57,206 nt of DNA from Candidatus Neomarinimicrobiota bacterium. Its GTDB lineage: Bacteria > Fidelibacterota > Marinisomatia > Marinisomatales > TCS55. The notes below the pieces were generated by a model. The model saw only the letters and a list, made by a program, of their open reading frames with translations. It was not told the origin of the DNA and searched no databases. Position numbers and translations under genes: made by a program. This document shows, piece by piece, positions 1 to 57,206 of the stretch (its first letter is position 1; the number at the start of each line of letters is the position of its first letter). The stretch is taken from the NCBI GenBank assembly GCA_018651745.1, contig JABIDL010000043.1, forward strand, positions 1 through 57,206, in the 5' to 3' direction.

Positions 1-86
1 GCGTCAAGATCCAAAGAAAACAGCTTAACCAATTGTCTAAATTTCTTCTCGGAAATATGGGAACGCCTAACATACTTGTTTCTCAT
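1..86 (-). CDS. Transposase, IS1595-like, N-terminal fragment (runs off edge)
   Basis: A partial minus-strand reading frame from ATG at 86 to the window edge encodes 28 residues including ISEKKFRQLVKLFSLDL. This resembles the conserved N-terminal leader of IS1595-family (ISXO2-like) transposases, which precedes their zinc-ribbon/helix-turn-helix region. The DDE catalytic domain is beyond the edge. The match rests on my memory of the family's N-terminal motif and only 28 residues, so the family is probable rather than certain. Confidence 0.5.
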   Translation of the reverse strand, partial: MRNKYVRRSHISEKKFRQLVKLFSLDLD

Positions 87-110
87 TGTCATATAAGAAC
101 TTACAGCCTT
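1..110 (-). mobile_element. Left-edge fragment of an IS1595-like insertion sequence
   Basis: The first ~110 bases hold the beginning of a transposase (ATG at 86) plus a short leader that, read on the minus strand, starts near GGCTGTAAGTTCTTATATG. IS1595/ISXO2-type elements often begin with a GGCTGT-like end a few tens of bases before the transposase ATG. The rest of the element lies outside the window, so neither its boundary nor the second inverted repeat can be checked. The end position is approximate. Confidence 0.35.
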
Positions 111-252
111 TTATCTTATGCATTCTAGTCATGACCCATAAAATTAAATTAAATCTTGGGGTTCTCACTTCTTTAACCTCTAATTTGCTACCTAGAAGTT
201 AAGAATAAATAAAATAATGTGTTTATTTGAAATTGAGAATAATTCTAGGTAA

Positions 253-897
253 TTATGCAGAAGAAGGACACAGATCATTCAAAACACACCCTCCACATTG
301 TGGCCTTCGTGCAATACAAACCGCCCGACCGTGATCAATTACCATGTGAGTTAGTTTTATCCAGTCATGCTGATCAAATAAACCCATCAGTTCAAATTCA
401 ATCTTTTTGGCATCTTTGGTATTGGCCAATCCTAGCAGATTCATAATTCGCACCATATGCGTATCTATGACCATTGATGGAATCTTATAAATTACACCTA
501 GAACACAATTTGCAGTCTTTCTTCCTACGCCGGGGAGTTTTACCAACTCTTCCATCGTTTCGGGGATTTCTCCGTTGTACTCTTCTACAATTTTCAGATT
601 CGCCCCTTGAATGCTCTTAGCTTTCTGATTATGGTATCCGCAGGAATGAATATCTTTAGCGAGCTCGGTGATATCTGAATAGGCAAAATCGTTAGGGCTT
701 TTATATTTACGAAATAATTCTGGTGTTACTTGATTTACGCGATGATCAGTACACTGAGCGGATAATATAGTTGCAACCAGCAATTCATGTGGGCTCGAAT
801 AATTGAGCGAGCACTTGGAATCCGGATAAGAATTATATAGCCGTTCGACAACTACCTGTGCCCTTTGTTTCCGCGCTTTTTTATTTTCCTTAGGCAA
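253..897 (-). CDS. nth: Endonuclease III (DNA glycosylase/AP lyase)
   Basis: Base-excision repair enzyme that removes oxidised pyrimidines and nicks abasic sites. The 214-residue length is normal for the family. Visible signatures are the helix-hairpin-helix LPGVGRKTAN with catalytic Lys127, catalytic Asp145 in VIDTHMVR, and the C-terminal [4Fe-4S] ligands Cys194, 201, 204 and 210 with the canonical C-X6-C-X2-C-X5-C spacing. The start is TTG at 897; no ATG lies in a plausible place and homologues begin at about this distance from the first conserved block. It overlaps the upstream gene's stop by 8 bases, suggesting translational coupling. Confidence 0.95.
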   Translation of the reverse strand: MPKENKKARKQRAQVVVERLYNSYPDSKCSLNYSSPHELLVATILSAQCTDHRVNQVTPELFRKYKSPNDFAYSDITELAKDIHSCGYHNQKAKSIQGANLKIVEEYNGEIPETMEELVKLPGVGRKTANCVLGVIYKIPSMVIDTHMVRIMNLLGLANTKDAKKIEFELMGLFDQHDWIKLTHMVIDHGRAVCIARRPQCGGCVLNDLCPSSA

Positions 898-1207
898 GGA
901 TCTGATCCAAAATTGTTGGAAGGTTTTTGATCAGGGTAGAACGCAAAATAACTCGATTGAATCCACGCGACTTCCAATTTTCCATTTCTTCTTTGGTGTG
1001 AGAGTCAGCATATCCAATAACATAAACGTCATCACAAAGTTTAAGTAAATCTTGGCTTATTGTGGTGCTGATGACCAATACTTTGGTATCTTGATTTAAT
1101 TGATCCGGTTTTTCCAGGAATTCTACCTCGTGGCCAGCCGCAATTAGTTTATCGGATACCTTTACGCCGAGTTCAAATTCTTTTATGGTTAATGCAATAT
1201 GTGCCAT
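890..1207 (-). CDS. Small conserved-looking protein of unknown function
   Basis: 105 residues, ATG start at 1207. It has an alternating beta/alpha pattern (HIALTIKEF, EVEFLEK, KVLVISTTI, VYVIGYADS, RVILRS) suggesting a small Rossmann/flavodoxin-like or receiver-like fold, but no catalytic motif is recognisable and the phospho-acceptor Asp pattern of receivers is not clear. It lies directly upstream of endonuclease III and overlaps it by 8 bases, so the two are probably cotranscribed. Function not recognised. Confidence 0.6.
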   Translation of the reverse strand: MAHIALTIKEFELGVKVSDKLIAAGHEVEFLEKPDQLNQDTKVLVISTTISQDLLKLCDDVYVIGYADSHTKEEMENWKSRGFNRVILRSTLIKNLPTILDQILA

Positions 1208-1225
1208 TTAGGTTCAGACTTTTTT

Positions 1226-1250
1226 AACGCAAAGACGCTAAGTCGCAAAG
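1226..1250. repeat. Dispersed intergenic CGCAAAGACGC-type repeat
   Basis: The intergenic region contains aacgcaaagacgctaag followed by tcgcaaag, a run of related 8-9-base units (NNGCAAAG / ACGCTAAG). Related units recur in inverted arrangement at 42715-42782. Repeats of this look are scattered in intergenic DNA of many bacteria. The rest of the gap 1208-1335 shows nothing else recognisable. Confidence 0.5.
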
Positions 1251-1335
1251 ATTAAAAATGTATATAATATTTTCTTCTTTCATCTTTTCCCCTATTGATC
1301 TTTACATTTTACTCATCGGACATTGCGGTTAATAC

Positions 1336-2280
1336 CTAGGATGCAATTAAGTGTTCAATTCGTTTTTGAACTAAAGGTAAATGTTTTTTTTGAATCCGTT
1401 TCGCTAAAACTCTTAATGCTTCCAAAAACGGGATTTTTTCTAATCTTTTTTCGTTTTCTATCAATTTTTCCGCAATAGGAATAAAATATGTATTTCCATC
1501 ATCAAAAAATTCTACCAAATCAGGTGAAGCCTTATTGTCTAATACAGCCAATGGTTTAACGCCACAAGCATTATCAAGCCAATAGGATATTTCTCGATGG
1601 TAATTTTTAGTTCTAACATATTCCGATGTCCAAATTCTGAACACACTTGTAAAGTCCAACCAACGTGCCGGGTTGAATTCTGAAATCACATAATTAATAC
1701 TATCCCTTGGATGCAAATCGATTCCTTCGTGCATTTCCAATGAGGGTACTTTTTTCATTTCATTTAACAAGCACCTAACAAATGGCCATGATCCTTTTGG
1801 ATCATTCTGGAATGCAAATGCTCGCAAAATATGATACGTAATGGAACCAAATTCCGGAATATTGGTTAATGCATATTCCGCTAAACTTTCCAATACTGCG
1901 GGGCTTTTATCCGAAGCTAAATGAATTTTTGCTGCCTCCAAATCAATGGCTTCAATATCACCAATTTCAAAAAGATTCCAAAGGTCGGATATAAATGCAG
2001 TTTCTCCAAACCCTTCCGAACTGGCTTGATTTAAGATCCGCTCATCATCATCTCTTTTTGCCATCCCTGTTATTGTCGTGACCGCAGAATTCAATAATAT
2101 CTCCGATGGATGGTCAACATCGTCACCTATGATATTTTTTAAGACATTTGTTGTAATAACCGGATGGTGTTTAGCGGAACCATCGTGCACGATTTGAACA
2201 GATATTTTAAGGAAATAAGCAAGAAAATCTCTTAAAGATTTCCCACCCATTAATGCATCGTTCACCGAAATTTTAGACAA
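1336..2280 (-). CDS. Hypothetical alpha-helical protein
   Basis: 314 residues, predominantly helical, with no signal peptide, transmembrane segment or recognised motif. Segments such as PAVLESLAEYAL and PFLEALRVLAKRI hint at a HEAT-like or other helical-repeat scaffold, which is only an impression from amphipathic spacing. The longest frame begins with TTG at 2280 and lacks a convincing ribosome-binding site; GTG at 2265 and ATG at 2250 are alternatives that remove at most 10 residues. It lies downstream of a lipoprotein gene on the same strand. Function not recognised. Confidence 0.6.
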   Translation of the reverse strand: MSKISVNDALMGGKSLRDFLAYFLKISVQIVHDGSAKHHPVITTNVLKNIIGDDVDHPSEILLNSAVTTITGMAKRDDDERILNQASSEGFGETAFISDLWNLFEIGDIEAIDLEAAKIHLASDKSPAVLESLAEYALTNIPEFGSITYHILRAFAFQNDPKGSWPFVRCLLNEMKKVPSLEMHEGIDLHPRDSINYVISEFNPARWLDFTSVFRIWTSEYVRTKNYHREISYWLDNACGVKPLAVLDNKASPDLVEFFDDGNTYFIPIAEKLIENEKRLEKIPFLEALRVLAKRIQKKHLPLVQKRIEHLIAS

Positions 2281-2323
2281 AGATTGAATTTATTGATTTA
2301 GTTGAAAAAGGATGATGGGATAT

Positions 2324-2980
2324 TTATTCAGAATTCCCCAGTTGGAAATACACCAACATTGATAAGCCGGTCATTCTTGAAAATTCAGATGGGATTCCCG
2401 CATCTGACACGTGCGGAGTATCTCCGTAGCGGCCGATGTTTTCATCGCTGTCCCACGCCCAACCAGGATTAAGGACACTCGATATAGGCATTGAATTAAA
2501 ATCATGATAGTAACCAATTTCAAAACCCATTTTATCTTTTATCTGGGATCCGAATAAAACGCCTATTCGCGTGGAAGTATTGCCCGTAATACCTTCCGGA
2601 ATGTACATACCGCGAAAGCCCCACCATCTATATCTATTTTCTCCAGCCTTTATAAATTTATAATAAGTAAAATCCATATTATAATTGGGGTTTAAGCTCC
2701 AAGAAAGATTAATTACATCCCATTTATTATCTTTCAAATACAAGAGCCTGCTGTAATCTATCCCGGTTCCATAAACCGGAAGTCCAACTCGGATTCCAAC
2801 ATCGCTCACTTCTGAAATTCCTTTACGATACCACATGTATGGAAAAACATTTTCAAGAGAAAGTGTATAACCATATCTCGACTCACCCTTTTTAAGACGT
2901 TTGGGGCTAATGGTCGGATGTGTTGCGCATCCGGCGAATAATGCAAAGGCAATCAAAAGAATGACGCCGTTTATTTTCAT
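2324..2980 (-). CDS. Outer-envelope lipoprotein, unknown function
   Basis: 218 residues with a lipoprotein signal peptide: charged MKING, hydrophobic stretch, and the lipobox LFAGC (Cys18), so it is predicted to be lipid-anchored after signal peptidase II cleavage. The mature part is rich in Tyr, Trp and Gly with alternating strand-like segments (YGYTLSLENVFPYMWYRKG, RIGVLFGSQI, GFEIGYYHDF, LSMLVYFQL), consistent with a small beta-barrel or beta-sandwich. It starts 6 bases after the CBS-domain gene's stop, so it is probably in the same transcript. No family recognised. Confidence 0.7.
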   Translation of the reverse strand: MKINGVILLIAFALFAGCATHPTISPKRLKKGESRYGYTLSLENVFPYMWYRKGISEVSDVGIRVGLPVYGTGIDYSRLLYLKDNKWDVINLSWSLNPNYNMDFTYYKFIKAGENRYRWWGFRGMYIPEGITGNTSTRIGVLFGSQIKDKMGFEIGYYHDFNSMPISSVLNPGWAWDSDENIGRYGDTPHVSDAGIPSEFSRMTGLSMLVYFQLGNSE

Positions 2981-2986
2981 AAGATG

Positions 2987-3520
2987 CTAGCCGCCTTCAG
3001 GTCTATCAAATGAACCTTGTGGATTTGGCGGCAGGTTTAGTACTTCCTGACTAAAAAAGGTTGAAATATAACTAACGATGTCCACCAATGATATCACGCC
3101 AACTGCGGTATCTGAATCATCTGTAATAGGAACATGCCTAAACCCTCCCACATACATTTTATTTAAAGCAAATGCGATTGGGTCTTCTAAGCGTAAACTT
3201 TCCGGATTTTCTGTCATATAATTTCTCAAAGTTTCATTATTTAGATCGATTCCTTTGCCTGTTATTTTTAATAAAATATCGCGCTCTGTTATAATCCCCG
3301 CCAAACGACTATCACGGTTAATCAAAACACATCCCATGGACTTTAGTTGCAACTCTTGGATCATAGATTCTAGAGAGTCATCCACATTAAGTAAAATAGG
3401 TTTGGATAAATTTAAAGAAGAAATTGGATCATTAATTGAAACGGCTTCTGAAAGATCACGTTCCTCTTCGGCTTCCAATTCATCCATTCTGTCTAATTCG
3501 TCATCAAATTCTCTTTGCAT
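2987..3520 (-). CDS. Tandem CBS-domain protein
   Basis: 177 residues. An acidic N-terminal ~35 residues precedes two CBS motifs forming one Bateman module: residues ~40-100 (GCVLINRDSRLAGIITERDIL) and ~105-165 (RHVPITDDSDTAVGVISLVDIV). Both carry the G-[IV]-[IV]-[ST]-x-x-D signature. Such modules bind adenine nucleotides or other ligands and regulate partners. No effector domain is attached, so the target is unknown. It is cytoplasmic, ATG at 3520, with the sorting-tail protein gene 12 bases upstream and a lipoprotein gene just downstream. Confidence 0.85.
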   Translation of the reverse strand: MQREFDDELDRMDELEAEEERDLSEAVSINDPISSLNLSKPILLNVDDSLESMIQELQLKSMGCVLINRDSRLAGIITERDILLKITGKGIDLNNETLRNYMTENPESLRLEDPIAFALNKMYVGGFRHVPITDDSDTAVGVISLVDIVSYISTFFSQEVLNLPPNPQGSFDRPEGG

Positions 3521-3532
3521 AGCTACATCCTT

Positions 3533-5320
3533 TTACTTTAGGTAAATCATTTTTCGACTTTGCACCACAGGATGAAAGTCTTTCATTTTTGCTATAATAG
3601 TCAAGAAATATACACCGCTAGAATGATCATGTGCATCCCAAACGAAAGAATATTGCCCGGGGCTTAATGCCTCTGATTGAACAAATTCTTGTATCTTCCT
3701 TCCACCTGCATCCGTAACAAACAAATCTATAACTGCATGCTCAATCAAATCAATAGACACGGATGTATTTGCATTAAATGGGTTCGGATAATTCTGGAAC
3801 ATTGCAAATACTTCTGGAATGATCTGCTGTCCTAAAGATGGTTTGCGAAAATCATTCGGTTCTCCAAAAGTAGAAAAGTTTACATCCTGCCAATTCCCTC
3901 CATCCGGAATGCGACATTCCATTAATGGTTTATTGAAGAAGATAGGGCGAGATTCTCCATAAGTTTGCCAATTCCCATATTCATCCTGCAGTTTGAGATG
4001 TAACCACCCGCCACTTCCATAATTGGATTCGATGGTAAAAATAGAATCCAAATAAGTTTGCTCTAAGTGAAGATCTTCTCTCAGAGTCCAAAGGAGTTCA
4101 TCATCAATAAAGACACCATAAATTCTTAATTGATCGCTTTTTCCCGCAATTTCGACTTTTAAAGAATTGCTATTAGGGTCGTACAATATCTCGTTCAACC
4201 AGTAGTCATTACTATGAATAACAGTCTGGGGGTAAATAAGCTGATTTACATAATCCGTTTGACCATAATGACCGTTCAAATAATGGGTTATAGTTCCCTC
4301 GTTTTTTATAATCGGGAAATGCGCAATAGATTGTTGATCTAATATTACTTCAATTTGATTCCAATTTTCAGGAAGGCTAAAATTTAAAGAAGAATCTTCA
4401 GCAACATTTTGTAATTCTATTTTAATGTCTTCTAATTCATTTTTAAACACCAATGTTGATGTCGGTATATCAACTAAAGTATAAAGTTCAATATCTGCAT
4501 GGATATCTTGACGGCCGTGTTTCACGACAATAATTCGAGAAGATGATTCAATGAGTTCAAGGTCCCTATCCAAGAGAAGCATAGCATTAGGGATAACTAA
4601 TTCAACCATATCCTGCAATTCCTTTTCTCCTGTTTTTTTGTATTCCACCGGAGTCATAAGTAGAGCATTACGAAATATCGGTTCATACTCTTCCCATCTT
4701 TTATTCCATAGATTATTGAGTGCATTTATTTTTTCTTCTGAACCCAATGTTTCCATATTTGGTAATAATTTCGTCCTGACCAATCCAAACCATTGGTTTA
4801 ATTTTTCTGTACCACTCAGTTTTGAAGAAATAACTGAAAATTCTGAAGTGTTTTCAGTTGGAAATTCATTTTTAAAAAATTCGATCATAATTTGATTAGA
4901 TATCAATGAAACATCATTCAATTCACCAGAAACTGGTTTGGAAAGGTTCTCGTAATTACCAACTTTTTGAAATGATAAAGACTGGGCAAAAGGTTCCATT
5001 CCCAAATCACTTTTAATGGATTTCCCGGTATCAAGAACAAACTCTATATGATAAAATGCTGTTTGACCTTCGATCAAGTTTACATCCAAATATCTAGTTC
5101 TTCCTGGATCAATTTCAGATAAACGTTGATAAGATTTTCGACGATCAATAGATCTGTAGATATGTATTCCTTTGGCAGAAATATCATCAGTTTTAGACCA
5201 AACTAATAATACTGATCCGACTCCACTATAGGCATCCAGCCGCACGGATTGCTCTCCATTTGCGACTCCAATAGAGACATTGATAGTGAATAATAAGCTG
5301 ATTAGTTTAGTTCGAAACAT
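3533..5320 (-). CDS. Secreted protein with Fn3-like domain and type IX-like sorting tail
   Basis: 595 residues from ATG 5320; an upstream in-frame TTG at 5344 would add 8 residues before a good signal peptide (MFRTKLISLLFTINVSIGVANG), so the ATG is preferred. Residues ~25-110 resemble a fibronectin type III domain (VLLVWSKTDD ... TAFYHIEFV). The middle is unassigned and helical around residues 140-290. The last ~85 residues are a FlgD/Por-like sorting domain: FQNYPNPFNANTSVSIDL, a GG-turn and SGVYFLTI, ending RKMIYLK. The protein is expected to be exported and attached to or released at the cell surface. Ligand unknown. Confidence 0.8.
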   Translation of the reverse strand: MFRTKLISLLFTINVSIGVANGEQSVRLDAYSGVGSVLLVWSKTDDISAKGIHIYRSIDRRKSYQRLSEIDPGRTRYLDVNLIEGQTAFYHIEFVLDTGKSIKSDLGMEPFAQSLSFQKVGNYENLSKPVSGELNDVSLISNQIMIEFFKNEFPTENTSEFSVISSKLSGTEKLNQWFGLVRTKLLPNMETLGSEEKINALNNLWNKRWEEYEPIFRNALLMTPVEYKKTGEKELQDMVELVIPNAMLLLDRDLELIESSSRIIVVKHGRQDIHADIELYTLVDIPTSTLVFKNELEDIKIELQNVAEDSSLNFSLPENWNQIEVILDQQSIAHFPIIKNEGTITHYLNGHYGQTDYVNQLIYPQTVIHSNDYWLNEILYDPNSNSLKVEIAGKSDQLRIYGVFIDDELLWTLREDLHLEQTYLDSIFTIESNYGSGGWLHLKLQDEYGNWQTYGESRPIFFNKPLMECRIPDGGNWQDVNFSTFGEPNDFRKPSLGQQIIPEVFAMFQNYPNPFNANTSVSIDLIEHAVIDLFVTDAGGRKIQEFVQSEALSPGQYSFVWDAHDHSSGVYFLTIIAKMKDFHPVVQSRKMIYLK

Positions 5321-5393
5321 AGGATTTTCCCAGGCAAGGAACAATTTGGAGTAATTCTAAAGGTAAGGCAAGCCTTTTCCTCGTGAAATTTGT

Positions 5394-7046
5394 TTATTTT
5401 AAATACGTAATTTTCCGCGTTGTTGAATTAATCCTATCTGAAACAGTCACAAAATAAACTCCCGCCGGCTGGGATTTAGGTGCCCAGGTAAATGAATTAT
5501 CCCCTTTAAATAAGTCTCCGTCAAACAATACTTCCACTACTTTTCCCTCAATATCAAAAATAGTTACTGACAGATTCCCGGGCGTAAGTAATGAAATGGA
5601 AAAACTGATTCCGCTGTTAAATGGGTTCGGAAACCCTTCGGAAAGACTATACGCTACAGGGAATATTTCAGCATCAACAGATTCAAAACTAGAATAGTTA
5701 ATGGCATCCCAAACATTGATGATTCCATACCCATAATTATTATCTGGTGAACTGTGCTGAGATGCCGTCTGGATCAATGCTTCTCTCACCATCATGGGAT
5801 TCCAGGTTGGATGAGCACTCAAAATCAAAGCCGCTGATCCTCCAACCAATGGTGCGGCAAGAGACGTTCCGCTAGCAGCTGTGTATCCCTTCCCAGCAGG
5901 ACTTGCGCAAGCAGTAGCCACACCGCGAGCACATACCTCAGGTTTAATCCGTCCATCATAGGTTGGACCATGAGAACTAAAACTGGCAATTGTACCATTT
6001 GATGAAACCGCCCCGACACTGATAACCGAATCTGCATCAGCAGGTGCAATTATATAATTCCAAGTGTTATTCCCTTCATTCCCAGCAGCAGTAACACAAA
6101 CCATCCCAAGTGCTACTGCAATATCTACAGCAATTGTCGTAACAGCAGAATCCCCATTCATATCTTCGTAGGTGTACCAGTCAAGATAACCAAGCGAAGT
6201 GGAAACAATATCCGCCCCGTTTGTTTCTCCCCACTCTAGACCGGCAACATAATTATCCTCTTCAATTTGGATTTCCTCATCTACCTTCTCTGTTTTTGCT
6301 AACAGAAATTCCGAATCGAATGCGGGGCCAATTAAATAACCCGGGGCGTACCCGGCCATCGCAGATAAAACCATTGTCCCATGATTATGTTGATAGATTG
6401 TGTCTTCGTGAACCGTTTCGTTTGCTGTGATTTCATCATCGTTTACGAAATCCCATTCATCTATCAAATTCAGTGAATCAAATACTGCGTGGTCAAGGCT
6501 AAATCCCGTATCCATAACAAGAATGCGTACGCCTTCTCCAGTAAATCCAGCGTCATGTGCTAAGTCGCACCCAATCTGTTCCATTTGTGCCTGAGCATTT
6601 CCATAATCCAATGTTTGTATACTCCGATTACCGGCTATGTTTTGATTAGGTTGAGGATTTACTTTCTGTCGTCGAAAAGAAGGAACCGATTTTATTTTTT
6701 TAACAAAGGGAAATTTCAGAATTGTATCTATCTGTGCATCTGTTCCCAAGATTGAGACTGCATTCAACCAGCGACTTACCTTTTCAATCTGCGCACCAGT
6801 AGTTTTTATATTTTGCAGATAACCTTTGCTCACCGGAATGTCGTATTCTGTCACCACATTCTCGCCCAATACCTTTTTCCGTCGGACAATTGTTTTTTGA
6901 TCAAGACTTTCTGCAATTCTTTGAAGATCTAACTGAGATTGGATTTGCTTATCCTTAAAAAACACCCAAATCTTCTTAGCTTCAGAATGTGAGCTTTCAC
7001 CCAGCAACAAAGATATTGTACAGATAAGTAACAGATAGAATCGCAC
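5394..7046 (-). CDS. Secreted subtilisin-like serine protease (S8) with sorting tail
   Basis: Predicted extracellular peptidase. From GTG at 7046 it has 550 residues. This start gives a compact signal peptide (RFYLLLICTISLLLGESSHSEA) and begins 20 bases after the citrate synthase stop, whereas the longest frame starts with TTG inside citrate synthase. No strong ribosome-binding site is seen, so the start is provisional. The catalytic triad is Asp179 (VMDTGF), His222 (HNHGT) and Ser395 (SGTSLAAP), with oxyanion Asn323 (AAGNEG). A propeptide-like region precedes Asp179. The C-terminal ~85 residues form a sorting domain (EGFPNPFNSGISFSISLL ... SRINSTTRKITYLK-like ending in KITYLK). Confidence 0.9.
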   Translation of the reverse strand: MRFYLLLICTISLLLGESSHSEAKKIWVFFKDKQIQSQLDLQRIAESLDQKTIVRRKKVLGENVVTEYDIPVSKGYLQNIKTTGAQIEKVSRWLNAVSILGTDAQIDTILKFPFVKKIKSVPSFRRQKVNPQPNQNIAGNRSIQTLDYGNAQAQMEQIGCDLAHDAGFTGEGVRILVMDTGFSLDHAVFDSLNLIDEWDFVNDDEITANETVHEDTIYQHNHGTMVLSAMAGYAPGYLIGPAFDSEFLLAKTEKVDEEIQIEEDNYVAGLEWGETNGADIVSTSLGYLDWYTYEDMNGDSAVTTIAVDIAVALGMVCVTAAGNEGNNTWNYIIAPADADSVISVGAVSSNGTIASFSSHGPTYDGRIKPEVCARGVATACASPAGKGYTAASGTSLAAPLVGGSAALILSAHPTWNPMMVREALIQTASQHSSPDNNYGYGIINVWDAINYSSFESVDAEIFPVAYSLSEGFPNPFNSGISFSISLLTPGNLSVTIFDIEGKVVEVLFDGDLFKGDNSFTWAPKSQPAGVYFVTVSDRINSTTRKITYLK

Positions 7047-7065
7047 AATTACGTTTAAAATGTAA

Positions 7066-8337
7066 TCAGGTATTTTCTTGAATCCAGTCTGTTGTGACAG
7101 ACTTTGGACGTGTAATGGGGACGCCCAGCGCACGATTAATAACCATTTGTGCAATCATTCCCATCGCACGAGAGATGCTGAATAATACAGTATAAAATTT
7201 GAACTCGGTGAGTCCATAGTAATATAACAACGACCCTGATGCAGCATCCACATTTGGCCAAGGATTTTTTGCCTTTCCCTGTTCCAGCAATACACCCGGC
7301 ACCACATCAAATAATAGATTTACGATTGAAAAAATATCGTCATTATGAATGTGTTCTTTCCCAAAATTGATAAACGCAACAAATCTTGGATCTGCACATC
7401 TGAGAACAGCATGACCATATCCTGGTACAACTCGCCCGCTTTTTAACCATTCCCAGCAGTACTCCGCTAATTCCTTTTGATTCGGAACCTTGTTGAAATG
7501 ATCTCTGACACTTAAAACAAATTTAAGACATTCCTGATTTGCCAATCCATGAAGCGGTCCGGCAAGTCCATTTAATCCGGACACCACTGAATAAAAAGGG
7601 TCCGATAAGGCAGAAGCAACCGTATGCGCTGCAAATGCGCTCACATTACCACCTTCATGGTCACAATGCACCATGAGGTAGAGCTGCATAAGTTTTCTGA
7701 AATCGCCATCTGGATCATCTATTCCTGTCATGACAGCAAAATTTGAAGCCCAATCCAAATTAGGATCGGGATCAATTCTAGCACCTTTATTAAAATGCAT
7801 TCGGTAAATGCCCGCAGCTAAGGTAGGCAATTTGGCAATCAGCGAAATTCCATCTTCTAAAATTGGCTCCCAATATTCTGATTTTTTTATTCCTGCATTA
7901 TATTGCTTTTTGAATTCACTCCCATCCTGCATAACTAGAATTCCGGTTGTCAGCATTGTCATTGGATGGGAATCCAAAGGCATTTCTCTCAATACTTTCC
8001 ACACATATTCCGGGACATGATGATTCGCCTTAATCTGGGAGGACAAATCTTTCAATTCAGATTCATCAGGGAGTGCGCCAGTCAAGAGAAGATAAAATAC
8101 TTCTTCGGGAAGAATATCAATGATATCCAACAAAGGGTGACCGCGAATAATGAGTCCTTCATCCGCCGATACATTTGATGTATCGCATATAAATCCGCGA
8201 ATTCCTCTCATACCACCAAATGCTTGAGAAACAGTCACTTCACTTATTATGGATGACCCCTTTTCGGCGATCAGTGTTTTAGCTCTTTCCTGAAGTGCAG
8301 GAATTTGTGCTTTTAATTTATTCTGTAAGAGTCCCAT
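7066..8337 (-). CDS. gltA: Citrate synthase, mitochondrial/eukaryote-like type
   Basis: Condenses oxaloacetate with acetyl-CoA to citrate, the first step of the TCA cycle. 423 residues, close to mitochondrial enzymes. Catalytic residues are visible: His263 in NGLAGPLHGLANQE, His309 in VVPGYGHAVLR and Asp364 in NPWPNVDAASG. The wording of these motifs matches animal/plant mitochondrial synthases more than the E. coli hexameric type I enzyme. ATG at 8337. The subtilase follows 20 bases downstream; a functional link is not implied. Other TCA genes are absent nearby apart from malic enzyme at 35949-37571. Confidence 0.95.
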   Translation of the reverse strand: MGLLQNKLKAQIPALQERAKTLIAEKGSSIISEVTVSQAFGGMRGIRGFICDTSNVSADEGLIIRGHPLLDIIDILPEEVFYLLLTGALPDESELKDLSSQIKANHHVPEYVWKVLREMPLDSHPMTMLTTGILVMQDGSEFKKQYNAGIKKSEYWEPILEDGISLIAKLPTLAAGIYRMHFNKGARIDPDPNLDWASNFAVMTGIDDPDGDFRKLMQLYLMVHCDHEGGNVSAFAAHTVASALSDPFYSVVSGLNGLAGPLHGLANQECLKFVLSVRDHFNKVPNQKELAEYCWEWLKSGRVVPGYGHAVLRCADPRFVAFINFGKEHIHNDDIFSIVNLLFDVVPGVLLEQGKAKNPWPNVDAASGSLLYYYGLTEFKFYTVLFSISRAMGMIAQMVINRALGVPITRPKSVTTDWIQENT

Positions 8338-8382
8338 GTATACCTTGAATTTAATGCCATTTTTATTGACTAAAAAATAGTC

Positions 8383-9057
8383 TCATTCACACATTTCCAA
8401 ACTATTTATTACCTCATCAAATGAAATTACTGTTAAATCCGCATGTGGCAATACGGCATTTCGTTTAACATTCCCAGTATAAGCAAAAAACAAATTTGCT
8501 TGTCCGGATATTTTCATTTCCGCATCTGAATATCCATCGCCCACAACAAGGATATTGCCGTTTAGTTTAAGAGATGCCAGCAATTTTGATTTTCCATTAT
8601 GTTTTGAGAGTAGGTTATTTTTGTTGGTACCTGTCACCCAGCCGGCTTGGTCAAATATAAATTCGTTACCAAAGATATGATTTTTTATAAAAGGCATTTT
8701 TTCTAATACTTGCTCTATTACTGTTTTAAATCCTCCCGAAATAATAAAAATCTTTTCCTTGTGGTGGTTAAAAAATTCAAAATGTTTGATAATGGAGTCA
8801 TCGATTCTTTCTCTTAATGATGATATAAGTTGATTGACATGCGATTTATTTGCCTTCAATAATTGAATTCGCTTAGTTAATGATTCATCAAACGGCATTT
8901 CTCCGGACATTCCTGACGCTGTAATTGATTCTATTTCAGAAATGATTTGAGCTTTTTTAGTAGATTGCGATAATGAAATACGTGCAAGCTCATCCATGGT
9001 TTCACCGCGAATAATTGTATTATCAAAATCTAGAATCAAGAACTGAGCTTTCATCAT
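8383..9057 (-). CDS. HAD-superfamily phosphatase, phosphoserine phosphatase-like
   Basis: 224 residues with all four HAD motifs: I, LDFDNT (nucleophile and acid Asp); II, IISGG; III, a Lys near KSKLLASLK; IV, VVGDGYSDAEM. The helical cap between motifs I and II places it in subfamily IB with SerB and related small-molecule phosphatases. The substrate cannot be fixed; phosphoserine or a similar phosphorylated metabolite is likely. Tandem ATG codons at 9057 and 9054. It is divergent from the sulfatase gene, with a 110-base shared upstream region, and lies 45 bases before citrate synthase. Confidence 0.8.
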   Translation of the reverse strand: MMKAQFLILDFDNTIIRGETMDELARISLSQSTKKAQIISEIESITASGMSGEMPFDESLTKRIQLLKANKSHVNQLISSLRERIDDSIIKHFEFFNHHKEKIFIISGGFKTVIEQVLEKMPFIKNHIFGNEFIFDQAGWVTGTNKNNLLSKHNGKSKLLASLKLNGNILVVGDGYSDAEMKISGQANLFFAYTGNVKRNAVLPHADLTVISFDEVINSLEMCE

Positions 9058-9167
9058 TCTATGAAATTAGCATATTAAGAGTACATCAAAACTATTAAGT
9101 TTATTAGAATTTGAAGTTGTAGAATAATCCAGTACCCTTAATTTCCAACTTCGAATCCCAATTATTT

Positions 9168-11099
9168 ATGAAAAAATTAACATCATTTTACTGGCTTAAC
9201 TACATCGCCCTACTGGTTTATCTGACGTTTCTTTATTCTATTTTAGCAGAGGAATCTTTCCGTGTTTACGAAATACTGATGGTCGCAAATACTCCTCTAT
9301 TTTTATTATTATTTATTAAATGGATTGCACGTGCCATTGGAAAGTTGCTTGGGAAAAATGATTTCGAGTTACGCTTTCTTATCATTTTTGGAATTATTTT
9401 CACTTTTGCTTGGTGCAATGTAGAATTCAAGATTCTATTGGTTTACCGAGATCACATAAACCTTATGCTAACGGCCCTTCTTTTTGAACAGGGGATTATG
9501 ACAGATATTGGGCTTTCTTCGAAAGATTTTTTATGGCTAATCATTCAGCTAAGCGGAATGATTATTTTTGAATGGATGGCGCTTCAAATTTCCACAACCA
9601 TTTATCAATATAGCAAAAAAGAAAAATGGAACTTCTTGAATAAATCAATACCTATTTTGTTTTCTTTATTGATTATTTCCACCATTTCTGAAAAAATATT
9701 GTACTCCTACCTGTATTTCACGGATCGAGAATCAACTATAAAAATGTATTCTAATATTCCCGCCTATACGCCTTTCAGAATGAAAAACGTATGGAGGAAA
9801 CTGGTCGATGAGGAGCTTAAACCCGACCTCGCAACAATTGCGGAGGAACAAGGTACTTGGACGGGTGAAGCTGATTTTCTTGAAGCGCATACTACGATTA
9901 TGAATAATGCGGATCCTATCACATCCGGAAAGAATGATGTAGATATTTTGTTCCTAGTCTTTGAAAGCCTTCGTGGAGACATGCTGGATCCAGATATTAT
10001 GCCAAACCTCTATAAGTATTCAAAAGAATGGGTAACAACCCAACATCATTTTAGTAATTCTAACTGTACTGCTTCAGGAAAATTTGGAATCCTCACCGGA
10101 CTTTCACCATTTTTTTGGTATCCTTCCATGAAATATAAATTGACTCCTGCTACTTTGAATGTGCTCAAAAAATTAAAATATGAAATATCAGTATATACAT
10201 CTTCACCCCTCAATTATTCTGATATGGACACGTATGTTTTTACCGATATCATTGATCAAAAGTTCAATTTTATGCGTCAAGGTGCCGGCCTCCACCATCC
10301 ATTGATAAAACGCAGTTCATTGAACAAACGAGACGAAATGATGGTTGAAAAATATCTCGAAGATTTAGATTCGAGAGATGTTGTTGGATCTCATTTTGAT
10401 TATCTGTTCTTTTACACCACACACTTCAATTATTATTTCCCGGAAAAATTCGCCAAGTTTAAACCGTATATTGATCGCCATTATCAAATATATGAAGAGG
10501 GTCTTCATAAAGAGGCACATTTAGTTTTTAACCGTTACAAAAATAGTGCATACTATGCTGATTTTTTAATTGGCCAAATTGTAGATCAACTAAAAATAAC
10601 CGGTCGATTTGAAAATACTATTATAGTTGTCACTGGCGATCATGGAGAAGAATTTTATGAATACGGTCGATTTTCCCATTCATATTCATTCAAAAATGTA
10701 CAGTCCACAACTCCCTTTGTTATGCATTTACCCGGAGGCGTAGTGACAAATTATACCGTTTCAGGTCATGCGGATATCATGCCAACTATCTTTGACTATT
10801 TGGATTTATCTATTGACCCACTGAAATTCACAAATGGGAAATCTTTGCTAAATTATAACCCTCAGAATAATTTTACTGTAGTGCAGATGTGTCAAATAGA
10901 AAATCGTCCAAAAATATTCATGATTGCTAATGATTCATCAAAATTAGAATTCAGAGCAAATGAAAACGGCCTGACGGCTGTACTGCTCGAAACAATCGAA
11001 GATGAACCATATCCATCAAATCATTCAGAGCAAAATTCTAAATCAATTTTAGAATTACTAGAAAAAGCGAGTATAAACCGTTCTCATTTTTCAAAATAA
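9168..11099 (+). CDS. Membrane-anchored sulfatase/phosphoethanolamine-transferase-fold protein (YejM-like)
   Basis: 643 residues. The N-terminal ~185 residues contain about five transmembrane helices (residues ~8-28, 36-54, 68-90, 120-145 and 160-182). The rest is an alkaline-phosphatase/sulfatase-fold periplasmic domain: DILFLVFESLRGDM (Glu266 in the metal-ligand position), NSNCTASGKFGILTG (Cys300/Thr301 in the nucleophile region), TGDHGEEF and GHADIMPTIFDYL. The layout and the FGILTG wording resemble YejM/PbgA, which controls LPS synthesis, as well as phosphoglycerol transferases. Enzymatic activity is uncertain. It sits beside LPS-type glycosyltransferases on the opposite strand, consistent with an envelope role. 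Confidence 0.8.
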   Translation: MKKLTSFYWLNYIALLVYLTFLYSILAEESFRVYEILMVANTPLFLLLFIKWIARAIGKLLGKNDFELRFLIIFGIIFTFAWCNVEFKILLVYRDHINLMLTALLFEQGIMTDIGLSSKDFLWLIIQLSGMIIFEWMALQISTTIYQYSKKEKWNFLNKSIPILFSLLIISTISEKILYSYLYFTDRESTIKMYSNIPAYTPFRMKNVWRKLVDEELKPDLATIAEEQGTWTGEADFLEAHTTIMNNADPITSGKNDVDILFLVFESLRGDMLDPDIMPNLYKYSKEWVTTQHHFSNSNCTASGKFGILTGLSPFFWYPSMKYKLTPATLNVLKKLKYEISVYTSSPLNYSDMDTYVFTDIIDQKFNFMRQGAGLHHPLIKRSSLNKRDEMMVEKYLEDLDSRDVVGSHFDYLFFYTTHFNYYFPEKFAKFKPYIDRHYQIYEEGLHKEAHLVFNRYKNSAYYADFLIGQIVDQLKITGRFENTIIVVTGDHGEEFYEYGRFSHSYSFKNVQSTTPFVMHLPGGVVTNYTVSGHADIMPTIFDYLDLSIDPLKFTNGKSLLNYNPQNNFTVVQMCQIENRPKIFMIANDSSKLEFRANENGLTAVLLETIEDEPYPSNHSEQNSKSILELLEKASINRSHFSK

Positions 11100-11107
11100 A
11101 TCTGAAT

Positions 11108-12103
11108 TTAGATTGAAATATTCAACAATGCTTTATTGACTTCTTGAGCCGTAATTAAATCAATGCAAAGCAATGGTTCATCTTGATTAATACATGAGTT
11201 TTTCTTACATGGGCTACAATGAACCTGTTTATTAATAACCATTGCTTTTGGTCCAATTGGTCGAGTTTGGGTTTGATCTCCGGCACCAAAAATAGAAACG
11301 GTTGGGATTCCAAGATTTGCAGAAATATGCCCTAAACCACTATCCGTAGCAATGGCACCCACACATTGAGAAATGATTGCAATGGTTTTTCTTAAAGAAA
11401 ATTTACCACATAAAGAAAAAACGTTATTCTGAGATTTTTCAACCAAGATGTCAGCATTGGGTTTGTCTGATTCACTTCCAAAAATCACGGCTGGGCGATT
11501 TATTGTATTGAGAATATCTACTGTAAGTGCGTCTGGCAAGCTTCTCGATTTCGCAATGCTAAATGGAAAAATTGCAATTGGATTTAGAATGCCCATTGTT
11601 TTTAATATATTCTTACCAAAATTAATTTCTTCTTCAGTTAAAGAAATTCCTGATAATTGGTTTATAGAAGCTGCTTGATCATCTTTATTTGACTGAATGA
11701 GATCGATATATTTTTTTGAACGGTGAATTGGTTTTGTTGACGTATTAATAACTTTGGTTAGAAATAAAGATCTCCCGGTGGAATGGAATCCGGAAATTTC
11801 CTCCGCACCAGATTTCCATGCGATGAAAGCACAACGAAACGAGTCTGAAAGTAAATAAAAGTGACTGAATTGGTGCTGTTTTAATTGATTCCCAACTGAG
11901 ACTGTTTTCTGAATACCGGATAAATCCTCAGCTTCATATTGAATAATTTCCTTCACATTAGGGTGATTTTCGAATACAGGAGCTACCCAAGATTTGCAAA
12001 CAACCGAAACTTTTTGACCATGAAACTGTGCACATTGAGATACAAACGGCAAAGCCATAACTGCATCGCCCAACCAGTTTGGGGCATACACTGCTATATT
12101 CAC
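11108..12103 (-). CDS. Glycosyltransferase family 9 (heptosyltransferase-like)
   Basis: 331 residues. GT9 family, which transfers heptose or related sugars to lipid A-core during LPS synthesis. The N-terminal PNWLGDAVMALPFV motif and C-terminal TDSGLGHISANLGIPTVSIFG (nucleotide-sugar binding) are typical of WaaF/WaaC, as is a Cys-rich tail (CSPC ... C ... C). GTG start at 12103; its GTGA overlaps the stop of the upstream CDP-glycerol transferase-like gene by 4 bases, so translation is coupled. It ends 8 bases from the convergent sulfatase gene. The donor sugar is not determined. Confidence 0.88.
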   Translation of the reverse strand: MNIAVYAPNWLGDAVMALPFVSQCAQFHGQKVSVVCKSWVAPVFENHPNVKEIIQYEAEDLSGIQKTVSVGNQLKQHQFSHFYLLSDSFRCAFIAWKSGAEEISGFHSTGRSLFLTKVINTSTKPIHRSKKYIDLIQSNKDDQAASINQLSGISLTEEEINFGKNILKTMGILNPIAIFPFSIAKSRSLPDALTVDILNTINRPAVIFGSESDKPNADILVEKSQNNVFSLCGKFSLRKTIAIISQCVGAIATDSGLGHISANLGIPTVSIFGAGDQTQTRPIGPKAMVINKQVHCSPCKKNSCINQDEPLLCIDLITAQEVNKALLNISI

Positions 12104-13200
12104 AGGCTTTCTCCAGTTTGCATTTTTTCTTCAATGGCATCAATCAGCCGAATGCTTGCCTGTCCGTCGGCTTTGTACAAAAATGTTTTAATCCCGGATT
12201 TTCTTTGATCCGATAATTTTTCTGGGTTTTTTAGTTCGCTCAATACAACCGGAATTACCAATTTGGGATCTTTTACTTTTTTAGCAAATCCTATCTCACT
12301 CGCTCTTTGCAGATCTAATCTATTATTTATTTTTTTTGGAAAAAGGCGATGCCTCAATTTTAAGGAATAAAAATCGGTTTGCACAATTGGACGATCCAAT
12401 ACCAGAAATTCGAATAATACAGATGAAATATCAGAAATCAGTAAATCGGAAAATTCCAACCACGGTAGAATATTGTATTCTTCGGGAGGAACAACAAAGA
12501 TGTTATTGTGATTCTTAGCTAAAGCAAGTGCCGCCTGCCCTTGATATTGATATTTTTTTTGCCGCCAACTGAAATCATGCAGCTTAATAACTACATTAAC
12601 TTGTTTTGCTAAATCCGAAATAAACGGAAGAAATTTTTCCTGTGAAGAAGGATAAAAACTGGGCGCATACAAAACTGTTTTTCGGTTACGTTCTAATGAC
12701 GATTTTTCCCATTGCTTGCTCATATCACTGTATGATTGATTGGTAAGCCCATCTAATTTGGTAAACCCTGTGAGTATTTGGTTCTTTTCTCCGGCATTTT
12801 CCAAGTCACGAAAGCGATTCTCAGATTCAACAGAGCGTAGGTCGATTCTTTCATCTGTATCCCAATAATACGTGTTCTTTAGCCCAATACCATGATAAAC
12901 CAAAACAGCAATTGTATGGTCGGCTACAATTTGATTTAAGCGTCCAATATTCCCCACAACAACAATGTCAAATTTTGCATTTTTTAAAGCTTCCAGGCGA
13001 TCTTGCTCTGTTTCAGCGTGAATATAATTAATTCCAAGTCGCTTTATTTCTGTCTGAAACAATTCCATTTCTGATTCATCAACCGACTTTGAGATAGAGG
13101 CAGAAATAGAATAGGATTCGCGCTTCTGCATTGCTTCAATGATCGGAATAAATTGAGGCAGATAGTACAAATGATGACTTTCAAATAGAACGGACTTCAT
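12100..13200 (-). CDS. CDP-glycerol glycerophosphotransferase-like protein (TagB/TagF fold)
   Basis: 366 residues. The C-terminal half carries TagF/TagB-like motifs: VLYAPSFYPS, VVIKLHDFSW (HP-type loop changed to HD), and SDLLISDISSVLFEFLVLDRPIVQ, the signature SD-[IV]-SS-x-x-x-[DE] region of CDP-glycerol:polyglycerophosphate transferases. In Gram-positives these build teichoic acids; here the protein sits in an LPS-type gene run and may add glycerol-phosphate or another polyol-phosphate to surface glycan. ATG at 13200 follows the GT4 stop with no gap. No membrane segment is obvious; it is likely peripheral. Confidence 0.78.
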   Translation of the reverse strand: MKSVLFESHHLYYLPQFIPIIEAMQKRESYSISASISKSVDESEMELFQTEIKRLGINYIHAETEQDRLEALKNAKFDIVVVGNIGRLNQIVADHTIAVLVYHGIGLKNTYYWDTDERIDLRSVESENRFRDLENAGEKNQILTGFTKLDGLTNQSYSDMSKQWEKSSLERNRKTVLYAPSFYPSSQEKFLPFISDLAKQVNVVIKLHDFSWRQKKYQYQGQAALALAKNHNNIFVVPPEEYNILPWLEFSDLLISDISSVLFEFLVLDRPIVQTDFYSLKLRHRLFPKKINNRLDLQRASEIGFAKKVKDPKLVIPVVLSELKNPEKLSDQRKSGIKTFLYKADGQASIRLIDAIEEKMQTGESL

Positions 13201-14403
13201 TTAAAAACCATCCATTAACATTTTGAAATTTTGTTCAAAACGATCCGTTAAATGTTTGATATAAAACCCATCGCATAGGATTTTCTGTCCTGCCTCAGAC
13301 ATCCGTTCTAATTTTTCAACATCATCGTAAGTGCCAAGTATTCCCTTTGCAATTGATTCTACATCGAAAGGATTGACCGTAATTCCAGCGCCGGAATTAT
13401 TAATAACCTCCGCGGGTCCTCCATGGTCAGAAACAATGGCTGGGGTACCTGAACGGAATGCTTCCAGAGTTACCAGCCCGAACGGCTCACAGAACGGTAT
13501 AAATGCGCAGAGTCGCACTGAACCTAAAAGTTCCTGTTTTTCTAATTCTGATACAAAACCATGAAATTCAGTATATGATTCCAATCCTTTATGTTTCAAA
13601 TAATTTTGGATTTCCGGAGAATTCCCCTCTCCCAAAAAGTGAAATTGTATATCTTTTCGCCCTGCTTGATTTACGATTTTATCCACCGCCCCTAGCATTC
13701 CGAAGACATTTTTACTTGGTACAAAATTTGAAAGAAACACAATTCCTTTTCTATTTGAAAAATACGTCGGTTTTTTATCTGATTCTGGAATCCCAGGATA
13801 GCAAACTTTAGAATCTTTTCCAAAAGCTCGTTTCACATTTTCCTGTGTGAATTGACTATTTGCCAAAATTGAAGAAATGGATTTTACCGCAGTTGCATCC
13901 TGTTTACGGCGCCACCTAGATTTCAAAACTCGCTGGTGTCGGACTCGTTTTCTGATTCGCTGAGCAAAAGCCTCTTGATTGGGAAGTGAACCGATTGAGT
14001 CATTTTGTACATTTTTTACAGAAATTTCGTCCGTAATGGAAAAATAGGTTAATCGATGCGGCTCATGACAATACCAAATTATTGGAATATCTTTTTTTAA
14101 ACGATTGACTGCATTTGTAGCCCACCAATGCGCGGGAGTATTATGGGCGCACACAATATCTGCTCCTTCAAGATGTGGTGCAAGTTTTCGTCCCATGAAT
14201 CCAATCGAATATCTTGCTTCTGTTTTGAGATCAATAAAACGGACTTTATTCAAATCAATTTCAGACCATAAATCCGGATTACTTTCTAAAGAAATAACAC
14301 TTACTTCATACCCTCTAGAAGAAAGTTCAGAACTTAACCAAATGACTACATTTTCTGCGCCTCCCTTTGATGTGAGACGCGGATGAACCATTGCTATTTT
14401 CAT
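13201..14403 (-). CDS. Glycosyltransferase family 4 (GT-B)
   Basis: 400 residues. Retaining GT-B glycosyltransferase. N-terminal acceptor domain: MVHPRLTSKGGAENVVIWL, the usual glycine-rich start. C-terminal donor domain: GIVFLSNFVPSKN, FHFLGEG and the EPFGLVTLEAFRSGTPAIVSD block with the E-x7-E motif, typical of GT4. A hydrophilic Arg/Lys-rich insertion around residues 150-170 (RIRKRVRHQRVLKSRWRRK) may contact the membrane surface. It is first of a tight run of three glycan genes ending at 11108 and follows the MsbA-like exporter, so an LPS or surface-glycan role is likely. Confidence 0.9.
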   Translation of the reverse strand: MKIAMVHPRLTSKGGAENVVIWLSSELSSRGYEVSVISLESNPDLWSEIDLNKVRFIDLKTEARYSIGFMGRKLAPHLEGADIVCAHNTPAHWWATNAVNRLKKDIPIIWYCHEPHRLTYFSITDEISVKNVQNDSIGSLPNQEAFAQRIRKRVRHQRVLKSRWRRKQDATAVKSISSILANSQFTQENVKRAFGKDSKVCYPGIPESDKKPTYFSNRKGIVFLSNFVPSKNVFGMLGAVDKIVNQAGRKDIQFHFLGEGNSPEIQNYLKHKGLESYTEFHGFVSELEKQELLGSVRLCAFIPFCEPFGLVTLEAFRSGTPAIVSDHGGPAEVINNSGAGITVNPFDVESIAKGILGTYDDVEKLERMSEAGQKILCDGFYIKHLTDRFEQNFKMLMDGF

Positions 14404-14433
14404 TGAAACGCCAAAGGAAAAAAGAGATTTACT

Positions 14434-16278
14434 TCAATCAGCGGTATTTACAAATTGAAGATTATAAAGGCGATTGTACATTCCATCTTGTTCCAATAAA
14501 TCACGGTGCGTACCTGTTTCAATAATTTGCCCCTTTTCTAAAACCAAAATTTTTGACGCATTTTGTACAGTTGATAATCGATGAGCAATTACCAGAACGG
14601 TTCTATCCTGCATCAAATGATCGATTGCGTCCTGAACCAGTTTTTCTGATTCTGTATCAAGAGCTGATGTAGCTTCGTCAAGAATTAGGATGGGTGGATT
14701 TTTGAGTAACGCCCTTCCAATCGCCAATCTTTGCCTTTGCCCTCCGGAAAGTTTTACGCCTCGCTCGCCAATTATCGTATTAAAACCATCGGACATTTCT
14801 TCAATGAATTCCAAAGCATTAGCAGCTACAGCTGCATCTTTAATGGCGTTTTCTTGAACAGAGTCCAGTCCATATGCGATATTATTTTTGATGGTATCGT
14901 TGAATAAAATTGTTTCCTGAGTTACGATACCCATTAAAGCACGCAAAGAATTTCCGGATACCTTCCTAATATCCACTCCATCTATTTCTATGCTACCTTT
15001 ATTCACGTCGTAAAACCGTGGAATCAAATCAGCAATCGTAGTTTTACCGGCACCGCTAGGACCAACCAATGCCACAACTTCACCTTTATTTAAAGAAAAA
15101 CTGATATCTTCAAGAATTCTGTCCTCCTCTGTTTCATAGTGAAAATGAACATTCCTGAATTCAACCCTGTCCTGAAACTTGTCTAATTCTTTTGCGTCTT
15201 TTATATCTACAACATCCGGGACAGAATCTAAAATAGTGAATACGCGCTCACCGGCGGCAGCTCCCATTTGGATCATGATATTTACATTGGAAAGTTGACG
15301 AATAGGCACCAGCATTGAGAACATGATTAAAATGAAGCGAATGAAATCCTCGGAACTGAGTCCTTTTTGTAGAATGACTTCAGAGCCGCCAATCCACAAC
15401 AGGGTTACACCAATGATTACGCCAATCATTTCAGTAGTGGGATTCGCCAAAAATTGTAACCGAGCTCTACGTAAAAGCAGTTTGAAATATTTATTTGTTT
15501 CTCTAAAAAAGCGCCTGATTTCAATAGATTCCATTACAAAGGCTTTGACGATTCGAATGGATGATAGGGTTTCTGAAAGTAGATCCATTATTCGGGCAAT
15601 TTTTTCCTGAGTACGTTCTGTTTTACGACGAATACTTCGACCAATCCAGAGAATTGCAATTCCGGCTAAAGGAATAACGATTATTGAAATAAGAGACAGT
15701 TTCCAACTTATGATAAATAGCAATGTTGCAAATGTTAAAATGTTAATAGGCTCCACCAATAACTTTTGAAAACTGGCTGTGAGTGAATCCTGTACCACTT
15801 GGACATCATTTATCACTATGGACGTAATTTCACCAGACCTTCGTTTATTGAAATAACTTAGAGACAAAGTATGAATATGCTGATAAAGACGATTTCTCAA
15901 TTCTGTCACCATTCGCAACTGAACGGTTGCCAATAGAATGTTTTTTATGTATAGAAATATATTTTTCCCGACGAATATGACCAAAATAGTTAAGCACAAT
16001 ACCTTTAGAGACTCCAAAGGAGAATCCCTCAATATCAGTAGGTTTGTTAAATATTTGAGTTTTTCATTCGCAGAAAGATTTTCTGCAGTTTCCCATAAAG
16101 CTTGTTGTTTTGCAAGTTCTGTAAAGTCCGATAAAATATTGTGTATCAAGGTTGCAGTAAGCCAGACTGAAACACTGTTTAGAATCACAAAAGCTAAAGC
16201 CGCTAATGAGGACAGCAATACGGTCGGCCAATAAGGCAGTACCAGACTAAACAAACGCTTGTAGATGGATTGTTTCAT
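14434..16278 (-). CDS. msbA: ABC transporter, MsbA-type lipid A/lipid flippase (fused permease-ATPase)
   Basis: 614 residues: an exporter-type transmembrane domain (residues ~1-330, about six helices) fused to an ATPase. Walker A GPSGAGKTT, Q-loop VTQETILFND, signature LSGGQRQRLAIGRAL, Walker B ILILDEATSALD and H-loop IAHRLS are all intact. A half-transporter of this kind works as a homodimer; MsbA moves lipid A-core across the inner membrane. The immediate downstream glycan transferase genes support that reading, but peptide or drug exporters share the same layout. ATG at 16278. Confidence 0.85.
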   Translation of the reverse strand: MKQSIYKRLFSLVLPYWPTVLLSSLAALAFVILNSVSVWLTATLIHNILSDFTELAKQQALWETAENLSANEKLKYLTNLLILRDSPLESLKVLCLTILVIFVGKNIFLYIKNILLATVQLRMVTELRNRLYQHIHTLSLSYFNKRRSGEITSIVINDVQVVQDSLTASFQKLLVEPINILTFATLLFIISWKLSLISIIVIPLAGIAILWIGRSIRRKTERTQEKIARIMDLLSETLSSIRIVKAFVMESIEIRRFFRETNKYFKLLLRRARLQFLANPTTEMIGVIIGVTLLWIGGSEVILQKGLSSEDFIRFILIMFSMLVPIRQLSNVNIMIQMGAAAGERVFTILDSVPDVVDIKDAKELDKFQDRVEFRNVHFHYETEEDRILEDISFSLNKGEVVALVGPSGAGKTTIADLIPRFYDVNKGSIEIDGVDIRKVSGNSLRALMGIVTQETILFNDTIKNNIAYGLDSVQENAIKDAAVAANALEFIEEMSDGFNTIIGERGVKLSGGQRQRLAIGRALLKNPPILILDEATSALDTESEKLVQDAIDHLMQDRTVLVIAHRLSTVQNASKILVLEKGQIIETGTHRDLLEQDGMYNRLYNLQFVNTAD

Positions 16279-16375
16279 TATTTCTATGAGGGAATGGAAT
16301 TAATTGCCCAAAGTATTGTAAATATACCCGTATTATTGGCTAAAGAAAAAGGAACAGTTCATTTTTATGAAGATG

Positions 16376-16792
16376 TTAAAGTACCATTTTTTGATGAACT
16401 ATGTCCGCTTCTATAAACGTATCACCTTTTGAAGAAAAACCCAATTTTTCATAAAAACCAATTACCTCTTTCTGGGCATGAAGATAAACAGTCGGTTCAG
16501 GAAGAACATAGCTCAAAACAGATTCTACCAGCGCTTCACCAATTCCGTTTCCACGATATTCTTCCAGCACAGCGAATCGTTCCAATTTAATTCCTTTTTC
16601 CGTTCGGCGCCATCGAGCGGTCCCCACAGGAATCCCATCAAACCGAGCAAGAATATGGGAGCAGTCATCTTCAAACTCGTCCAATTCAATGTCCTTTGAG
16701 ACCTTTTGTTCTTCAACAAAAACTTTTACTCTGATATTCAGCGCAACGGTCATATCGGAATCGTTTTCAATGAGAGTAATGTGAAGATGCAT
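16376..16792 (-). CDS. GNAT-family N-acetyltransferase
   Basis: 138 residues from ATG 16792, chosen because it has an AGGA box five bases upstream and starts 7 bases after the porin stop; longer frames run into that gene. The acetyl-CoA-binding core RFAVLEEYRGNGIGEALVESVL (motif A, R/Q-x-x-G-x-G/A) is clear, followed by VYLHAQKEVIGFYEKLGF (motif B). The beginning (NIRVKVFVEEQKV ... HILARFDGIPVGTARWR) resembles the ElaA-like branch. Cytoplasmic; substrate unknown. Probably last in the 19550-16376 transcript. Confidence 0.85.
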   Translation of the reverse strand: MHLHITLIENDSDMTVALNIRVKVFVEEQKVSKDIELDEFEDDCSHILARFDGIPVGTARWRRTEKGIKLERFAVLEEYRGNGIGEALVESVLSYVLPEPTVYLHAQKEVIGFYEKLGFSSKGDTFIEADIVHQKMVL

Positions 16793-16799
16793 TTTAATC

Positions 16800-18011
16800 C
16801 TATAGAACAGCAGAAATTGAAAAATATGCGAATTCGTCTGTTCCGGTTTTCCATGAACCATTTTTATGGGTATATCTAGAATATCCTTGGCTAAAAGATA
16901 ACCGCGGTCCGGCATTTATAGTAAAGACTATATCAATCTCCGAGCCAAACTCTACACTTCCATTTCCTGACTGAAAATCATGAGTATGAATCGCGAGGCG
17001 GTATGTGTCAAATATCGGAACTTGGAACCGTAAACTTGTTTCATTTAATCCCATTTCACCGTTTGTGGGAAACATTTTATGGTAATCCATGTAACCGTGC
17101 CATTTATGTCCTGCACCATATGGATTTGCAAATCCTTCCCCAATATCTTCTGTTGCAGAATTATCACCTGAATAATTTTCCAAACCAATCGTTATTTGAG
17201 AATTAAACAACATTGGAATGTCGAAAATGAAATTCAGGACCGACATGTTTCCCTCGATCGAGTTGAATCCTGGTGCAAATCCGGATTGGATTGCTCCCTC
17301 AAATTCTAGAGCGAATCCCACAACTAATAAATTAAGATTACCAGTGAGACGCCCTCCGTAGGTATTCCTTTGAATTGCATCGGCGGTATTTCCAATATTT
17401 AATTCGCGAAAACCATACAATTCCAAACCGGAAATTGAATTCATTCTGGTAAATGGATTTTTAGATGTCACATAAAATCCATCAATAATTGTATCATCAC
17501 CATCAGATGAAAAATTTGCATAATTTTCCTCTAGGTAAACTCTAAAAACTTTTGTGACTGCTAATTGACCAAATTCATACTCTGCAAGAAATCCTTCAAA
17601 AAAACGCCCGTGCAAGCTCCACTGATTTCGACTGAATAACCGTTCATTCCCCAGTGGCAGATCAAATCTTCCTATCCGCATCCGCCCATTATTTTTTATC
17701 CGATATTGGATGTACGCCTGAGAAAATGCAATCGTATTCTGATCTTGCCCCGTTTTTCCAGATGCATTCTCAGGTGCACCAAGAATTCGAACATCCTGAA
17801 ATTGCACTGCACCGGAAAGCGATCCTTGTGACATCCTAAGGATGAGCCGAGATCGGAAGTGAGTTAATGAAGATTGCCCGTGCGTGCTGGCCGTGTCGTT
17901 GGGTGCTGAAACAGTATCCCGCTCAACCCGAGCCCGAAATTCTGCTTTCCATTCCATTTCGGATCCGATTAATACAATCGAAGAAAATAATACACTCAAT
18001 AAAATTCGCAT
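16800..18011 (-). CDS. Outer-membrane beta-barrel (alginate-export/porin-like)
   Basis: 403 residues from ATG 18011, which gives a clean signal peptide (MRILLSVLFSSIVLIGSE) and starts 4 bases after the AMP nucleosidase stop; the longer frame adds 15 hydrophilic residues and overlaps that gene. The mature part has many amphipathic strands: FRARVERD, FRSRLILRMSQGSLSGAVQFQDVRI, YIQYRIKNNGRMRIGRFDLPLGNERLF. Its start resembles the alginate-export domain family. It ends in FAYFSISAVL with a hydrophobic C-terminal residue rather than Phe. Likely a substrate channel; cargo unknown. Confidence 0.75.
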   Translation of the reverse strand: MRILLSVLFSSIVLIGSEMEWKAEFRARVERDTVSAPNDTASTHGQSSLTHFRSRLILRMSQGSLSGAVQFQDVRILGAPENASGKTGQDQNTIAFSQAYIQYRIKNNGRMRIGRFDLPLGNERLFSRNQWSLHGRFFEGFLAEYEFGQLAVTKVFRVYLEENYANFSSDGDDTIIDGFYVTSKNPFTRMNSISGLELYGFRELNIGNTADAIQRNTYGGRLTGNLNLLVVGFALEFEGAIQSGFAPGFNSIEGNMSVLNFIFDIPMLFNSQITIGLENYSGDNSATEDIGEGFANPYGAGHKWHGYMDYHKMFPTNGEMGLNETSLRFQVPIFDTYRLAIHTHDFQSGNGSVEFGSEIDIVFTINAGPRLSFSQGYSRYTHKNGSWKTGTDEFAYFSISAVL

Positions 18012-18015
18012 GACT

Positions 18016-18789
18016 CTAATAGGTAAAATGTTTGATTTGCTCACCTTCGCTACCAATATGCGTCATAGCTTCAATCCCGATATCTAACTGCAATTCTACA
18101 AATTTTTGCGTTACATTTGAGTCAGATTCTGATGTTTTAATTCCCTCTGGTGTCATTGGAGTGTCGGATACTAGTAGCAATGCTCCCCGATCAATTCCAT
18201 TTGCAAATCCCACAATAAAAATAGTAGCCGTTTCCATATCAATCCCGATTACACGGACTTTTCGAAGATAGTCCTTAAAACCTTCATCATATTCCCAAAC
18301 CCTTCGGTTGGTCGTATAAACGACCCCAGTTCGGTAATCTAATTTTTGGTCATGTAATTTATCGGAAACATATTTGTGAATCTTGAATGACGGAAGCGCT
18401 GGAACTTCCTTTGGGAAATAATCATCGCCGGTTCCTTCACCTCGAATGGCTGCACTTGGCAAAATAAAATGGCCAATTTCTGTTGATTGCTTCAGCCCCC
18501 CACATTTCCCTAAAAATAATACGCCTTTTGGATTGACGGCGGACAACAAATCCATTATGGTTGCCGCATTGGCACTTCCAATTCCAAAATTGATGATGCT
18601 AAGACCGTCGAGATTCGTTGCTGAGGTCATCGGACCTCCGACTCCATTAACATCCACATTAAAGCGATGTGCAAATTTATCTACATAATTTTGAAAATTG
18701 GTGAGCAATATCCAATTTCCAAACCCGTCAGCAGAAGTTCCCGTGTATCGCTTAATCCAATCGTTTACTATTTCTGATTTTGTTTTCAT
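18016..18789 (-). CDS. amn: AMP nucleosidase, short form
   Basis: 257 residues from ATG 18789, whose ATGA overlaps the exonuclease III stop; the longest frame adds 9 residues inside that gene. Nucleoside phosphorylase fold: INFGIGSANAATIMDLL, VLFLGKCGGL, the purine/ribose site VIGIDMETATIF, and LLLVSDTPMTPEG. This corresponds to the short AMP nucleosidases (about 260 residues) that lack the N-terminal regulatory domain of the ~480-residue E. coli Amn. It cleaves AMP to adenine and ribose 5-phosphate in purine salvage. Cytoplasmic. Related phosphorylase substrates cannot be fully excluded. Confidence 0.85.
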   Translation of the reverse strand: MKTKSEIVNDWIKRYTGTSADGFGNWILLTNFQNYVDKFAHRFNVDVNGVGGPMTSATNLDGLSIINFGIGSANAATIMDLLSAVNPKGVLFLGKCGGLKQSTEIGHFILPSAAIRGEGTGDDYFPKEVPALPSFKIHKYVSDKLHDQKLDYRTGVVYTTNRRVWEYDEGFKDYLRKVRVIGIDMETATIFIVGFANGIDRGALLLVSDTPMTPEGIKTSESDSNVTQKFVELQLDIGIEAMTHIGSEGEQIKHFTY

Positions 18790-19550
18790 TTTTTTATTTC
18801 CAATGAAATAGGACAATGGTCTGACCCCATAACATCATCATGAATATCGGCATCTTGAATCCTATCTGCAAAACCTTCATTTATAAAAAAATAATCAATG
18901 CGCCAGCCCACGTTTCTAGCCCGTACGCCAAATCTATAACTCCACCACGAATATCTTTCACCTTCATCATGGAATTCTCGAAATGTATCTATCCATCCGT
19001 GGGCAGCGTATGTATCTAATCTTTCACGTTCAATGGGCATAAATCCAGAAGTTTTTATATTTGCTTTAGGTCTTGCAAGATCAATTTCGTGATGCGCAGT
19101 ATTCCAATCGCCGGTTACAATCACATTCATCCCGGATTCAACTTGTTCATTTATAATAGGGAGTAATTCATCGTAAAAATCTAGCTTATATTGAAGACGT
19201 TCCTCATTTTTTTGCCCATTCGGGAAATAAATGTTGTATAAAAGAAAGTCAGGGTGTTCTGTTAGTAACACTCGACCTTCAACATCAAATCGATCGATTC
19301 CTAATCCATTCTGGACATAAAGCGGTTCTTCTTTGCAATAAGTTGCAACGCTACTGTATCCTTTTTTTTCAGCAGAATGCCAATAGGTGTGGTATCCGTG
19401 ACCTTCTAATAATTCTTTAGGAAGTTGCTCTTTATGAGCTTTGGTCTCTTGTAAACAAAGAATGTCCGGCTGAACGGTATCGAGCCAATCAAGAAATCCC
19501 TTTTTATGTACTGCTCGGACTCCGTTCACATTCCAAGATATAATTTTCAT
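18786..19550 (-). CDS. xthA: Exodeoxyribonuclease III (AP endonuclease)
   Basis: 254 residues, standard length. Mg-dependent EEP-fold nuclease of base-excision repair. Conserved blocks are MKIISWNVNGVRA, LCLQETKA (metal-ligand Glu), the VTGDWNTAHHEIDLA active-site Asp/Asn, WRIDYFFI and the terminal MGSDHCPI catalytic His. It functionally complements the endonuclease III encoded at 253-897. ATG at 19550. It leads a tight minus-strand run with AMP nucleosidase, porin and GNAT. Confidence 0.95.
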   Translation of the reverse strand: MKIISWNVNGVRAVHKKGFLDWLDTVQPDILCLQETKAHKEQLPKELLEGHGYHTYWHSAEKKGYSSVATYCKEEPLYVQNGLGIDRFDVEGRVLLTEHPDFLLYNIYFPNGQKNEERLQYKLDFYDELLPIINEQVESGMNVIVTGDWNTAHHEIDLARPKANIKTSGFMPIERERLDTYAAHGWIDTFREFHDEGERYSWWSYRFGVRARNVGWRIDYFFINEGFADRIQDADIHDDVMGSDHCPISLEIKK

Positions 19551-19691
19551 GTAATATTTATATGTATTTAGATTTATGAAAGAAAGAATTTAAACCCATT
19601 AGCCCATGTGGGAAAGACCCAGAGATATGATGGAATTTTATGTTGAATGTGTAAATTAACCGATTCATTATTTACTTAAAGGAGCATTCTC

Positions 19692-20003
19692 ATGGATTTA
19701 ACGACTCAAATTAAAACAGATATCGAGACCAACCCAATCATACTGTACATGAAGGGAACACCGGAAATGCCTATGTGCGGGTTTTCAAATTCTTCTGTTC
19801 AAATTCTCACCCATTACGGGGTGAATTATAAAGCAGTAAATATCTTAGAAGATCCGGATATTCGTGTAAAACTTTCAGAACAATCCGGGTGGCCAACCAT
19901 TCCTCAGTTGTTTGTAAAAGGGGAACTAATAGGTGGCGCTGATATCATGATTGAACTGCATGAAAAAGGGGATTTATTGGATATTTTGGATTTATCAAAA
20001 TAA
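19692..20003 (+). CDS. grxD: Monothiol glutaredoxin (Grx4 type)
   Basis: 103 residues with the monothiol active site CGFS (Cys29), the preceding KGTPEMPMCGFS and the GSH-binding WPTIPQLFVKGELIGGADIM. Proteins of this class coordinate a glutathione-ligated [2Fe-2S] cluster as dimers and pass it to apoproteins. The catalytic residue is Cys (TGC), not a TGA, in contrast to the selenoproteins elsewhere in this window. A ribosome-binding site AAAGGAG lies 7-13 bases before ATG 19692. Single gene, with the tRNA-Glu gene directly downstream. Confidence 0.95.
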   Translation: MDLTTQIKTDIETNPIILYMKGTPEMPMCGFSNSSVQILTHYGVNYKAVNILEDPDIRVKLSEQSGWPTIPQLFVKGELIGGADIMIELHEKGDLLDILDLSK

Positions 20004-20029
20004 CCTATGGAAATCCTTTGAAGATTCCC

Positions 20030-20053
20030 GCTGGCGGAAATAATTTCGCCGGC
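20030..20053 (+). terminator. GC-rich hairpin between glutaredoxin and tRNA-Glu
   Basis: GCTGGCGGAA pairs with TTTCGCCGGC (about 10 base pairs with two G-T wobbles) around a loop of ATAA, 26 bases after the glutaredoxin stop. No uridine run follows (gatattt only), so it may be a weak or factor-assisted terminator or merely an mRNA 3' stabiliser. It immediately precedes the tRNA gene. Confidence 0.4.
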
Positions 20054-20060
20054 GATATTT

Positions 20061-20132
20061 GGCCCGTTCGTCTAGTGGTTAGGACTCCAGGTTTTCATCC
20101 TGGCAACAGGAGTTCGATTCTCCTACGGGCTA
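20061..20132 (+). tRNA. tRNA-Glu (anticodon TTC)
   Basis: A 72-base cloverleaf. Acceptor GGCCCGT pairs with ACGGGCT (one G-T wobble at the end); D-arm GTCTAGTGGTTAGGAC; anticodon stem CCAGG/CCTGG enclosing the loop TTTTCAT, giving anticodon TTC (reads GAA/GAG); T-arm AGGAG-TTCGATT-CTCCT. The discriminator is A, and CCA is not encoded (genomic CGA follows), so it must be added by nucleotidyltransferase. This is not tRNA-Sec. Confidence 0.95.
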
Positions 20133-20134
20133 CG

Positions 20135-20167
20135 AAAAAGCCATTAGCAGAAAGCTGATGGCTTTTT
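20135..20167 (+). terminator. Rho-independent terminator of tRNA-Glu
   Basis: AAAAAGCCATTAGC pairs with GCTGATGGCTTTTT (one T-G wobble) around AGAAA, and the descending arm ends in a T5 run. It begins two bases after the tRNA. The symmetric A5/T5 ends mean it could also stop transcription arriving from the DUF4249 gene on the minus strand. Confidence 0.9.
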
Positions 20168-20279
20168 GTTTATACACCCTTTATCTGTCGCTGCGAGGAT
20201 TCGCTAATCGGCGGAGGTGCGGCAATCCCCTTAATATGGAAACCCATTAAAAGGGATTAAAATATTTAGTTCACCTTAG

Positions 20280-21428
20280 CTACCGGTTTCTTATAAATCC
20301 TCCGGCGCTTTCCCGCACTAAGTTTTCATCCCTTACAATATTCACCAAAAACGATTTGGACGTCGTGGATGAAAAGAGTCCGTAGCCGTCGATGATGTTG
20401 CTGGTTGGTAGCACAAACTGATTTTGGGCAACCGGATCACCGGCATAATAATCATGGTAGGCTTGGTCGGTTGCTTCAAGCGTGATGATGTGGATTCCGT
20501 AATAATTGAAAATCAGCCAATTCATTGACACAGGCGACATTCCAACCTGCCACATGGAAGGGTTGATTCTGTAAGGATCATTATTTTTATCTCTTAAATA
20601 TCGTTCTTTCCAGATTTTATACACAATGGTTGTGTCATAAATCAGATTACTGAAGGTGGAATCACGCATACCATTTCGATTGAAATCCATGAATGTATCT
20701 GAATTGTCATCAAAAGATCCATTTCCATTCAAATCATCAAATGGTTCAAGACCGCGTTTATCGGCTTCTAATGCAAAAGTTAACACCTTTACTGTGGTTC
20801 CCTCTTCTGCCATGTAATCGAGAAGAAAAAGAGGGAATGAGGCAAAACTTTCCGTATAACATCCACCATTTTTATAAACAGCTTCAGAAATAGAATCCAT
20901 ATCAATCGCTTCAAATATTTCCTCAAACGAATTTGCAGAAACAAGTGTGGCTAAATCCAAATTTTCTGTGATGACTGAATGTACAGGTAACCTTTCTCCA
21001 TCGCAATTATACGTCTCATTGGGTGGGCTGGAAAAGTTCATCTGTATCGGAACTGTTGTTTCTGCTGTAATAGTTAGCTCGCGGTAGGAAGCATTTAGAA
21101 CATATGTTTCACCGGACTCAAACACGACGGTTGAATCAGTCAAATACCGACCTTGTCTCCCAGTAACAGGATTGAGCTGAAATGTTTCATTTCCATTTTT
21201 TTTAGATATAGAAACGGTCGCACCGGAAACATAAAGATCATCAGGATTTGTCTCTTCTTCAATTCCTGATGACAAAGAAACATAACAGGTATCTCCCAAA
21301 GCTCCCATTGGAAAACCGGCTGACAGATTTGCGTAAACTACCAATTTCTGGTTGTAAAGAATATTTTCATCGGCAAATTCACAGCCGAAGAATGTCACAA
21401 AAATCAGGATCATTAGCGGACGATTCAT
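20280..21428 (-). CDS. DUF4249-type outer-membrane lipoprotein
   Basis: 382 residues with lipobox VTFFGC (Cys16) after a short hydrophobic signal. The domain begins with KLVVYANLSAGFP, a strand pair and GATVSISKKNGNETFQLNP ... GRYLTDSTVVFESGETYVLNASY ... ITAETTVPI, the pattern of DUF4249 lipoproteins. A Ca-loop-like DDLNGNGSFDDNSDTFMDFNRNG occurs near residue 240. DUF4249 genes typically lie next to a TonB receptor, and here one ends 168 bases upstream on the same strand, so the pair probably forms an outer-membrane uptake complex. Substrate unknown. Confidence 0.82.
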   Translation of the reverse strand: MNRPLMILIFVTFFGCEFADENILYNQKLVVYANLSAGFPMGALGDTCYVSLSSGIEEETNPDDLYVSGATVSISKKNGNETFQLNPVTGRQGRYLTDSTVVFESGETYVLNASYRELTITAETTVPIQMNFSSPPNETYNCDGERLPVHSVITENLDLATLVSANSFEEIFEAIDMDSISEAVYKNGGCYTESFASFPLFLLDYMAEEGTTVKVLTFALEADKRGLEPFDDLNGNGSFDDNSDTFMDFNRNGMRDSTFSNLIYDTTIVYKIWKERYLRDKNNDPYRINPSMWQVGMSPVSMNWLIFNYYGIHIITLEATDQAYHDYYAGDPVAQNQFVLPTSNIIDGYGLFSSTTSKSFLVNIVRDENLVRESAGGFIRNR

Positions 21429-21596
21429 AATCTTCCCTGCAATGCAGCCTGTCGCGAAGGGTGCGAATCAGCACGAAAAAGGCTTATATTAGAAATCTTG
21501 GTATGAAATTCTTTTTCTCGAAATAGTGATGTGTAACATATTAACATCATATTTTTCCTTTGTTTCCTTCGCGATCTTTCCGGCTGGCCAATCATC

Positions 21597-23927
21597 CTAA
21601 AACCTAATTGAAAATCCCACCGACGGAATGAGTGGAAAAATGGAAATATCTGTTCGTTGTACGATTCCCTCATCAGGTTCATCTACATTGGGTTCACCAT
21701 AATCCGGATATCCATTCCCATTGGTATCGTGCTTCTCTATATCCCAATCGCCGTCATCATCCACTCCATTGTAGGTGCTACCCAAATGATACACATAGCG
21801 AAAAATATTATTCCGATCGTAGCTATTTATAATCTGAATAAAAATATCCATATCAAATTTTTTGAACGAAAAATGACGGATTGCGCCTAAGTCCAGCCGG
21901 TGATAAGCAGGATATCTTCCTGTATTGCGTCCACCGGGGATCGTTCTAAAATTGGCGTGATTACTGCTTACCGAAAAATCTAAATCCTCAATAAAATAGC
22001 CGAGAATTGGCGTAAAAGCCTGCCCAGATTGATAACTCCATTGCAAATTCAACTCCCATTTATCTGTGAATTGGTAATTACCAATGACGCTTATTGCATG
22101 GCGACGATCCCAGTTTGTGAAATATTCTTTTCCATCCAATATTTTTCTGGATATGCCGAGGGTATATGAAATCCAGCCATTTAATTTTCCGAAGGTTTTC
22201 TGAGCAAATACTTCCAATCCATATGCAAACCCATCAGCAGTTTGAAAATTGTCCGATATTTTTTCATCCGATAGAGTTTCTTCCGTAGATGATCGAGATT
22301 CAACAAAAGTCAGCATATTCTCTAAATGTTTATAATATACCTCAATTTGGGTTTTATACACTCTTCCAATGTATTCCTCATATCCCAGAACAACCTGTTG
22401 AGATTTTCCGGGTTGAACAGATTCGTCCACTGCAACCCAAAAATCGAGAATAGTTGGATTAAAATCATCCTGAATAGTTTGAATAAATTGATGATAATTC
22501 CCAATAGCAAAATTGATATAACGGTCTTCGGTAACGAGGTATTTCATTCCCAGCCTTACATCCGGGAAATATCTGTCAGAATGAGCATCATACACATTCA
22601 ATCGCAAGCCGGGTTCTACGATAAATTTCTCCGATAAAACCCATTTCCACTTATTATATATTGCAGACTCCACGGGTTTTTTGTTAATGACAAAAAGCGA
22701 TGTATCTGCAAATGAATTATCATACGAAAACCCAAGTTGTTTAATCTGTGCTCCAAATTTCCAAGTAAGTCCATTGTTTTGGAACCATGTGAAATTTGCC
22801 GAAACTGTTACATCATTGATGACATTATCTTCAATCAGTCCCGAATCTCCGCCGAGGTTGAAATATGTCCGAAACTGGCTGGAAGCGATCAGAAAATTCC
22901 CGATCAAAAGATCGCTGAATAGACGGCGGTAAGACATGCTGTAGGTCTTATTTCCCCATTCAGCGTCTAAACCAAGATCATCAAAAACAAGGTCATCAAG
23001 TCCACGGTAAAAGCTAAAGCTCAGCCGATCTTTTGGTGTTAGATCGGAAAAAACGTGACTCTGCAGATCATAGAAATAATACGGCGGAACATTTAAACTG
23101 GTATTTTTTAAAATTTGATCAAAATAAGTTCGCCGACCGGAAAGCAGCCAGGCGCCTTTGTAAAACGGCCCTTCAATGGTAGTTTGAGCTGACAATAATG
23201 AAATGGATGTGCTGGCATCCACTTTATTGCGATTTCCTTCCCTGCTCGTTACATTTAAAACTGCCGAAAGTCTGCCGCCATATTCTGCATTGTATCCACC
23301 CTTAATAAGTTCAGCATCCTTTACAGCATCTACAATAAAATTTGAAAATACTCCACCTAAATGCGATGGGTTATACACAGTAATTCCGTCAAGTAAAATC
23401 AGATTTTGATCTGTATTTCCGCCACGAATAATAAGTCCTGTACTAAATTCAGATTGCGTGAGCACTCCGGGAAGAGATTGAATCGTTCGAAAAATATCAG
23501 GTTCTAATATGGACGGCAAGGATCGAATCTGTTTGGTAGAAAGGTTTACACGACCCGGTTGGATATTAAATTTTCTGGTGATTTTTTCAGCGGATACATC
23601 TACAACATCAGATTCTATAACCATGGATGATAATGCGATATCTGCGGTATAATTGTTGGATGCTGAAAAATTATATTGATTCTCGTACGATTGATATCCG
23701 AGATACGAGATAGCAAGCGTTAACGAATCACCGGTAATATTATTGATGACATAATATCCATTCTTATCCGTAGCCATTCCTTTTCCGGTTTCTCGAATGA
23801 ACACATTGGCACCAATCAGCGCTTCGCCTGTTTCTTTATCCGTAATAAATCCGTGTATTCTACCTCCTTGTGCTAATAAAACTGACAAAAAGTAAAAGGA
23901 AAAAATCAGGGATTTATTTATCATCAT
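21597..23927 (-). CDS. TonB-dependent receptor with carboxypeptidase-regulatory-like domain
   Basis: 776 residues from ATG 23927 (tandem ATG at 23924; the longest frame starts with TTG at 23933). Signal peptide INKSLIFSFYFLSVLLAQ, then a CarboxypepD_reg-like domain (RIHGFITDKETGEALIGANVFI, residues ~20-105), a TonB plug (~110-230; SLPGVLTQSEFSTGLIIRGG) and a beta-barrel ending ...GFSIRF with terminal Phe. It imports a ligand through the outer membrane using TonB energy. Its start overlaps the selenoperoxiredoxin's end by 14 bases, so it is translationally coupled to it, and the DUF4249 lipoprotein follows. Confidence 0.92.
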   Translation of the reverse strand: MMINKSLIFSFYFLSVLLAQGGRIHGFITDKETGEALIGANVFIRETGKGMATDKNGYYVINNITGDSLTLAISYLGYQSYENQYNFSASNNYTADIALSSMVIESDVVDVSAEKITRKFNIQPGRVNLSTKQIRSLPSILEPDIFRTIQSLPGVLTQSEFSTGLIIRGGNTDQNLILLDGITVYNPSHLGGVFSNFIVDAVKDAELIKGGYNAEYGGRLSAVLNVTSREGNRNKVDASTSISLLSAQTTIEGPFYKGAWLLSGRRTYFDQILKNTSLNVPPYYFYDLQSHVFSDLTPKDRLSFSFYRGLDDLVFDDLGLDAEWGNKTYSMSYRRLFSDLLIGNFLIASSQFRTYFNLGGDSGLIEDNVINDVTVSANFTWFQNNGLTWKFGAQIKQLGFSYDNSFADTSLFVINKKPVESAIYNKWKWVLSEKFIVEPGLRLNVYDAHSDRYFPDVRLGMKYLVTEDRYINFAIGNYHQFIQTIQDDFNPTILDFWVAVDESVQPGKSQQVVLGYEEYIGRVYKTQIEVYYKHLENMLTFVESRSSTEETLSDEKISDNFQTADGFAYGLEVFAQKTFGKLNGWISYTLGISRKILDGKEYFTNWDRRHAISVIGNYQFTDKWELNLQWSYQSGQAFTPILGYFIEDLDFSVSSNHANFRTIPGGRNTGRYPAYHRLDLGAIRHFSFKKFDMDIFIQIINSYDRNNIFRYVYHLGSTYNGVDDDGDWDIEKHDTNGNGYPDYGEPNVDEPDEGIVQRTDISIFPLIPSVGFSIRF

Positions 23928-24429
23928 TCTCAAAATATTTCAGGATTTCGGCCGCATGTGTATTCACATTCACTTTATCATATATCTTCTCGATTCGGCC
24001 TTCTTTGTCAATCACATAAGTATTACGGTTTGCAAAAAGAAAATTTCCGGATTGGTAAAGTTTGGCTACTTTTTTCTTTCTATCTGATAAAAATGTAAAT
24101 GGCAAATTATGCTTTTTCTTAAACTTTAAAAGCTTTTCAGGTTTATCGTAGCTAATGCCAAGCACAACTATTTCTTTTTCAATATATGTATCAAATACGT
24201 CGCGGAACCCGCACGCTTGTTTGGTTCATCCGGGTGTTTCCGCCTTCGGGAAAAAATAAACGACAACACGCTTCCCCAAGTAATCAGATAAAGTGTGTTC
24301 TTTCCCGTGTTCGTCCTTTAATGTAAAGTCAGGTGCGGGCAATCCAACCTGGACATCGCCACTTCTGGCAGTGAGCCATGCAATCATGATTAGTCCTATT
24401 GTTAGAGCTTTAGAAATATTCTGCATCAT
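23914..24429 (-). CDS. bcp: Selenocysteine peroxiredoxin, BCP/PrxQ type, exported
   Basis: 171 residues if TGA at 24228-24226 is read as Sec68. The frame is continuous on both sides and shows KAETPG-U-TKQACGFRD, the BCP/PrxQ active site with Sec replacing the peroxidatic Cys and resolving Cys73 five residues later. It reduces peroxides with thiol donors. The N-terminus is a signal peptide or anchor (KALTIGLIMIAWLTARSG), placing it in the periplasm. The following residues FFPKAETPG and VVLGISYDKPEK complete the fold. A SECIS-like hairpin follows the TGA at 24198-24215. It is 14 bases downstream of thiI and overlaps the TonB receptor start. Standard annotation would split or truncate it. Confidence 0.88.
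24198..24215 (-). promoter_or_regulatory. Candidate bacterial SECIS element for selenoperoxiredoxin
   Basis: On the mRNA strand, CGTGCGG pairs with CCGCGACG (seven pairs, one bulged G) closing a GUU apical loop. The loop lies 18-20 nucleotides after the in-frame UGA. Bacterial SECIS elements are within-CDS hairpins whose small apical loop, roughly 16-37 nucleotides after UGA, carries G at the first or second position; this one fits. The stem is GC-rich in an AT-rich gene. Confidence 0.7.
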
Positions 24430-24443
24430 AAAATGAAAGAAAG

Positions 24444-25649
24444 TTAAGCAGGTTTTGGTTCCAATCGAGGTTTAGATTCATCGGGTGACAGAATAAATTT
24501 TTCCGTCAAATTCACCGCATCTTTCACCAACTTTCCCACATCCAAATTAGATTCATTTTTTTCAATATCTATTAATCGCGCTTTTGTTGCAGGATGTTTT
24601 GGTACAAATAATGAACAGCAATCCTGATCCGGCTGAATAGAAATTTCAAATGTTCCCATTTGCTTGGTCTGATCAACAATTTCACGCTTATCAAAACCAA
24701 TTAATGGGCGCAAAACCGGTAAAGAAGATACGATTTCTACCACGTGCATATTTTCCAACGTTTGCGAAGCTACTTGACCTAATACTTCACCTGTAACCAT
24801 TGCTTTGGCTTTTTCCAATTTGGAAAGTGTCTCCGCTATTCGGATCATAAATCTTCTGTATAATAGAATCCGATATTTTTCGTCCGTATCCGTTCTGATT
24901 ATTTTCTGGATTTCCGCAAGCGGTACGGAGTATAATATAATCCTTGGCTGATATTGTTGAAGAACGCTGATTATTTCTTTTACTTTATCGATAGATGCAG
25001 AATTTGTATAAGGCATCGAATGAAAATGAACCAACGATATCTTACCGCCTCGCTTCATGGTATAATACGCTGCCAAAGGAGAATCAATTCCACCGGATAT
25101 CATGCACATTACTTTTCCGCTGACACCAACCGGAAGACCGCCTGGCCCTGAAATTCTATCCGCGTACAGAAAAGCATTTTTATGAAATAAATCAATATAA
25201 CACGTTGCATCAGGATGGTTCAGTTTAACCTTTTTCCCTAATTTCTCAACAACAAGCGCTCCTGCAAATTCATTTAGTTTTTGGGTAGATAATAACGCAT
25301 CCGGACCGGACCGACGGGCAGTTATACGAAACGTAGAAAAGGATAATTCACTTAATAATAAAACAGCCGTCTCTGATATGACTTCCTCATTTTGGGTGCA
25401 TCGCACAGCTGGTGCGAAATACGCTAAGCCAAAAACTTTTTGAATAGCGGAAGAAAATTTGTAAAAATCGTTCTGAGCATCTGTAGATAATTTTCCAACT
25501 AATCTGCCCTGAATCGTTTTAATTGAACTGAATGTGCCGGAAGGAACGACAGCCTTAATATTTTGTTTTAACTTTTTTTCAAAATAGGAACGATTGCCAC
25601 CTTTCAGCCCTATTTCGTCATAATGAAAGAGTACATATTCCGGTTTCAT
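24444..25649 (-). CDS. thiI: tRNA 4-thiouridine synthase ThiI, form lacking rhodanese domain
   Basis: 401 residues. N-terminal ferredoxin-like and THUMP domains (residues ~1-170; HYDEIGLKGGNRSYFEKKL) bind tRNA; the PP-loop VMCMISGGIDSPLAAYYTMKRG binds ATP and activates U8 by adenylation. Sulfur is then added to make s4U, and some ThiI proteins also serve thiamine synthesis. The C-terminal rhodanese domain of the ~480-residue E. coli enzyme is absent, as in many Gram-positive and archaeal ThiI. ATG at 25649. It sits between the DUF5916 barrel gene and the selenoperoxiredoxin, probably cotranscribed. Confidence 0.9.
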   Translation of the reverse strand: MKPEYVLFHYDEIGLKGGNRSYFEKKLKQNIKAVVPSGTFSSIKTIQGRLVGKLSTDAQNDFYKFSSAIQKVFGLAYFAPAVRCTQNEEVISETAVLLLSELSFSTFRITARRSGPDALLSTQKLNEFAGALVVEKLGKKVKLNHPDATCYIDLFHKNAFLYADRISGPGGLPVGVSGKVMCMISGGIDSPLAAYYTMKRGGKISLVHFHSMPYTNSASIDKVKEIISVLQQYQPRIILYSVPLAEIQKIIRTDTDEKYRILLYRRFMIRIAETLSKLEKAKAMVTGEVLGQVASQTLENMHVVEIVSSLPVLRPLIGFDKREIVDQTKQMGTFEISIQPDQDCCSLFVPKHPATKARLIDIEKNESNLDVGKLVKDAVNLTEKFILSPDESKPRLEPKPA

Positions 25650-25658
25650 GTCAATAAT

Positions 25659-27872
25659 TTACACATCAAACAGGTACTGTAATTTCATAAAAATCTGCCG
25701 AGAACTTTCATTGGTTTGTTCAAAATTACCGGTGACATCAAATCCGTGATCGGAACCGAGATAAAAAATAGTGAATGGACTTGGCTGGTAGCTAAGCAGT
25801 GGCTGAATCTGAAGAACTTCACTAAAATCACTGTACTGGGTGAAAATCCGGAAAGAGAATGCGCGATTGAACTGATAATTGACTCTTATTCTACTTTGAT
25901 ATCCTGAATAATAGGTCGAATCTCTATCAATAGATTTCATTTCTGTATAACTAACCATAGGCTGAACTACCAATTTTTTGGTGAATTTAATTTGACTCCA
26001 AATATAGAAAAATTGACCGGTTCCTCTAATAGGGGGATCGAGATAACGAACCATACTTTCGCTAATGCCGGCACCTAGCCCCATCATCATTTTTTCACTA
26101 AACTGAGAATTGATATTTACATCCACATCCCATAAATCTGTCATATTGGTAGACTTAAACCGCTCAAACAAGGAATAATCAAAATCAATTTGGATTTGTG
26201 TTTGCAGGGGTAATGTGACATTTGTCCAAATGCTGATTTCCTTTTGCTTCACTTCATCAGAAAAATTTTGAATCAAGCTGCCACGCGTTCCAATACTATA
26301 CTCAGATATTATGTCACCATTTGGCCAAAACTGAAACCTACTTACCAATTTAAATTCTTTATAATTATTTTGGGTAATAAATCCATTTTCTGCTCTAAAA
26401 GTTGGTGTTTTATGCTCATATGAACCTTCCAAGTGCCACAGTTTTGTTGAGCGGGAGATTTCAATTTCTACTGCATTCCCATTGAACATTTCACCATCAA
26501 ATTCAATAGTGTTTCCGTCCCCAAACAAATCAATAGATTGCATTAGCGAATCATTCGGTTCTTCTGTACTACTTAAAAGACCTTGCATTTCTAAAGAATA
26601 AATTTTGTTAAATCTGTATCGAAAATCAATCCCCGCTACACTTCCGGAACCACCATGTTCCATTCGCCGATCGGTTAACATAATTCCATAAAAACCCGTT
26701 TTACCCAATGAATGTTTTGCTCGAAATATATTGGATAGACTTTTGCCGCCAATAGCTGAATAACTTTGTTCTTCTGCAGGAATTGTAAAGGGTGAATCCT
26801 CATCAATAGCAGAAAGAAAAGCGAATGTAGTTTTCCCGATCGTTGTAATCAATCTACCGGCGACCACGGGGTTGTTAATTGATCGCGTGTAAACCGCATT
26901 AACATACGTCTTGAATAATTCAGCCCCTTCGTTGAAAAAGGGACGTTTCTCAGGAAAATAAAGCGCATACGTTGTATTCACATCTATCTGTTCTGCATCC
27001 GCTTCCACCTGACTGAAATCCGGGTTTAAAGTAAATTCTGCAGATAAATCTGAACTGAAAGAATATCGAAATCCTAGAGATGGTTCACCTTCAAAGGAAC
27101 CGGATTGAAGTTGATCTTGATCATCCAGAGAAGATGATTGAGACCCGACCATGGCGGGTAACAATTCTAAAATTTGTTTTATTTGAATGCCCTTAATCCC
27201 CTTCAAAAAACCGAGCTGGCATAAAAAACACGGATCATTTCTGTCTAATCCACCCCATAGAATTTGATTTTTTTTCTCACGTGGTACACTCCTGTAAAAC
27301 CCAATCCTCCATTCCTGCATTTCTTTTTTTGGAAATGATAGACTTGAGAAGGGAATCGCCATTTCCACCTGAAATCCTTTGTCAGTAATCTTTCCCTGAG
27401 ATTCATAAACAATATCAAACCCCGGATCATCATTTTGCCCTGACCTTTTTAGATCCATTTGAATCCCGAACGGATTTGAGCCAATCATAATTCCTGTGCT
27501 GGATTCACCAAAAGGGTCAAGTATCACCGCAACAAAATCGTCACTCCAAACCTCATCCCTGTTCTGGTATGAAGCGCGTACATTTTCCGGGTTGTCGTAA
27601 GCGAGGAAGGCTACGTATAAATTAACTTCATCATATGTCATTCGAACTTCTGTTTCTACCGATGGAATGATATTGTCACCGGGCTCAAATTCCAAAAAGT
27701 GGTTCGTTGCGGCAGCCGACAGCCAAGCCGGCTCCGAAAGATCACCATCTATAATGATCGTGCTTGATGCGTGTGAAATCGTCAAGGATGGCAATATTCT
27801 ATCCTCAGCAAATCCTGTGGATATGAAAATTGTCAAAATGATGAATAATGGTCTTGTTGTATGTGCTTTCAT
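25659..27872 (-). CDS. DUF5916-type outer-membrane barrel with CBM9-like domain
   Basis: 737 residues. Signal peptide (RPLFIILTIFISTGFAEDR), then a CBM9-like beta-sandwich (residues ~30-215: IIIDGDLSEPAWLSAAATNHF ... VEMAIPFSSLSFP), then a DUF5916-style barrel region containing the conserved NPDFSQVEADAEQIDVN and FFPEKRPFFNEG-like block (YFPEKRPFFNEGAELF). The combination is common in Bacteroidetes-like genomes and has no assigned biochemical role; carbohydrate or polymer binding at the outer membrane is a guess. The protein ends FMKLQYLFDV. It is divergent from the selenoprotein operon at 28046, sharing a 170-base upstream region. Confidence 0.85.
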   Translation of the reverse strand: MKAHTTRPLFIILTIFISTGFAEDRILPSLTISHASSTIIIDGDLSEPAWLSAAATNHFLEFEPGDNIIPSVETEVRMTYDEVNLYVAFLAYDNPENVRASYQNRDEVWSDDFVAVILDPFGESSTGIMIGSNPFGIQMDLKRSGQNDDPGFDIVYESQGKITDKGFQVEMAIPFSSLSFPKKEMQEWRIGFYRSVPREKKNQILWGGLDRNDPCFLCQLGFLKGIKGIQIKQILELLPAMVGSQSSSLDDQDQLQSGSFEGEPSLGFRYSFSSDLSAEFTLNPDFSQVEADAEQIDVNTTYALYFPEKRPFFNEGAELFKTYVNAVYTRSINNPVVAGRLITTIGKTTFAFLSAIDEDSPFTIPAEEQSYSAIGGKSLSNIFRAKHSLGKTGFYGIMLTDRRMEHGGSGSVAGIDFRYRFNKIYSLEMQGLLSSTEEPNDSLMQSIDLFGDGNTIEFDGEMFNGNAVEIEISRSTKLWHLEGSYEHKTPTFRAENGFITQNNYKEFKLVSRFQFWPNGDIISEYSIGTRGSLIQNFSDEVKQKEISIWTNVTLPLQTQIQIDFDYSLFERFKSTNMTDLWDVDVNINSQFSEKMMMGLGAGISESMVRYLDPPIRGTGQFFYIWSQIKFTKKLVVQPMVSYTEMKSIDRDSTYYSGYQSRIRVNYQFNRAFSFRIFTQYSDFSEVLQIQPLLSYQPSPFTIFYLGSDHGFDVTGNFEQTNESSRQIFMKLQYLFDV

Positions 27873-28045
27873 AAATACTCTTGCGATCCTTTAAACATGT
27901 AAGGTGATAATAGTTTCCAAGTTTGACATCAATTAATCAAAAAAGTTGTCAGAAAATAATCAATTTCTAAAATGCAGGAAAGTCTTCCAGGTGACAGGAA
28001 AAATTATTTTAATTTGATAATTTGAATAAAGGAAATAGAGAAAAA

Positions 28046-30142
28046 ATGGATGAACCAATGAAAAAAATGAAATTACAATTCAATGAATCTTTAATAATCC
28101 GAAAAAGAATAATACCGACTTTAATAATTTTTATAGGGATATTTTTTACGGCAATAAGCGGGAAAAATCTTAGCCTTCTTTCGGAAGATGGAATAAATAA
28201 TGTTGAACTTTTGGATGTTTATATTTACGAAGATTATGCTTTTATCCCGGGAGGACTTGGTGGATTAAACATTGTTGATATTTCAGATCGCTCAAACCCG
28301 CAGGTCGTTGGAGAATATACAGCCAACAACTGTGACTGGGGTCGGTTGTACTCCTGGTCGGTTTTTGGAAATTATACTTTTGGCGCAGGACGCGATTGTG
28401 GAATTCATGTTTTAGATATTTCTCAAATATCTAACCCTCAGCTGGTAGAAAACTTTGAAAGAGAATCAGAATCAATGCCGGTGCGCTATGAGCATACATC
28501 TACTCATTCAATTGGTACAGTAAATTATTTATTTGCAGCCGGACATCAGGCGGGAGTTGATGTATTTACAATCAACAGCGATGAACAAAGTAGTACCGTT
28601 TTGAATTATATCTCAACCATTGCTAGTTCAAACGCTTGGGCAACACAACCGTTTGGCAATATCCTATTTATTGCTGACGGAGCAACCGGAATACGTAGCG
28701 TTGATATATCAAATCCTTCTAACCCGATCCCGGTTAACATGATATCTGCCAGTGGAAGCGTTAAGGATTTGACCATTTCTGAGAATCGCCTTTTCGCCGC
28801 TGTGGGTGCATCCGGTGTGGATATGTTTAACATTTCGAACCCGGCAACTCCCTTATTTTTGTCTAACTATAATACCAGCGGTTATGCTTCACGAGTGGCG
28901 GCGAATGATTCACTTGTAGCCGTGTCAGATTGGGATGATGTTGAAATCCTAGGATTCACCGAAGGGGAATTAATTTTGAAAGGAATTAAAAATACCGGTG
29001 GAAGATCGATGGCAATTGATATGGTTGGAAATGATATTTTTTCTGCTGAATGGATTGAATTCCAAACCATGCGATATGGAAATGTTGAAGGACCAGATCT
29101 TGATATATCGAATCGAAAAATTGAATTTCCCAGAGTACCCTTTGGAGAGAATGAAACTATATCCGTTCAGCTTACAAACAGTGGAAGGGCGACCTTAAAT
29201 ATTACAGGAATAAGCAGCGATAACGTTGACATTTCAATCCCATTTAATTCTGCAGAAATCCTTCCTAATGCATCATTAACCCTTCCCATTACTTATACAC
29301 CAAATATAGGAAATAGTTGGACAGGTTATATAACCATAAGCTCAAATGATTCCGATGAAAATAATGAAAAAATACGCATAATCGGGAATCATCCAAGTGG
29401 ACCGATGGTGGGAGATCCGGCGCCGAATTTTAATCTTCCAATAGTTAACGGCGTGGGAATGATGGAACTCTCAGACCTTGGTGAAAATCCGGCGGTCATT
29501 GCCTTTTTTTCTGCTTGGTGACCAGTTTGCGCTCCGGAGTTTTCGGACATCGAAGTTTCAATTTGGCAGGAATATAAAAATCAAGGTCTGCAAGTAGTAG
29601 GTATCTCAAATGAACCACTTCAAACGATTGAAAATTTTATCGCAGATCAGGGAATCACTTTTCCGGTTCTGCGCGATGTTGCCGGGGTTTACAGTGCCTA
29701 CAATATCCCAGGAGGGCAATCACCTTTCCCACGTGATTTTATCATAGATCAAAATGGGATATTAAGAATGACAAAGACAGAATATGATCCGGGTACCATG
29801 ATTAATATCATAGAACAATTATTATCGCCGGAAGTCACAACTGATGAGGAAACACTGTCAAAAAAGTTTCAGTTACATCCAAACTACCCAAATCCATTCA
29901 ATTCTGCCACTACACTCCAATTTCAATTGGAGACTGCGAGTTTTATCAGGCTCGATATTGTTGACCTCCTTGGTAGTGTGGTGGCAACACTTGCTGAAAA
30001 TGAATATCTAAAAGACGGCAGTTTCAATTTCAGATGGGACGCATTAAACCAGAATGGAGAAGCACTTCCATCAGGCGTGTATATCGCTAGACTTCGTTCG
30101 GGGGAAAATATACAAATCCAAAAAATGATTCTTTTGAAATGA
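28046..30142 (+). CDS. Secreted selenoprotein: beta-propeller + Sec-redoxin + sorting tail
   Basis: 698 residues when TGA at 29519-29521 is read as Sec492. ATG 28046 is chosen (purine-rich ggaaatagag upstream); the longest frame starts with TTG. Order: signal/anchor (~15-38); about six LVIVD-like propeller repeats (~45-345; e.g. GLNIVDISDRSNPQVV, GVDMFNISNPATPLF); an ASH/DUF1573-like Ig domain (~355-445); an AhpC/TSA-TlpA-like redoxin (~455-615) with AVIAFFSAW-U-PVCAPEF, Sec in the nucleophilic first position of a UxxC motif; and a sorting domain (YPNPFNSATTLQFQL ... QKMILLK). Frame 29522-29767 has no other stop. Likely a surface thiol/selenol oxidoreductase. The next gene overlaps by ATGA. 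Confidence 0.87.
29533..29547 (+). promoter_or_regulatory. Candidate bacterial SECIS element in Sec-redoxin gene
   Basis: TCCGG pairs with TCGGA (four Watson-Crick pairs plus a closing G-U) around the loop AGUUU, 17-21 nucleotides after the in-frame UGA. G occupies the second loop position and is followed by U at +18/+19, the same spacing as the GU of the peroxiredoxin hairpin. The stem is short, so this is weaker than the other two candidates. Confidence 0.55.
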
Positions 30143-30966
30143 ACAAAAATATCCCAATCCGCTTTCTAATGAGTATCGTTATGTTATCAATTTTCCTAAA
30201 GGGACAATCTTATGAAGTTGGCAATCAACTAACTCCTGAACATCTGGCTTCAGATTTGACTATTTGCGCAAATGATTCCGGTTTGATTTCCTTGGATTTA
30301 TACAACGGTGCTGCAAATGGTGAAGATTACCACGTTATTTGGCTGAATTTCTTTGCGTCTTGGTGTTCTACCTGTCTTGCTGAAATTCCTTACGCTACCC
30401 AGATATATAATCAATATAAAGATCAAGGTTTGGTAGTCCTGTCCTTTGGTAGGCAATGGGACAATCCTTACAGCTGTTTAGATTGGGCTGAATTGGGAGC
30501 AGAATACAATATACTAGATGACGACTCCACCCAGGTCTGGTCATGGTTTGGTTTGGGAACTGTACCGCAATCCGTTATTCTAGATCACAATATGATTGTT
30601 AGATATAATAGTTATGGGTTTAATGAATCGGAGACTGTTTCTGTTATTGAATCATTTCTGGCAGAAATGCCATCAGTAAATGTGAATGATGAAATCGTAC
30701 CGGTAAGTTTTAAAGTCACGCCACCTTATCCAAACCCGTTTAATGCAAAAATATCCTGGACAGTTTTGTTAGGTAAAGAATTATACCTCGAAACGATTGT
30801 ATTTGATATCACCGGGAAAGAAGTCCAAAAAATAACGAATGAACATTATTCAGAAGGATCATACTTTTTTTCCTGGGATGCAAGTGTGGTTCCATCAGGC
30901 GTTTATCTTCTGAAATTGATAACACCATTCCACAATCAAACCCATAAAATGATTCTATTAAAATAA
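30139..30966 (+). CDS. Secreted thioredoxin-like (TlpA-type) protein with sorting tail
   Basis: 275 residues with a signal peptide (IRFLMSIVMLSIFLKGQS). The redoxin domain (~25-180) has IWLNFFASWCSTCLAEIPYATQIY, i.e. WCxxC with both cysteines encoded by TG[TC], and cis-Pro motif TVPQSVILD. The final ~80 residues are a sorting domain (PPYPNPFNAKISWTVLL ... SGVYLLKLI ... HKMILLK). It is the Cys counterpart of the Sec-redoxin immediately upstream, overlapping it by ATGA, so the two are coexpressed and may act as a relay or as isozymes. Expected location is the cell surface or periplasm. Confidence 0.88.
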   Translation: MNKNIPIRFLMSIVMLSIFLKGQSYEVGNQLTPEHLASDLTICANDSGLISLDLYNGAANGEDYHVIWLNFFASWCSTCLAEIPYATQIYNQYKDQGLVVLSFGRQWDNPYSCLDWAELGAEYNILDDDSTQVWSWFGLGTVPQSVILDHNMIVRYNSYGFNESETVSVIESFLAEMPSVNVNDEIVPVSFKVTPPYPNPFNAKISWTVLLGKELYLETIVFDITGKEVQKITNEHYSEGSYFFSWDASVVPSGVYLLKLITPFHNQTHKMILLK

Positions 30967-30977
30967 AGGAAAACTAT

Positions 30978-32003
30978 ATGAAAATTTTAACAGCAATATT
31001 TTTAGTCTTGTACCTTGGAGGCTGCAAAGACGAGAATTCACCTAATCCGCTATCCGGTGATTGGACGATTGACACAAATTATCTAAGACAAGGGTGCTTT
31101 TCAGGAAAAGACTGTATCCCTAGTTTAGAGCATCCCGGTAAATCAATTATCGGTGACAATAATCTTTCCTTTCTTGATGATAACGATCTAGTTGTTGGAA
31201 TCTGGGACGGTAATGATTATATCGCATACCCCCATTCAATTTTAGACTGGCATGAAATAGTCAATGAAAATGGATATAGCATTTCATACTGCCCTCTCAC
31301 GGGAAGTGCATTGCATATTAACACAGATAGTGAATTCGGCGTATCCGGGTTGTTGTATAACAGCAATTTGATTATGTACGACCGGAATTCAGAAAGCCAT
31401 TGGCCGCAAATGCTGCTTCAATCAGCTGAGGGATCTCGACAAGGCGACGAACTGACACTCAATTCCATGATAGAAACAACATGGGCTACGTGGAAAAAAT
31501 TATTCCCGGAAACGAAAATATTGAATTCTGCGACCGGTTATTCCCGGGATTACAATTCTTATCCCTATGGTAGCTACAAAACTTGTAATTCTGCTAGCTG
31601 TGGTGATTATATTTATTTTCCTGTATCTGTAGTAGATAATAGACTACCAGCAAAAACGCGAGTCTTGTCAATTATTTCCAACACAACTAAAAAATCCTAC
31701 CCCATTCAAAACTTTATCCAGCCTACAATTATAAATGAAACTATCGACGGGGTTCAGTTTGCTGTCATTCTTTCTGCCGATGAAAAAATTGGTGTTGCAT
31801 TCAAGACCGAGTTGAATCTTTCAATCGAAACCTGGGACATTGGAACCGGTACCATTTTGCTTGCCGATGCGAATGGCAACCAATGGAATATTCTTGGTCG
31901 CTTGATCAACGGAAATATGAATGACCTCGTTCCAGCAAAGTCATTCATATCATATTGGTTTTCTCAGGCGGCTTTTTATCCTGAAACAGAAATTCATTCA
32001 TGA
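30978..32003 (+). CDS. DUF3179-family lipoprotein
   Basis: 341 residues with lipobox LYLGGC (Cys15). DUF3179 hallmarks are present: DDNDLVVGIWDGNDYIAYPHSILDWHEIV, SISYCPLTGSALHIN, GLLYNSNLIMYDRNSESHWPQ and WATWKKLFPETKIL. The family has no established reaction. The CPLTGSA motif contains its most conserved cysteine, so a redox or metal-binding role is conceivable in this redox operon. AAGGA precedes ATG 30978 by 8 bases. Its end overlaps the next gene by ATGA. Confidence 0.9.
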   Translation: MKILTAIFLVLYLGGCKDENSPNPLSGDWTIDTNYLRQGCFSGKDCIPSLEHPGKSIIGDNNLSFLDDNDLVVGIWDGNDYIAYPHSILDWHEIVNENGYSISYCPLTGSALHINTDSEFGVSGLLYNSNLIMYDRNSESHWPQMLLQSAEGSRQGDELTLNSMIETTWATWKKLFPETKILNSATGYSRDYNSYPYGSYKTCNSASCGDYIYFPVSVVDNRLPAKTRVLSIISNTTKKSYPIQNFIQPTIINETIDGVQFAVILSADEKIGVAFKTELNLSIETWDIGTGTILLADANGNQWNILGRLINGNMNDLVPAKSFISYWFSQAAFYPETEIHS

Positions 32004-32932
32004 CAAAAATCATTGGTATTACAATAATCAGTTTTGTTTTAATCCAATCATTAAATGGACAAGTATGCTGTTCTTTAGTGGGTGCCATAGATCATGGCGG
32101 CGGAACATCTTCAACACAATGGGACACTCAATGGCCATCTCTTTTCGATAATCGCCAAGTCTTCAAATGGGTAACAGGATTAAATGCCACTCATACCGAT
32201 GATGATGGCTTAAAGGTCCGGTACGGAACTGCTTTAAACATTTATGTGCAACTATCCCATTATATCGGGCAAAAAAATGTGGGGTATATTCAAGCCGAAG
32301 GAAGCTGGATATTATTGGAAGAATCTTTATCATTTGCAAAAACCAGTAGCCGTGTCCAACAATTAGGATTAAGGCTTGGAATCCGGCACCTGCTACCGGG
32401 AAAGTGGGGGTATGTTTTTGGAGAAATCACTCTTCCAAAAATGCCTGATTTTTCTAACCAAGATTTTGCCTTCGCAAGTGGTGCGGTCCCAATCGCATTG
32501 GGGGGTTGGACAAATAGATTTCAAACCCCATGGTTCTATGTTTACCCGACACTTTTCCCTGATGTTTCCGTTTCGGTTTCCTTTTCGAAAAACCAGAAGA
32601 AACAAATTGATGTTTTCACGGATGATGCCCTAAGCGCACATGGATCAACTTCCATTCTTTTATCACAATTTTTATTACTATCACCTTTTTCAACATTTCT
32701 ATATCAAAAACTACTAGCGCCTCTTTCTCCGTGGGAAACCGAACGACAGTCTCGTTGGCTAAGCGCGTTAAACGCCGGCTTAGATATTACCCCTAACCAC
32801 CATAAATGGAATTGGTTGCACTTGCGCTTTTCTTGGCCCGTTTACCGTTGGTCTTCAAGTAGGAATTTCCCTGATGGGACCGAACCTGTACCTAGAATTT
32901 CCATTTCTATCAATAGAAGTGGAAATCTTTAG
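32000..32932 (+). CDS. Putative outer-membrane barrel protein, unknown function
   Basis: 310 residues. Signal peptide IIGITIISFVLIQSLNGQ is followed at once by a vicinal cysteine pair in QVCCSLVGAIDHGGG, then strand-rich segments (VRYGTALNIYVQLSHYIG, QQLGLRLGIRHLLPGKWGYVFGEITL, FPDVSVSVSFSKN, PVPRISISINRSGNL). The pattern suggests an outer-membrane beta-barrel. The N-terminal CC pair is unusual and, in this operon, might coordinate metal or form a redox pair. Coupled by ATGA overlap to the DUF3179 gene. No family recognised. Confidence 0.65.
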   Translation: MTKIIGITIISFVLIQSLNGQVCCSLVGAIDHGGGTSSTQWDTQWPSLFDNRQVFKWVTGLNATHTDDDGLKVRYGTALNIYVQLSHYIGQKNVGYIQAEGSWILLEESLSFAKTSSRVQQLGLRLGIRHLLPGKWGYVFGEITLPKMPDFSNQDFAFASGAVPIALGGWTNRFQTPWFYVYPTLFPDVSVSVSFSKNQKKQIDVFTDDALSAHGSTSILLSQFLLLSPFSTFLYQKLLAPLSPWETERQSRWLSALNAGLDITPNHHKWNWLHLRFSWPVYRWSSSRNFPDGTEPVPRISISINRSGNL

Positions 32933-32946
32933 ACTTCGGAATCAAA

Positions 32947-33318
32947 ATGAAAAAGAAATATATCTTCATATCCTTTTTACTAGTCACAGCTTGTGAACCG
33001 ACCTTTGAGGAAAACCTTAATCCTTCTATTATTGGGTTTTGGATTTTGCAAGCCCAAAATTCTTTAGAGAACAATTTAGATTATTATCCTCTCACTTGGG
33101 ATATTCAGGATGAAAATTCCCTCATTGAAAAAGGTTGCACAGAAACCCAATGCTGGCAATACCAACTTCGCTGGGAGTTGGCTCAAGACACTTTAAATAT
33201 ATTTCGTTTTGATTATCTGATTAAATCCGGAGTGGTCATTCTTGGAAATGATGTGTTACAAATATCATGGAACGACTTAAATAAATCAATATTTTTAAGA
33301 ACAGACAATTTTGAATAA
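32947..33318 (+). CDS. Small lipoprotein, lipocalin-like
   Basis: 123 residues with lipobox LVTAC (Cys16). The mature ~107 residues read IIGFWILQAQN ... YYPLTWDIQDEN ... CWQYQLRWELAQDTLNIF ... GVVILGNDVLQISWND, similar in rhythm to small lipocalin-like lipoproteins of Bacteroidetes-like bacteria (GxW start, alternating strands). It contains a CTETQC pair that could form a disulfide. Last gene of the plus-strand run from 28046, and convergent with NnrE, 6 bases away. Function unknown. Confidence 0.65.
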   Translation: MKKKYIFISFLLVTACEPTFEENLNPSIIGFWILQAQNSLENNLDYYPLTWDIQDENSLIEKGCTETQCWQYQLRWELAQDTLNIFRFDYLIKSGVVILGNDVLQISWNDLNKSIFLRTDNFE

Positions 33319-33324
33319 GCGAAA

Positions 33325-34056
33325 TCAAGGAATTCGAATATAATTGCTACTCTTAAACGGGTCGGAGTAGGGAATACCCATTTTCTCATATAGCATTGGT
33401 GGGACAGAAATATCACCGAGATACAAATCTCCTAATATTTCTCTATTTTTAGAGTCATTCATACCTTTCTTTGGTAACGCCAGTGTCAGAGTTGCAGTTG
33501 CATGAACAACAAATGATGGTTCATTTTTTTCATTAAATCGAAATCCTGTTGGTGCATCCAATGAAATGATAATTTTGGATGAGTAATTACTCAGAATACT
33601 AACAGCATTTTGTATTGACCCCCGTAATGGTCCACTTATTCCATATCCAATCATTGCATCAACAATAATATCCGAATTAGAAAATGCTTCTTCCAATTTT
33701 AAAGATGATGGTTTAATCATTTGTTTTACCGGCAATTCATTCAAAATATTCCATTGTTTTTTTGGAATCGCTTTCAGTTTTGATTTATCAGAAAAAAGTA
33801 AGATTGTTACATCAACGCCACGATTGGCTAAATGACGAGCAGCCACCATTCCACCACCACCATTATTCCCCGCTCCGCACAATAGGGTAATTTTAGGATG
33901 AAGGATTGTTGAGTTTCTGAGATAATCCTGACTCAATTGCGAAAGTGCATTTCCTGCATTCTCCATCATTTGTGTTAAAGAGATGTTGTAGTGACCCGCC
34001 ATCAGTCGGTCCACTTCCCGCATTTGATCAACAGTGATTAGCGGCACATCATTCAT
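33325..34056 (-). CDS. nnrE: NAD(P)H-hydrate epimerase (YjeF N-terminal domain)
   Basis: 243 residues corresponding to the epimerase domain alone. It interconverts R and S forms of hydrated NAD(P)H so that a dehydratase can repair them. Motifs: MREVDRLMAGHYNISLTQMMENAG, the nucleotide loop LLCGAGNNGGGGMVAARHLANRG, VDAMIGYGISGPLRG and ISLDAPTGF. The C-terminal dehydratase (NnrD) domain found fused in E. coli is missing and no separate copy is in the window. The start overlaps the thioredoxin-like gene by 8 bases. Confidence 0.9.
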   Translation of the reverse strand: MNDVPLITVDQMREVDRLMAGHYNISLTQMMENAGNALSQLSQDYLRNSTILHPKITLLCGAGNNGGGGMVAARHLANRGVDVTILLFSDKSKLKAIPKKQWNILNELPVKQMIKPSSLKLEEAFSNSDIIVDAMIGYGISGPLRGSIQNAVSILSNYSSKIIISLDAPTGFRFNEKNEPSFVVHATATLTLALPKKGMNDSKNREILGDLYLGDISVPPMLYEKMGIPYSDPFKSSNYIRIP

Positions 34057-34450
34057 CTATAGTGTTGAGCACCTTTCTAAATTGTTTGGCTGTTTGAAAT
34101 CCTGCTTGCTGATATGTAATCTTTCCATTCTCATTAAATACCAAAATCGTTGGGAGCGCTTTCACGCCATAAGCATGAGCCAAAGCAAGACCTTCTTTTG
34201 TCTCTATATCTACCTTTAAGGCAATATAATTTTCCAAAGCCATTTTAATTGAACTATTTGCAAACGTTTCACGATCCATTTTCCTGCAATTATGGCACCA
34301 GTCTGCATGAAATTTTACTATGACCGCCTTCCCTTGAGATTTCCCTTCGATGAAAGCTTCTTCTAGTCTAATCTTCGAGAAAACATCTTTTTCATCTGCC
34401 ATTAATAATGCTGTTGTTAATCCTAATAGAAGTATTAGTGTATTTTTCAT
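34049..34450 (-). CDS. Exported thioredoxin-fold protein (CHNC)
   Basis: 133 residues with a signal peptide (NTLILLLGLTTALLMADE) and a thioredoxin_7/DsbD-gamma-like domain: VIVKFHADWCHNCRKMDRETFANSSI with active site CHNC, and cis-Pro block VKALPTILVFNENG. Such proteins receive electrons from DsbD/CcdA or supply them to periplasmic substrates. Both active-site cysteines are ordinary TGC/TGT codons. Downstream of the FAD oxidoreductase and the UxxU lipoprotein on the same strand, it may be a partner of the Sec-containing metal-binding protein. Confidence 0.85.
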   Translation of the reverse strand: MKNTLILLLGLTTALLMADEKDVFSKIRLEEAFIEGKSQGKAVIVKFHADWCHNCRKMDRETFANSSIKMALENYIALKVDIETKEGLALAHAYGVKALPTILVFNENGKITYQQAGFQTAKQFRKVLNTIDE

Positions 34451-34523
34451 AATGAATTCCTTTCATAATTTCTTACGAAAAATTACGAGGATTTCAAACA
34501 AACGGTTGTCAGGAAGAAGACTT

Positions 34524-35624
34524 TTAATAAGAAACGAAGGATGCCCTCAACGCTTTCCGTCTTCTAGAATCAACCGTATCTACAGCTCTCACAGCATATT
34601 CTTGCGCAGTATAAACTTGTTTCATGATCGGTTCATCTTCCCGCTTTGTCATATCACCCACAGCAAATAATCCATGTACAGATGTCTCTCCCTTATGATT
34701 GATCCATACATGACGTTTTTCTTCTGGTTGATCCTCATCCATTAATCGGGCTCCAACTTGCCGTGCGAGATCATTATATACACGATGGAGCCCCAAAGAT
34801 ACTAAAGCAAATTTCACAACTATATTTTCAAGAGATTCAAATTCAAAACCGTGTAGTTGCTTTGCACCTTCACTGACTAAGCCGGTAATTGGACCTGAAA
34901 TAATATCTATGTTATATTTCTTGAGAATTTTCATTCGATCATCAGAAATAGTAGATGTTTCCCCATTTGCTAAAATATGTACTTTATTTCCATATCGTTC
35001 ATAAAGCATCATAGCCAATTCTGCCGCCATATTTGAATGACCAATCACTGCAACAGATTCCTCGGTCGTTAAATGGCCTTCACATCGAATACAGTATAGC
35101 GCCTGTTCCCTATTCGCAAATGGGTATAGCCACTTCGGGGTTTCTTCCCAGTCACCTTTTTTATTTTGTTTCAAAATATGAGGTTGTTCATCCATAACAC
35201 CCGTGGATAAAATAACAGCCTTCCCCTCAGATAATTTATCGTCTAATTGGATAGAAAAACCTATTTCAGTTTTTTCCAATTGGGAAACTTCGCCCTCCAT
35301 TATTGTCACATTAGGGAATCCCCTTTCAATCCGTTGAACGGTATTCTGAATCAGCATACGATTATTGATATGATAATGCTCATTTTCAAGAAGTGTAATC
35401 GCTTCATCCTGCTTGTTCTTTTTCAATGTTTTAATGACTTGGGTTTTGATGATATCTTCATGAAATCCTACAATATTATCCAAGTTCATCACCCATTGTG
35501 ACCGGCTGCGTTTTCTAGATTTTTTTGATCCTAAAACCCAAAGAGTTTTCATCCCATTCTGGGCGGCACGAAGTGCAGAAGCGGATCCGCCAATTCCTCC
35601 TCCAATAATTATACTATCAAACAT
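34524..35624 (-). CDS. FAD-dependent, thioredoxin-reductase-like oxidoreductase
   Basis: 366 residues. N-terminal FAD-binding SIIIGGGIGGSASALRAA; middle NAD(P)H-binding VAVIGHSNMAAELAMMLYE; the redox motif is in YCIRCEGH, a CxxC at the position of TrxR CATC; C-terminal FAD motif GLFAVGDMT. The layout is that of low-molecular-weight thioredoxin reductase, diverged in sequence and without a signal peptide, so cytoplasmic. A ribosome-binding AAGGA sits about 7 bases before ATG 35624. It begins 3 bases after, and in the same frame as, the UxxU MerP-like gene's TGA stop. Its electron acceptor is unknown. Confidence 0.82.
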   Translation of the reverse strand: MFDSIIIGGGIGGSASALRAAQNGMKTLWVLGSKKSRKRSRSQWVMNLDNIVGFHEDIIKTQVIKTLKKNKQDEAITLLENEHYHINNRMLIQNTVQRIERGFPNVTIMEGEVSQLEKTEIGFSIQLDDKLSEGKAVILSTGVMDEQPHILKQNKKGDWEETPKWLYPFANREQALYCIRCEGHLTTEESVAVIGHSNMAAELAMMLYERYGNKVHILANGETSTISDDRMKILKKYNIDIISGPITGLVSEGAKQLHGFEFESLENIVVKFALVSLGLHRVYNDLARQVGARLMDEDQPEEKRHVWINHKGETSVHGLFAVGDMTKREDEPIMKQVYTAQEYAVRAVDTVDSRRRKALRASFVSY

Positions 35625-35627
35625 TAG

Positions 35628-35948
35628 TCATTCCTTTTCTAGATTGGTCCAATTCAAAACATTAAAATCCCCTGCCTTTTCTACAGACTTTACAATGTCA
35701 GATTGTGACAATTTAGAAGCGTAGTAATTCACAGTGAAAGTTCTAGTCTTCTGATTAAATGAATGTTTCTGTATTCCTATCAGCCCATCCAGGGCTTTGC
35801 CGATATTGATCGGTCATCCCATTCATAGTATCCCACCACGGATATCCATCCCACCAACTGCGAATGTAGCTATTTGAATTTCATTATTTATTGTACAAGA
35901 TATAAATACCAGTGGTACTATCAAAAATGCTACTAAATAATTATTCAT
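35628..35948 (-). CDS. MerP/HMA-like selenoprotein with U-x-x-U metal site
   Basis: 106 residues if TGA at 35825-35823 and 35816-35814 are Sec42 and Sec45. The N-terminus is a lipoprotein-like signal (YLVAFLIVPLVFISC, Cys18). Then QIATFAVGGMDI, a strand, and GGIL-U-MG-U-PINIGKALDGL. This aligns with the mercury-binding MerP/HMA motif GMTC-SA-C-PITVKKA, both cysteines replaced by Sec. The remainder (HSFNQKTRTFTVNY ... LSQSDIVKSVEKAGD) is the standard HMA beta-alpha-beta end. ATG 35948 follows the malic enzyme stop directly. The window would otherwise show an unexplained 320-base gap here. Likely a periplasm-facing soft-metal (Hg, Cu or similar) binder; function is inferred. Confidence 0.8.
35782..35796 (-). 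promoter_or_regulatory. Candidate bacterial SECIS element in the UxxU gene
   Basis: AGCCC pairs perfectly with GGGCT around the loop UGGAU, with G at the second loop position. The loop is 23-27 nucleotides after the second UGA and 32-36 after the first, so one hairpin could serve both. A second weaker hairpin (CCGA/TCGG, loop UCAAUA, 35800-35813) lies directly after the second UGA but lacks a leading loop G. Confidence 0.65.
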
Positions 35949-37571
35949 CTAAATATAATCCTGATACTCTGCTTTATACATCATTTCTCGAATAAAATCT
36001 ATTTTATTTTCATCCGTTTCAAATTCGGCAATGGTAGTTGCTATTTCTAAAGATAAATCACGGATTTGAGTTAAGGGCGGAAAAACTCTTCCATGATCCA
36101 AATCGTTTGGAGATAAAGATTTCGAAATAATTTCCGATGCTATCAGAAACATTTCATCTGTGACTCTATCTGCTTTTGAGGCGACTACACCCAAGCCCAC
36201 ACCGGGGAAAACATAAGCATTATTTCCTTGCCCGGGGACATGTGTTTCTCCATTGATTTCCACAGGATCAAAGGGACTCCCGCTCGCAAATACGCACTTT
36301 CCATTTGTCCATTGATAAGCTTGCTCAGCCGTGCATTCTGATTTCGAAGTTGGGTTTGAAAGTGCAAAAATTACGGGATTATCATGAATATCCGCCAATG
36401 TACGAATCGCATTTTTTGTAAAGGCCTGCGCTTGACCCGAAACACCGATTAATGCCGTTGGTTTTACAGCGCGAATTATTTCTGTTAGGTCAGAAAGATG
36501 TTCAAAAGGATGAGCAAATGGTTTTTTATCTTCAGAAACGTTTTCCCGTCCGTTTACAACCAATCCGCGGCTATCAATAAACCAGCATCGCTCTCTTGCT
36601 TGTTCGATTGGAATACCATTCTTAGAAAGTGCTTTGGAATATAATTCACCGATTCCAATTCCAGCGGATCCTGCTCCGTAAAATAGTAATTTTTCGTCTT
36701 TTAATTTTCGACCGGTTAATTTTTCACTTCCCAAAAGCCCTGCAACACCAATCGCAGCTGTGCCTTGAATATCATCATTCATCATGCGAAAATTATTCTG
36801 ATATTTACATAAAAGTCTCGAAGCGTTCCTATTCGCAAAATCTTCAAATTGTATTAAAGTATCCGGAAAAACAGTTTTAACTGCATCCATAAATTCATCT
36901 AGGAAATCATCATATTTTCTCCCACAAATTCGGTTTTGTTTTACACCCAAATAATTAGGATCATTTAATAAATCTGAATTATTCGTTCCCACATCTAACA
37001 TAATCGGTAAAGTCTTCGATGGATCAATCCCAGCGCACGCTGTATAAAGAGACAGTTTTCCAATAGGAATCCCCATACCATTCGCCCCTTGATCTCCCAA
37101 ACCCAGAATTCGTTCGCCATCAGTAACAACAATAACATCCACTTCCTTATTCTGCCAATTTAGTAAGACGTTTTTAATGTTGTTGTGATCTCGATAAGAA
37201 ATATATAATCCTCTTGGTCGGCGAAATAAATATCCGAATTTTTGACAAGCCTCCCCTACCGTCGGCGTATAAATAACTGGCATCATTGTTTCAATTTCAT
37301 CAATGACAATCCTATAAAATAATGTTTCATTTCTATCATGCAACCCCATCAAATAAAGATATTTTTCAATGTCATTTGATTTGGAATTAAAATTCATCAG
37401 AATACGGTTTTTCTGTTCTTCGATGGTCGTGACTCGAGGTGGCAATAAACCGTGTAACCCAAAAGTGTCTCTTTCTTTTTGGGTAAAGGCAGTCCCTTTA
37501 TTCAAAAGCGGCTCATGAAGTATATGCGACCCACCATGAAGTTCGCTAATCATTTTCTTAAATTCGGTCAT
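35949..37571 (-). CDS. maeA: NAD-type malic enzyme (malate dehydrogenase, decarboxylating)
   Basis: 540 residues, the size of the large malic enzymes (SfcA/MaeA). It converts malate to pyruvate and CO2 with reduction of NAD(P). Motifs: VIYTPTVGEACQKFG, VVTDGERILGLGDQGANGMGIPIGK (malate/metal site), FEDFANRNA, the dinucleotide loop LLFYGAGSAGIGIGEL and VIFALSNPTSKSECTAEQA. The Asp/Glu that decides NAD versus NADP cannot be settled by eye; resemblance to MaeA suggests NAD. ATG 37571; its stop is directly abutted by the UxxU gene, implying cotranscription. Confidence 0.95.
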   Translation of the reverse strand: MTEFKKMISELHGGSHILHEPLLNKGTAFTQKERDTFGLHGLLPPRVTTIEEQKNRILMNFNSKSNDIEKYLYLMGLHDRNETLFYRIVIDEIETMMPVIYTPTVGEACQKFGYLFRRPRGLYISYRDHNNIKNVLLNWQNKEVDVIVVTDGERILGLGDQGANGMGIPIGKLSLYTACAGIDPSKTLPIMLDVGTNNSDLLNDPNYLGVKQNRICGRKYDDFLDEFMDAVKTVFPDTLIQFEDFANRNASRLLCKYQNNFRMMNDDIQGTAAIGVAGLLGSEKLTGRKLKDEKLLFYGAGSAGIGIGELYSKALSKNGIPIEQARERCWFIDSRGLVVNGRENVSEDKKPFAHPFEHLSDLTEIIRAVKPTALIGVSGQAQAFTKNAIRTLADIHDNPVIFALSNPTSKSECTAEQAYQWTNGKCVFASGSPFDPVEINGETHVPGQGNNAYVFPGVGLGVVASKADRVTDEMFLIASEIISKSLSPNDLDHGRVFPPLTQIRDLSLEIATTIAEFETDENKIDFIREMMYKAEYQDYI

Positions 37572-37594
37572 AATTTGTATCTAGAATTTAATGT

Positions 37595-38122
37595 TTATTT
37601 ATAATTCAAAAATGTCCAAATTTGTTCAATACTTAGATGATCCCCAATATTTATCCCATAATAGGCGGTTTGAATAACCCCTTTTTCATCTATAAGGAAA
37701 TCGGCGGGAATCATGGCCAAATCTCCTTCCATTTTTGCCGGTAAAAACCCTTTCAGCATTCCTATCATTGCAGTTGGTATTCCTTTCAAATACCCCAACC
37801 AAGATGATTCTACCCCAAATTGCTGATACAATTTTCTGTCCGGATCAGGAATAATGGGAAAGGGCAATTCATCTTTTGCAACATAGTCCAAAATGCTTTC
37901 TTTCGGAGATTCAAACACGGCTAAAATTAGAAATCCTTGCTCTTGTAATTTATCATAAACTTGACCCAATTTATGAATCCGTAAATTGCATGCGGGACAA
38001 GATGCATATCGAAAAAAAGATAGCATCCATTTTTGATATATATATTTCTCTGTGGAATGCTCAATTCCGAAAATGTCTTTGGTGAAAAATTTTGGGACTT
38101 CTTCTCCTTGTTTTAAACGCAT
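37595..38122 (-). CDS. Peroxiredoxin-like AhpC/TSA-family protein
   Basis: 175 residues, thioredoxin fold with LSFFRYASCPACNLRIHKLG (CPAC at the active-site position), VFESPKESILDYVAKDELPFPIIPDPDRKLYQQFGV and PADFLIDEKGVIQTAYYG. This is the peroxiredoxin-like PRX-family arrangement (CxxC, no VCT motif). No signal peptide. It may reduce peroxides or act as a thiol reductase. Both Cys codons are ordinary. Located 23 bases upstream of malic enzyme on the same strand. Confidence 0.85.
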   Translation of the reverse strand: MRLKQGEEVPKFFTKDIFGIEHSTEKYIYQKWMLSFFRYASCPACNLRIHKLGQVYDKLQEQGFLILAVFESPKESILDYVAKDELPFPIIPDPDRKLYQQFGVESSWLGYLKGIPTAMIGMLKGFLPAKMEGDLAMIPADFLIDEKGVIQTAYYGINIGDHLSIEQIWTFLNYK

Positions 38123-38150
38123 GCCTTTTTACTATTTAGAATAGGAATGA

Positions 38151-38942
38151 TCATAATTTTATCTTAATAAATGGGATTATTAAAAGTGTAGATAAATCAG
38201 TGTTTTGTGAATTTTGAAATTTTCTCAATCCGATTGTCATGTTTTGATGTCCTTGACTCGGTTGAGCCAAATAGGTGCCAAAGATGCGATCCCACACCGA
38301 CAGATTGAATCCATAATTTGTGTTGAGTTCTTCCGAAATTACAGAATGATGCACGCGATGCATATCCGGCGTAACCACCAAAATTCGAAGCACTTTATCA
38401 ATCGATTTCGGCATTTGAATATTGCTATGATTGAACATGGCCAATCCATTTAAAATTATCTCAAAAATTAAAATAGCCATCGCAGAAACCCCAAGTAAAA
38501 CGACGAAAACACATTTTAATAGAAAAGATATCAATATTTCAATGGGATGAAATCGTGCGCCGGTTGTCACATCCATATCTTGATCAATATGGTGGATTTG
38601 ATGTAATCGCCATAGGAATGGGACATTATGAAAAATAAGATGTTGACTATAAATAATGAAATCTAAGATGATAATTGAAAAAATTAACGCCCACTCATAA
38701 GACAATGAAACCATGTTAAATAATCCCCAATGATTTTGGTTTACAAAAAGGGCAACACTCGCAGTTGAAAATGGAACAAGCACAACAATAAATAGACTGT
38801 TTATCGTCATTAAAACAAAGTTCGTAGGCCAGCGTTTTTTTCTGTTAAATCGAAGATCTCGTTTTGGCTTTAGCACTTCCCAAATACACATTGATGTCAG
38901 CATAATTAAAAATATACTAAGCCGAATAATCAATTCATTCAT
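38151..38942 (-). CDS. Sterol desaturase/fatty acid hydroxylase family membrane protein
   Basis: 263 residues with four or so membrane helices (residues ~3-22, 40-65, 80-100, 128-155). Histidine clusters for a di-iron centre: HLIFH, HQIHH and HRVHH, with further His in FNHSN, matching the fatty acid hydroxylase superfamily HxxxH/HxxHH pattern. It catalyses O2-dependent hydroxylation or desaturation of a lipid, acting in the membrane; the lipid cannot be named. It starts 3 bases after the FMN-binding synthase-like gene's end, suggesting an operon. Confidence 0.88.
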   Translation of the reverse strand: MNELIIRLSIFLIMLTSMCIWEVLKPKRDLRFNRKKRWPTNFVLMTINSLFIVVLVPFSTASVALFVNQNHWGLFNMVSLSYEWALIFSIIILDFIIYSQHLIFHNVPFLWRLHQIHHIDQDMDVTTGARFHPIEILISFLLKCVFVVLLGVSAMAILIFEIILNGLAMFNHSNIQMPKSIDKVLRILVVTPDMHRVHHSVISEELNTNYGFNLSVWDRIFGTYLAQPSQGHQNMTIGLRKFQNSQNTDLSTLLIIPFIKIKL

Positions 38943-38945
38943 GAG

Positions 38946-40475
38946 TCATGCTATTAATGACTCGGTTTGTGTATACGGATAAATTTCTTCATAGGTCATA
39001 ACCTTAGCCATGCTGATCCGTCTAAAAATATGACTTCGGTTTAATTCTTTTGAAGATTTCAATCCGGATGCGGCCATGAGTTCTGCAAAACTATGAAGTG
39101 TTTCATGGTGAAAATTGGCAACACGTTTTGATTTATCCTCAACATCCAAACCTTTCGTTAAGGATTTATCTTGAGTCGCCACACCCACAGGACAGGTATT
39201 GCGGTTGCATTCCAAAGCTTGGATACAACCCAACGCCATCATCATTCCCCGGGCACTATTAATCATATCCGCACCCAATGCAATCGTTTTTGCAATATGA
39301 AATCCGGAAATAATTTTCCCCGATGCAATCAGTCTCATTTCATCTCTTAATTCAAATCCCACCAAGGTATCATGGACAAATGCCAAAGCATCTCGCAACG
39401 GCATTCCCAAAGAGTTAGAAAATTCAACCGGCGCAGCTCCCGTTCCCCCTTCACCGCCATCAACGGTAATAAAATCCGGCATTATTCCAGTTGATAACAT
39501 GGCTTTACATAATCCACTAAATTCTTCTTTTCTTCCTACACACAATTTAAAACCTATCGGCTTTCCACCAGATAATTCTCTTAACTTTTGAATGAAATGC
39601 ATTAAGCCTTCCGCATCACTAAAGGCCGAATGTCCTGGTGGCGAGTGAACATCTTTATAGGGTTCAACGTGGCGAATATTCGCAATTTCTGCTGTATTTT
39701 TTATGGCTGGTAAAATACCGCCATGACCAGGTTTTGCACCTTGAGATAATTTGATTTCGATCATTTTCACTTGGTCAAGACTTGCATTTTCTTTAAATGT
39801 AATTGGGCAGAATTCACCTTCCGGCGTTCGAGATCCAAAATAACCGGTTCCGATTTGCCAAATTAAATCGCCACCAAATTTCTTATGATAAGGACTGATT
39901 CCACCTTCGCCTGTATTGTGAGCAAAATCATCTATTTTTGCACCCTTATTCAATGCCATGATTGCGGTCTTGCTCAACGCCCCGTAACTCATGGCCGAAA
40001 TATTCATCAAACCGGCAGGATATGGATTTTTGCAAGCAGGACCACCAACCATCACTCGCGGATGAGCATCCACTTCCTTTGGATTTTTCGCATACATGGA
40101 AAAATCCATCCATTCATATCCTTCGCTATAAACATCCATCTGTGTGCCAAATGGAACCGTGTCATTGACTTTTTTGGCTCGACGATAAACCAAAGATCGA
40201 TAAATTCGATTAATGGGTCTGCCTTCCGTATCAGTCTCCACAAAATACTGCATAATTTCAGGACGGATTTTTTCCAATAAATAACGCCCATGACCAATCA
40301 CTGGGAAATTTCTTCTAATCGCTTGATGCGTTTGCATCATATCTAAAATACCAAGAAAAGTGATTGGGACAACTACAATTAAACCCCATATAATGGGTTG
40401 CCAAAATTGATAAATAATGCCAATTACACCTAATAGCAAAATGGCAACGAATACAAATTTATTTCTAACACTCAT
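38946..40475 (-). CDS. FMN-binding glutamate synthase-like protein
   Basis: 509 residues: two N-terminal membrane helices (~8-48), then the GltB-like FMN/synthase barrel: GEGGISPYHKKFGGDLIWQIGTGYFG, KLSQGAKPGHGGILPA, FITVDGGEGGTGAAP and the [3Fe-4S] ligands in GCIQALECNRNTCPVGVA (C-X5-C-X4-C). The glutaminase domain of true glutamate synthase is absent. Such stand-alone membrane-anchored forms are common and their reaction is not settled. Genes for a hydroxylase-type lipid enzyme (downstream) and a reductase (upstream) flank it. Confidence 0.88.
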   Translation of the reverse strand: MSVRNKFVFVAILLLGVIGIIYQFWQPIIWGLIVVVPITFLGILDMMQTHQAIRRNFPVIGHGRYLLEKIRPEIMQYFVETDTEGRPINRIYRSLVYRRAKKVNDTVPFGTQMDVYSEGYEWMDFSMYAKNPKEVDAHPRVMVGGPACKNPYPAGLMNISAMSYGALSKTAIMALNKGAKIDDFAHNTGEGGISPYHKKFGGDLIWQIGTGYFGSRTPEGEFCPITFKENASLDQVKMIEIKLSQGAKPGHGGILPAIKNTAEIANIRHVEPYKDVHSPPGHSAFSDAEGLMHFIQKLRELSGGKPIGFKLCVGRKEEFSGLCKAMLSTGIMPDFITVDGGEGGTGAAPVEFSNSLGMPLRDALAFVHDTLVGFELRDEMRLIASGKIISGFHIAKTIALGADMINSARGMMMALGCIQALECNRNTCPVGVATQDKSLTKGLDVEDKSKRVANFHHETLHSFAELMAASGLKSSKELNRSHIFRRISMAKVMTYEEIYPYTQTESLIA

Positions 40476-40568
40476 TTCTTATTCCTTCAATTTAACAGAA
40501 TGATTGGATTGGCAAGTTGGAAAATAATACTTTTTCCTTAATCCTGTTATCTTGCTATTTATATTTTT

Positions 40569-42698
40569 CTACCTTCTCCACGTATGAAATTTTTCTACCC
40601 AATTCAGCAATCCTTCCGGTGCGTGGGCTTTTTTCCAATTTCCTGCAAGATATTTATTGGCTTCACCCATAGTCGGGTAAGCATGAATAGTGCCCAGAAT
40701 TTTATTCAATCCTAATCCATGTTTCATGGCAAGGACAAATTCCGTCAAAAGGTCTCCGGCGTGTGAACCTACAATTGTGGCACCCAAAATTGTATCTTTA
40801 CCTTTTGGCGTAATGACTTTGACGAATCCACTGTCCTCTCCATCAGCAATGGCTCTGTCCAAATCGTCTAATCCATACCGAGTAACTTCAAAATCAATTC
40901 CTTCTTCAAGGGCTTCCTGCTCGTTGATACCCACGCGAGCCACTTCCGGATCAGTAAATGTTGTCCATGGAATGACTCTGTAATCTGTTTTGAATTTTTT
41001 GAGTGGACTGAATAGACTATTCACCGCAGCATACCATGCTTGATGAGCAGCAAAATGCGTAAATTGATGGGGACCTGTTACATCGCCCACCGCATAAATA
41101 TTCGGATAATTTGTTCGCAAGAAATCATCCGCTTCGATGGTGCCATTTTTTCGGATTTCCACGCCCAATTCTTCTAATCCAAAACCGGTTACATTCGCTT
41201 TCCGTCCAAATGCCATAATAATTTCATCGCACTCAATATTGAGTTTATCCGGCTTGCAGTTACAGGTTACTACTTTTGACCCATGTTCATTTTTGAATCC
41301 TTCCACCATATGTCCCGTTCGGACCGTAATGCCTTCCGCTTCAAATTTGGCACGAACTGCATCGCTCACTTCTTTATCTTCTTTCAAAAGCAAACGGTTC
41401 ATTCCTTCGAGAATGGTTACTTGTGAACCAAATCGGGCAAAAGTCTGCGCCAGCTCACAACCGATAGGGCCACCGCCAACAACGACCAATCGTTTGGGCA
41501 ATTCCCGGATGTTCCACAGTGTATCGCTGGTAAGTGGTTGAACATCTTCAATGCCCAGAATGGGCGGAACCAAGGGTCGAGCACCTGTAGCAACGACAAT
41601 ATTTTTCGTAGTCAAAATTTCACCATTCACTTCCACACGATAAGGGTCAATTATTTTTGCTTCTCCTTCGTAAACATTCACACCCAAATCCGAATAGCGT
41701 TCCACAGAATCATGGGGCTCAATTTTTTTAATTACACTGTGAACTCGATCCATGACTTTGGAAAAGTCATATTTTATTTCCGCTGAATCAAACCCCCAAT
41801 CTTTGGCTCGCTCTGCATAATGAAGCATTTTTGCTGATCGTATTATGGCTTTACTGGGAACGCACCCCGTATTTAGACAATCGCCACCCATTTTATGCTT
41901 TTCGATTAAGGCAACTTTTGCCTTCACAGCAGATGCAATATAGGCGGAAACCAATCCGCCAGAGCCACCGCCAATGACCACCATATTATAATCGTAATTT
42001 TTTGGCTTTTTGGATTTTATCATATTTTTCCTTCTTTTTAAATGTTCCACAATCTTTTTTGAAATAAGTGGGAATACCCCCAAAAGTGCAAAAGCCAAAA
42101 TCATATTCAATGATAAAATATCGCCGGCTGATTCTAATTTGCTGATTTGCGTCCCTGCATTCACAAAGACCGCGGTCCCCGGCAGCATCCCGACTTGACT
42201 CACGAATGCGTAAGTCACGGCACCGATATAGGTTTTGGCAAATGCGGCATTCACCAGAAAAAATGGGAAAACCGGACTCAATCGAGACATAAATAAAAAT
42301 ACAGCGCCATCCTTTTCCACACCATGATTTACCTTTTTCATGATGGGCTTTAATTTTTCCTGAAATGCGTTACGAAATAAATATCGACAATTCATCATTG
42401 CCATCGTTGCGCCGATAGTGCTGGAAACAGACACAAGAATGACTCCTGGAATTAATCCAAAGATGGCTCCACCAGCTATTGTCATTATGGTTGCACCTGG
42501 TAAAGATAGCATGGCCATAATGATGTAAACCCCGGAATAAATAGAAATGGTTTTTATTTTATTCGCTAAATAATAATTATTTAAGGTGGACTGCTGTAAT
42601 TTTAAATATTCAAAATTTAGATACTGTCCTAAATCGTAAACAAAGTAAAGAACCACAATGGTAGCGATGGCTAATAATAGTAATATCTTTTTAATCAT
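40569..42698 (-). CDS. Fusion: TVP38/DedA-type membrane domain + MerA-like disulfide reductase
   Basis: 709 residues from ATG 42698; the longer frame starts inside an intergenic repeat. Residues ~1-225 form a TVP38/TMEM64 (SNARE-associated) membrane domain with about five helices (GATIMTIAGGAIFGLIPG, SRLSPVFPFFLVNAAF). The rest is a complete class I pyridine nucleotide-disulfide oxidoreductase: FAD loop VVIGGGSGGLVSAYIA, redox GGDCLNTGCVPSKA (CxxxxC), NAD loop LVVVGGGPIGCELAQTFARF, YAVGDVTGPHQF and C-terminal HAYPTMGEA. Mercuric reductase-like enzymes of this fused type are known. The C-terminal metal-binding CC pair of true MerA is absent, so the substrate is open. Confidence 0.9.
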   Translation of the reverse strand: MIKKILLLLAIATIVVLYFVYDLGQYLNFEYLKLQQSTLNNYYLANKIKTISIYSGVYIIMAMLSLPGATIMTIAGGAIFGLIPGVILVSVSSTIGATMAMMNCRYLFRNAFQEKLKPIMKKVNHGVEKDGAVFLFMSRLSPVFPFFLVNAAFAKTYIGAVTYAFVSQVGMLPGTAVFVNAGTQISKLESAGDILSLNMILAFALLGVFPLISKKIVEHLKRRKNMIKSKKPKNYDYNMVVIGGGSGGLVSAYIASAVKAKVALIEKHKMGGDCLNTGCVPSKAIIRSAKMLHYAERAKDWGFDSAEIKYDFSKVMDRVHSVIKKIEPHDSVERYSDLGVNVYEGEAKIIDPYRVEVNGEILTTKNIVVATGARPLVPPILGIEDVQPLTSDTLWNIRELPKRLVVVGGGPIGCELAQTFARFGSQVTILEGMNRLLLKEDKEVSDAVRAKFEAEGITVRTGHMVEGFKNEHGSKVVTCNCKPDKLNIECDEIIMAFGRKANVTGFGLEELGVEIRKNGTIEADDFLRTNYPNIYAVGDVTGPHQFTHFAAHQAWYAAVNSLFSPLKKFKTDYRVIPWTTFTDPEVARVGINEQEALEEGIDFEVTRYGLDDLDRAIADGEDSGFVKVITPKGKDTILGATIVGSHAGDLLTEFVLAMKHGLGLNKILGTIHAYPTMGEANKYLAGNWKKAHAPEGLLNWVEKFHTWRR

Positions 42699-42714
42699 AT
42701 TTCGTTTCCATTTT

Positions 42715-42782
42715 GCCACGAAGGCTCGAAGACGCAAAGGTAAATAATTTTTTAATTCTTGGAGCCTTCGTGTCTTTGTGGC
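42715..42782. repeat. Inverted pair of CGAAGACGCAAAG-type repeat units
   Basis: GCCACGAAGGCTCGAAGACG (start 42715, running into CAAAGG) and, on the other strand from 42782, GCCACAAAGACACGAAGGCT flank an AT-rich spacer. They are two diverged copies of the same unit in inverted orientation, able to fold as a hairpin and related to the motif at 1226-1250. The repeat fills the gap between the reductase ATG and the DUF3047 stop and touches that stop codon. Confidence 0.6.
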
Positions 42783-43480
42783 TACTCCCTTTTCCCTTTT
42801 AATTCAATAAAATCTATCCAAGCCGTTGTGGATTCGCCCGTATTATCAGAATCACTCATAATGGCAAGACTGGCTTTTTTAGGTGGCTCTTCACCAAACG
42901 CTTTTCGATAATCTTCTAAAATATTTACATCTTCAACCATCCATTTTCCTACATTCGTTTTTCCTTTTTGCATCAGTATCATTTGCGCTTTTTCCGTATA
43001 AGAATTGGGAATGATTTCTTCTGCATGGTTTTTATTTGACCAAATATAATTCAGACTGCTATGGGGCGGATATTCTCCATAAAGTAATTTCGCCGATTCG
43101 TATAGTGCAGATTCCAAAAACCCCACCGTTTCAGGATCATATTCAAACATAACGTAAATCCGAATTGGATAATCATCACCGGATTTTTCCTTCGCATTCC
43201 CTTTTGAATATATATTAGATACTTTCCACTTCCACCGTAGCAATGGCGATTCATTCACGTCAAAAGATTTTTCCCAAATCAAGCCGGAAGCAGAATTATC
43301 TGATTCTGCTTTCAAATATGAACCGTGGGGATTTCTCTTATCAATGGAATATTGCGTGTGTTTATCGATCTTTTTAAAATTAAGTGGTTCCCAGCTCTCC
43401 ATTGATTTAAATGGTTCCAATAAAATGGATTGGCTATAAGCAAACATAATTGGTAAAAATAATAAATTATGAATTTTCAT
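42782..43480 (-). CDS. DUF3047-family exported protein
   Basis: 232 residues from ATG 43480, which begins a plausible signal peptide (MKIHNLLFLPIMFAYSQS); the longer frame adds 15 charged residues. DUF3047 signatures: LIWEKSFDVNESPLLRWKWKVSNI, DDYPIRIYVMFEYDP, LNYIWSNKNHAEEIIPN and the terminal SDSDNTGESTTAWIDFIEL. The family is periplasmic with a jelly-roll-like beta-sandwich and no known activity. It precedes the TVP38-reductase gene. Confidence 0.85.
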   Translation of the reverse strand: MKIHNLLFLPIMFAYSQSILLEPFKSMESWEPLNFKKIDKHTQYSIDKRNPHGSYLKAESDNSASGLIWEKSFDVNESPLLRWKWKVSNIYSKGNAKEKSGDDYPIRIYVMFEYDPETVGFLESALYESAKLLYGEYPPHSSLNYIWSNKNHAEEIIPNSYTEKAQMILMQKGKTNVGKWMVEDVNILEDYRKAFGEEPPKKASLAIMSDSDNTGESTTAWIDFIELKGKRE

Positions 43481-43555
43481 ATATTTCAAATCGTGATGGG
43501 GAAACTGGCGTTCATATTTCCCCACCTTATCTGATACACTTCTATAAAAATCGCC

Positions 43556-43972
43556 TTATGAGTTGGCTTCATTAAGGCTGTTCCCCTTGAACGCAAAGAA
43601 TAATGCTATAGCAGCTACGAGAGTTTGGAATTCAGCACCACCCATATTATTTGTACCGTCACCCCAACCTGATGTAAAACTCCAGCCGTTTTGTAAATGA
43701 ACCATGCCAATAGCACCCATCATAACGGCAGCAATAATGAGGCCGGCAACGCGTGTGGCCCATTCCGGTCCGATACCGCCATATAATATTAACAGACCCG
43801 CTACAACTTCCATCATTGCCAGCATATATATCATCGGTAATGGCATTCCCATCATTTTTGCCATCATTTCTGCCATAGGGAATTTCCCCATTCCATGAAA
43901 CACAAATGTTCCGGCAAGAGACAGTCTGACTAACCAATGTCCTAAACCAGAGAACTTATTTAGAGTATCCAT
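43556..43972 (-). CDS. DoxX-family membrane protein
   Basis: 138 residues with four transmembrane helices (residues ~10-28, 45-65, 72-95 and 112-132). GHWLVRLSLAGTFVFHGMGKF and MEVVAGLLILYG, RVAGLIIAAVMMGAIGMVH are characteristic of the DoxX/YphA family. These small proteins accompany thiol-stress or quinone-linked systems; the partner here is unknown. It ends 75 bases upstream of the DUF3047 gene start, and its ATG follows the TetR-like regulator stop by 15 bases. Confidence 0.87.
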   Translation of the reverse strand: MDTLNKFSGLGHWLVRLSLAGTFVFHGMGKFPMAEMMAKMMGMPLPMIYMLAMMEVVAGLLILYGGIGPEWATRVAGLIIAAVMMGAIGMVHLQNGWSFTSGWGDGTNNMGGAEFQTLVAAIALFFAFKGNSLNEANS

Positions 43973-43987
43973 AGATACCTCCTTTGT

Positions 43988-44599
43988 TTATTGTTGAGTA
44001 AGTTGAATGAAGAAGTTTTCGATTGCGATATCTTTAACTTCTTCCAGTTTATAGGGATCATATTTCTTTGCTTCAAACACTTCCTGTTCGATTAGAAACA
44101 TGAGAACGCTTAAGTGAAGTAATCTAATTTGAATGGATGGATTAAAATCTGGGTTAAAACCCCAATGCTTTTTCCCGTATTCAATTCTGTCTTCTGTAAT
44201 TTTCCAAAACCCGCCCATAACATTCTTATATTTTTGCTTTGCCAGTGGATGCCCCTGCATGCTGATTTGTAGTAATAGTCTGAGATAAGGAATTCTTTTT
44301 TCATTTATTACTATCATACTGGATAAATAATCGTTAATAAAATCACGAAATTCTTGAACTGTTGTGATTTCGCTTTCGTCAATAATAGGATGTGAATTTT
44401 CAATATAGGATTCAATTATTTTGGTTAATAATTCATCTTTTGTCTTAAAATATTTAAATAATGCACCTTCCGAAATCCCAGCTTCTTTGGCAATCTCAGC
44501 CGTTCGAATAGCGTCCAGCGATTTTTTACCCAGTAGTTTACTGGTGCAGTTAAGTATCTGATTTATGCGGTCTTCTTTCTTCATTCGTTGTGATGCCAT
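43988..44599 (-). CDS. TetR-family transcriptional regulator
   Basis: 203 residues. The N-terminal helix-turn-helix (residues ~8-55) reads DRINQILNCTSKLLGKKSLDAIRTAEIAKEAGISEGALFKYFKTKDELLTKII, the standard TetR pattern. The C-terminal ligand domain is helical and unassigned. TetR proteins usually repress neighbours; the closest candidate target is the DoxX gene directly downstream and possibly the genes beyond it. ATG at 44599. No operator inspected with confidence. Confidence 0.92.
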   Translation of the reverse strand: MASQRMKKEDRINQILNCTSKLLGKKSLDAIRTAEIAKEAGISEGALFKYFKTKDELLTKIIESYIENSHPIIDESEITTVQEFRDFINDYLSSMIVINEKRIPYLRLLLQISMQGHPLAKQKYKNVMGGFWKITEDRIEYGKKHWGFNPDFNPSIQIRLLHLSVLMFLIEQEVFEAKKYDPYKLEEVKDIAIENFFIQLTQQ

Positions 44600-44676
44600 G
44601 GATGAATATAGTAAGTACTCACTTTACAAACTATCGGGAATATGACAATTTTTCAAATCGTTCGAAATTAGCGGTA

Positions 44677-44976
44677 TTACATTATTTTATTTCGCGAATG
44701 AAGTCCGGATAAAGAATTAAGTTTTTCAATGAAATACTGTTTATCTATTTTCCCCGTTCGCCATAATGAATCATCAATGAATACAGATGGTGTTATTATG
44801 CCCCCAAAGTGTTTTGACATGTTTTCACCTAAATCCAAATTTAAAACATGAAAATCTATGTCATTATATTTCTGTTTCAGGATTTTGAAATCATCTTCCA
44901 TTTCTACACAAAGTGGACATGAATTTCGTACAACCAAATAAATACTTGTTAGAGATGAATCGTTCAATTTCATCAT
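44677..44976 (-). CDS. Glutaredoxin-like protein
   Basis: 99 residues with thioredoxin/glutaredoxin fold: IYLVVRNSCPLCVEMEDDFKILKQ (CPLC active site), DIDFHVLNLDL and cis-Pro segment GGIITPSVFIDDSLW. No signal peptide, so cytoplasmic. It resembles DUF836/glutaredoxin-2-like proteins. Tandem ATG at 44976/44973. Its upstream neighbour on the strand is the Crp/Fnr regulator (stop 45031). Confidence 0.82.
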   Translation of the reverse strand: MMKLNDSSLTSIYLVVRNSCPLCVEMEDDFKILKQKYNDIDFHVLNLDLGENMSKHFGGIITPSVFIDDSLWRTGKIDKQYFIEKLNSLSGLHSRNKIM

Positions 44977-45030
44977 GTTGAAAAATAAAAGAAATATATA
45001 GAATTTTATTGTCAGGTTTCTGACAATAAA

Positions 45031-45708
45031 TCAATTAAGCCAGTCGGTTTCCTTCACCTGTAAAAAGCGCCGTGTATATTTAATGGTACCTTGATCAGCA
45101 AGTTCATTTAGAACCATATTTACTGTTTGTCGCGCAGTAGCAGTAAGATCAGCGATTTCTTGATGTTTGAGAAAAGGTCTTACTATCCAGCCATCAACCA
45201 TTTGTTTCCCAAAGTTTTTTACATATCGCTTGAGAAATGATTCAATTCGTTCTTGAGCGTTTTTGAACACTAGATCTTCAACGTGAGATTGAATCGTCTG
45301 TAGTCGAAACCCGATGAATTTTGTAATACTCATATTTAAAGCAGGATTATCTTTCATCATTTCTTGAAACATGTTTTTACTGATTGTACAAATCACTGCA
45401 TCTTCCATCACCTCGGCAATATTCTCATGCTTCTCCTGCCCAAGAATAGATCCTTCGCCAAAAATTTCTCCCGGACCGATGAGCTGCATTGTGGTTGTGC
45501 GTCCATCTTCAGCGATTCGGGAAATTTTTACTTTCCCTTCCTTTAGAATATAAATGGTGTCACTTCTCTCATCCGGGAAATAAATAATTTCTTTCTTCTT
45601 GTTCGTTTTCATTTTACTCTTACGACCCATTTCTTCCATAGATTTTTGAGCCATTTCGGAAAAAAGATTGAAATTTTCCAAATACCAGAGTTTTGTTTTT
45701 TCAGCCAT
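45031..45708 (-). CDS. Crp/Fnr-family transcriptional regulator
   Basis: 225 residues: cNMP-binding-type beta-roll (residues ~25-130; IIYFPDERSDTIYILKEGKVKIS, MQLIGPGEIFGEGSILG), a dimer helix, and a winged HTH near the C-terminus (LKHQEIADLTATARQTVNMVLNEL). No N-terminal Cys cluster, so not an oxygen-sensing Fnr; effector unknown. ATG at 45708 overlaps the pirin gene by 8 bases. Confidence 0.9.
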   Translation of the reverse strand: MAEKTKLWYLENFNLFSEMAQKSMEEMGRKSKMKTNKKKEIIYFPDERSDTIYILKEGKVKISRIAEDGRTTTMQLIGPGEIFGEGSILGQEKHENIAEVMEDAVICTISKNMFQEMMKDNPALNMSITKFIGFRLQTIQSHVEDLVFKNAQERIESFLKRYVKNFGKQMVDGWIVRPFLKHQEIADLTATARQTVNMVLNELADQGTIKYTRRFLQVKETDWLN

Positions 45709-46558
45709 TGTCTATCTCTGCCACAGGTTTGTCGAGAATCCCATTCTTGTAATCTTCAAATGCCTTGAGTATTTCTTCTTTGGTGTTCATTACAAACGGG
45801 CCGCCACGGGCAATGGGCTCATTCAGCTGTTTACCGGCAATCAGTAAAAAAGACGTTTCTACAACTCGAGAAGAAACCTGTATTTTTTCACCTGCACTTA
45901 AAACGCCAAGTGTGTTTCTTTTTACAACTGTATCTCCCACAACTGCTTCGCCCTCATACACATAAATAAAACTCTGAAAAGATTTTGGCAAATTGTGTTC
46001 AAACATAGATTTATTTCCAAGATTCACGTCCAGGTAATGAATTTCAATGTTCGTCTCAGCAATGGCGGAAACATCAGAAAAATTACCGGAAATGACTCGA
46101 ACTTGAAGGTCATCCTTTTCATAGACTGGAATATTTTCCGATGGAATGTCCTGATAGCGTGGTTCGGTCATCTTTAATTTCTTTGGCAAATTGACCCACA
46201 ATTGATATCCCCACATGAGTCCGTTTTCCTGTTCCGGCATTTCGCTGTGAATAATTCCGCGCCCGGCTGTCATCCATTGCACCGATCCGGTAGTGAGCAG
46301 TCCTTCATTTCCACTCGAATCACGATGCCGCATCCGACCCTGCTTCATGTAAGTTACGGTCTCGAATCCACGGTGAGGATGATGCGGAAATCCGCCGATA
46401 TACGCATCCGGATTATCATTGCGAAATTCATCGAAGAGCAGAAACGGATCGAGATAATTTAGTTCTGGTGAGCCAAGAATCCTTTTGAGTTGAACACCGG
46501 CACCATCTGTTGTTCTGATACCATTCACAAGCAGCGCAATCTCCCTGGTATTACTCAT
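45701..46558 (-). CDS. Pirin-family protein
   Basis: 285 residues from ATG 46558; the longer frame overlaps msrB and starts with hydrophobic filler. Two-cupin pirin fold. Metal ligands in FPHHPHRGFETVTYMKQGRMRHRDS and the WMTAGRGIIHSEMPE block; C-terminal RGGPFVMNT. Bacterial pirins are Fe-binding proteins, some with quercetin dioxygenase activity. Start lies 2 bases after the msrB stop, so probably cotranscribed with msrB and crp. Confidence 0.92.
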   Translation of the reverse strand: MSNTREIALLVNGIRTTDGAGVQLKRILGSPELNYLDPFLLFDEFRNDNPDAYIGGFPHHPHRGFETVTYMKQGRMRHRDSSGNEGLLTTGSVQWMTAGRGIIHSEMPEQENGLMWGYQLWVNLPKKLKMTEPRYQDIPSENIPVYEKDDLQVRVISGNFSDVSAIAETNIEIHYLDVNLGNKSMFEHNLPKSFQSFIYVYEGEAVVGDTVVKRNTLGVLSAGEKIQVSSRVVETSFLLIAGKQLNEPIARGGPFVMNTKEEILKAFEDYKNGILDKPVAEIDNG

Positions 46559-46560
46559 TA

Positions 46561-47037
46561 TTATTCTTTTTGAAAATCCAATGAAACCGAATTTACACAA
46601 TACCGTTTCCCTGTTGGATTAGGGCCGTCATCAAACACGTGCCCCAAATGCGAATTACATTTTGCGCAAAGGATTTCAATTCGCTTACTTAAAATGCTGT
46701 TATCTTCTTTATAGGCGATTTTAGATTTATCAAGCGCTTCATAAAAACTCGGCCAACCGCTCCCGGAATCGTACTTCGTATCCGAACTAAATAGTTCTTC
46801 GTCACAGGCAGCACAAACATATGTACCCTTTTCTTTATGTTTGTAAAATTCCCCGGTAAAGGCCTGCTCGGTCTCTTTTTCACGAAGAATTCTGTATTCA
46901 TCCGGTGTGAGACAATTTTGCCATTCGGATTCGGTTTTTGTTACTTTTTCTGTCACAGTGGTGCCATCCTCTCCGGATTGGGCCAACGCCCAAACCATTA
47001 GAAAAATGAATAAACCAATGAAGTGTAATCGCATCAT
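46561..47037 (-). CDS. msrB: Peptide methionine-R-sulfoxide reductase B, exported
   Basis: 158 residues with a signal peptide ([20 protein letters not shown]), so periplasmic or envelope-facing. The MsrB domain has zinc-binding CAACDEEL and [12 protein letters not shown] pairs, [15 protein letters not shown] and catalytic Cys in [13 protein letters not shown]. The catalytic codon is a normal Cys codon, although MsrB is selenocysteine-containing in some organisms. It repairs oxidised methionines. Tandem ATG; overlaps the large repeat protein's stop by ATGA. Confidence 0.95.
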
Positions 47038-50000
47038 TTCAATAAAATCATTCTCCGAATTTTACGCACATCACCTGACATTAGTTCAGCAAAATATACA
47101 CCGCTGGACTGGTTGTGACCGTCCCAGGAAATTTCATGAAATCCGGTTTCTATTTCTCCATCCATCAGAGTTTCCACCATCCGTCCCGTGATATCGTAAA
47201 TGCGTATAGATGTGGTATGCAACATCTCTACGGGAATATCAAACCGAATGGTGGCAATTGGATTAAATGGATTGGGGAAAACTGGATGAAGCGCAAATTC
47301 TTTTGGAATTGAAAGAATTTCTAATGATTCTGTCCCTTCGCTGATGATGGATCCATCTTGATCATAAAATGCATAAACCAATATCGGATTTGTTTCATTT
47401 TTCTGGCGAAATGACGTTTTAAAATTTATGTCCGGTAACTCTATGTTATCCAGCCCTGCAAACTCAAAAAGAAATTTTCCCGTTGATTTATTGTGCTGAG
47501 TTAATGTGATTTGGGATGGCGATGATGATTCGAAACTGTGTTCTAATTCCAATATCATTGGATTGTATTCCAAATAGACTTGTCCCGTTGAACTTTTTTT
47601 CGGTGGGATGACGGAAAAACTATGATTGAATTTTCTCAATTCAATTTTTTTTCCATTTGTTGTTCTTAGAGGGCGGGAAAGAGAATTCAGTTGATTTTTC
47701 CAATACCACATTTGAACAAATGCCATTCCATCGTCCAAACCAAACTCAGCATCGGTTTGAATAATGTAATGCGGAAGCGTTCCGGTAACAGGACCGAGCT
47801 CAGAATCATAATCCTTTTGGTACCAGGAACTCACTAACTCAGATAAATCGGTGGCATCAATATCGTCATCCATGTCAAAATCTCCCAATGCCGGTGTGTA
47901 ATATGTGTATATCACCTGAGGATCATGAATTGCATTTGCAGAATCTTTCAGATTATCCCATGTTATTGTAATGGTATCCAAGCTGGCGAATGGGGGGAAA
48001 AGAGTGAGTTTCATCACGGATATGGTTGTATCAACGGAAAACTTTAAACTATCGGTAAATTTGGTTGCAACTTGAAGATCGAAAGATTTTAGCGGCTCTG
48101 ATATTGAAAATTCAATTTCTTGAGCAAAAATTAATGGAATAGTTTCTTGATCATCAAGACTGGCTTCTGTAATAGACGGTGGCAATTTGTCATTTAATTG
48201 AAATGTCGGCGTGGTTTCTGTGGGAAACATCGCATTACCGGATTCATCAAAGATGGTATTTTCATTCATAGGAAAAGCTCGAATAGTTTCAACACCGGAT
48301 GGGGGGAAATCAAAATCTAGATGTAGCCGAACAATAAGTTCGCCGCCGCTTAATGCTGTGTTCCATTCAGAAGTAACGCTACCGATTGATACCGCATTAG
48401 CATTCCCACCGTTATTGAAAAACTCAAGTTCAAAATCAGAATCATCCAACCCGCCTGATCCAGAATTCGTGCTGTAAGATCCCTCAGAAAATTTCACTTC
48501 AATTTGATTATCCCAAATTAGGTTGGATGATGATCGAATGATCGGTGGGAAAAAATCCTTTAGCGTTACTTCTCCTGAACTCATTGCCATCTGCATCGCA
48601 TTGCCATTAAGGTCGTACACCGAAGCATCTGTTGCTGGTCTAATTTCAATTTGTTCTACTCCGCTTGATAGATCGGTTGTTGTAAAGTGTACAAGAATAT
48701 CTGTCTCTCCGCCAACTAATCCAGATTCATCCATGCGAGTTAATTGGGTAATCGAAGCAGAAGATGCGTTTCCTCCATTTTGATCAACATCAATAGCAAA
48801 GTCAGCTGGTAAAACCGATCCGGTTCCATCTGCGTTCGTGTAAATACCTTCACTAATTGTCACAGTCACTGCAGAGTCCAGAGATAATTCTGCATTTATA
48901 AACGTTGGCACCCATTTATCATTCAGTTGTATAGGCCCTGTCGTTTCTATTGAAACAAGTGGGTTCCCTATTGAGTTGAAAATAGAATTATTACTCACTG
49001 ATTTAATTTCAATTGATTCCGTCCCACTCGCCGGAGGATTGGACAATGTAAAATAAACTAATAAAGAATCTTCTCCGCCTGCCAGCACGCTTCCGTTCGT
49101 TTTAGTTATAGATGTCAATACAGTTCCTGTTGCGTTTCCAGCATTTTGCGTAAACACAACCTGCAAATCTGAAACTTCCATCGGAGTATTTGCAGAACTA
49201 TTTCCGTACACTCCTTCACTCATAAACAGTTTTACATAAACGTTATCTCCGCTTAGTTGTGTTTGATCAGCTATTATCCGCGGAAAGGGGAAAAGTGTCA
49301 GCTGATCGCTGGTAGATGCTATAGACATTGCATTCCCATTTGCATCAAAAATAGCATCATTATTTTCCGGACGAATAATAATTGTTTCCACTCCGCTTGG
49401 GCTGCCGGTTACATTAAGATATATCCACAAACTGTCCTCGCCGCCTGTCAGGGAATTCCCACCGGGTTTGGTGACCAACTGTATATCTACCCCACTGGCT
49501 GTTCCTCCATTCGCATTAAAGTCAACTGAAAAATCCGAGACCAGCAAGGCGCCGCTGCCATCGTTATTGGTAAAAATTCCTTCGGAAATTGATAAAGCAG
49601 CATAGGAATTGTCAGTAGCTAGTATGGATTGAGAGGAATTCATTAATGGAGGAAGTTGTTCATTTAAAAAAATTGTACCCGTCGAGGATGTATTACCCAT
49701 GGCTACACCGCCGCCATCAAATACCGAATTTGCATTGGCTGGTTTAATTTCAATTGTTTCTACTCCCGACGCCGCGCCACCAACGTTTAGAGCCAAACGA
49801 ATCATTGATTCACCACCTTCCAATGGGCTTCCATCTTGTTTGCTGATTCCTTGTATAGCTACCTCTGTTGCTAATCCTCCATTCTGCTGGAATTCAATAG
49901 TAAAATCATCAACCTGAATCGCAAAGGGGGCACCATTCCAAGGTTCGTTATTATCATACACGCCTTCATTAGTTGTAATATCAATCCAATTATTAGTTGG

Positions 50001-50603
50001 ATCTAAATTACTGGAAACAATAAATGGAGGAGCAGAATAATCAATGGATAGCTGAAAATTTCCTGTCGTATTGTACCCGTCAATAACAATGAAATATGTT
50101 GTTGTATCTGCTCCATCAAGTGGATATAATTGGTATTCAAAAATCATTCCTCTGTATTCGGGGGTTCCTTCAATTGAAGTTCCTATTGTTGAAGCCATAC
50201 TTTCCGTACAAGATTGGGTATCTTCGCTATAACAATCATATCCTGCGCCTGCACCTTGATCACCTGTAGGATATCTGCAAGTTGGAGGTCCTATCGTATC
50301 TACACCGCATGTGTCATTAAACTCGAAAACGCCCATTTGAATATCAAAATCAGTAAAAGCATGACAGACAGAAAAGTCGATTAGAATTGTATCGACTACG
50401 TTTAAAGTAAAAATAAAATCTTCTGAATTTGCCTGACCCCATTCGGTTACATCTATCGAATCTCCGGCACCTAATGTAGAACCTTGATAATTAAATGGAA
50501 TTTGATCGATGACAACATCTCCGCATCCAACAGGACCACCTTGTCCAAATAAAAAGGCAATCCAAATTATGAATGAAAATATTCCTCGTTTAATCCACCA
50601 CAT
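47034..50603 (-). CDS. Giant secreted repeat protein with dockerin-type motif and sorting tail
   Basis: 1189 residues. Signal peptide ([18 protein letters not shown]), an N-terminal beta domain (~25-190) rich in Cys, then about five ~110-residue repeats, each with an SEG[IV][FY] turn, a FNANGG/DQNGG segment and a SGVETI-[EI]-[IR] strand ending in [IV][FY][DN]-x-x-GN-A-M (e.g. [20 protein letters not shown]). Near residue 905 [22 protein letters not shown] matches the dockerin calcium loop D-x-D-x-D-x3-D-x2-D. The last ~85 residues are a sorting domain ([18 protein letters not shown] ... RRMILLK). Likely surface-displayed. Directly follows a cohesin-like lipoprotein gene with 14-base overlap. 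Confidence 0.85.
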
Positions 50604-51177
50604 GGATCAACCCTTCACCCATATCATTCAATAAAATTTGTATATTATCTGGTTTCCTCAGTTCTGTTGAATCTGCAAACTGGAGGATGGACGTACCCTT
50701 TTCATCAGCTCTGAAAACAATTTCAGCGATTGAGCCGGTACCGCTAACAAATGTGTTTTCATCCGGAAGATAAAATACATAAATATCCAATGTTCCTTGA
50801 TTATCTTCGGTGATAATTAAAGGACTTAGAGAATCAGAAGTATTGGACGAAAAATAATCTCCGAACAAAACGGTATCAATGGTGAGACTTCCCCAATGAT
50901 ATTCAATTCCAATATAAGCTCCCGCAAGGCTGTCGATTTTGAGGGCATACACATCAATTGTATCTTTCTGTCCTTTTGAGATTGCAATGGAATCCGGCCA
51001 GAAAAATAATGCCGGAGGTGAGTAACCCATAGAGTCCGGATCAGCCTCATTGTCAAAAGAGTACGCCGGCTCTTCGCAAGATAAATTAAATAGCAAAGAT
51101 GAAACGAGAATTATGCTTAGAATCAAAAGTCCGACTCTAAAATGAATATTATGAGTTTGATCCGATGCTTGGATCAT
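50590..51177 (-). CDS. Cohesin-domain-like lipoprotein
   Basis: 195 residues. A hydrophobic N-terminus (VGLLILSIILVSSLLFNLSC, lipobox-like LFNLSC, Cys33) anchors it. The mature part resembles a cohesin beta-sandwich: PDSIAISKGQKDTIDVYALKIDSLAGAYIGIEYHW ... LIITEDNQGTLDIYVFYLP ... GTGSIAEIVFRADEKGTSILQFADSTEL. Cohesins bind dockerins with Ca. The next gene encodes a dockerin-type motif and overlaps by 14 bases, so a docking pair at the cell surface is suggested. Similarity is from fold-pattern reading only. Confidence 0.7.
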   Translation of the reverse strand: MIQASDQTHNIHFRVGLLILSIILVSSLLFNLSCEEPAYSFDNEADPDSMGYSPPALFFWPDSIAISKGQKDTIDVYALKIDSLAGAYIGIEYHWGSLTIDTVLFGDYFSSNTSDSLSPLIITEDNQGTLDIYVFYLPDENTFVSGTGSIAEIVFRADEKGTSILQFADSTELRKPDNIQILLNDMGEGLIHVVD

Positions 51178-51188
51178 AGGTTTTCCCT

Positions 51189-52313
51189 TTAGTCTAATGA
51201 AAATGACAGATTTAGCAACGGTTTTTGAGTCACCGGATTGTAAGAAAAATGTACGTCTGTTCTTTTAGGTTGCACTGAATATATCGTTTCCGGACCAACA
51301 TAATATGCATGGGCGATGTTTATCAGCCAAATAATACGACCAGCATCATAATAATTTTTCATCCAATTATTATGATGTTTTAGCGTAGAAACATAATCCA
51401 ATACCTGTTCTTTATAACCGGGAATATCCTCCGGTCTTTCTGCGCCCAAATACAATGCATAAAACTGTTCTGCATTTTTTTGTGCTGTTTGAAAAGATTG
51501 ATGATGGTAATACGCCATTGCCGAGAAAACAACCTCTGTTGTGAAAAATGAAAAGGCTGACCATTTCTTTTTTGAATAAAATTGTCCGACGCCCGGAATG
51601 GCAGATGATAATAATGCCGCTCTTATTTTTCCGTTTGTTATCAGATATTCTACAAGACCAACGCCCGGTACGGGACCATGAATAACAATAGGTTGGTTGA
51701 TGCTTCGTGAATTCGCAGCAGTAGTTACACGAGGGCCCATCAGCATTGTTGTCTGCATTTCTGAGGGTAACAGCGAAACATGACGCGGTGTAGGGGGCTT
51801 TTGGAGTGTCTTCGTAAGCGACTTCCCTATATTTTCCCCGGCAGATTCCAAAAGACTAATGAGACTATCAATACCTCCGGTCGTTGAAATGTGGACGCTG
51901 TCGATTCTAATTCTTAATTCCATAGAGAACACATCGATATCCAAAGAAATAGTCGAATTAGAATTAGTCACTTGACCTGAGATCAAATAATTGACATTTA
52001 GACGATTACCGATTTCCAATGCGCAATTCAAGGATTGGCATGACTGGTAATCATCTTCAGATTTCCCATAAAACACAGAAAAATTTTCAGTCGATTTTTT
52101 TGAATGAACCATCGCTTCAGAGGAATCAGAAAGAGACACTCTAAATTTTTCAGTCAAAGACGTTGAAAAACTTGGAGGAAAGTTGTTAGGCTCAAAATTG
52201 AGGACTGCTATTTTTACTGGCGTGGCAGACAAAATACACACATAAAAAATAACAGAAATAATACAGCTTTTGGCAATTTGAATTGGATTGATTGGATGAA
52301 CCTCGGATTTCAT
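51189..52313 (-). CDS. Exported protein with CsgG/TolB-like N-terminus and DUF5683-like C-terminus
   Basis: 374 residues. Signal segment (AKSCIISVIFYVCILSATPV), then residues ~30-170 with PVKIAVLNFEPN, SLNCALEIGNRLNVNYLISGQV and ISLDIDVFSMELR, reminiscent of the periplasmic N-terminal domain of CsgG/TolB-like proteins. The C-terminal ~160 residues (LLSSAIPGVGQFYSKKKWSAFSFFTTEVVFSAMAYYHH) resemble DUF5683, with two membrane segments. Function unknown; it lies directly upstream of the cohesin-like gene and may help export or assembly of it. Confidence 0.7.
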   Translation of the reverse strand: MKSEVHPINPIQIAKSCIISVIFYVCILSATPVKIAVLNFEPNNFPPSFSTSLTEKFRVSLSDSSEAMVHSKKSTENFSVFYGKSEDDYQSCQSLNCALEIGNRLNVNYLISGQVTNSNSTISLDIDVFSMELRIRIDSVHISTTGGIDSLISLLESAGENIGKSLTKTLQKPPTPRHVSLLPSEMQTTMLMGPRVTTAANSRSINQPIVIHGPVPGVGLVEYLITNGKIRAALLSSAIPGVGQFYSKKKWSAFSFFTTEVVFSAMAYYHHQSFQTAQKNAEQFYALYLGAERPEDIPGYKEQVLDYVSTLKHHNNWMKNYYDAGRIIWLINIAHAYYVGPETIYSVQPKRTDVHFSYNPVTQKPLLNLSFSLD

Positions 52314-52378
52314 TTCAGCTGAATTTACACATTCAGCCGGAAAGGTAAAGTAAAAAGGAAACTACCCTTTCAAAAATC

Positions 52379-52891
52379 TTAAAATTTCTTAAATGGGTTA
52401 TCTTGACGCCATTGGTTCAAAAACCGGTCTGTTTCAAAAACTATAACCTGTTCAATCGAATGTTTTAACTGGTCCGGTGCGGCAGATCCTATGGATTGAT
52501 TTTCATAGATTTTATTCACCTGAAATCCTTTTTGAAAATCGGTATAATTGAATTGATCAATAACCTGATCTACCGTAGCAGAAAAATCATAAACTGACAA
52601 TTCCACCAAAAACTGGCTTATACTGTCCCCTTTGACTACCGCTTCCTCGACGTAAACTTGTAACCGCGGGTAAGCTTCCTTTTGGGAAACCTTTACATGA
52701 TACTGAATCAGTTTTGATTCGACGTAAGTTTTTATTTCGGCTTTCGAAATCACATGTTCAAGTCCTATGGCAGATGCTTCAATATGATATCGATTCAGTC
52801 CTTTTAGATTTCCTTCAACCCAAGGTTGTTGCGCATACAAACATCCTACAATGATGTAAAAGAGGTAAAAACAATTTCTATGAGTTATCAT
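52379..52891 (-). CDS. Exported protein, unknown function
   Basis: 170 residues with a signal peptide (CFYLFYIIVGCLYAQQ). The mature domain has alternating strands and helices (YPRLQVYVEEAVVKGDSISQFLVELSVYDFSAT) like small periplasmic DUF4136-type or TolB-N-like domains, though no family can be named. It begins directly where the nucleotidyltransferase gene ends and precedes the CsgG-like gene by 66 bases. Function unknown. Confidence 0.6.
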   Translation of the reverse strand: MITHRNCFYLFYIIVGCLYAQQPWVEGNLKGLNRYHIEASAIGLEHVISKAEIKTYVESKLIQYHVKVSQKEAYPRLQVYVEEAVVKGDSISQFLVELSVYDFSATVDQVIDQFNYTDFQKGFQVNKIYENQSIGSAAPDQLKHSIEQVIVFETDRFLNQWRQDNPFKKF

Positions 52892-53773
52892 TTAAAACAA
52901 TTGGGAAGGGTACTCCCCATTTTCAACCATTTTTGCTATTTCTGAAACAACATACGGTTTATCCTCTTTATAGGTCACGCCAAACCATTGGGAATCGCTC
53001 CGTAGAACAAATAATAATTCGCTGCCTTTTTGAATCAGATCATTGATGACAGTGGGAATAAGAAATTCACTTTTGAGTTCTGCTCCTTCATTTATCAGGA
53101 ATTCTCTAAACATCTCTTTCAAATACTCGAACAATACTGGAGTGAATCCCCACATATTCATAGATACCGGTTCATTTCCGTTCAATGAAAGATTACGGTT
53201 AGAGGTAATTCCTTCATCCGAATTTTTGAGGTCGCTTGTTTCGATTACAGTCGAAAGCATGTTTCCCTCAACCGAGCATAACCCACGGGTTACACCGCCA
53301 AAGACAGACAAAGTTTTATCCAATCGATACGCAACCATACTGAAGTTCGTGTTGTCATTTTTATAATAGTCAACAAGCTTTTGGTAGGCTTCCTTTCCAT
53401 AAAAGTCATCCGCATTGATGGCTGCAAAAGGTTCATTAATCAAATTGGACGCCGACAATATAGCATGTCCGGTTCCCCAAGGTTTTTCCCGGCCTTTAGG
53501 GCAGGTAAACCCATCAGCTAAATCATGCAAATCCTGAAAAGCAAATTCAACTTGAATTTGTCCAGCATATTTATCGGTAATCTGTCTCTTGAATTGGATT
53601 TCAAAATCTTTTCGAATAATGAACACCGCTTTTGTAAATCCTGCTTGGATTGCATCGTAAACAGAATAATCAATAATCGTTTCATTGTTGGGACCTATGG
53701 CATCCAACTGTTTGAGTCCACCGTATCGCGACCCCATTCCTGCTGCCATAACTAAAAGTGTAATATCTTTCAT
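52892..53773 (-). CDS. Sugar-phosphate nucleotidyltransferase-like protein
   Basis: 293 residues. Nucleotidyltransferase-fold (NTP_transferase): LLVMAAGMGSRYGGLKQLDAIG contains the nucleotide loop G-x-G-[ST]-R, followed by AAINADDFYGKEAY with the metal-binding Asp pair and NMWGFTPVLFEYL. It would join a nucleoside triphosphate and a sugar-phosphate to make a nucleotide-sugar, possibly for the surface glycans encoded at 11108-14403. The substrate cannot be read from sequence. ATG at 53773; divergent from 53881. Confidence 0.85.
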   Translation of the reverse strand: MKDITLLVMAAGMGSRYGGLKQLDAIGPNNETIIDYSVYDAIQAGFTKAVFIIRKDFEIQFKRQITDKYAGQIQVEFAFQDLHDLADGFTCPKGREKPWGTGHAILSASNLINEPFAAINADDFYGKEAYQKLVDYYKNDNTNFSMVAYRLDKTLSVFGGVTRGLCSVEGNMLSTVIETSDLKNSDEGITSNRNLSLNGNEPVSMNMWGFTPVLFEYLKEMFREFLINEGAELKSEFLIPTVINDLIQKGSELLFVLRSDSQWFGVTYKEDKPYVVSEIAKMVENGEYPSQLF

Positions 53774-53880
53774 TTAACTCCTATTTAATAAAAAGTTGAA
53801 TCATTTCTAAATTTTATTTCGGGCGTTGAAATTACACATTCAAACCTTATCTTCATTCATTAAATTAGGCAGGAAAAAAT

Positions 53881-54270
53881 ATGAAAAAAATAATTCCAGT
53901 ACTTCTAATTCTTTTCGCAACACCAGTTTTTTTCCAATCTTCAGTATTGGAAGAAACAGGTTACATTTTGGCCCAACAAGTGGCATTTACCGGATTGAGC
54001 GTTTTGGCAAATAAAGAAAATATGTATGGGCATCTTATCGTTGGATGTTTCGATTTGTTTTTTTCGTATGCAGGAATGCAAAATGGATTTCATAAAGAAC
54101 TGAAGTCTCAGCAAATCGGATACTATTTACTCTCTGCAGGTTTTGCTGCGAAGGCGGCGTACACCATGCATTACGGAAAAGAACATTCAGACAAAACTCG
54201 GTTTTGGGCTAACTTTTTGGCATATAATATTTTGGTCTATTCAGGATATTTCCTTGATTCATTGGAGTGA
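53881..54270 (+). CDS. Small polytopic membrane protein, unknown
   Basis: 129 residues, ATG 53881 preceded by a purine-rich ggcaggaaaaaat. About four hydrophobic segments: residues ~3-20 (IIPVLLILFATPVFFQ, signal-like), 55-70 (LIVGCFDLFFSYAGM), 82-97 (YYLLSAGFAAKAAYT) and 108-125 (FWANFLAYNILVYSGYFL). No recognised family. Sixteen bases upstream of the radical SAM gene on the same strand, so probably cotranscribed. Confidence 0.6.
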   Translation: MKKIIPVLLILFATPVFFQSSVLEETGYILAQQVAFTGLSVLANKENMYGHLIVGCFDLFFSYAGMQNGFHKELKSQQIGYYLLSAGFAAKAAYTMHYGKEHSDKTRFWANFLAYNILVYSGYFLDSLE

Positions 54271-54285
54271 ATAGTTTCGGAATAA

Positions 54286-55581
54286 ATGAAAACACCGGGA
54301 ATGGGAATGGACTACGCAAAAAAGTTTGCTGATTTCAGCCGGAATACGCTGTTTAAAAGTATGGATAACACCCAACAGGAGTTTATCCGATTGATGGGTG
54401 AAATGTACGGGCTGACATATCAGGAATTGAGACAAATTACCGAAATAACCATTGATTTCAATATGTGGGGATCATCAACTATTGAAGAACGATGGAAATA
54501 TTACGAAGTCATCCATCAACCAAAAAATGGCAATGCAAAAAAAGCTATATTGCAGGATATAAAAAACGAATGGCTCACTCTAAAATCGAAGCCATCGATT
54601 TATGAACCAGAAACCCCAAAAGTTAAAAGTATTGCCCGAAAAGTAAACGAGAATTCAGGCGAAAATGAAGTGTTTGGGATGTGTCCCGTGGCCTCCGAAA
54701 AAACTGTCTGTTGTAACTTACGGACGATTGATGCCGTTCAAGGTTGCGGACTCGGGTGCAGTTACTGTAGTATTCAAACATTTTATGAAGACGGCGCTAT
54801 AGGAATTGAAATAAATCTGGCAGATAAACTCGGAAAAATTGAATTGGACCCGAGTCAAAATTACCATATTGGATCTGGCCAATCGTCCGATTCACTGGCG
54901 ATGGGAAATAAAAACGGGATATTGGATGCACAGTTAGATTTTGCAAGAAATAATCCAAATATTATTCTCGAGTTCAAAACAAAAACTAAAAATATTGATC
55001 ATTTTTTATCAGTTGATCTACCACCGAATGTTTTTGTTTGCTGGTCTCTGAATCCCCAAACCATCATCGATCATGAAGAACATTTTACTACATCACTTCA
55101 ACAGCGTATTGATGCGGCCCATCGGTTAGCGGAAAGGGGCGTTATTATTGGATTTCATTTCCATCCGATTATTTACTACGATTCATTTGAAAAGGATTAT
55201 ACAGCGATTGTACAAACCATTTTATCTAAATTTTCATCGCATGAAATAGGAATGATTTCTTTTGGAACGTTAACATTTATCAAACCTGCCGTCAAAAGTC
55301 TCCGAACTCTCGGTATCTCCAGCAAAGTATTGCAAATCCCCATGGAAGATGCTGCTGGTAAATTTTCCTATTCAATGGATATTAAAGAAAAATTATTTGG
55401 GACGGTTTGGAATGCATTTTCCTCTTGGCATAATAAGGTCTTTTTCTATTTTTGTATGGAAGACAAACAGCTCTGGGAATCTGTTATGGGGAAATGTTAT
55501 AATTCAAATGATGAATTTGAGGATGCGTTGTTTTCTAGTGTGTCGGGTAAAATGACTTCCCGTATCCCTGATCTCTCGTAA
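54286..55581 (+). CDS. Radical SAM protein of the spore photoproduct lyase-like family
   Basis: 431 residues. The iron-sulfur binding site is Cys154, 158 and 161 (GCGLGCSYCSIQ, C-X3-C-X2-C). N-terminal 140 residues are helical. The downstream part (LEFKTKTKNIDHFL, VFVCWSLNPQTII, RIDAAHRLAERGVIIGFHFHPIIYYD, MISFGTLTF) follows the SPL-family pattern. In spore formers SPL repairs UV spore photoproduct; here no sporulation gene is present, so the substrate is open. Cytoplasmic. A hairpin terminator follows at 55585-55614. Confidence 0.8.
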   Translation: MKTPGMGMDYAKKFADFSRNTLFKSMDNTQQEFIRLMGEMYGLTYQELRQITEITIDFNMWGSSTIEERWKYYEVIHQPKNGNAKKAILQDIKNEWLTLKSKPSIYEPETPKVKSIARKVNENSGENEVFGMCPVASEKTVCCNLRTIDAVQGCGLGCSYCSIQTFYEDGAIGIEINLADKLGKIELDPSQNYHIGSGQSSDSLAMGNKNGILDAQLDFARNNPNIILEFKTKTKNIDHFLSVDLPPNVFVCWSLNPQTIIDHEEHFTTSLQQRIDAAHRLAERGVIIGFHFHPIIYYDSFEKDYTAIVQTILSKFSSHEIGMISFGTLTFIKPAVKSLRTLGISSKVLQIPMEDAAGKFSYSMDIKEKLFGTVWNAFSSWHNKVFFYFCMEDKQLWESVMGKCYNSNDEFEDALFSSVSGKMTSRIPDLS

Positions 55582-55584
55582 AAT

Positions 55585-55614
55585 AAAAAACCCCACATTT
55601 CTGTAGGGCTTTTA
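55585..55614 (+). terminator. Bidirectional Rho-independent terminator
   Basis: CCCCACA pairs with TGTAGGG (one C-A mismatch) around TTTC, with A6 before and CTTTTAT after. It lies between the convergent SPL-like gene (ending 55581) and arsM (ending 55637), and can serve both strands. The ascending A-run gives the uridine tail for the minus strand. Confidence 0.85.
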
Positions 55615-55636
55615 TACTCCGCAAGAATCTTCGTCC

Positions 55637-56422
55637 TTAGTTCTTTGAGGCGACAACAGTAATACTGTAAATCCCTAAGCCACTTTTATTATATTTTTCC
55701 AATTGAATGTCATCTAGAAATGATTTTAGTAAAGCATCAGGTAAAACAATTTCCCTGGATTTTTTTATTTCAATATTAATGAAACCGGCTTTCTTTATTT
55801 TATTTAGATAATCATTTTTTTGGAGTGCGCCTGAAACACAACCTGCATACAATTCCGCTGATTTTTTTAATCCACCGGGTATTTCACCTTCAATTACAAT
55901 ATCTGAAACACAAAAATGTGCACCGGGCTTCAATATTCTATAGATTTCACTAAAGGCTTTTTCTTTATCCGGGACAAGGTTTAGAACACAATTACTCACA
56001 ACCACATTACACATTTTATCATCCAGTGGCAAATCCTCGATATCCCCCTGGATGAATTCAATATTTTTAAATCCTAATTTTGTTTTATTCAGATTTGCTT
56101 TTTCAACCATTTCCTGTGTCATATCAATACCAATAACATGCCCACTATTTCCAGTAATTTGTCTTGCGACAAAAACATCATTCCCTGCACCAGAACCCAA
56201 ATCTACAACGGTATCACCCTCTTTTATGTTTGCAAATTCAGTTGGGATACCGCAACCAAGTTTGAGATCCGCCTCTTCCATATACCCTTCCATTTGGGTA
56301 TAATCAAGACTAAATGCTGAATAATCCATTTCCGCTGCAGGACTACAACAGGATGGTTTCTGTGTAACAATTTCAGCATATTTTTCTTGTACAATATTTT
56401 TTATTTCATTATTTATTTTCAT
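55637..56422 (-). CDS. arsM: Arsenite methyltransferase
   Basis: 261 residues from ATG 56422, which has GGAAAA 6-11 bases upstream; the longer frame begins with TTG. SAM-dependent methyltransferase fold with VVDLGSGAGNDVFVARQ, IGIDMTQEMVEKA and DIEDLPL. The arsenic-binding cysteines are in LKLGCGIP, VVSNCVLNLV and YAGCVSGAL, matching ArsM. It methylates As(III) to volatile or less toxic products. An additional SCCSP near the N-terminus is typical. Downstream of arsR with 30 bases between, so one operon. Confidence 0.92.
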   Translation of the reverse strand: MKINNEIKNIVQEKYAEIVTQKPSCCSPAAEMDYSAFSLDYTQMEGYMEEADLKLGCGIPTEFANIKEGDTVVDLGSGAGNDVFVARQITGNSGHVIGIDMTQEMVEKANLNKTKLGFKNIEFIQGDIEDLPLDDKMCNVVVSNCVLNLVPDKEKAFSEIYRILKPGAHFCVSDIVIEGEIPGGLKKSAELYAGCVSGALQKNDYLNKIKKAGFINIEIKKSREIVLPDALLKSFLDDIQLEKYNKSGLGIYSITVVASKN

Positions 56423-56452
56423 TATTTGTTTTCCTTTATTCAATCAGGTTAT

Positions 56453-56770
56453 TTAACAACAATTGAATGTTGAAAAAAGTTTTATATAAGCATTTTTTGT
56501 TTTTTTGACTACATCTTCATTAAGGCAATAACATGTACGCGGACCTTCAATCTCCCCCTTTATCAATTTAACCCTTTTTAACTCTTTCAGGTGCTGGCTG
56601 ACCGTTGATTGTGATAGTGGAATGCGGTCAACAATCTCTCTTGTAATACAGGTATTGAGTTCGTTTAGGATGCGGAGGATAGTAATTCGCGCAGGATGTG
56701 ATAACGCTTTGGCTATATCGGCTAATTCGTTGTCAGATGGATTAAAGGTCTCTGTTTTTGCAAGTGACAT
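56453..56770 (-). CDS. arsR: ArsR-family repressor
   Basis: 105 residues with a winged HTH (residues ~10-85; ALSHPARITILRIL, PLSQSTVSQHLKELKRVKLIKG). The classic ELCVCDL As(III) site of E. coli ArsR is not present. Candidate ligands are Cys in NELNTCITRE, CYCLN near residue 87 and a terminal FNCC, so metalloid binding may use a different arrangement. It is expected to repress its own operon with arsM until arsenite binds. Candidate operator at 56790-56805. Confidence 0.9.
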   Translation of the reverse strand: MSLAKTETFNPSDNELADIAKALSHPARITILRILNELNTCITREIVDRIPLSQSTVSQHLKELKRVKLIKGEIEGPRTCYCLNEDVVKKTKNAYIKLFSTFNCC

Positions 56771-56789
56771 TATTACTCCCTATTCTTAT

Positions 56790-56805
56790 ATCGTGAATAT
56801 ACGAT
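56790..56805 (-). promoter_or_regulatory. Candidate ArsR operator (inverted repeat)
   Basis: ATCGT-GAATAT-ACGAT is a perfect 5-base inverted repeat with a 6-base spacer, 20-35 bases before the arsR start codon, in the expected place for autorepression. It is short, so chance is not excluded. Confidence 0.5.
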
Positions 56806-56883
56806 GATAGAACGTAAAACTGCAAATATTATAATCTAGTGATAGAGTAAATCGTTGCAAAAGAAAAAAGGGATTATAAAAAA

Positions 56884-56911
56884 TAAAAACCCCGCAACTG
56901 CGAGGCTTTTT
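56884..56911 (+). terminator. Rho-independent terminator-like hairpin in the arsR/IS gap
   Basis: CCCCGC and GCGAGG pair (one C-A mismatch) around AACT, flanked by AAAAA and TTTTT. It stands between arsR (start 56770) and the putative insertion sequence. Its polarity is ambiguous; it could end transcription coming from the right on the minus strand. The remaining gap 56912-56994 shows nothing else. Confidence 0.6.
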
Positions 56912-56994
56912 GCTCCCCTTGCGTTACGCAGTCAATTACAAAAAACAGAGAATTTGTAGAGAGAATTGATCCTTTTCCTTCATCAATTGGTAAC

Positions 56995-57206
56995 TGGACC
57001 TAGTATAAAAAAGTGTACATTGAGTTAAGCAACTTTTTAATTTAGATAAGTTAAAAGGGATCAATATGGAAAATAAACGAATACGAAAGACGTATGATAG
57101 AGATTTTAAAGTATCAGTCATGAAGTTGATATTAGAAAAGCATCAAAGTGTATCCAAGGTGTCCAGAGATCTGGGCGTAAGTCAGAATACATTGCATTTA
57201 TGGAAA
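56995..57206 (+). mobile_element. IS3-family insertion sequence, left part (runs off edge)
   Basis: A transposase OrfA start at 57066 is preceded by TGGACCTAGTATAAAAAAGT (56995), which has the 5'-TG(G/A)-type end common among IS3 elements; the second end and target duplication lie outside the window, so the exact boundary is an estimate. Confidence 0.5.
57066..57206 (+). CDS. IS3-family transposase OrfA, N-terminal part (partial)
   Basis: 47 residues to the edge: MENKRIRKTYDRDFKVSVMK, then LILEKHQSVSKVSRDLGVSQNTLHLWK, the HTH_Tnp_1 domain of IS3-family OrfA (YDRDFKVSVMKL and LGVSQNTLHLW blocks). The ribosome-binding AAAGGGA lies 5-11 bases before ATG 57066. The catalytic DDE OrfB is beyond the edge. 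Confidence 0.85.
   Translation, partial: MENKRIRKTYDRDFKVSVMKLILEKHQSVSKVSRDLGVSQNTLHLWK

Follow-up and report, generated by a model that had tools for sequence, protein, structure and literature searches.

The closest described counterparts of the protein analyzed here are the UxxU metal-binding (seleno)proteins, in which two selenocysteine (Sec, U) residues stand in place of the CxxC of an HMA-type domain. They form the curated NCBIfam family NF041115, “putative mercuric reductase” (PMC9312934, PMC13188914), which is listed in a 2026 review (PMC13188914); UxxU HMA selenoproteins as a kind are already recorded, and the original prediction that such proteins are not commonly annotated is not supported. 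Sec also occurs in the MerT/CopZ fusion-like heavy-metal selenoprotein NF045683, a membrane transporter fusion that includes an HMA part, and the GOS survey reported a marine selenoprotein described as “Mercuric transport protein MerP,” with 2 sequences and 0 Cys homologues (PMC2398784). The relatives with Cys ligands include MerP (TIGR02052; PDB 1osd, 1afi), an exported single HMA domain, and the cytosolic CopZ/Atx1-type chaperones and CopA N-terminal domains, with CxxC and without Sec.

The two UGA codons and the hairpin behind them

The window (the whole 57,206-nt stretch of contig JABIDL010000043.1, from a Candidatus Neomarinimicrobiota bacterium) contains a UxxU gene that is absent from the standard annotation of this DNA. 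The following features were delineated:

35628..35948, minus strand: putative gene for an HMA lipoprotein of 106 aa with two selenocysteines, U42 and U45 (frame translation and homologues)
35895..35948, minus strand: signal peptide with lipobox-like ...FIS-C (Cys18), from sequence and homologues; predicted lipoprotein
35823..35825, minus strand: first predicted Sec UGA codon (U42), from translation and alignment
35814..35816, minus strand: second predicted Sec UGA codon (U45), from translation and alignment
35782..35796, minus strand: putative SECIS hairpin with UGGAU in the loop; all 13 sequences share CUGGAU, and the stem shows compensatory changes

The frame opens with ATG at 35948 and closes with the stop TGA at 35630-35628; a plus-strand reading of the same interval was rejected because that frame is not open. 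With TGA translated as U, the product is MNNYLVAFLIVPLVFISCTINNEIQIATFAVGGMDIRGGILUMGUPINIGKALDGLIGIQKHSFNQKTRTFTVNYYASKLSQSDIVKSVEKAGDFNVLNWTNLEKE, ending at the stop. The HMA domain, which contains GGMDIRGGIL-U-MG-U-PINIGKAL, follows the signal sequence, and the Cys that closes the hydrophobic stretch is found in most of the UxxU homologues, suggesting that the product is an exported, lipid-anchored protein.

The hairpin consists of AGCCC-UGGAU-GGGCU (5 bp, 5-nt loop, -8.0 kcal/mol), and lies 31 nt past the first UGA and 22 nt past the second; the hairpin originally predicted at 35796-35782 is thus borne out, its loop beginning at the 23rd nucleotide past the second UGA. Under the published bSECIS model, the loop spans 3-9 nt with a G in the first two positions, the stem has at least 4 bp, the distance from the UGA is 16-37 nt and the minimum free energy is at most -7.5 (PMC13188914), and the loop size, G position, stem, energy and spacing of this hairpin all fall within these bounds. 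Since both spacings lie within 16-37 nt, both UGAs are reachable by one hairpin, and this geometry suggests that a single hairpin serves both. The codons CTG GAT (Leu-Asp), which supply the apical loop and the last part of the stem, are identical in 13 of the 13 aligned sequences; the Gly residues at codons -9 and -3 and the Val at codon +31, counted from the first UGA, are likewise invariant but vary synonymously. In the same alignment, 98.5% of the stem cells are paired, and the pairing signal is lost when the partner strand is slid. Changes on both sides of the stem occur in 3 cells vs 0.6 expected from shuffles (3 of the 500 shuffles reach 3), although kinship alone can lift sequences above shuffles without structure, so that the invariant loop is the stronger SECIS argument; the compensatory changes, C-G to U-A and G-C to A-U, are in the homologous loci L079 and L080. 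A second hairpin lying upstream (about 35800-35813) was not taken as a SECIS, its conservation being inconsistent.

The Sec machinery called for by the original prediction is all present in the genome of the host (1.86 Mb at 96% completeness). Profile searches detected selB (355 bits, above the cut-off), adjoined by selA (502 bits), along with selD (402 bits, with an in-frame TGA of its own, n=1) and a tRNA-Sec with the anticodon UCA (68.7 bits). Either selB or tRNA-Sec is present in all genomes with the UxxU gene, a co-occurrence that is consistent with Sec decoding but weak as evidence, given that selB is found in 37 of the 45 genomes tested. Taken with the hairpin, these observations lead us to infer that both UGAs of the UxxU gene are decoded as Sec. 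Elsewhere in the window, a second likely selenoprotein (28022-30142, plus strand, TGA at 29519) is TlpA/peroxiredoxin-like, with FFSAW-U-PVC (UxxC) and a C-terminal sorting-like domain, and the gene caller breaks its frame at the TGA; a third, with TGA at 24228 (minus strand), is a thiol peroxidase of the PrxQ/BCP type in which Sec occupies the peroxidatic position (KAETPG-U-TKQACGFRD).

Conservation, selection and the predicted HMA fold

A search of the family and phylum identified UxxU at identical positions in 13 loci including the window. The 12 further loci come from relatives (those named are all Candidatus Neomarinimicrobiota), share 38-61% identity with the window protein and include one partial gene, L030, at a contig end; the motif common to the members is GM-x7-U-x-G-[U/W]-P. 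The W stands for one locus with U-x-G-W, L079 (genome G128), where UGA is followed by TGG, giving U-MG-W, and where the SECIS hairpin is retained through the compensating pairs despite the one-base change from TGA to TGG; this could be a functional single-Sec form, a decaying gene or a read error. A frameshifted copy (L050) and a remnant with only the C-terminal part, lying between malic enzyme and flavoprotein genes (L115, genome G039), indicate that the gene seems to be patchily lost. No match to the UxxU gene was found in viral contigs or plasmids, where spread by phages or plasmids was looked for.

In comparisons of the window gene with its homologues (pairs with unsaturated dS), dN/dS past the second UGA is 0.13-0.41; purifying selection acts on the sequence beyond the UGAs, a pattern not readily accounted for unless translation continues through both codons. 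No close Cys orthologue was detected in a pattern scan of 84,980 species (with one pattern written for the Cys form) or among the 245 genomes of the phylum; at the superfamily level, HMA domains generally have Cys (CxxC) at the aligned positions. The missing close orthologue is no refutation, because separate genomes keep both UGAs, the SECIS and the signature of purifying selection.

With U read as C, residues 39-93 match the Pfam HMA profile (PF00403, positions 6-60) at 36.4 bits vs the cut-off of 24.8, and in pairwise alignments U42 and U45 fall without gaps on the two Cys of CxxC. Together with the signal sequence and the 13 UxxU loci, these results sustain the earlier identification of a MerP/HMA-like double-Sec predicted lipoprotein with both TGAs on the ligand positions. 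The more detailed MerP-like motif alignment stands only in part: the ligands match CxxC, but the site as a whole is GM-x7-U-x-G-U-P, with a longer loop than the GMTCxxC of MerP and with a separate conserved G-M pair (G33-M34) seven residues ahead of the first Sec.

The AlphaFold2 model (12 homologues) has a mean pLDDT of 82, which rises to 91-97 at most core positions and drops to about 73-75 in the metal loop; its strands and helices follow the HMA order (beta-alpha-beta-beta-alpha-beta), with an additional small hairpin ahead of the first Sec. The geometry of the metal site could differ from that of known HMA chaperones, given that the loop is longer and less confidently modelled. Foldseek placed MerP (1osd) on top, followed by CopA, Atx1 and CopZ, and a profile search of PDB sequences led to the same superfamily. 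In a tree with the CxxC HMA domains of the phylum, built from few columns, the UxxU set forms one group with support 100/99; outside this group lies a predicted HMA lipoprotein of the ordinary CxxC type that has a CCK motif at its C-terminus and is encoded in the same genome as the UxxU gene (L001, G000 contig 30). Another Sec-containing HMA protein of the phylum (L089, 1075-2097, genome G062) has a signal peptide and joins an HMA domain bearing GMT-U-HSC (UxxC) to a rhodanese-like domain.

Gene neighbourhood and proposed function

The genes around the UxxU gene in the window are redox and metabolic genes:

34049..34450, minus strand: thioredoxin-fold protein with a signal peptide and WCHNC, resembling the DsbD C-terminal domain
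34524..35624, minus strand: thioredoxin-reductase (TrxR)-like FAD/NAD oxidoreductase, CIRC motif, 3 nt downstream of the UxxU gene
35949..37571, minus strand: malic enzyme, abutting the UxxU gene upstream
37595..38122, minus strand: peroxiredoxin-like protein related to SelL, whose gene immediately precedes the UxxU gene in several relatives
40569..42737, minus strand: fusion of a VTT/TVP38-like membrane domain and a MerA/lipoamide-dehydrogenase-like flavoprotein

The malic enzyme stop abuts the ATG and the flavoprotein gene begins 3 nt past the UxxU stop, so that these genes look co-transcribed. The TrxR-like gene lies directly downstream at constant spacing in 5 loci, a glutaredoxin gene is next downstream in four other loci, and the VTT/MerA-like fusion gene is found upstream in 4 loci. 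As a strict partner of the UxxU gene, the TrxR-like gene was rejected because the carriers overlap only in part: it is present in 6 of the 15 genomes with a UxxU gene or the frameshifted copy, and among the 9 genomes that carry it, 6 have the UxxU gene; of the other three, one retains the C-terminal remnant L115, and no clear remnant was detected in the remaining two. In L080, a TlpA/ResA-like thioredoxin precedes the UxxU domain within a single fusion protein. In L081, genes for CusC-, CusB- and CusA-like proteins precede the UxxU gene by about 73 nt (the last scoring 1221 bits with the CusA/CzcA model), with an AraC-type regulator containing a CxxC metal motif farther upstream. MerTP-like and Fe-S CopZ-type metallochaperone genes occur 6-8 kb downstream in L074; no mer operon genes were found among the window neighbours, the only MerTP-like gene being that of L074, 6.5 kb away.

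Selenols are more acidic than thiols and bind soft metals strongly, and the extreme affinity for Hg, Cu and Ag that was originally proposed for the selenol pair is plausible. Judging from sequence and context, the UxxU protein is most likely an envelope soft-metal chaperone or scavenger, and we regard as probable the full scheme, in which a lipid-anchored double-Sec HMA domain captures soft metal in the envelope and is kept reduced by its neighbours. Under this scheme, both UGAs would be read as Sec via the one SECIS hairpin, and the product would be exported, lipid-anchored and folded as an HMA domain; within the cell envelope, a soft metal such as Cu(I), Ag(I) or Hg(II) would be gripped by the two selenolates of U-M-G-U, and the protein would either hand the ion to a partner in efflux or detoxification or retain it, while thioredoxin-fold, TrxR-like, glutaredoxin or peroxiredoxin-like neighbours would keep the selenols reduced. 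Several observations count against a metal role: the metal-gene context is direct in L081 only and loose in L074 and L080, the neighbours in the window are those listed above, the longer and less confidently modelled loop could give the site another geometry, the Trp at the second position in L079 would not be tolerated by a two-ligand site unless that gene is decaying or misread, and UxxU also suits a redox diselenide.

The last of these points leads to the principal alternative, namely, an HMA-like scaffold that serves as a redox enzyme or carries electrons, in which the U42/U45 pair would alternate between the diselenide and selenol states, supplied by the thioredoxin and TrxR-like neighbours, and reduce, for example, peroxides, oxidised thiols or metal ions. 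Redox proteins make up most of the neighbours, the fusion in L080 joins the domain to a thioredoxin, and Sec families of known function are mostly oxidoreductases (PMC2398784), all of which speaks for such a role; however, metal chaperones are nearest in both fold and sequence, one member sits directly behind a CusCBA-type operon, a metal-binding selenol pair would itself need reductants to stay reduced, and the TrxR-like gene is missing from most of the 15 genomes considered above. The single UxxW member and the mostly redox neighbourhood keep this explanation in play, but we consider it rather unlikely.

A mercury-specific variant, whereby the protein would hand Hg(II) to a flavoprotein, either the TrxR-like protein or the VTT/MerA-like fusion, much as MerA receives it from the NmerA domain, could account for the equal spacing of the downstream gene in 5 loci and for the recurrence of the fusion upstream in 4. 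At 32 and 393 bits, both flavoproteins fall short of the 454 bits required for MerA, the fusion protein ends without the C-terminal Cys pair that is typical of MerA, and several loci lack both flavoprotein genes, so this variant appears highly improbable. Damaged copies do exist (frameshifted L050, UxxW in L079, the remnant L115), as would be expected of a pseudogene, an assembly error or ordinary stop codons, but recurrence of the same two UGAs in separate assemblies, the invariant SECIS loop, the downstream purifying selection and the complete Sec machinery already refute this interpretation, barring one artefact common to all homologues, and we give it next to no credence. Decay and sequencing error were accordingly rejected on independent conservation, SECIS covariation and dN/dS, in agreement with the original prediction.

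If its two Sec residues do act as the metal ligands, as presumed, the envelope chaperone favored here would be a conserved case of Sec kept for metal binding, set against most selenoproteins of known function, in which Sec serves redox catalysis. These small, testable proteins bear on why a selenol replaces a thiol in a chaperone site, on how a single SECIS could act on two UGAs and on how selenium might be linked to metal defence in abundant marine bacteria; in this phylum, the whole gene has been overlooked by ordinary gene calling.

Comparison with recorded families

Membership in NF041115, MerP and NF045683 was rejected, the scores being far under the cut-offs. The window protein reaches 32 bits with NF041115 vs the cut-off of 95, which is attained in 0 of the 245 genomes of the phylum, and its family differs from NF041115 in the longer metal loop, the lipoprotein signal and the separate clade among the HMA domains of the phylum. 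With MerP (26.5 vs 92.55 bits for TIGR02052), it shares the Pro after the second ligand and the best structural match; in MerP, however, the ligands are Cys and one residue separates GM from the first ligand, whereas the window protein has Sec, a separation of seven residues and no mer operon at the locus. The CopZ/Atx1-type and CopA domains are alike in the HMA fold and in the position of the metal site, and NF045683 yields 18.3 bits vs 375. The GOS selenoprotein, likened here by its table description without a motif, might belong to the UxxU lipoprotein family. It is possible, and we suggest it tentatively, that these genes define a distinct, obligately double-Sec metallochaperone family of SAR406-type marine bacteria, with an extended loop, one SECIS for two UGAs nine bases apart, dedicated redox partners (the TlpA fusion and the TrxR-like flavoprotein) and Se-dependent capture of Cu, Ag or Hg in the envelope. 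What sets the family apart from the recorded UxxU proteins, as far as sequences indicate, is the distinct loop, the predicted lipoprotein form, the TlpA fusion and the Cus-type linkage.
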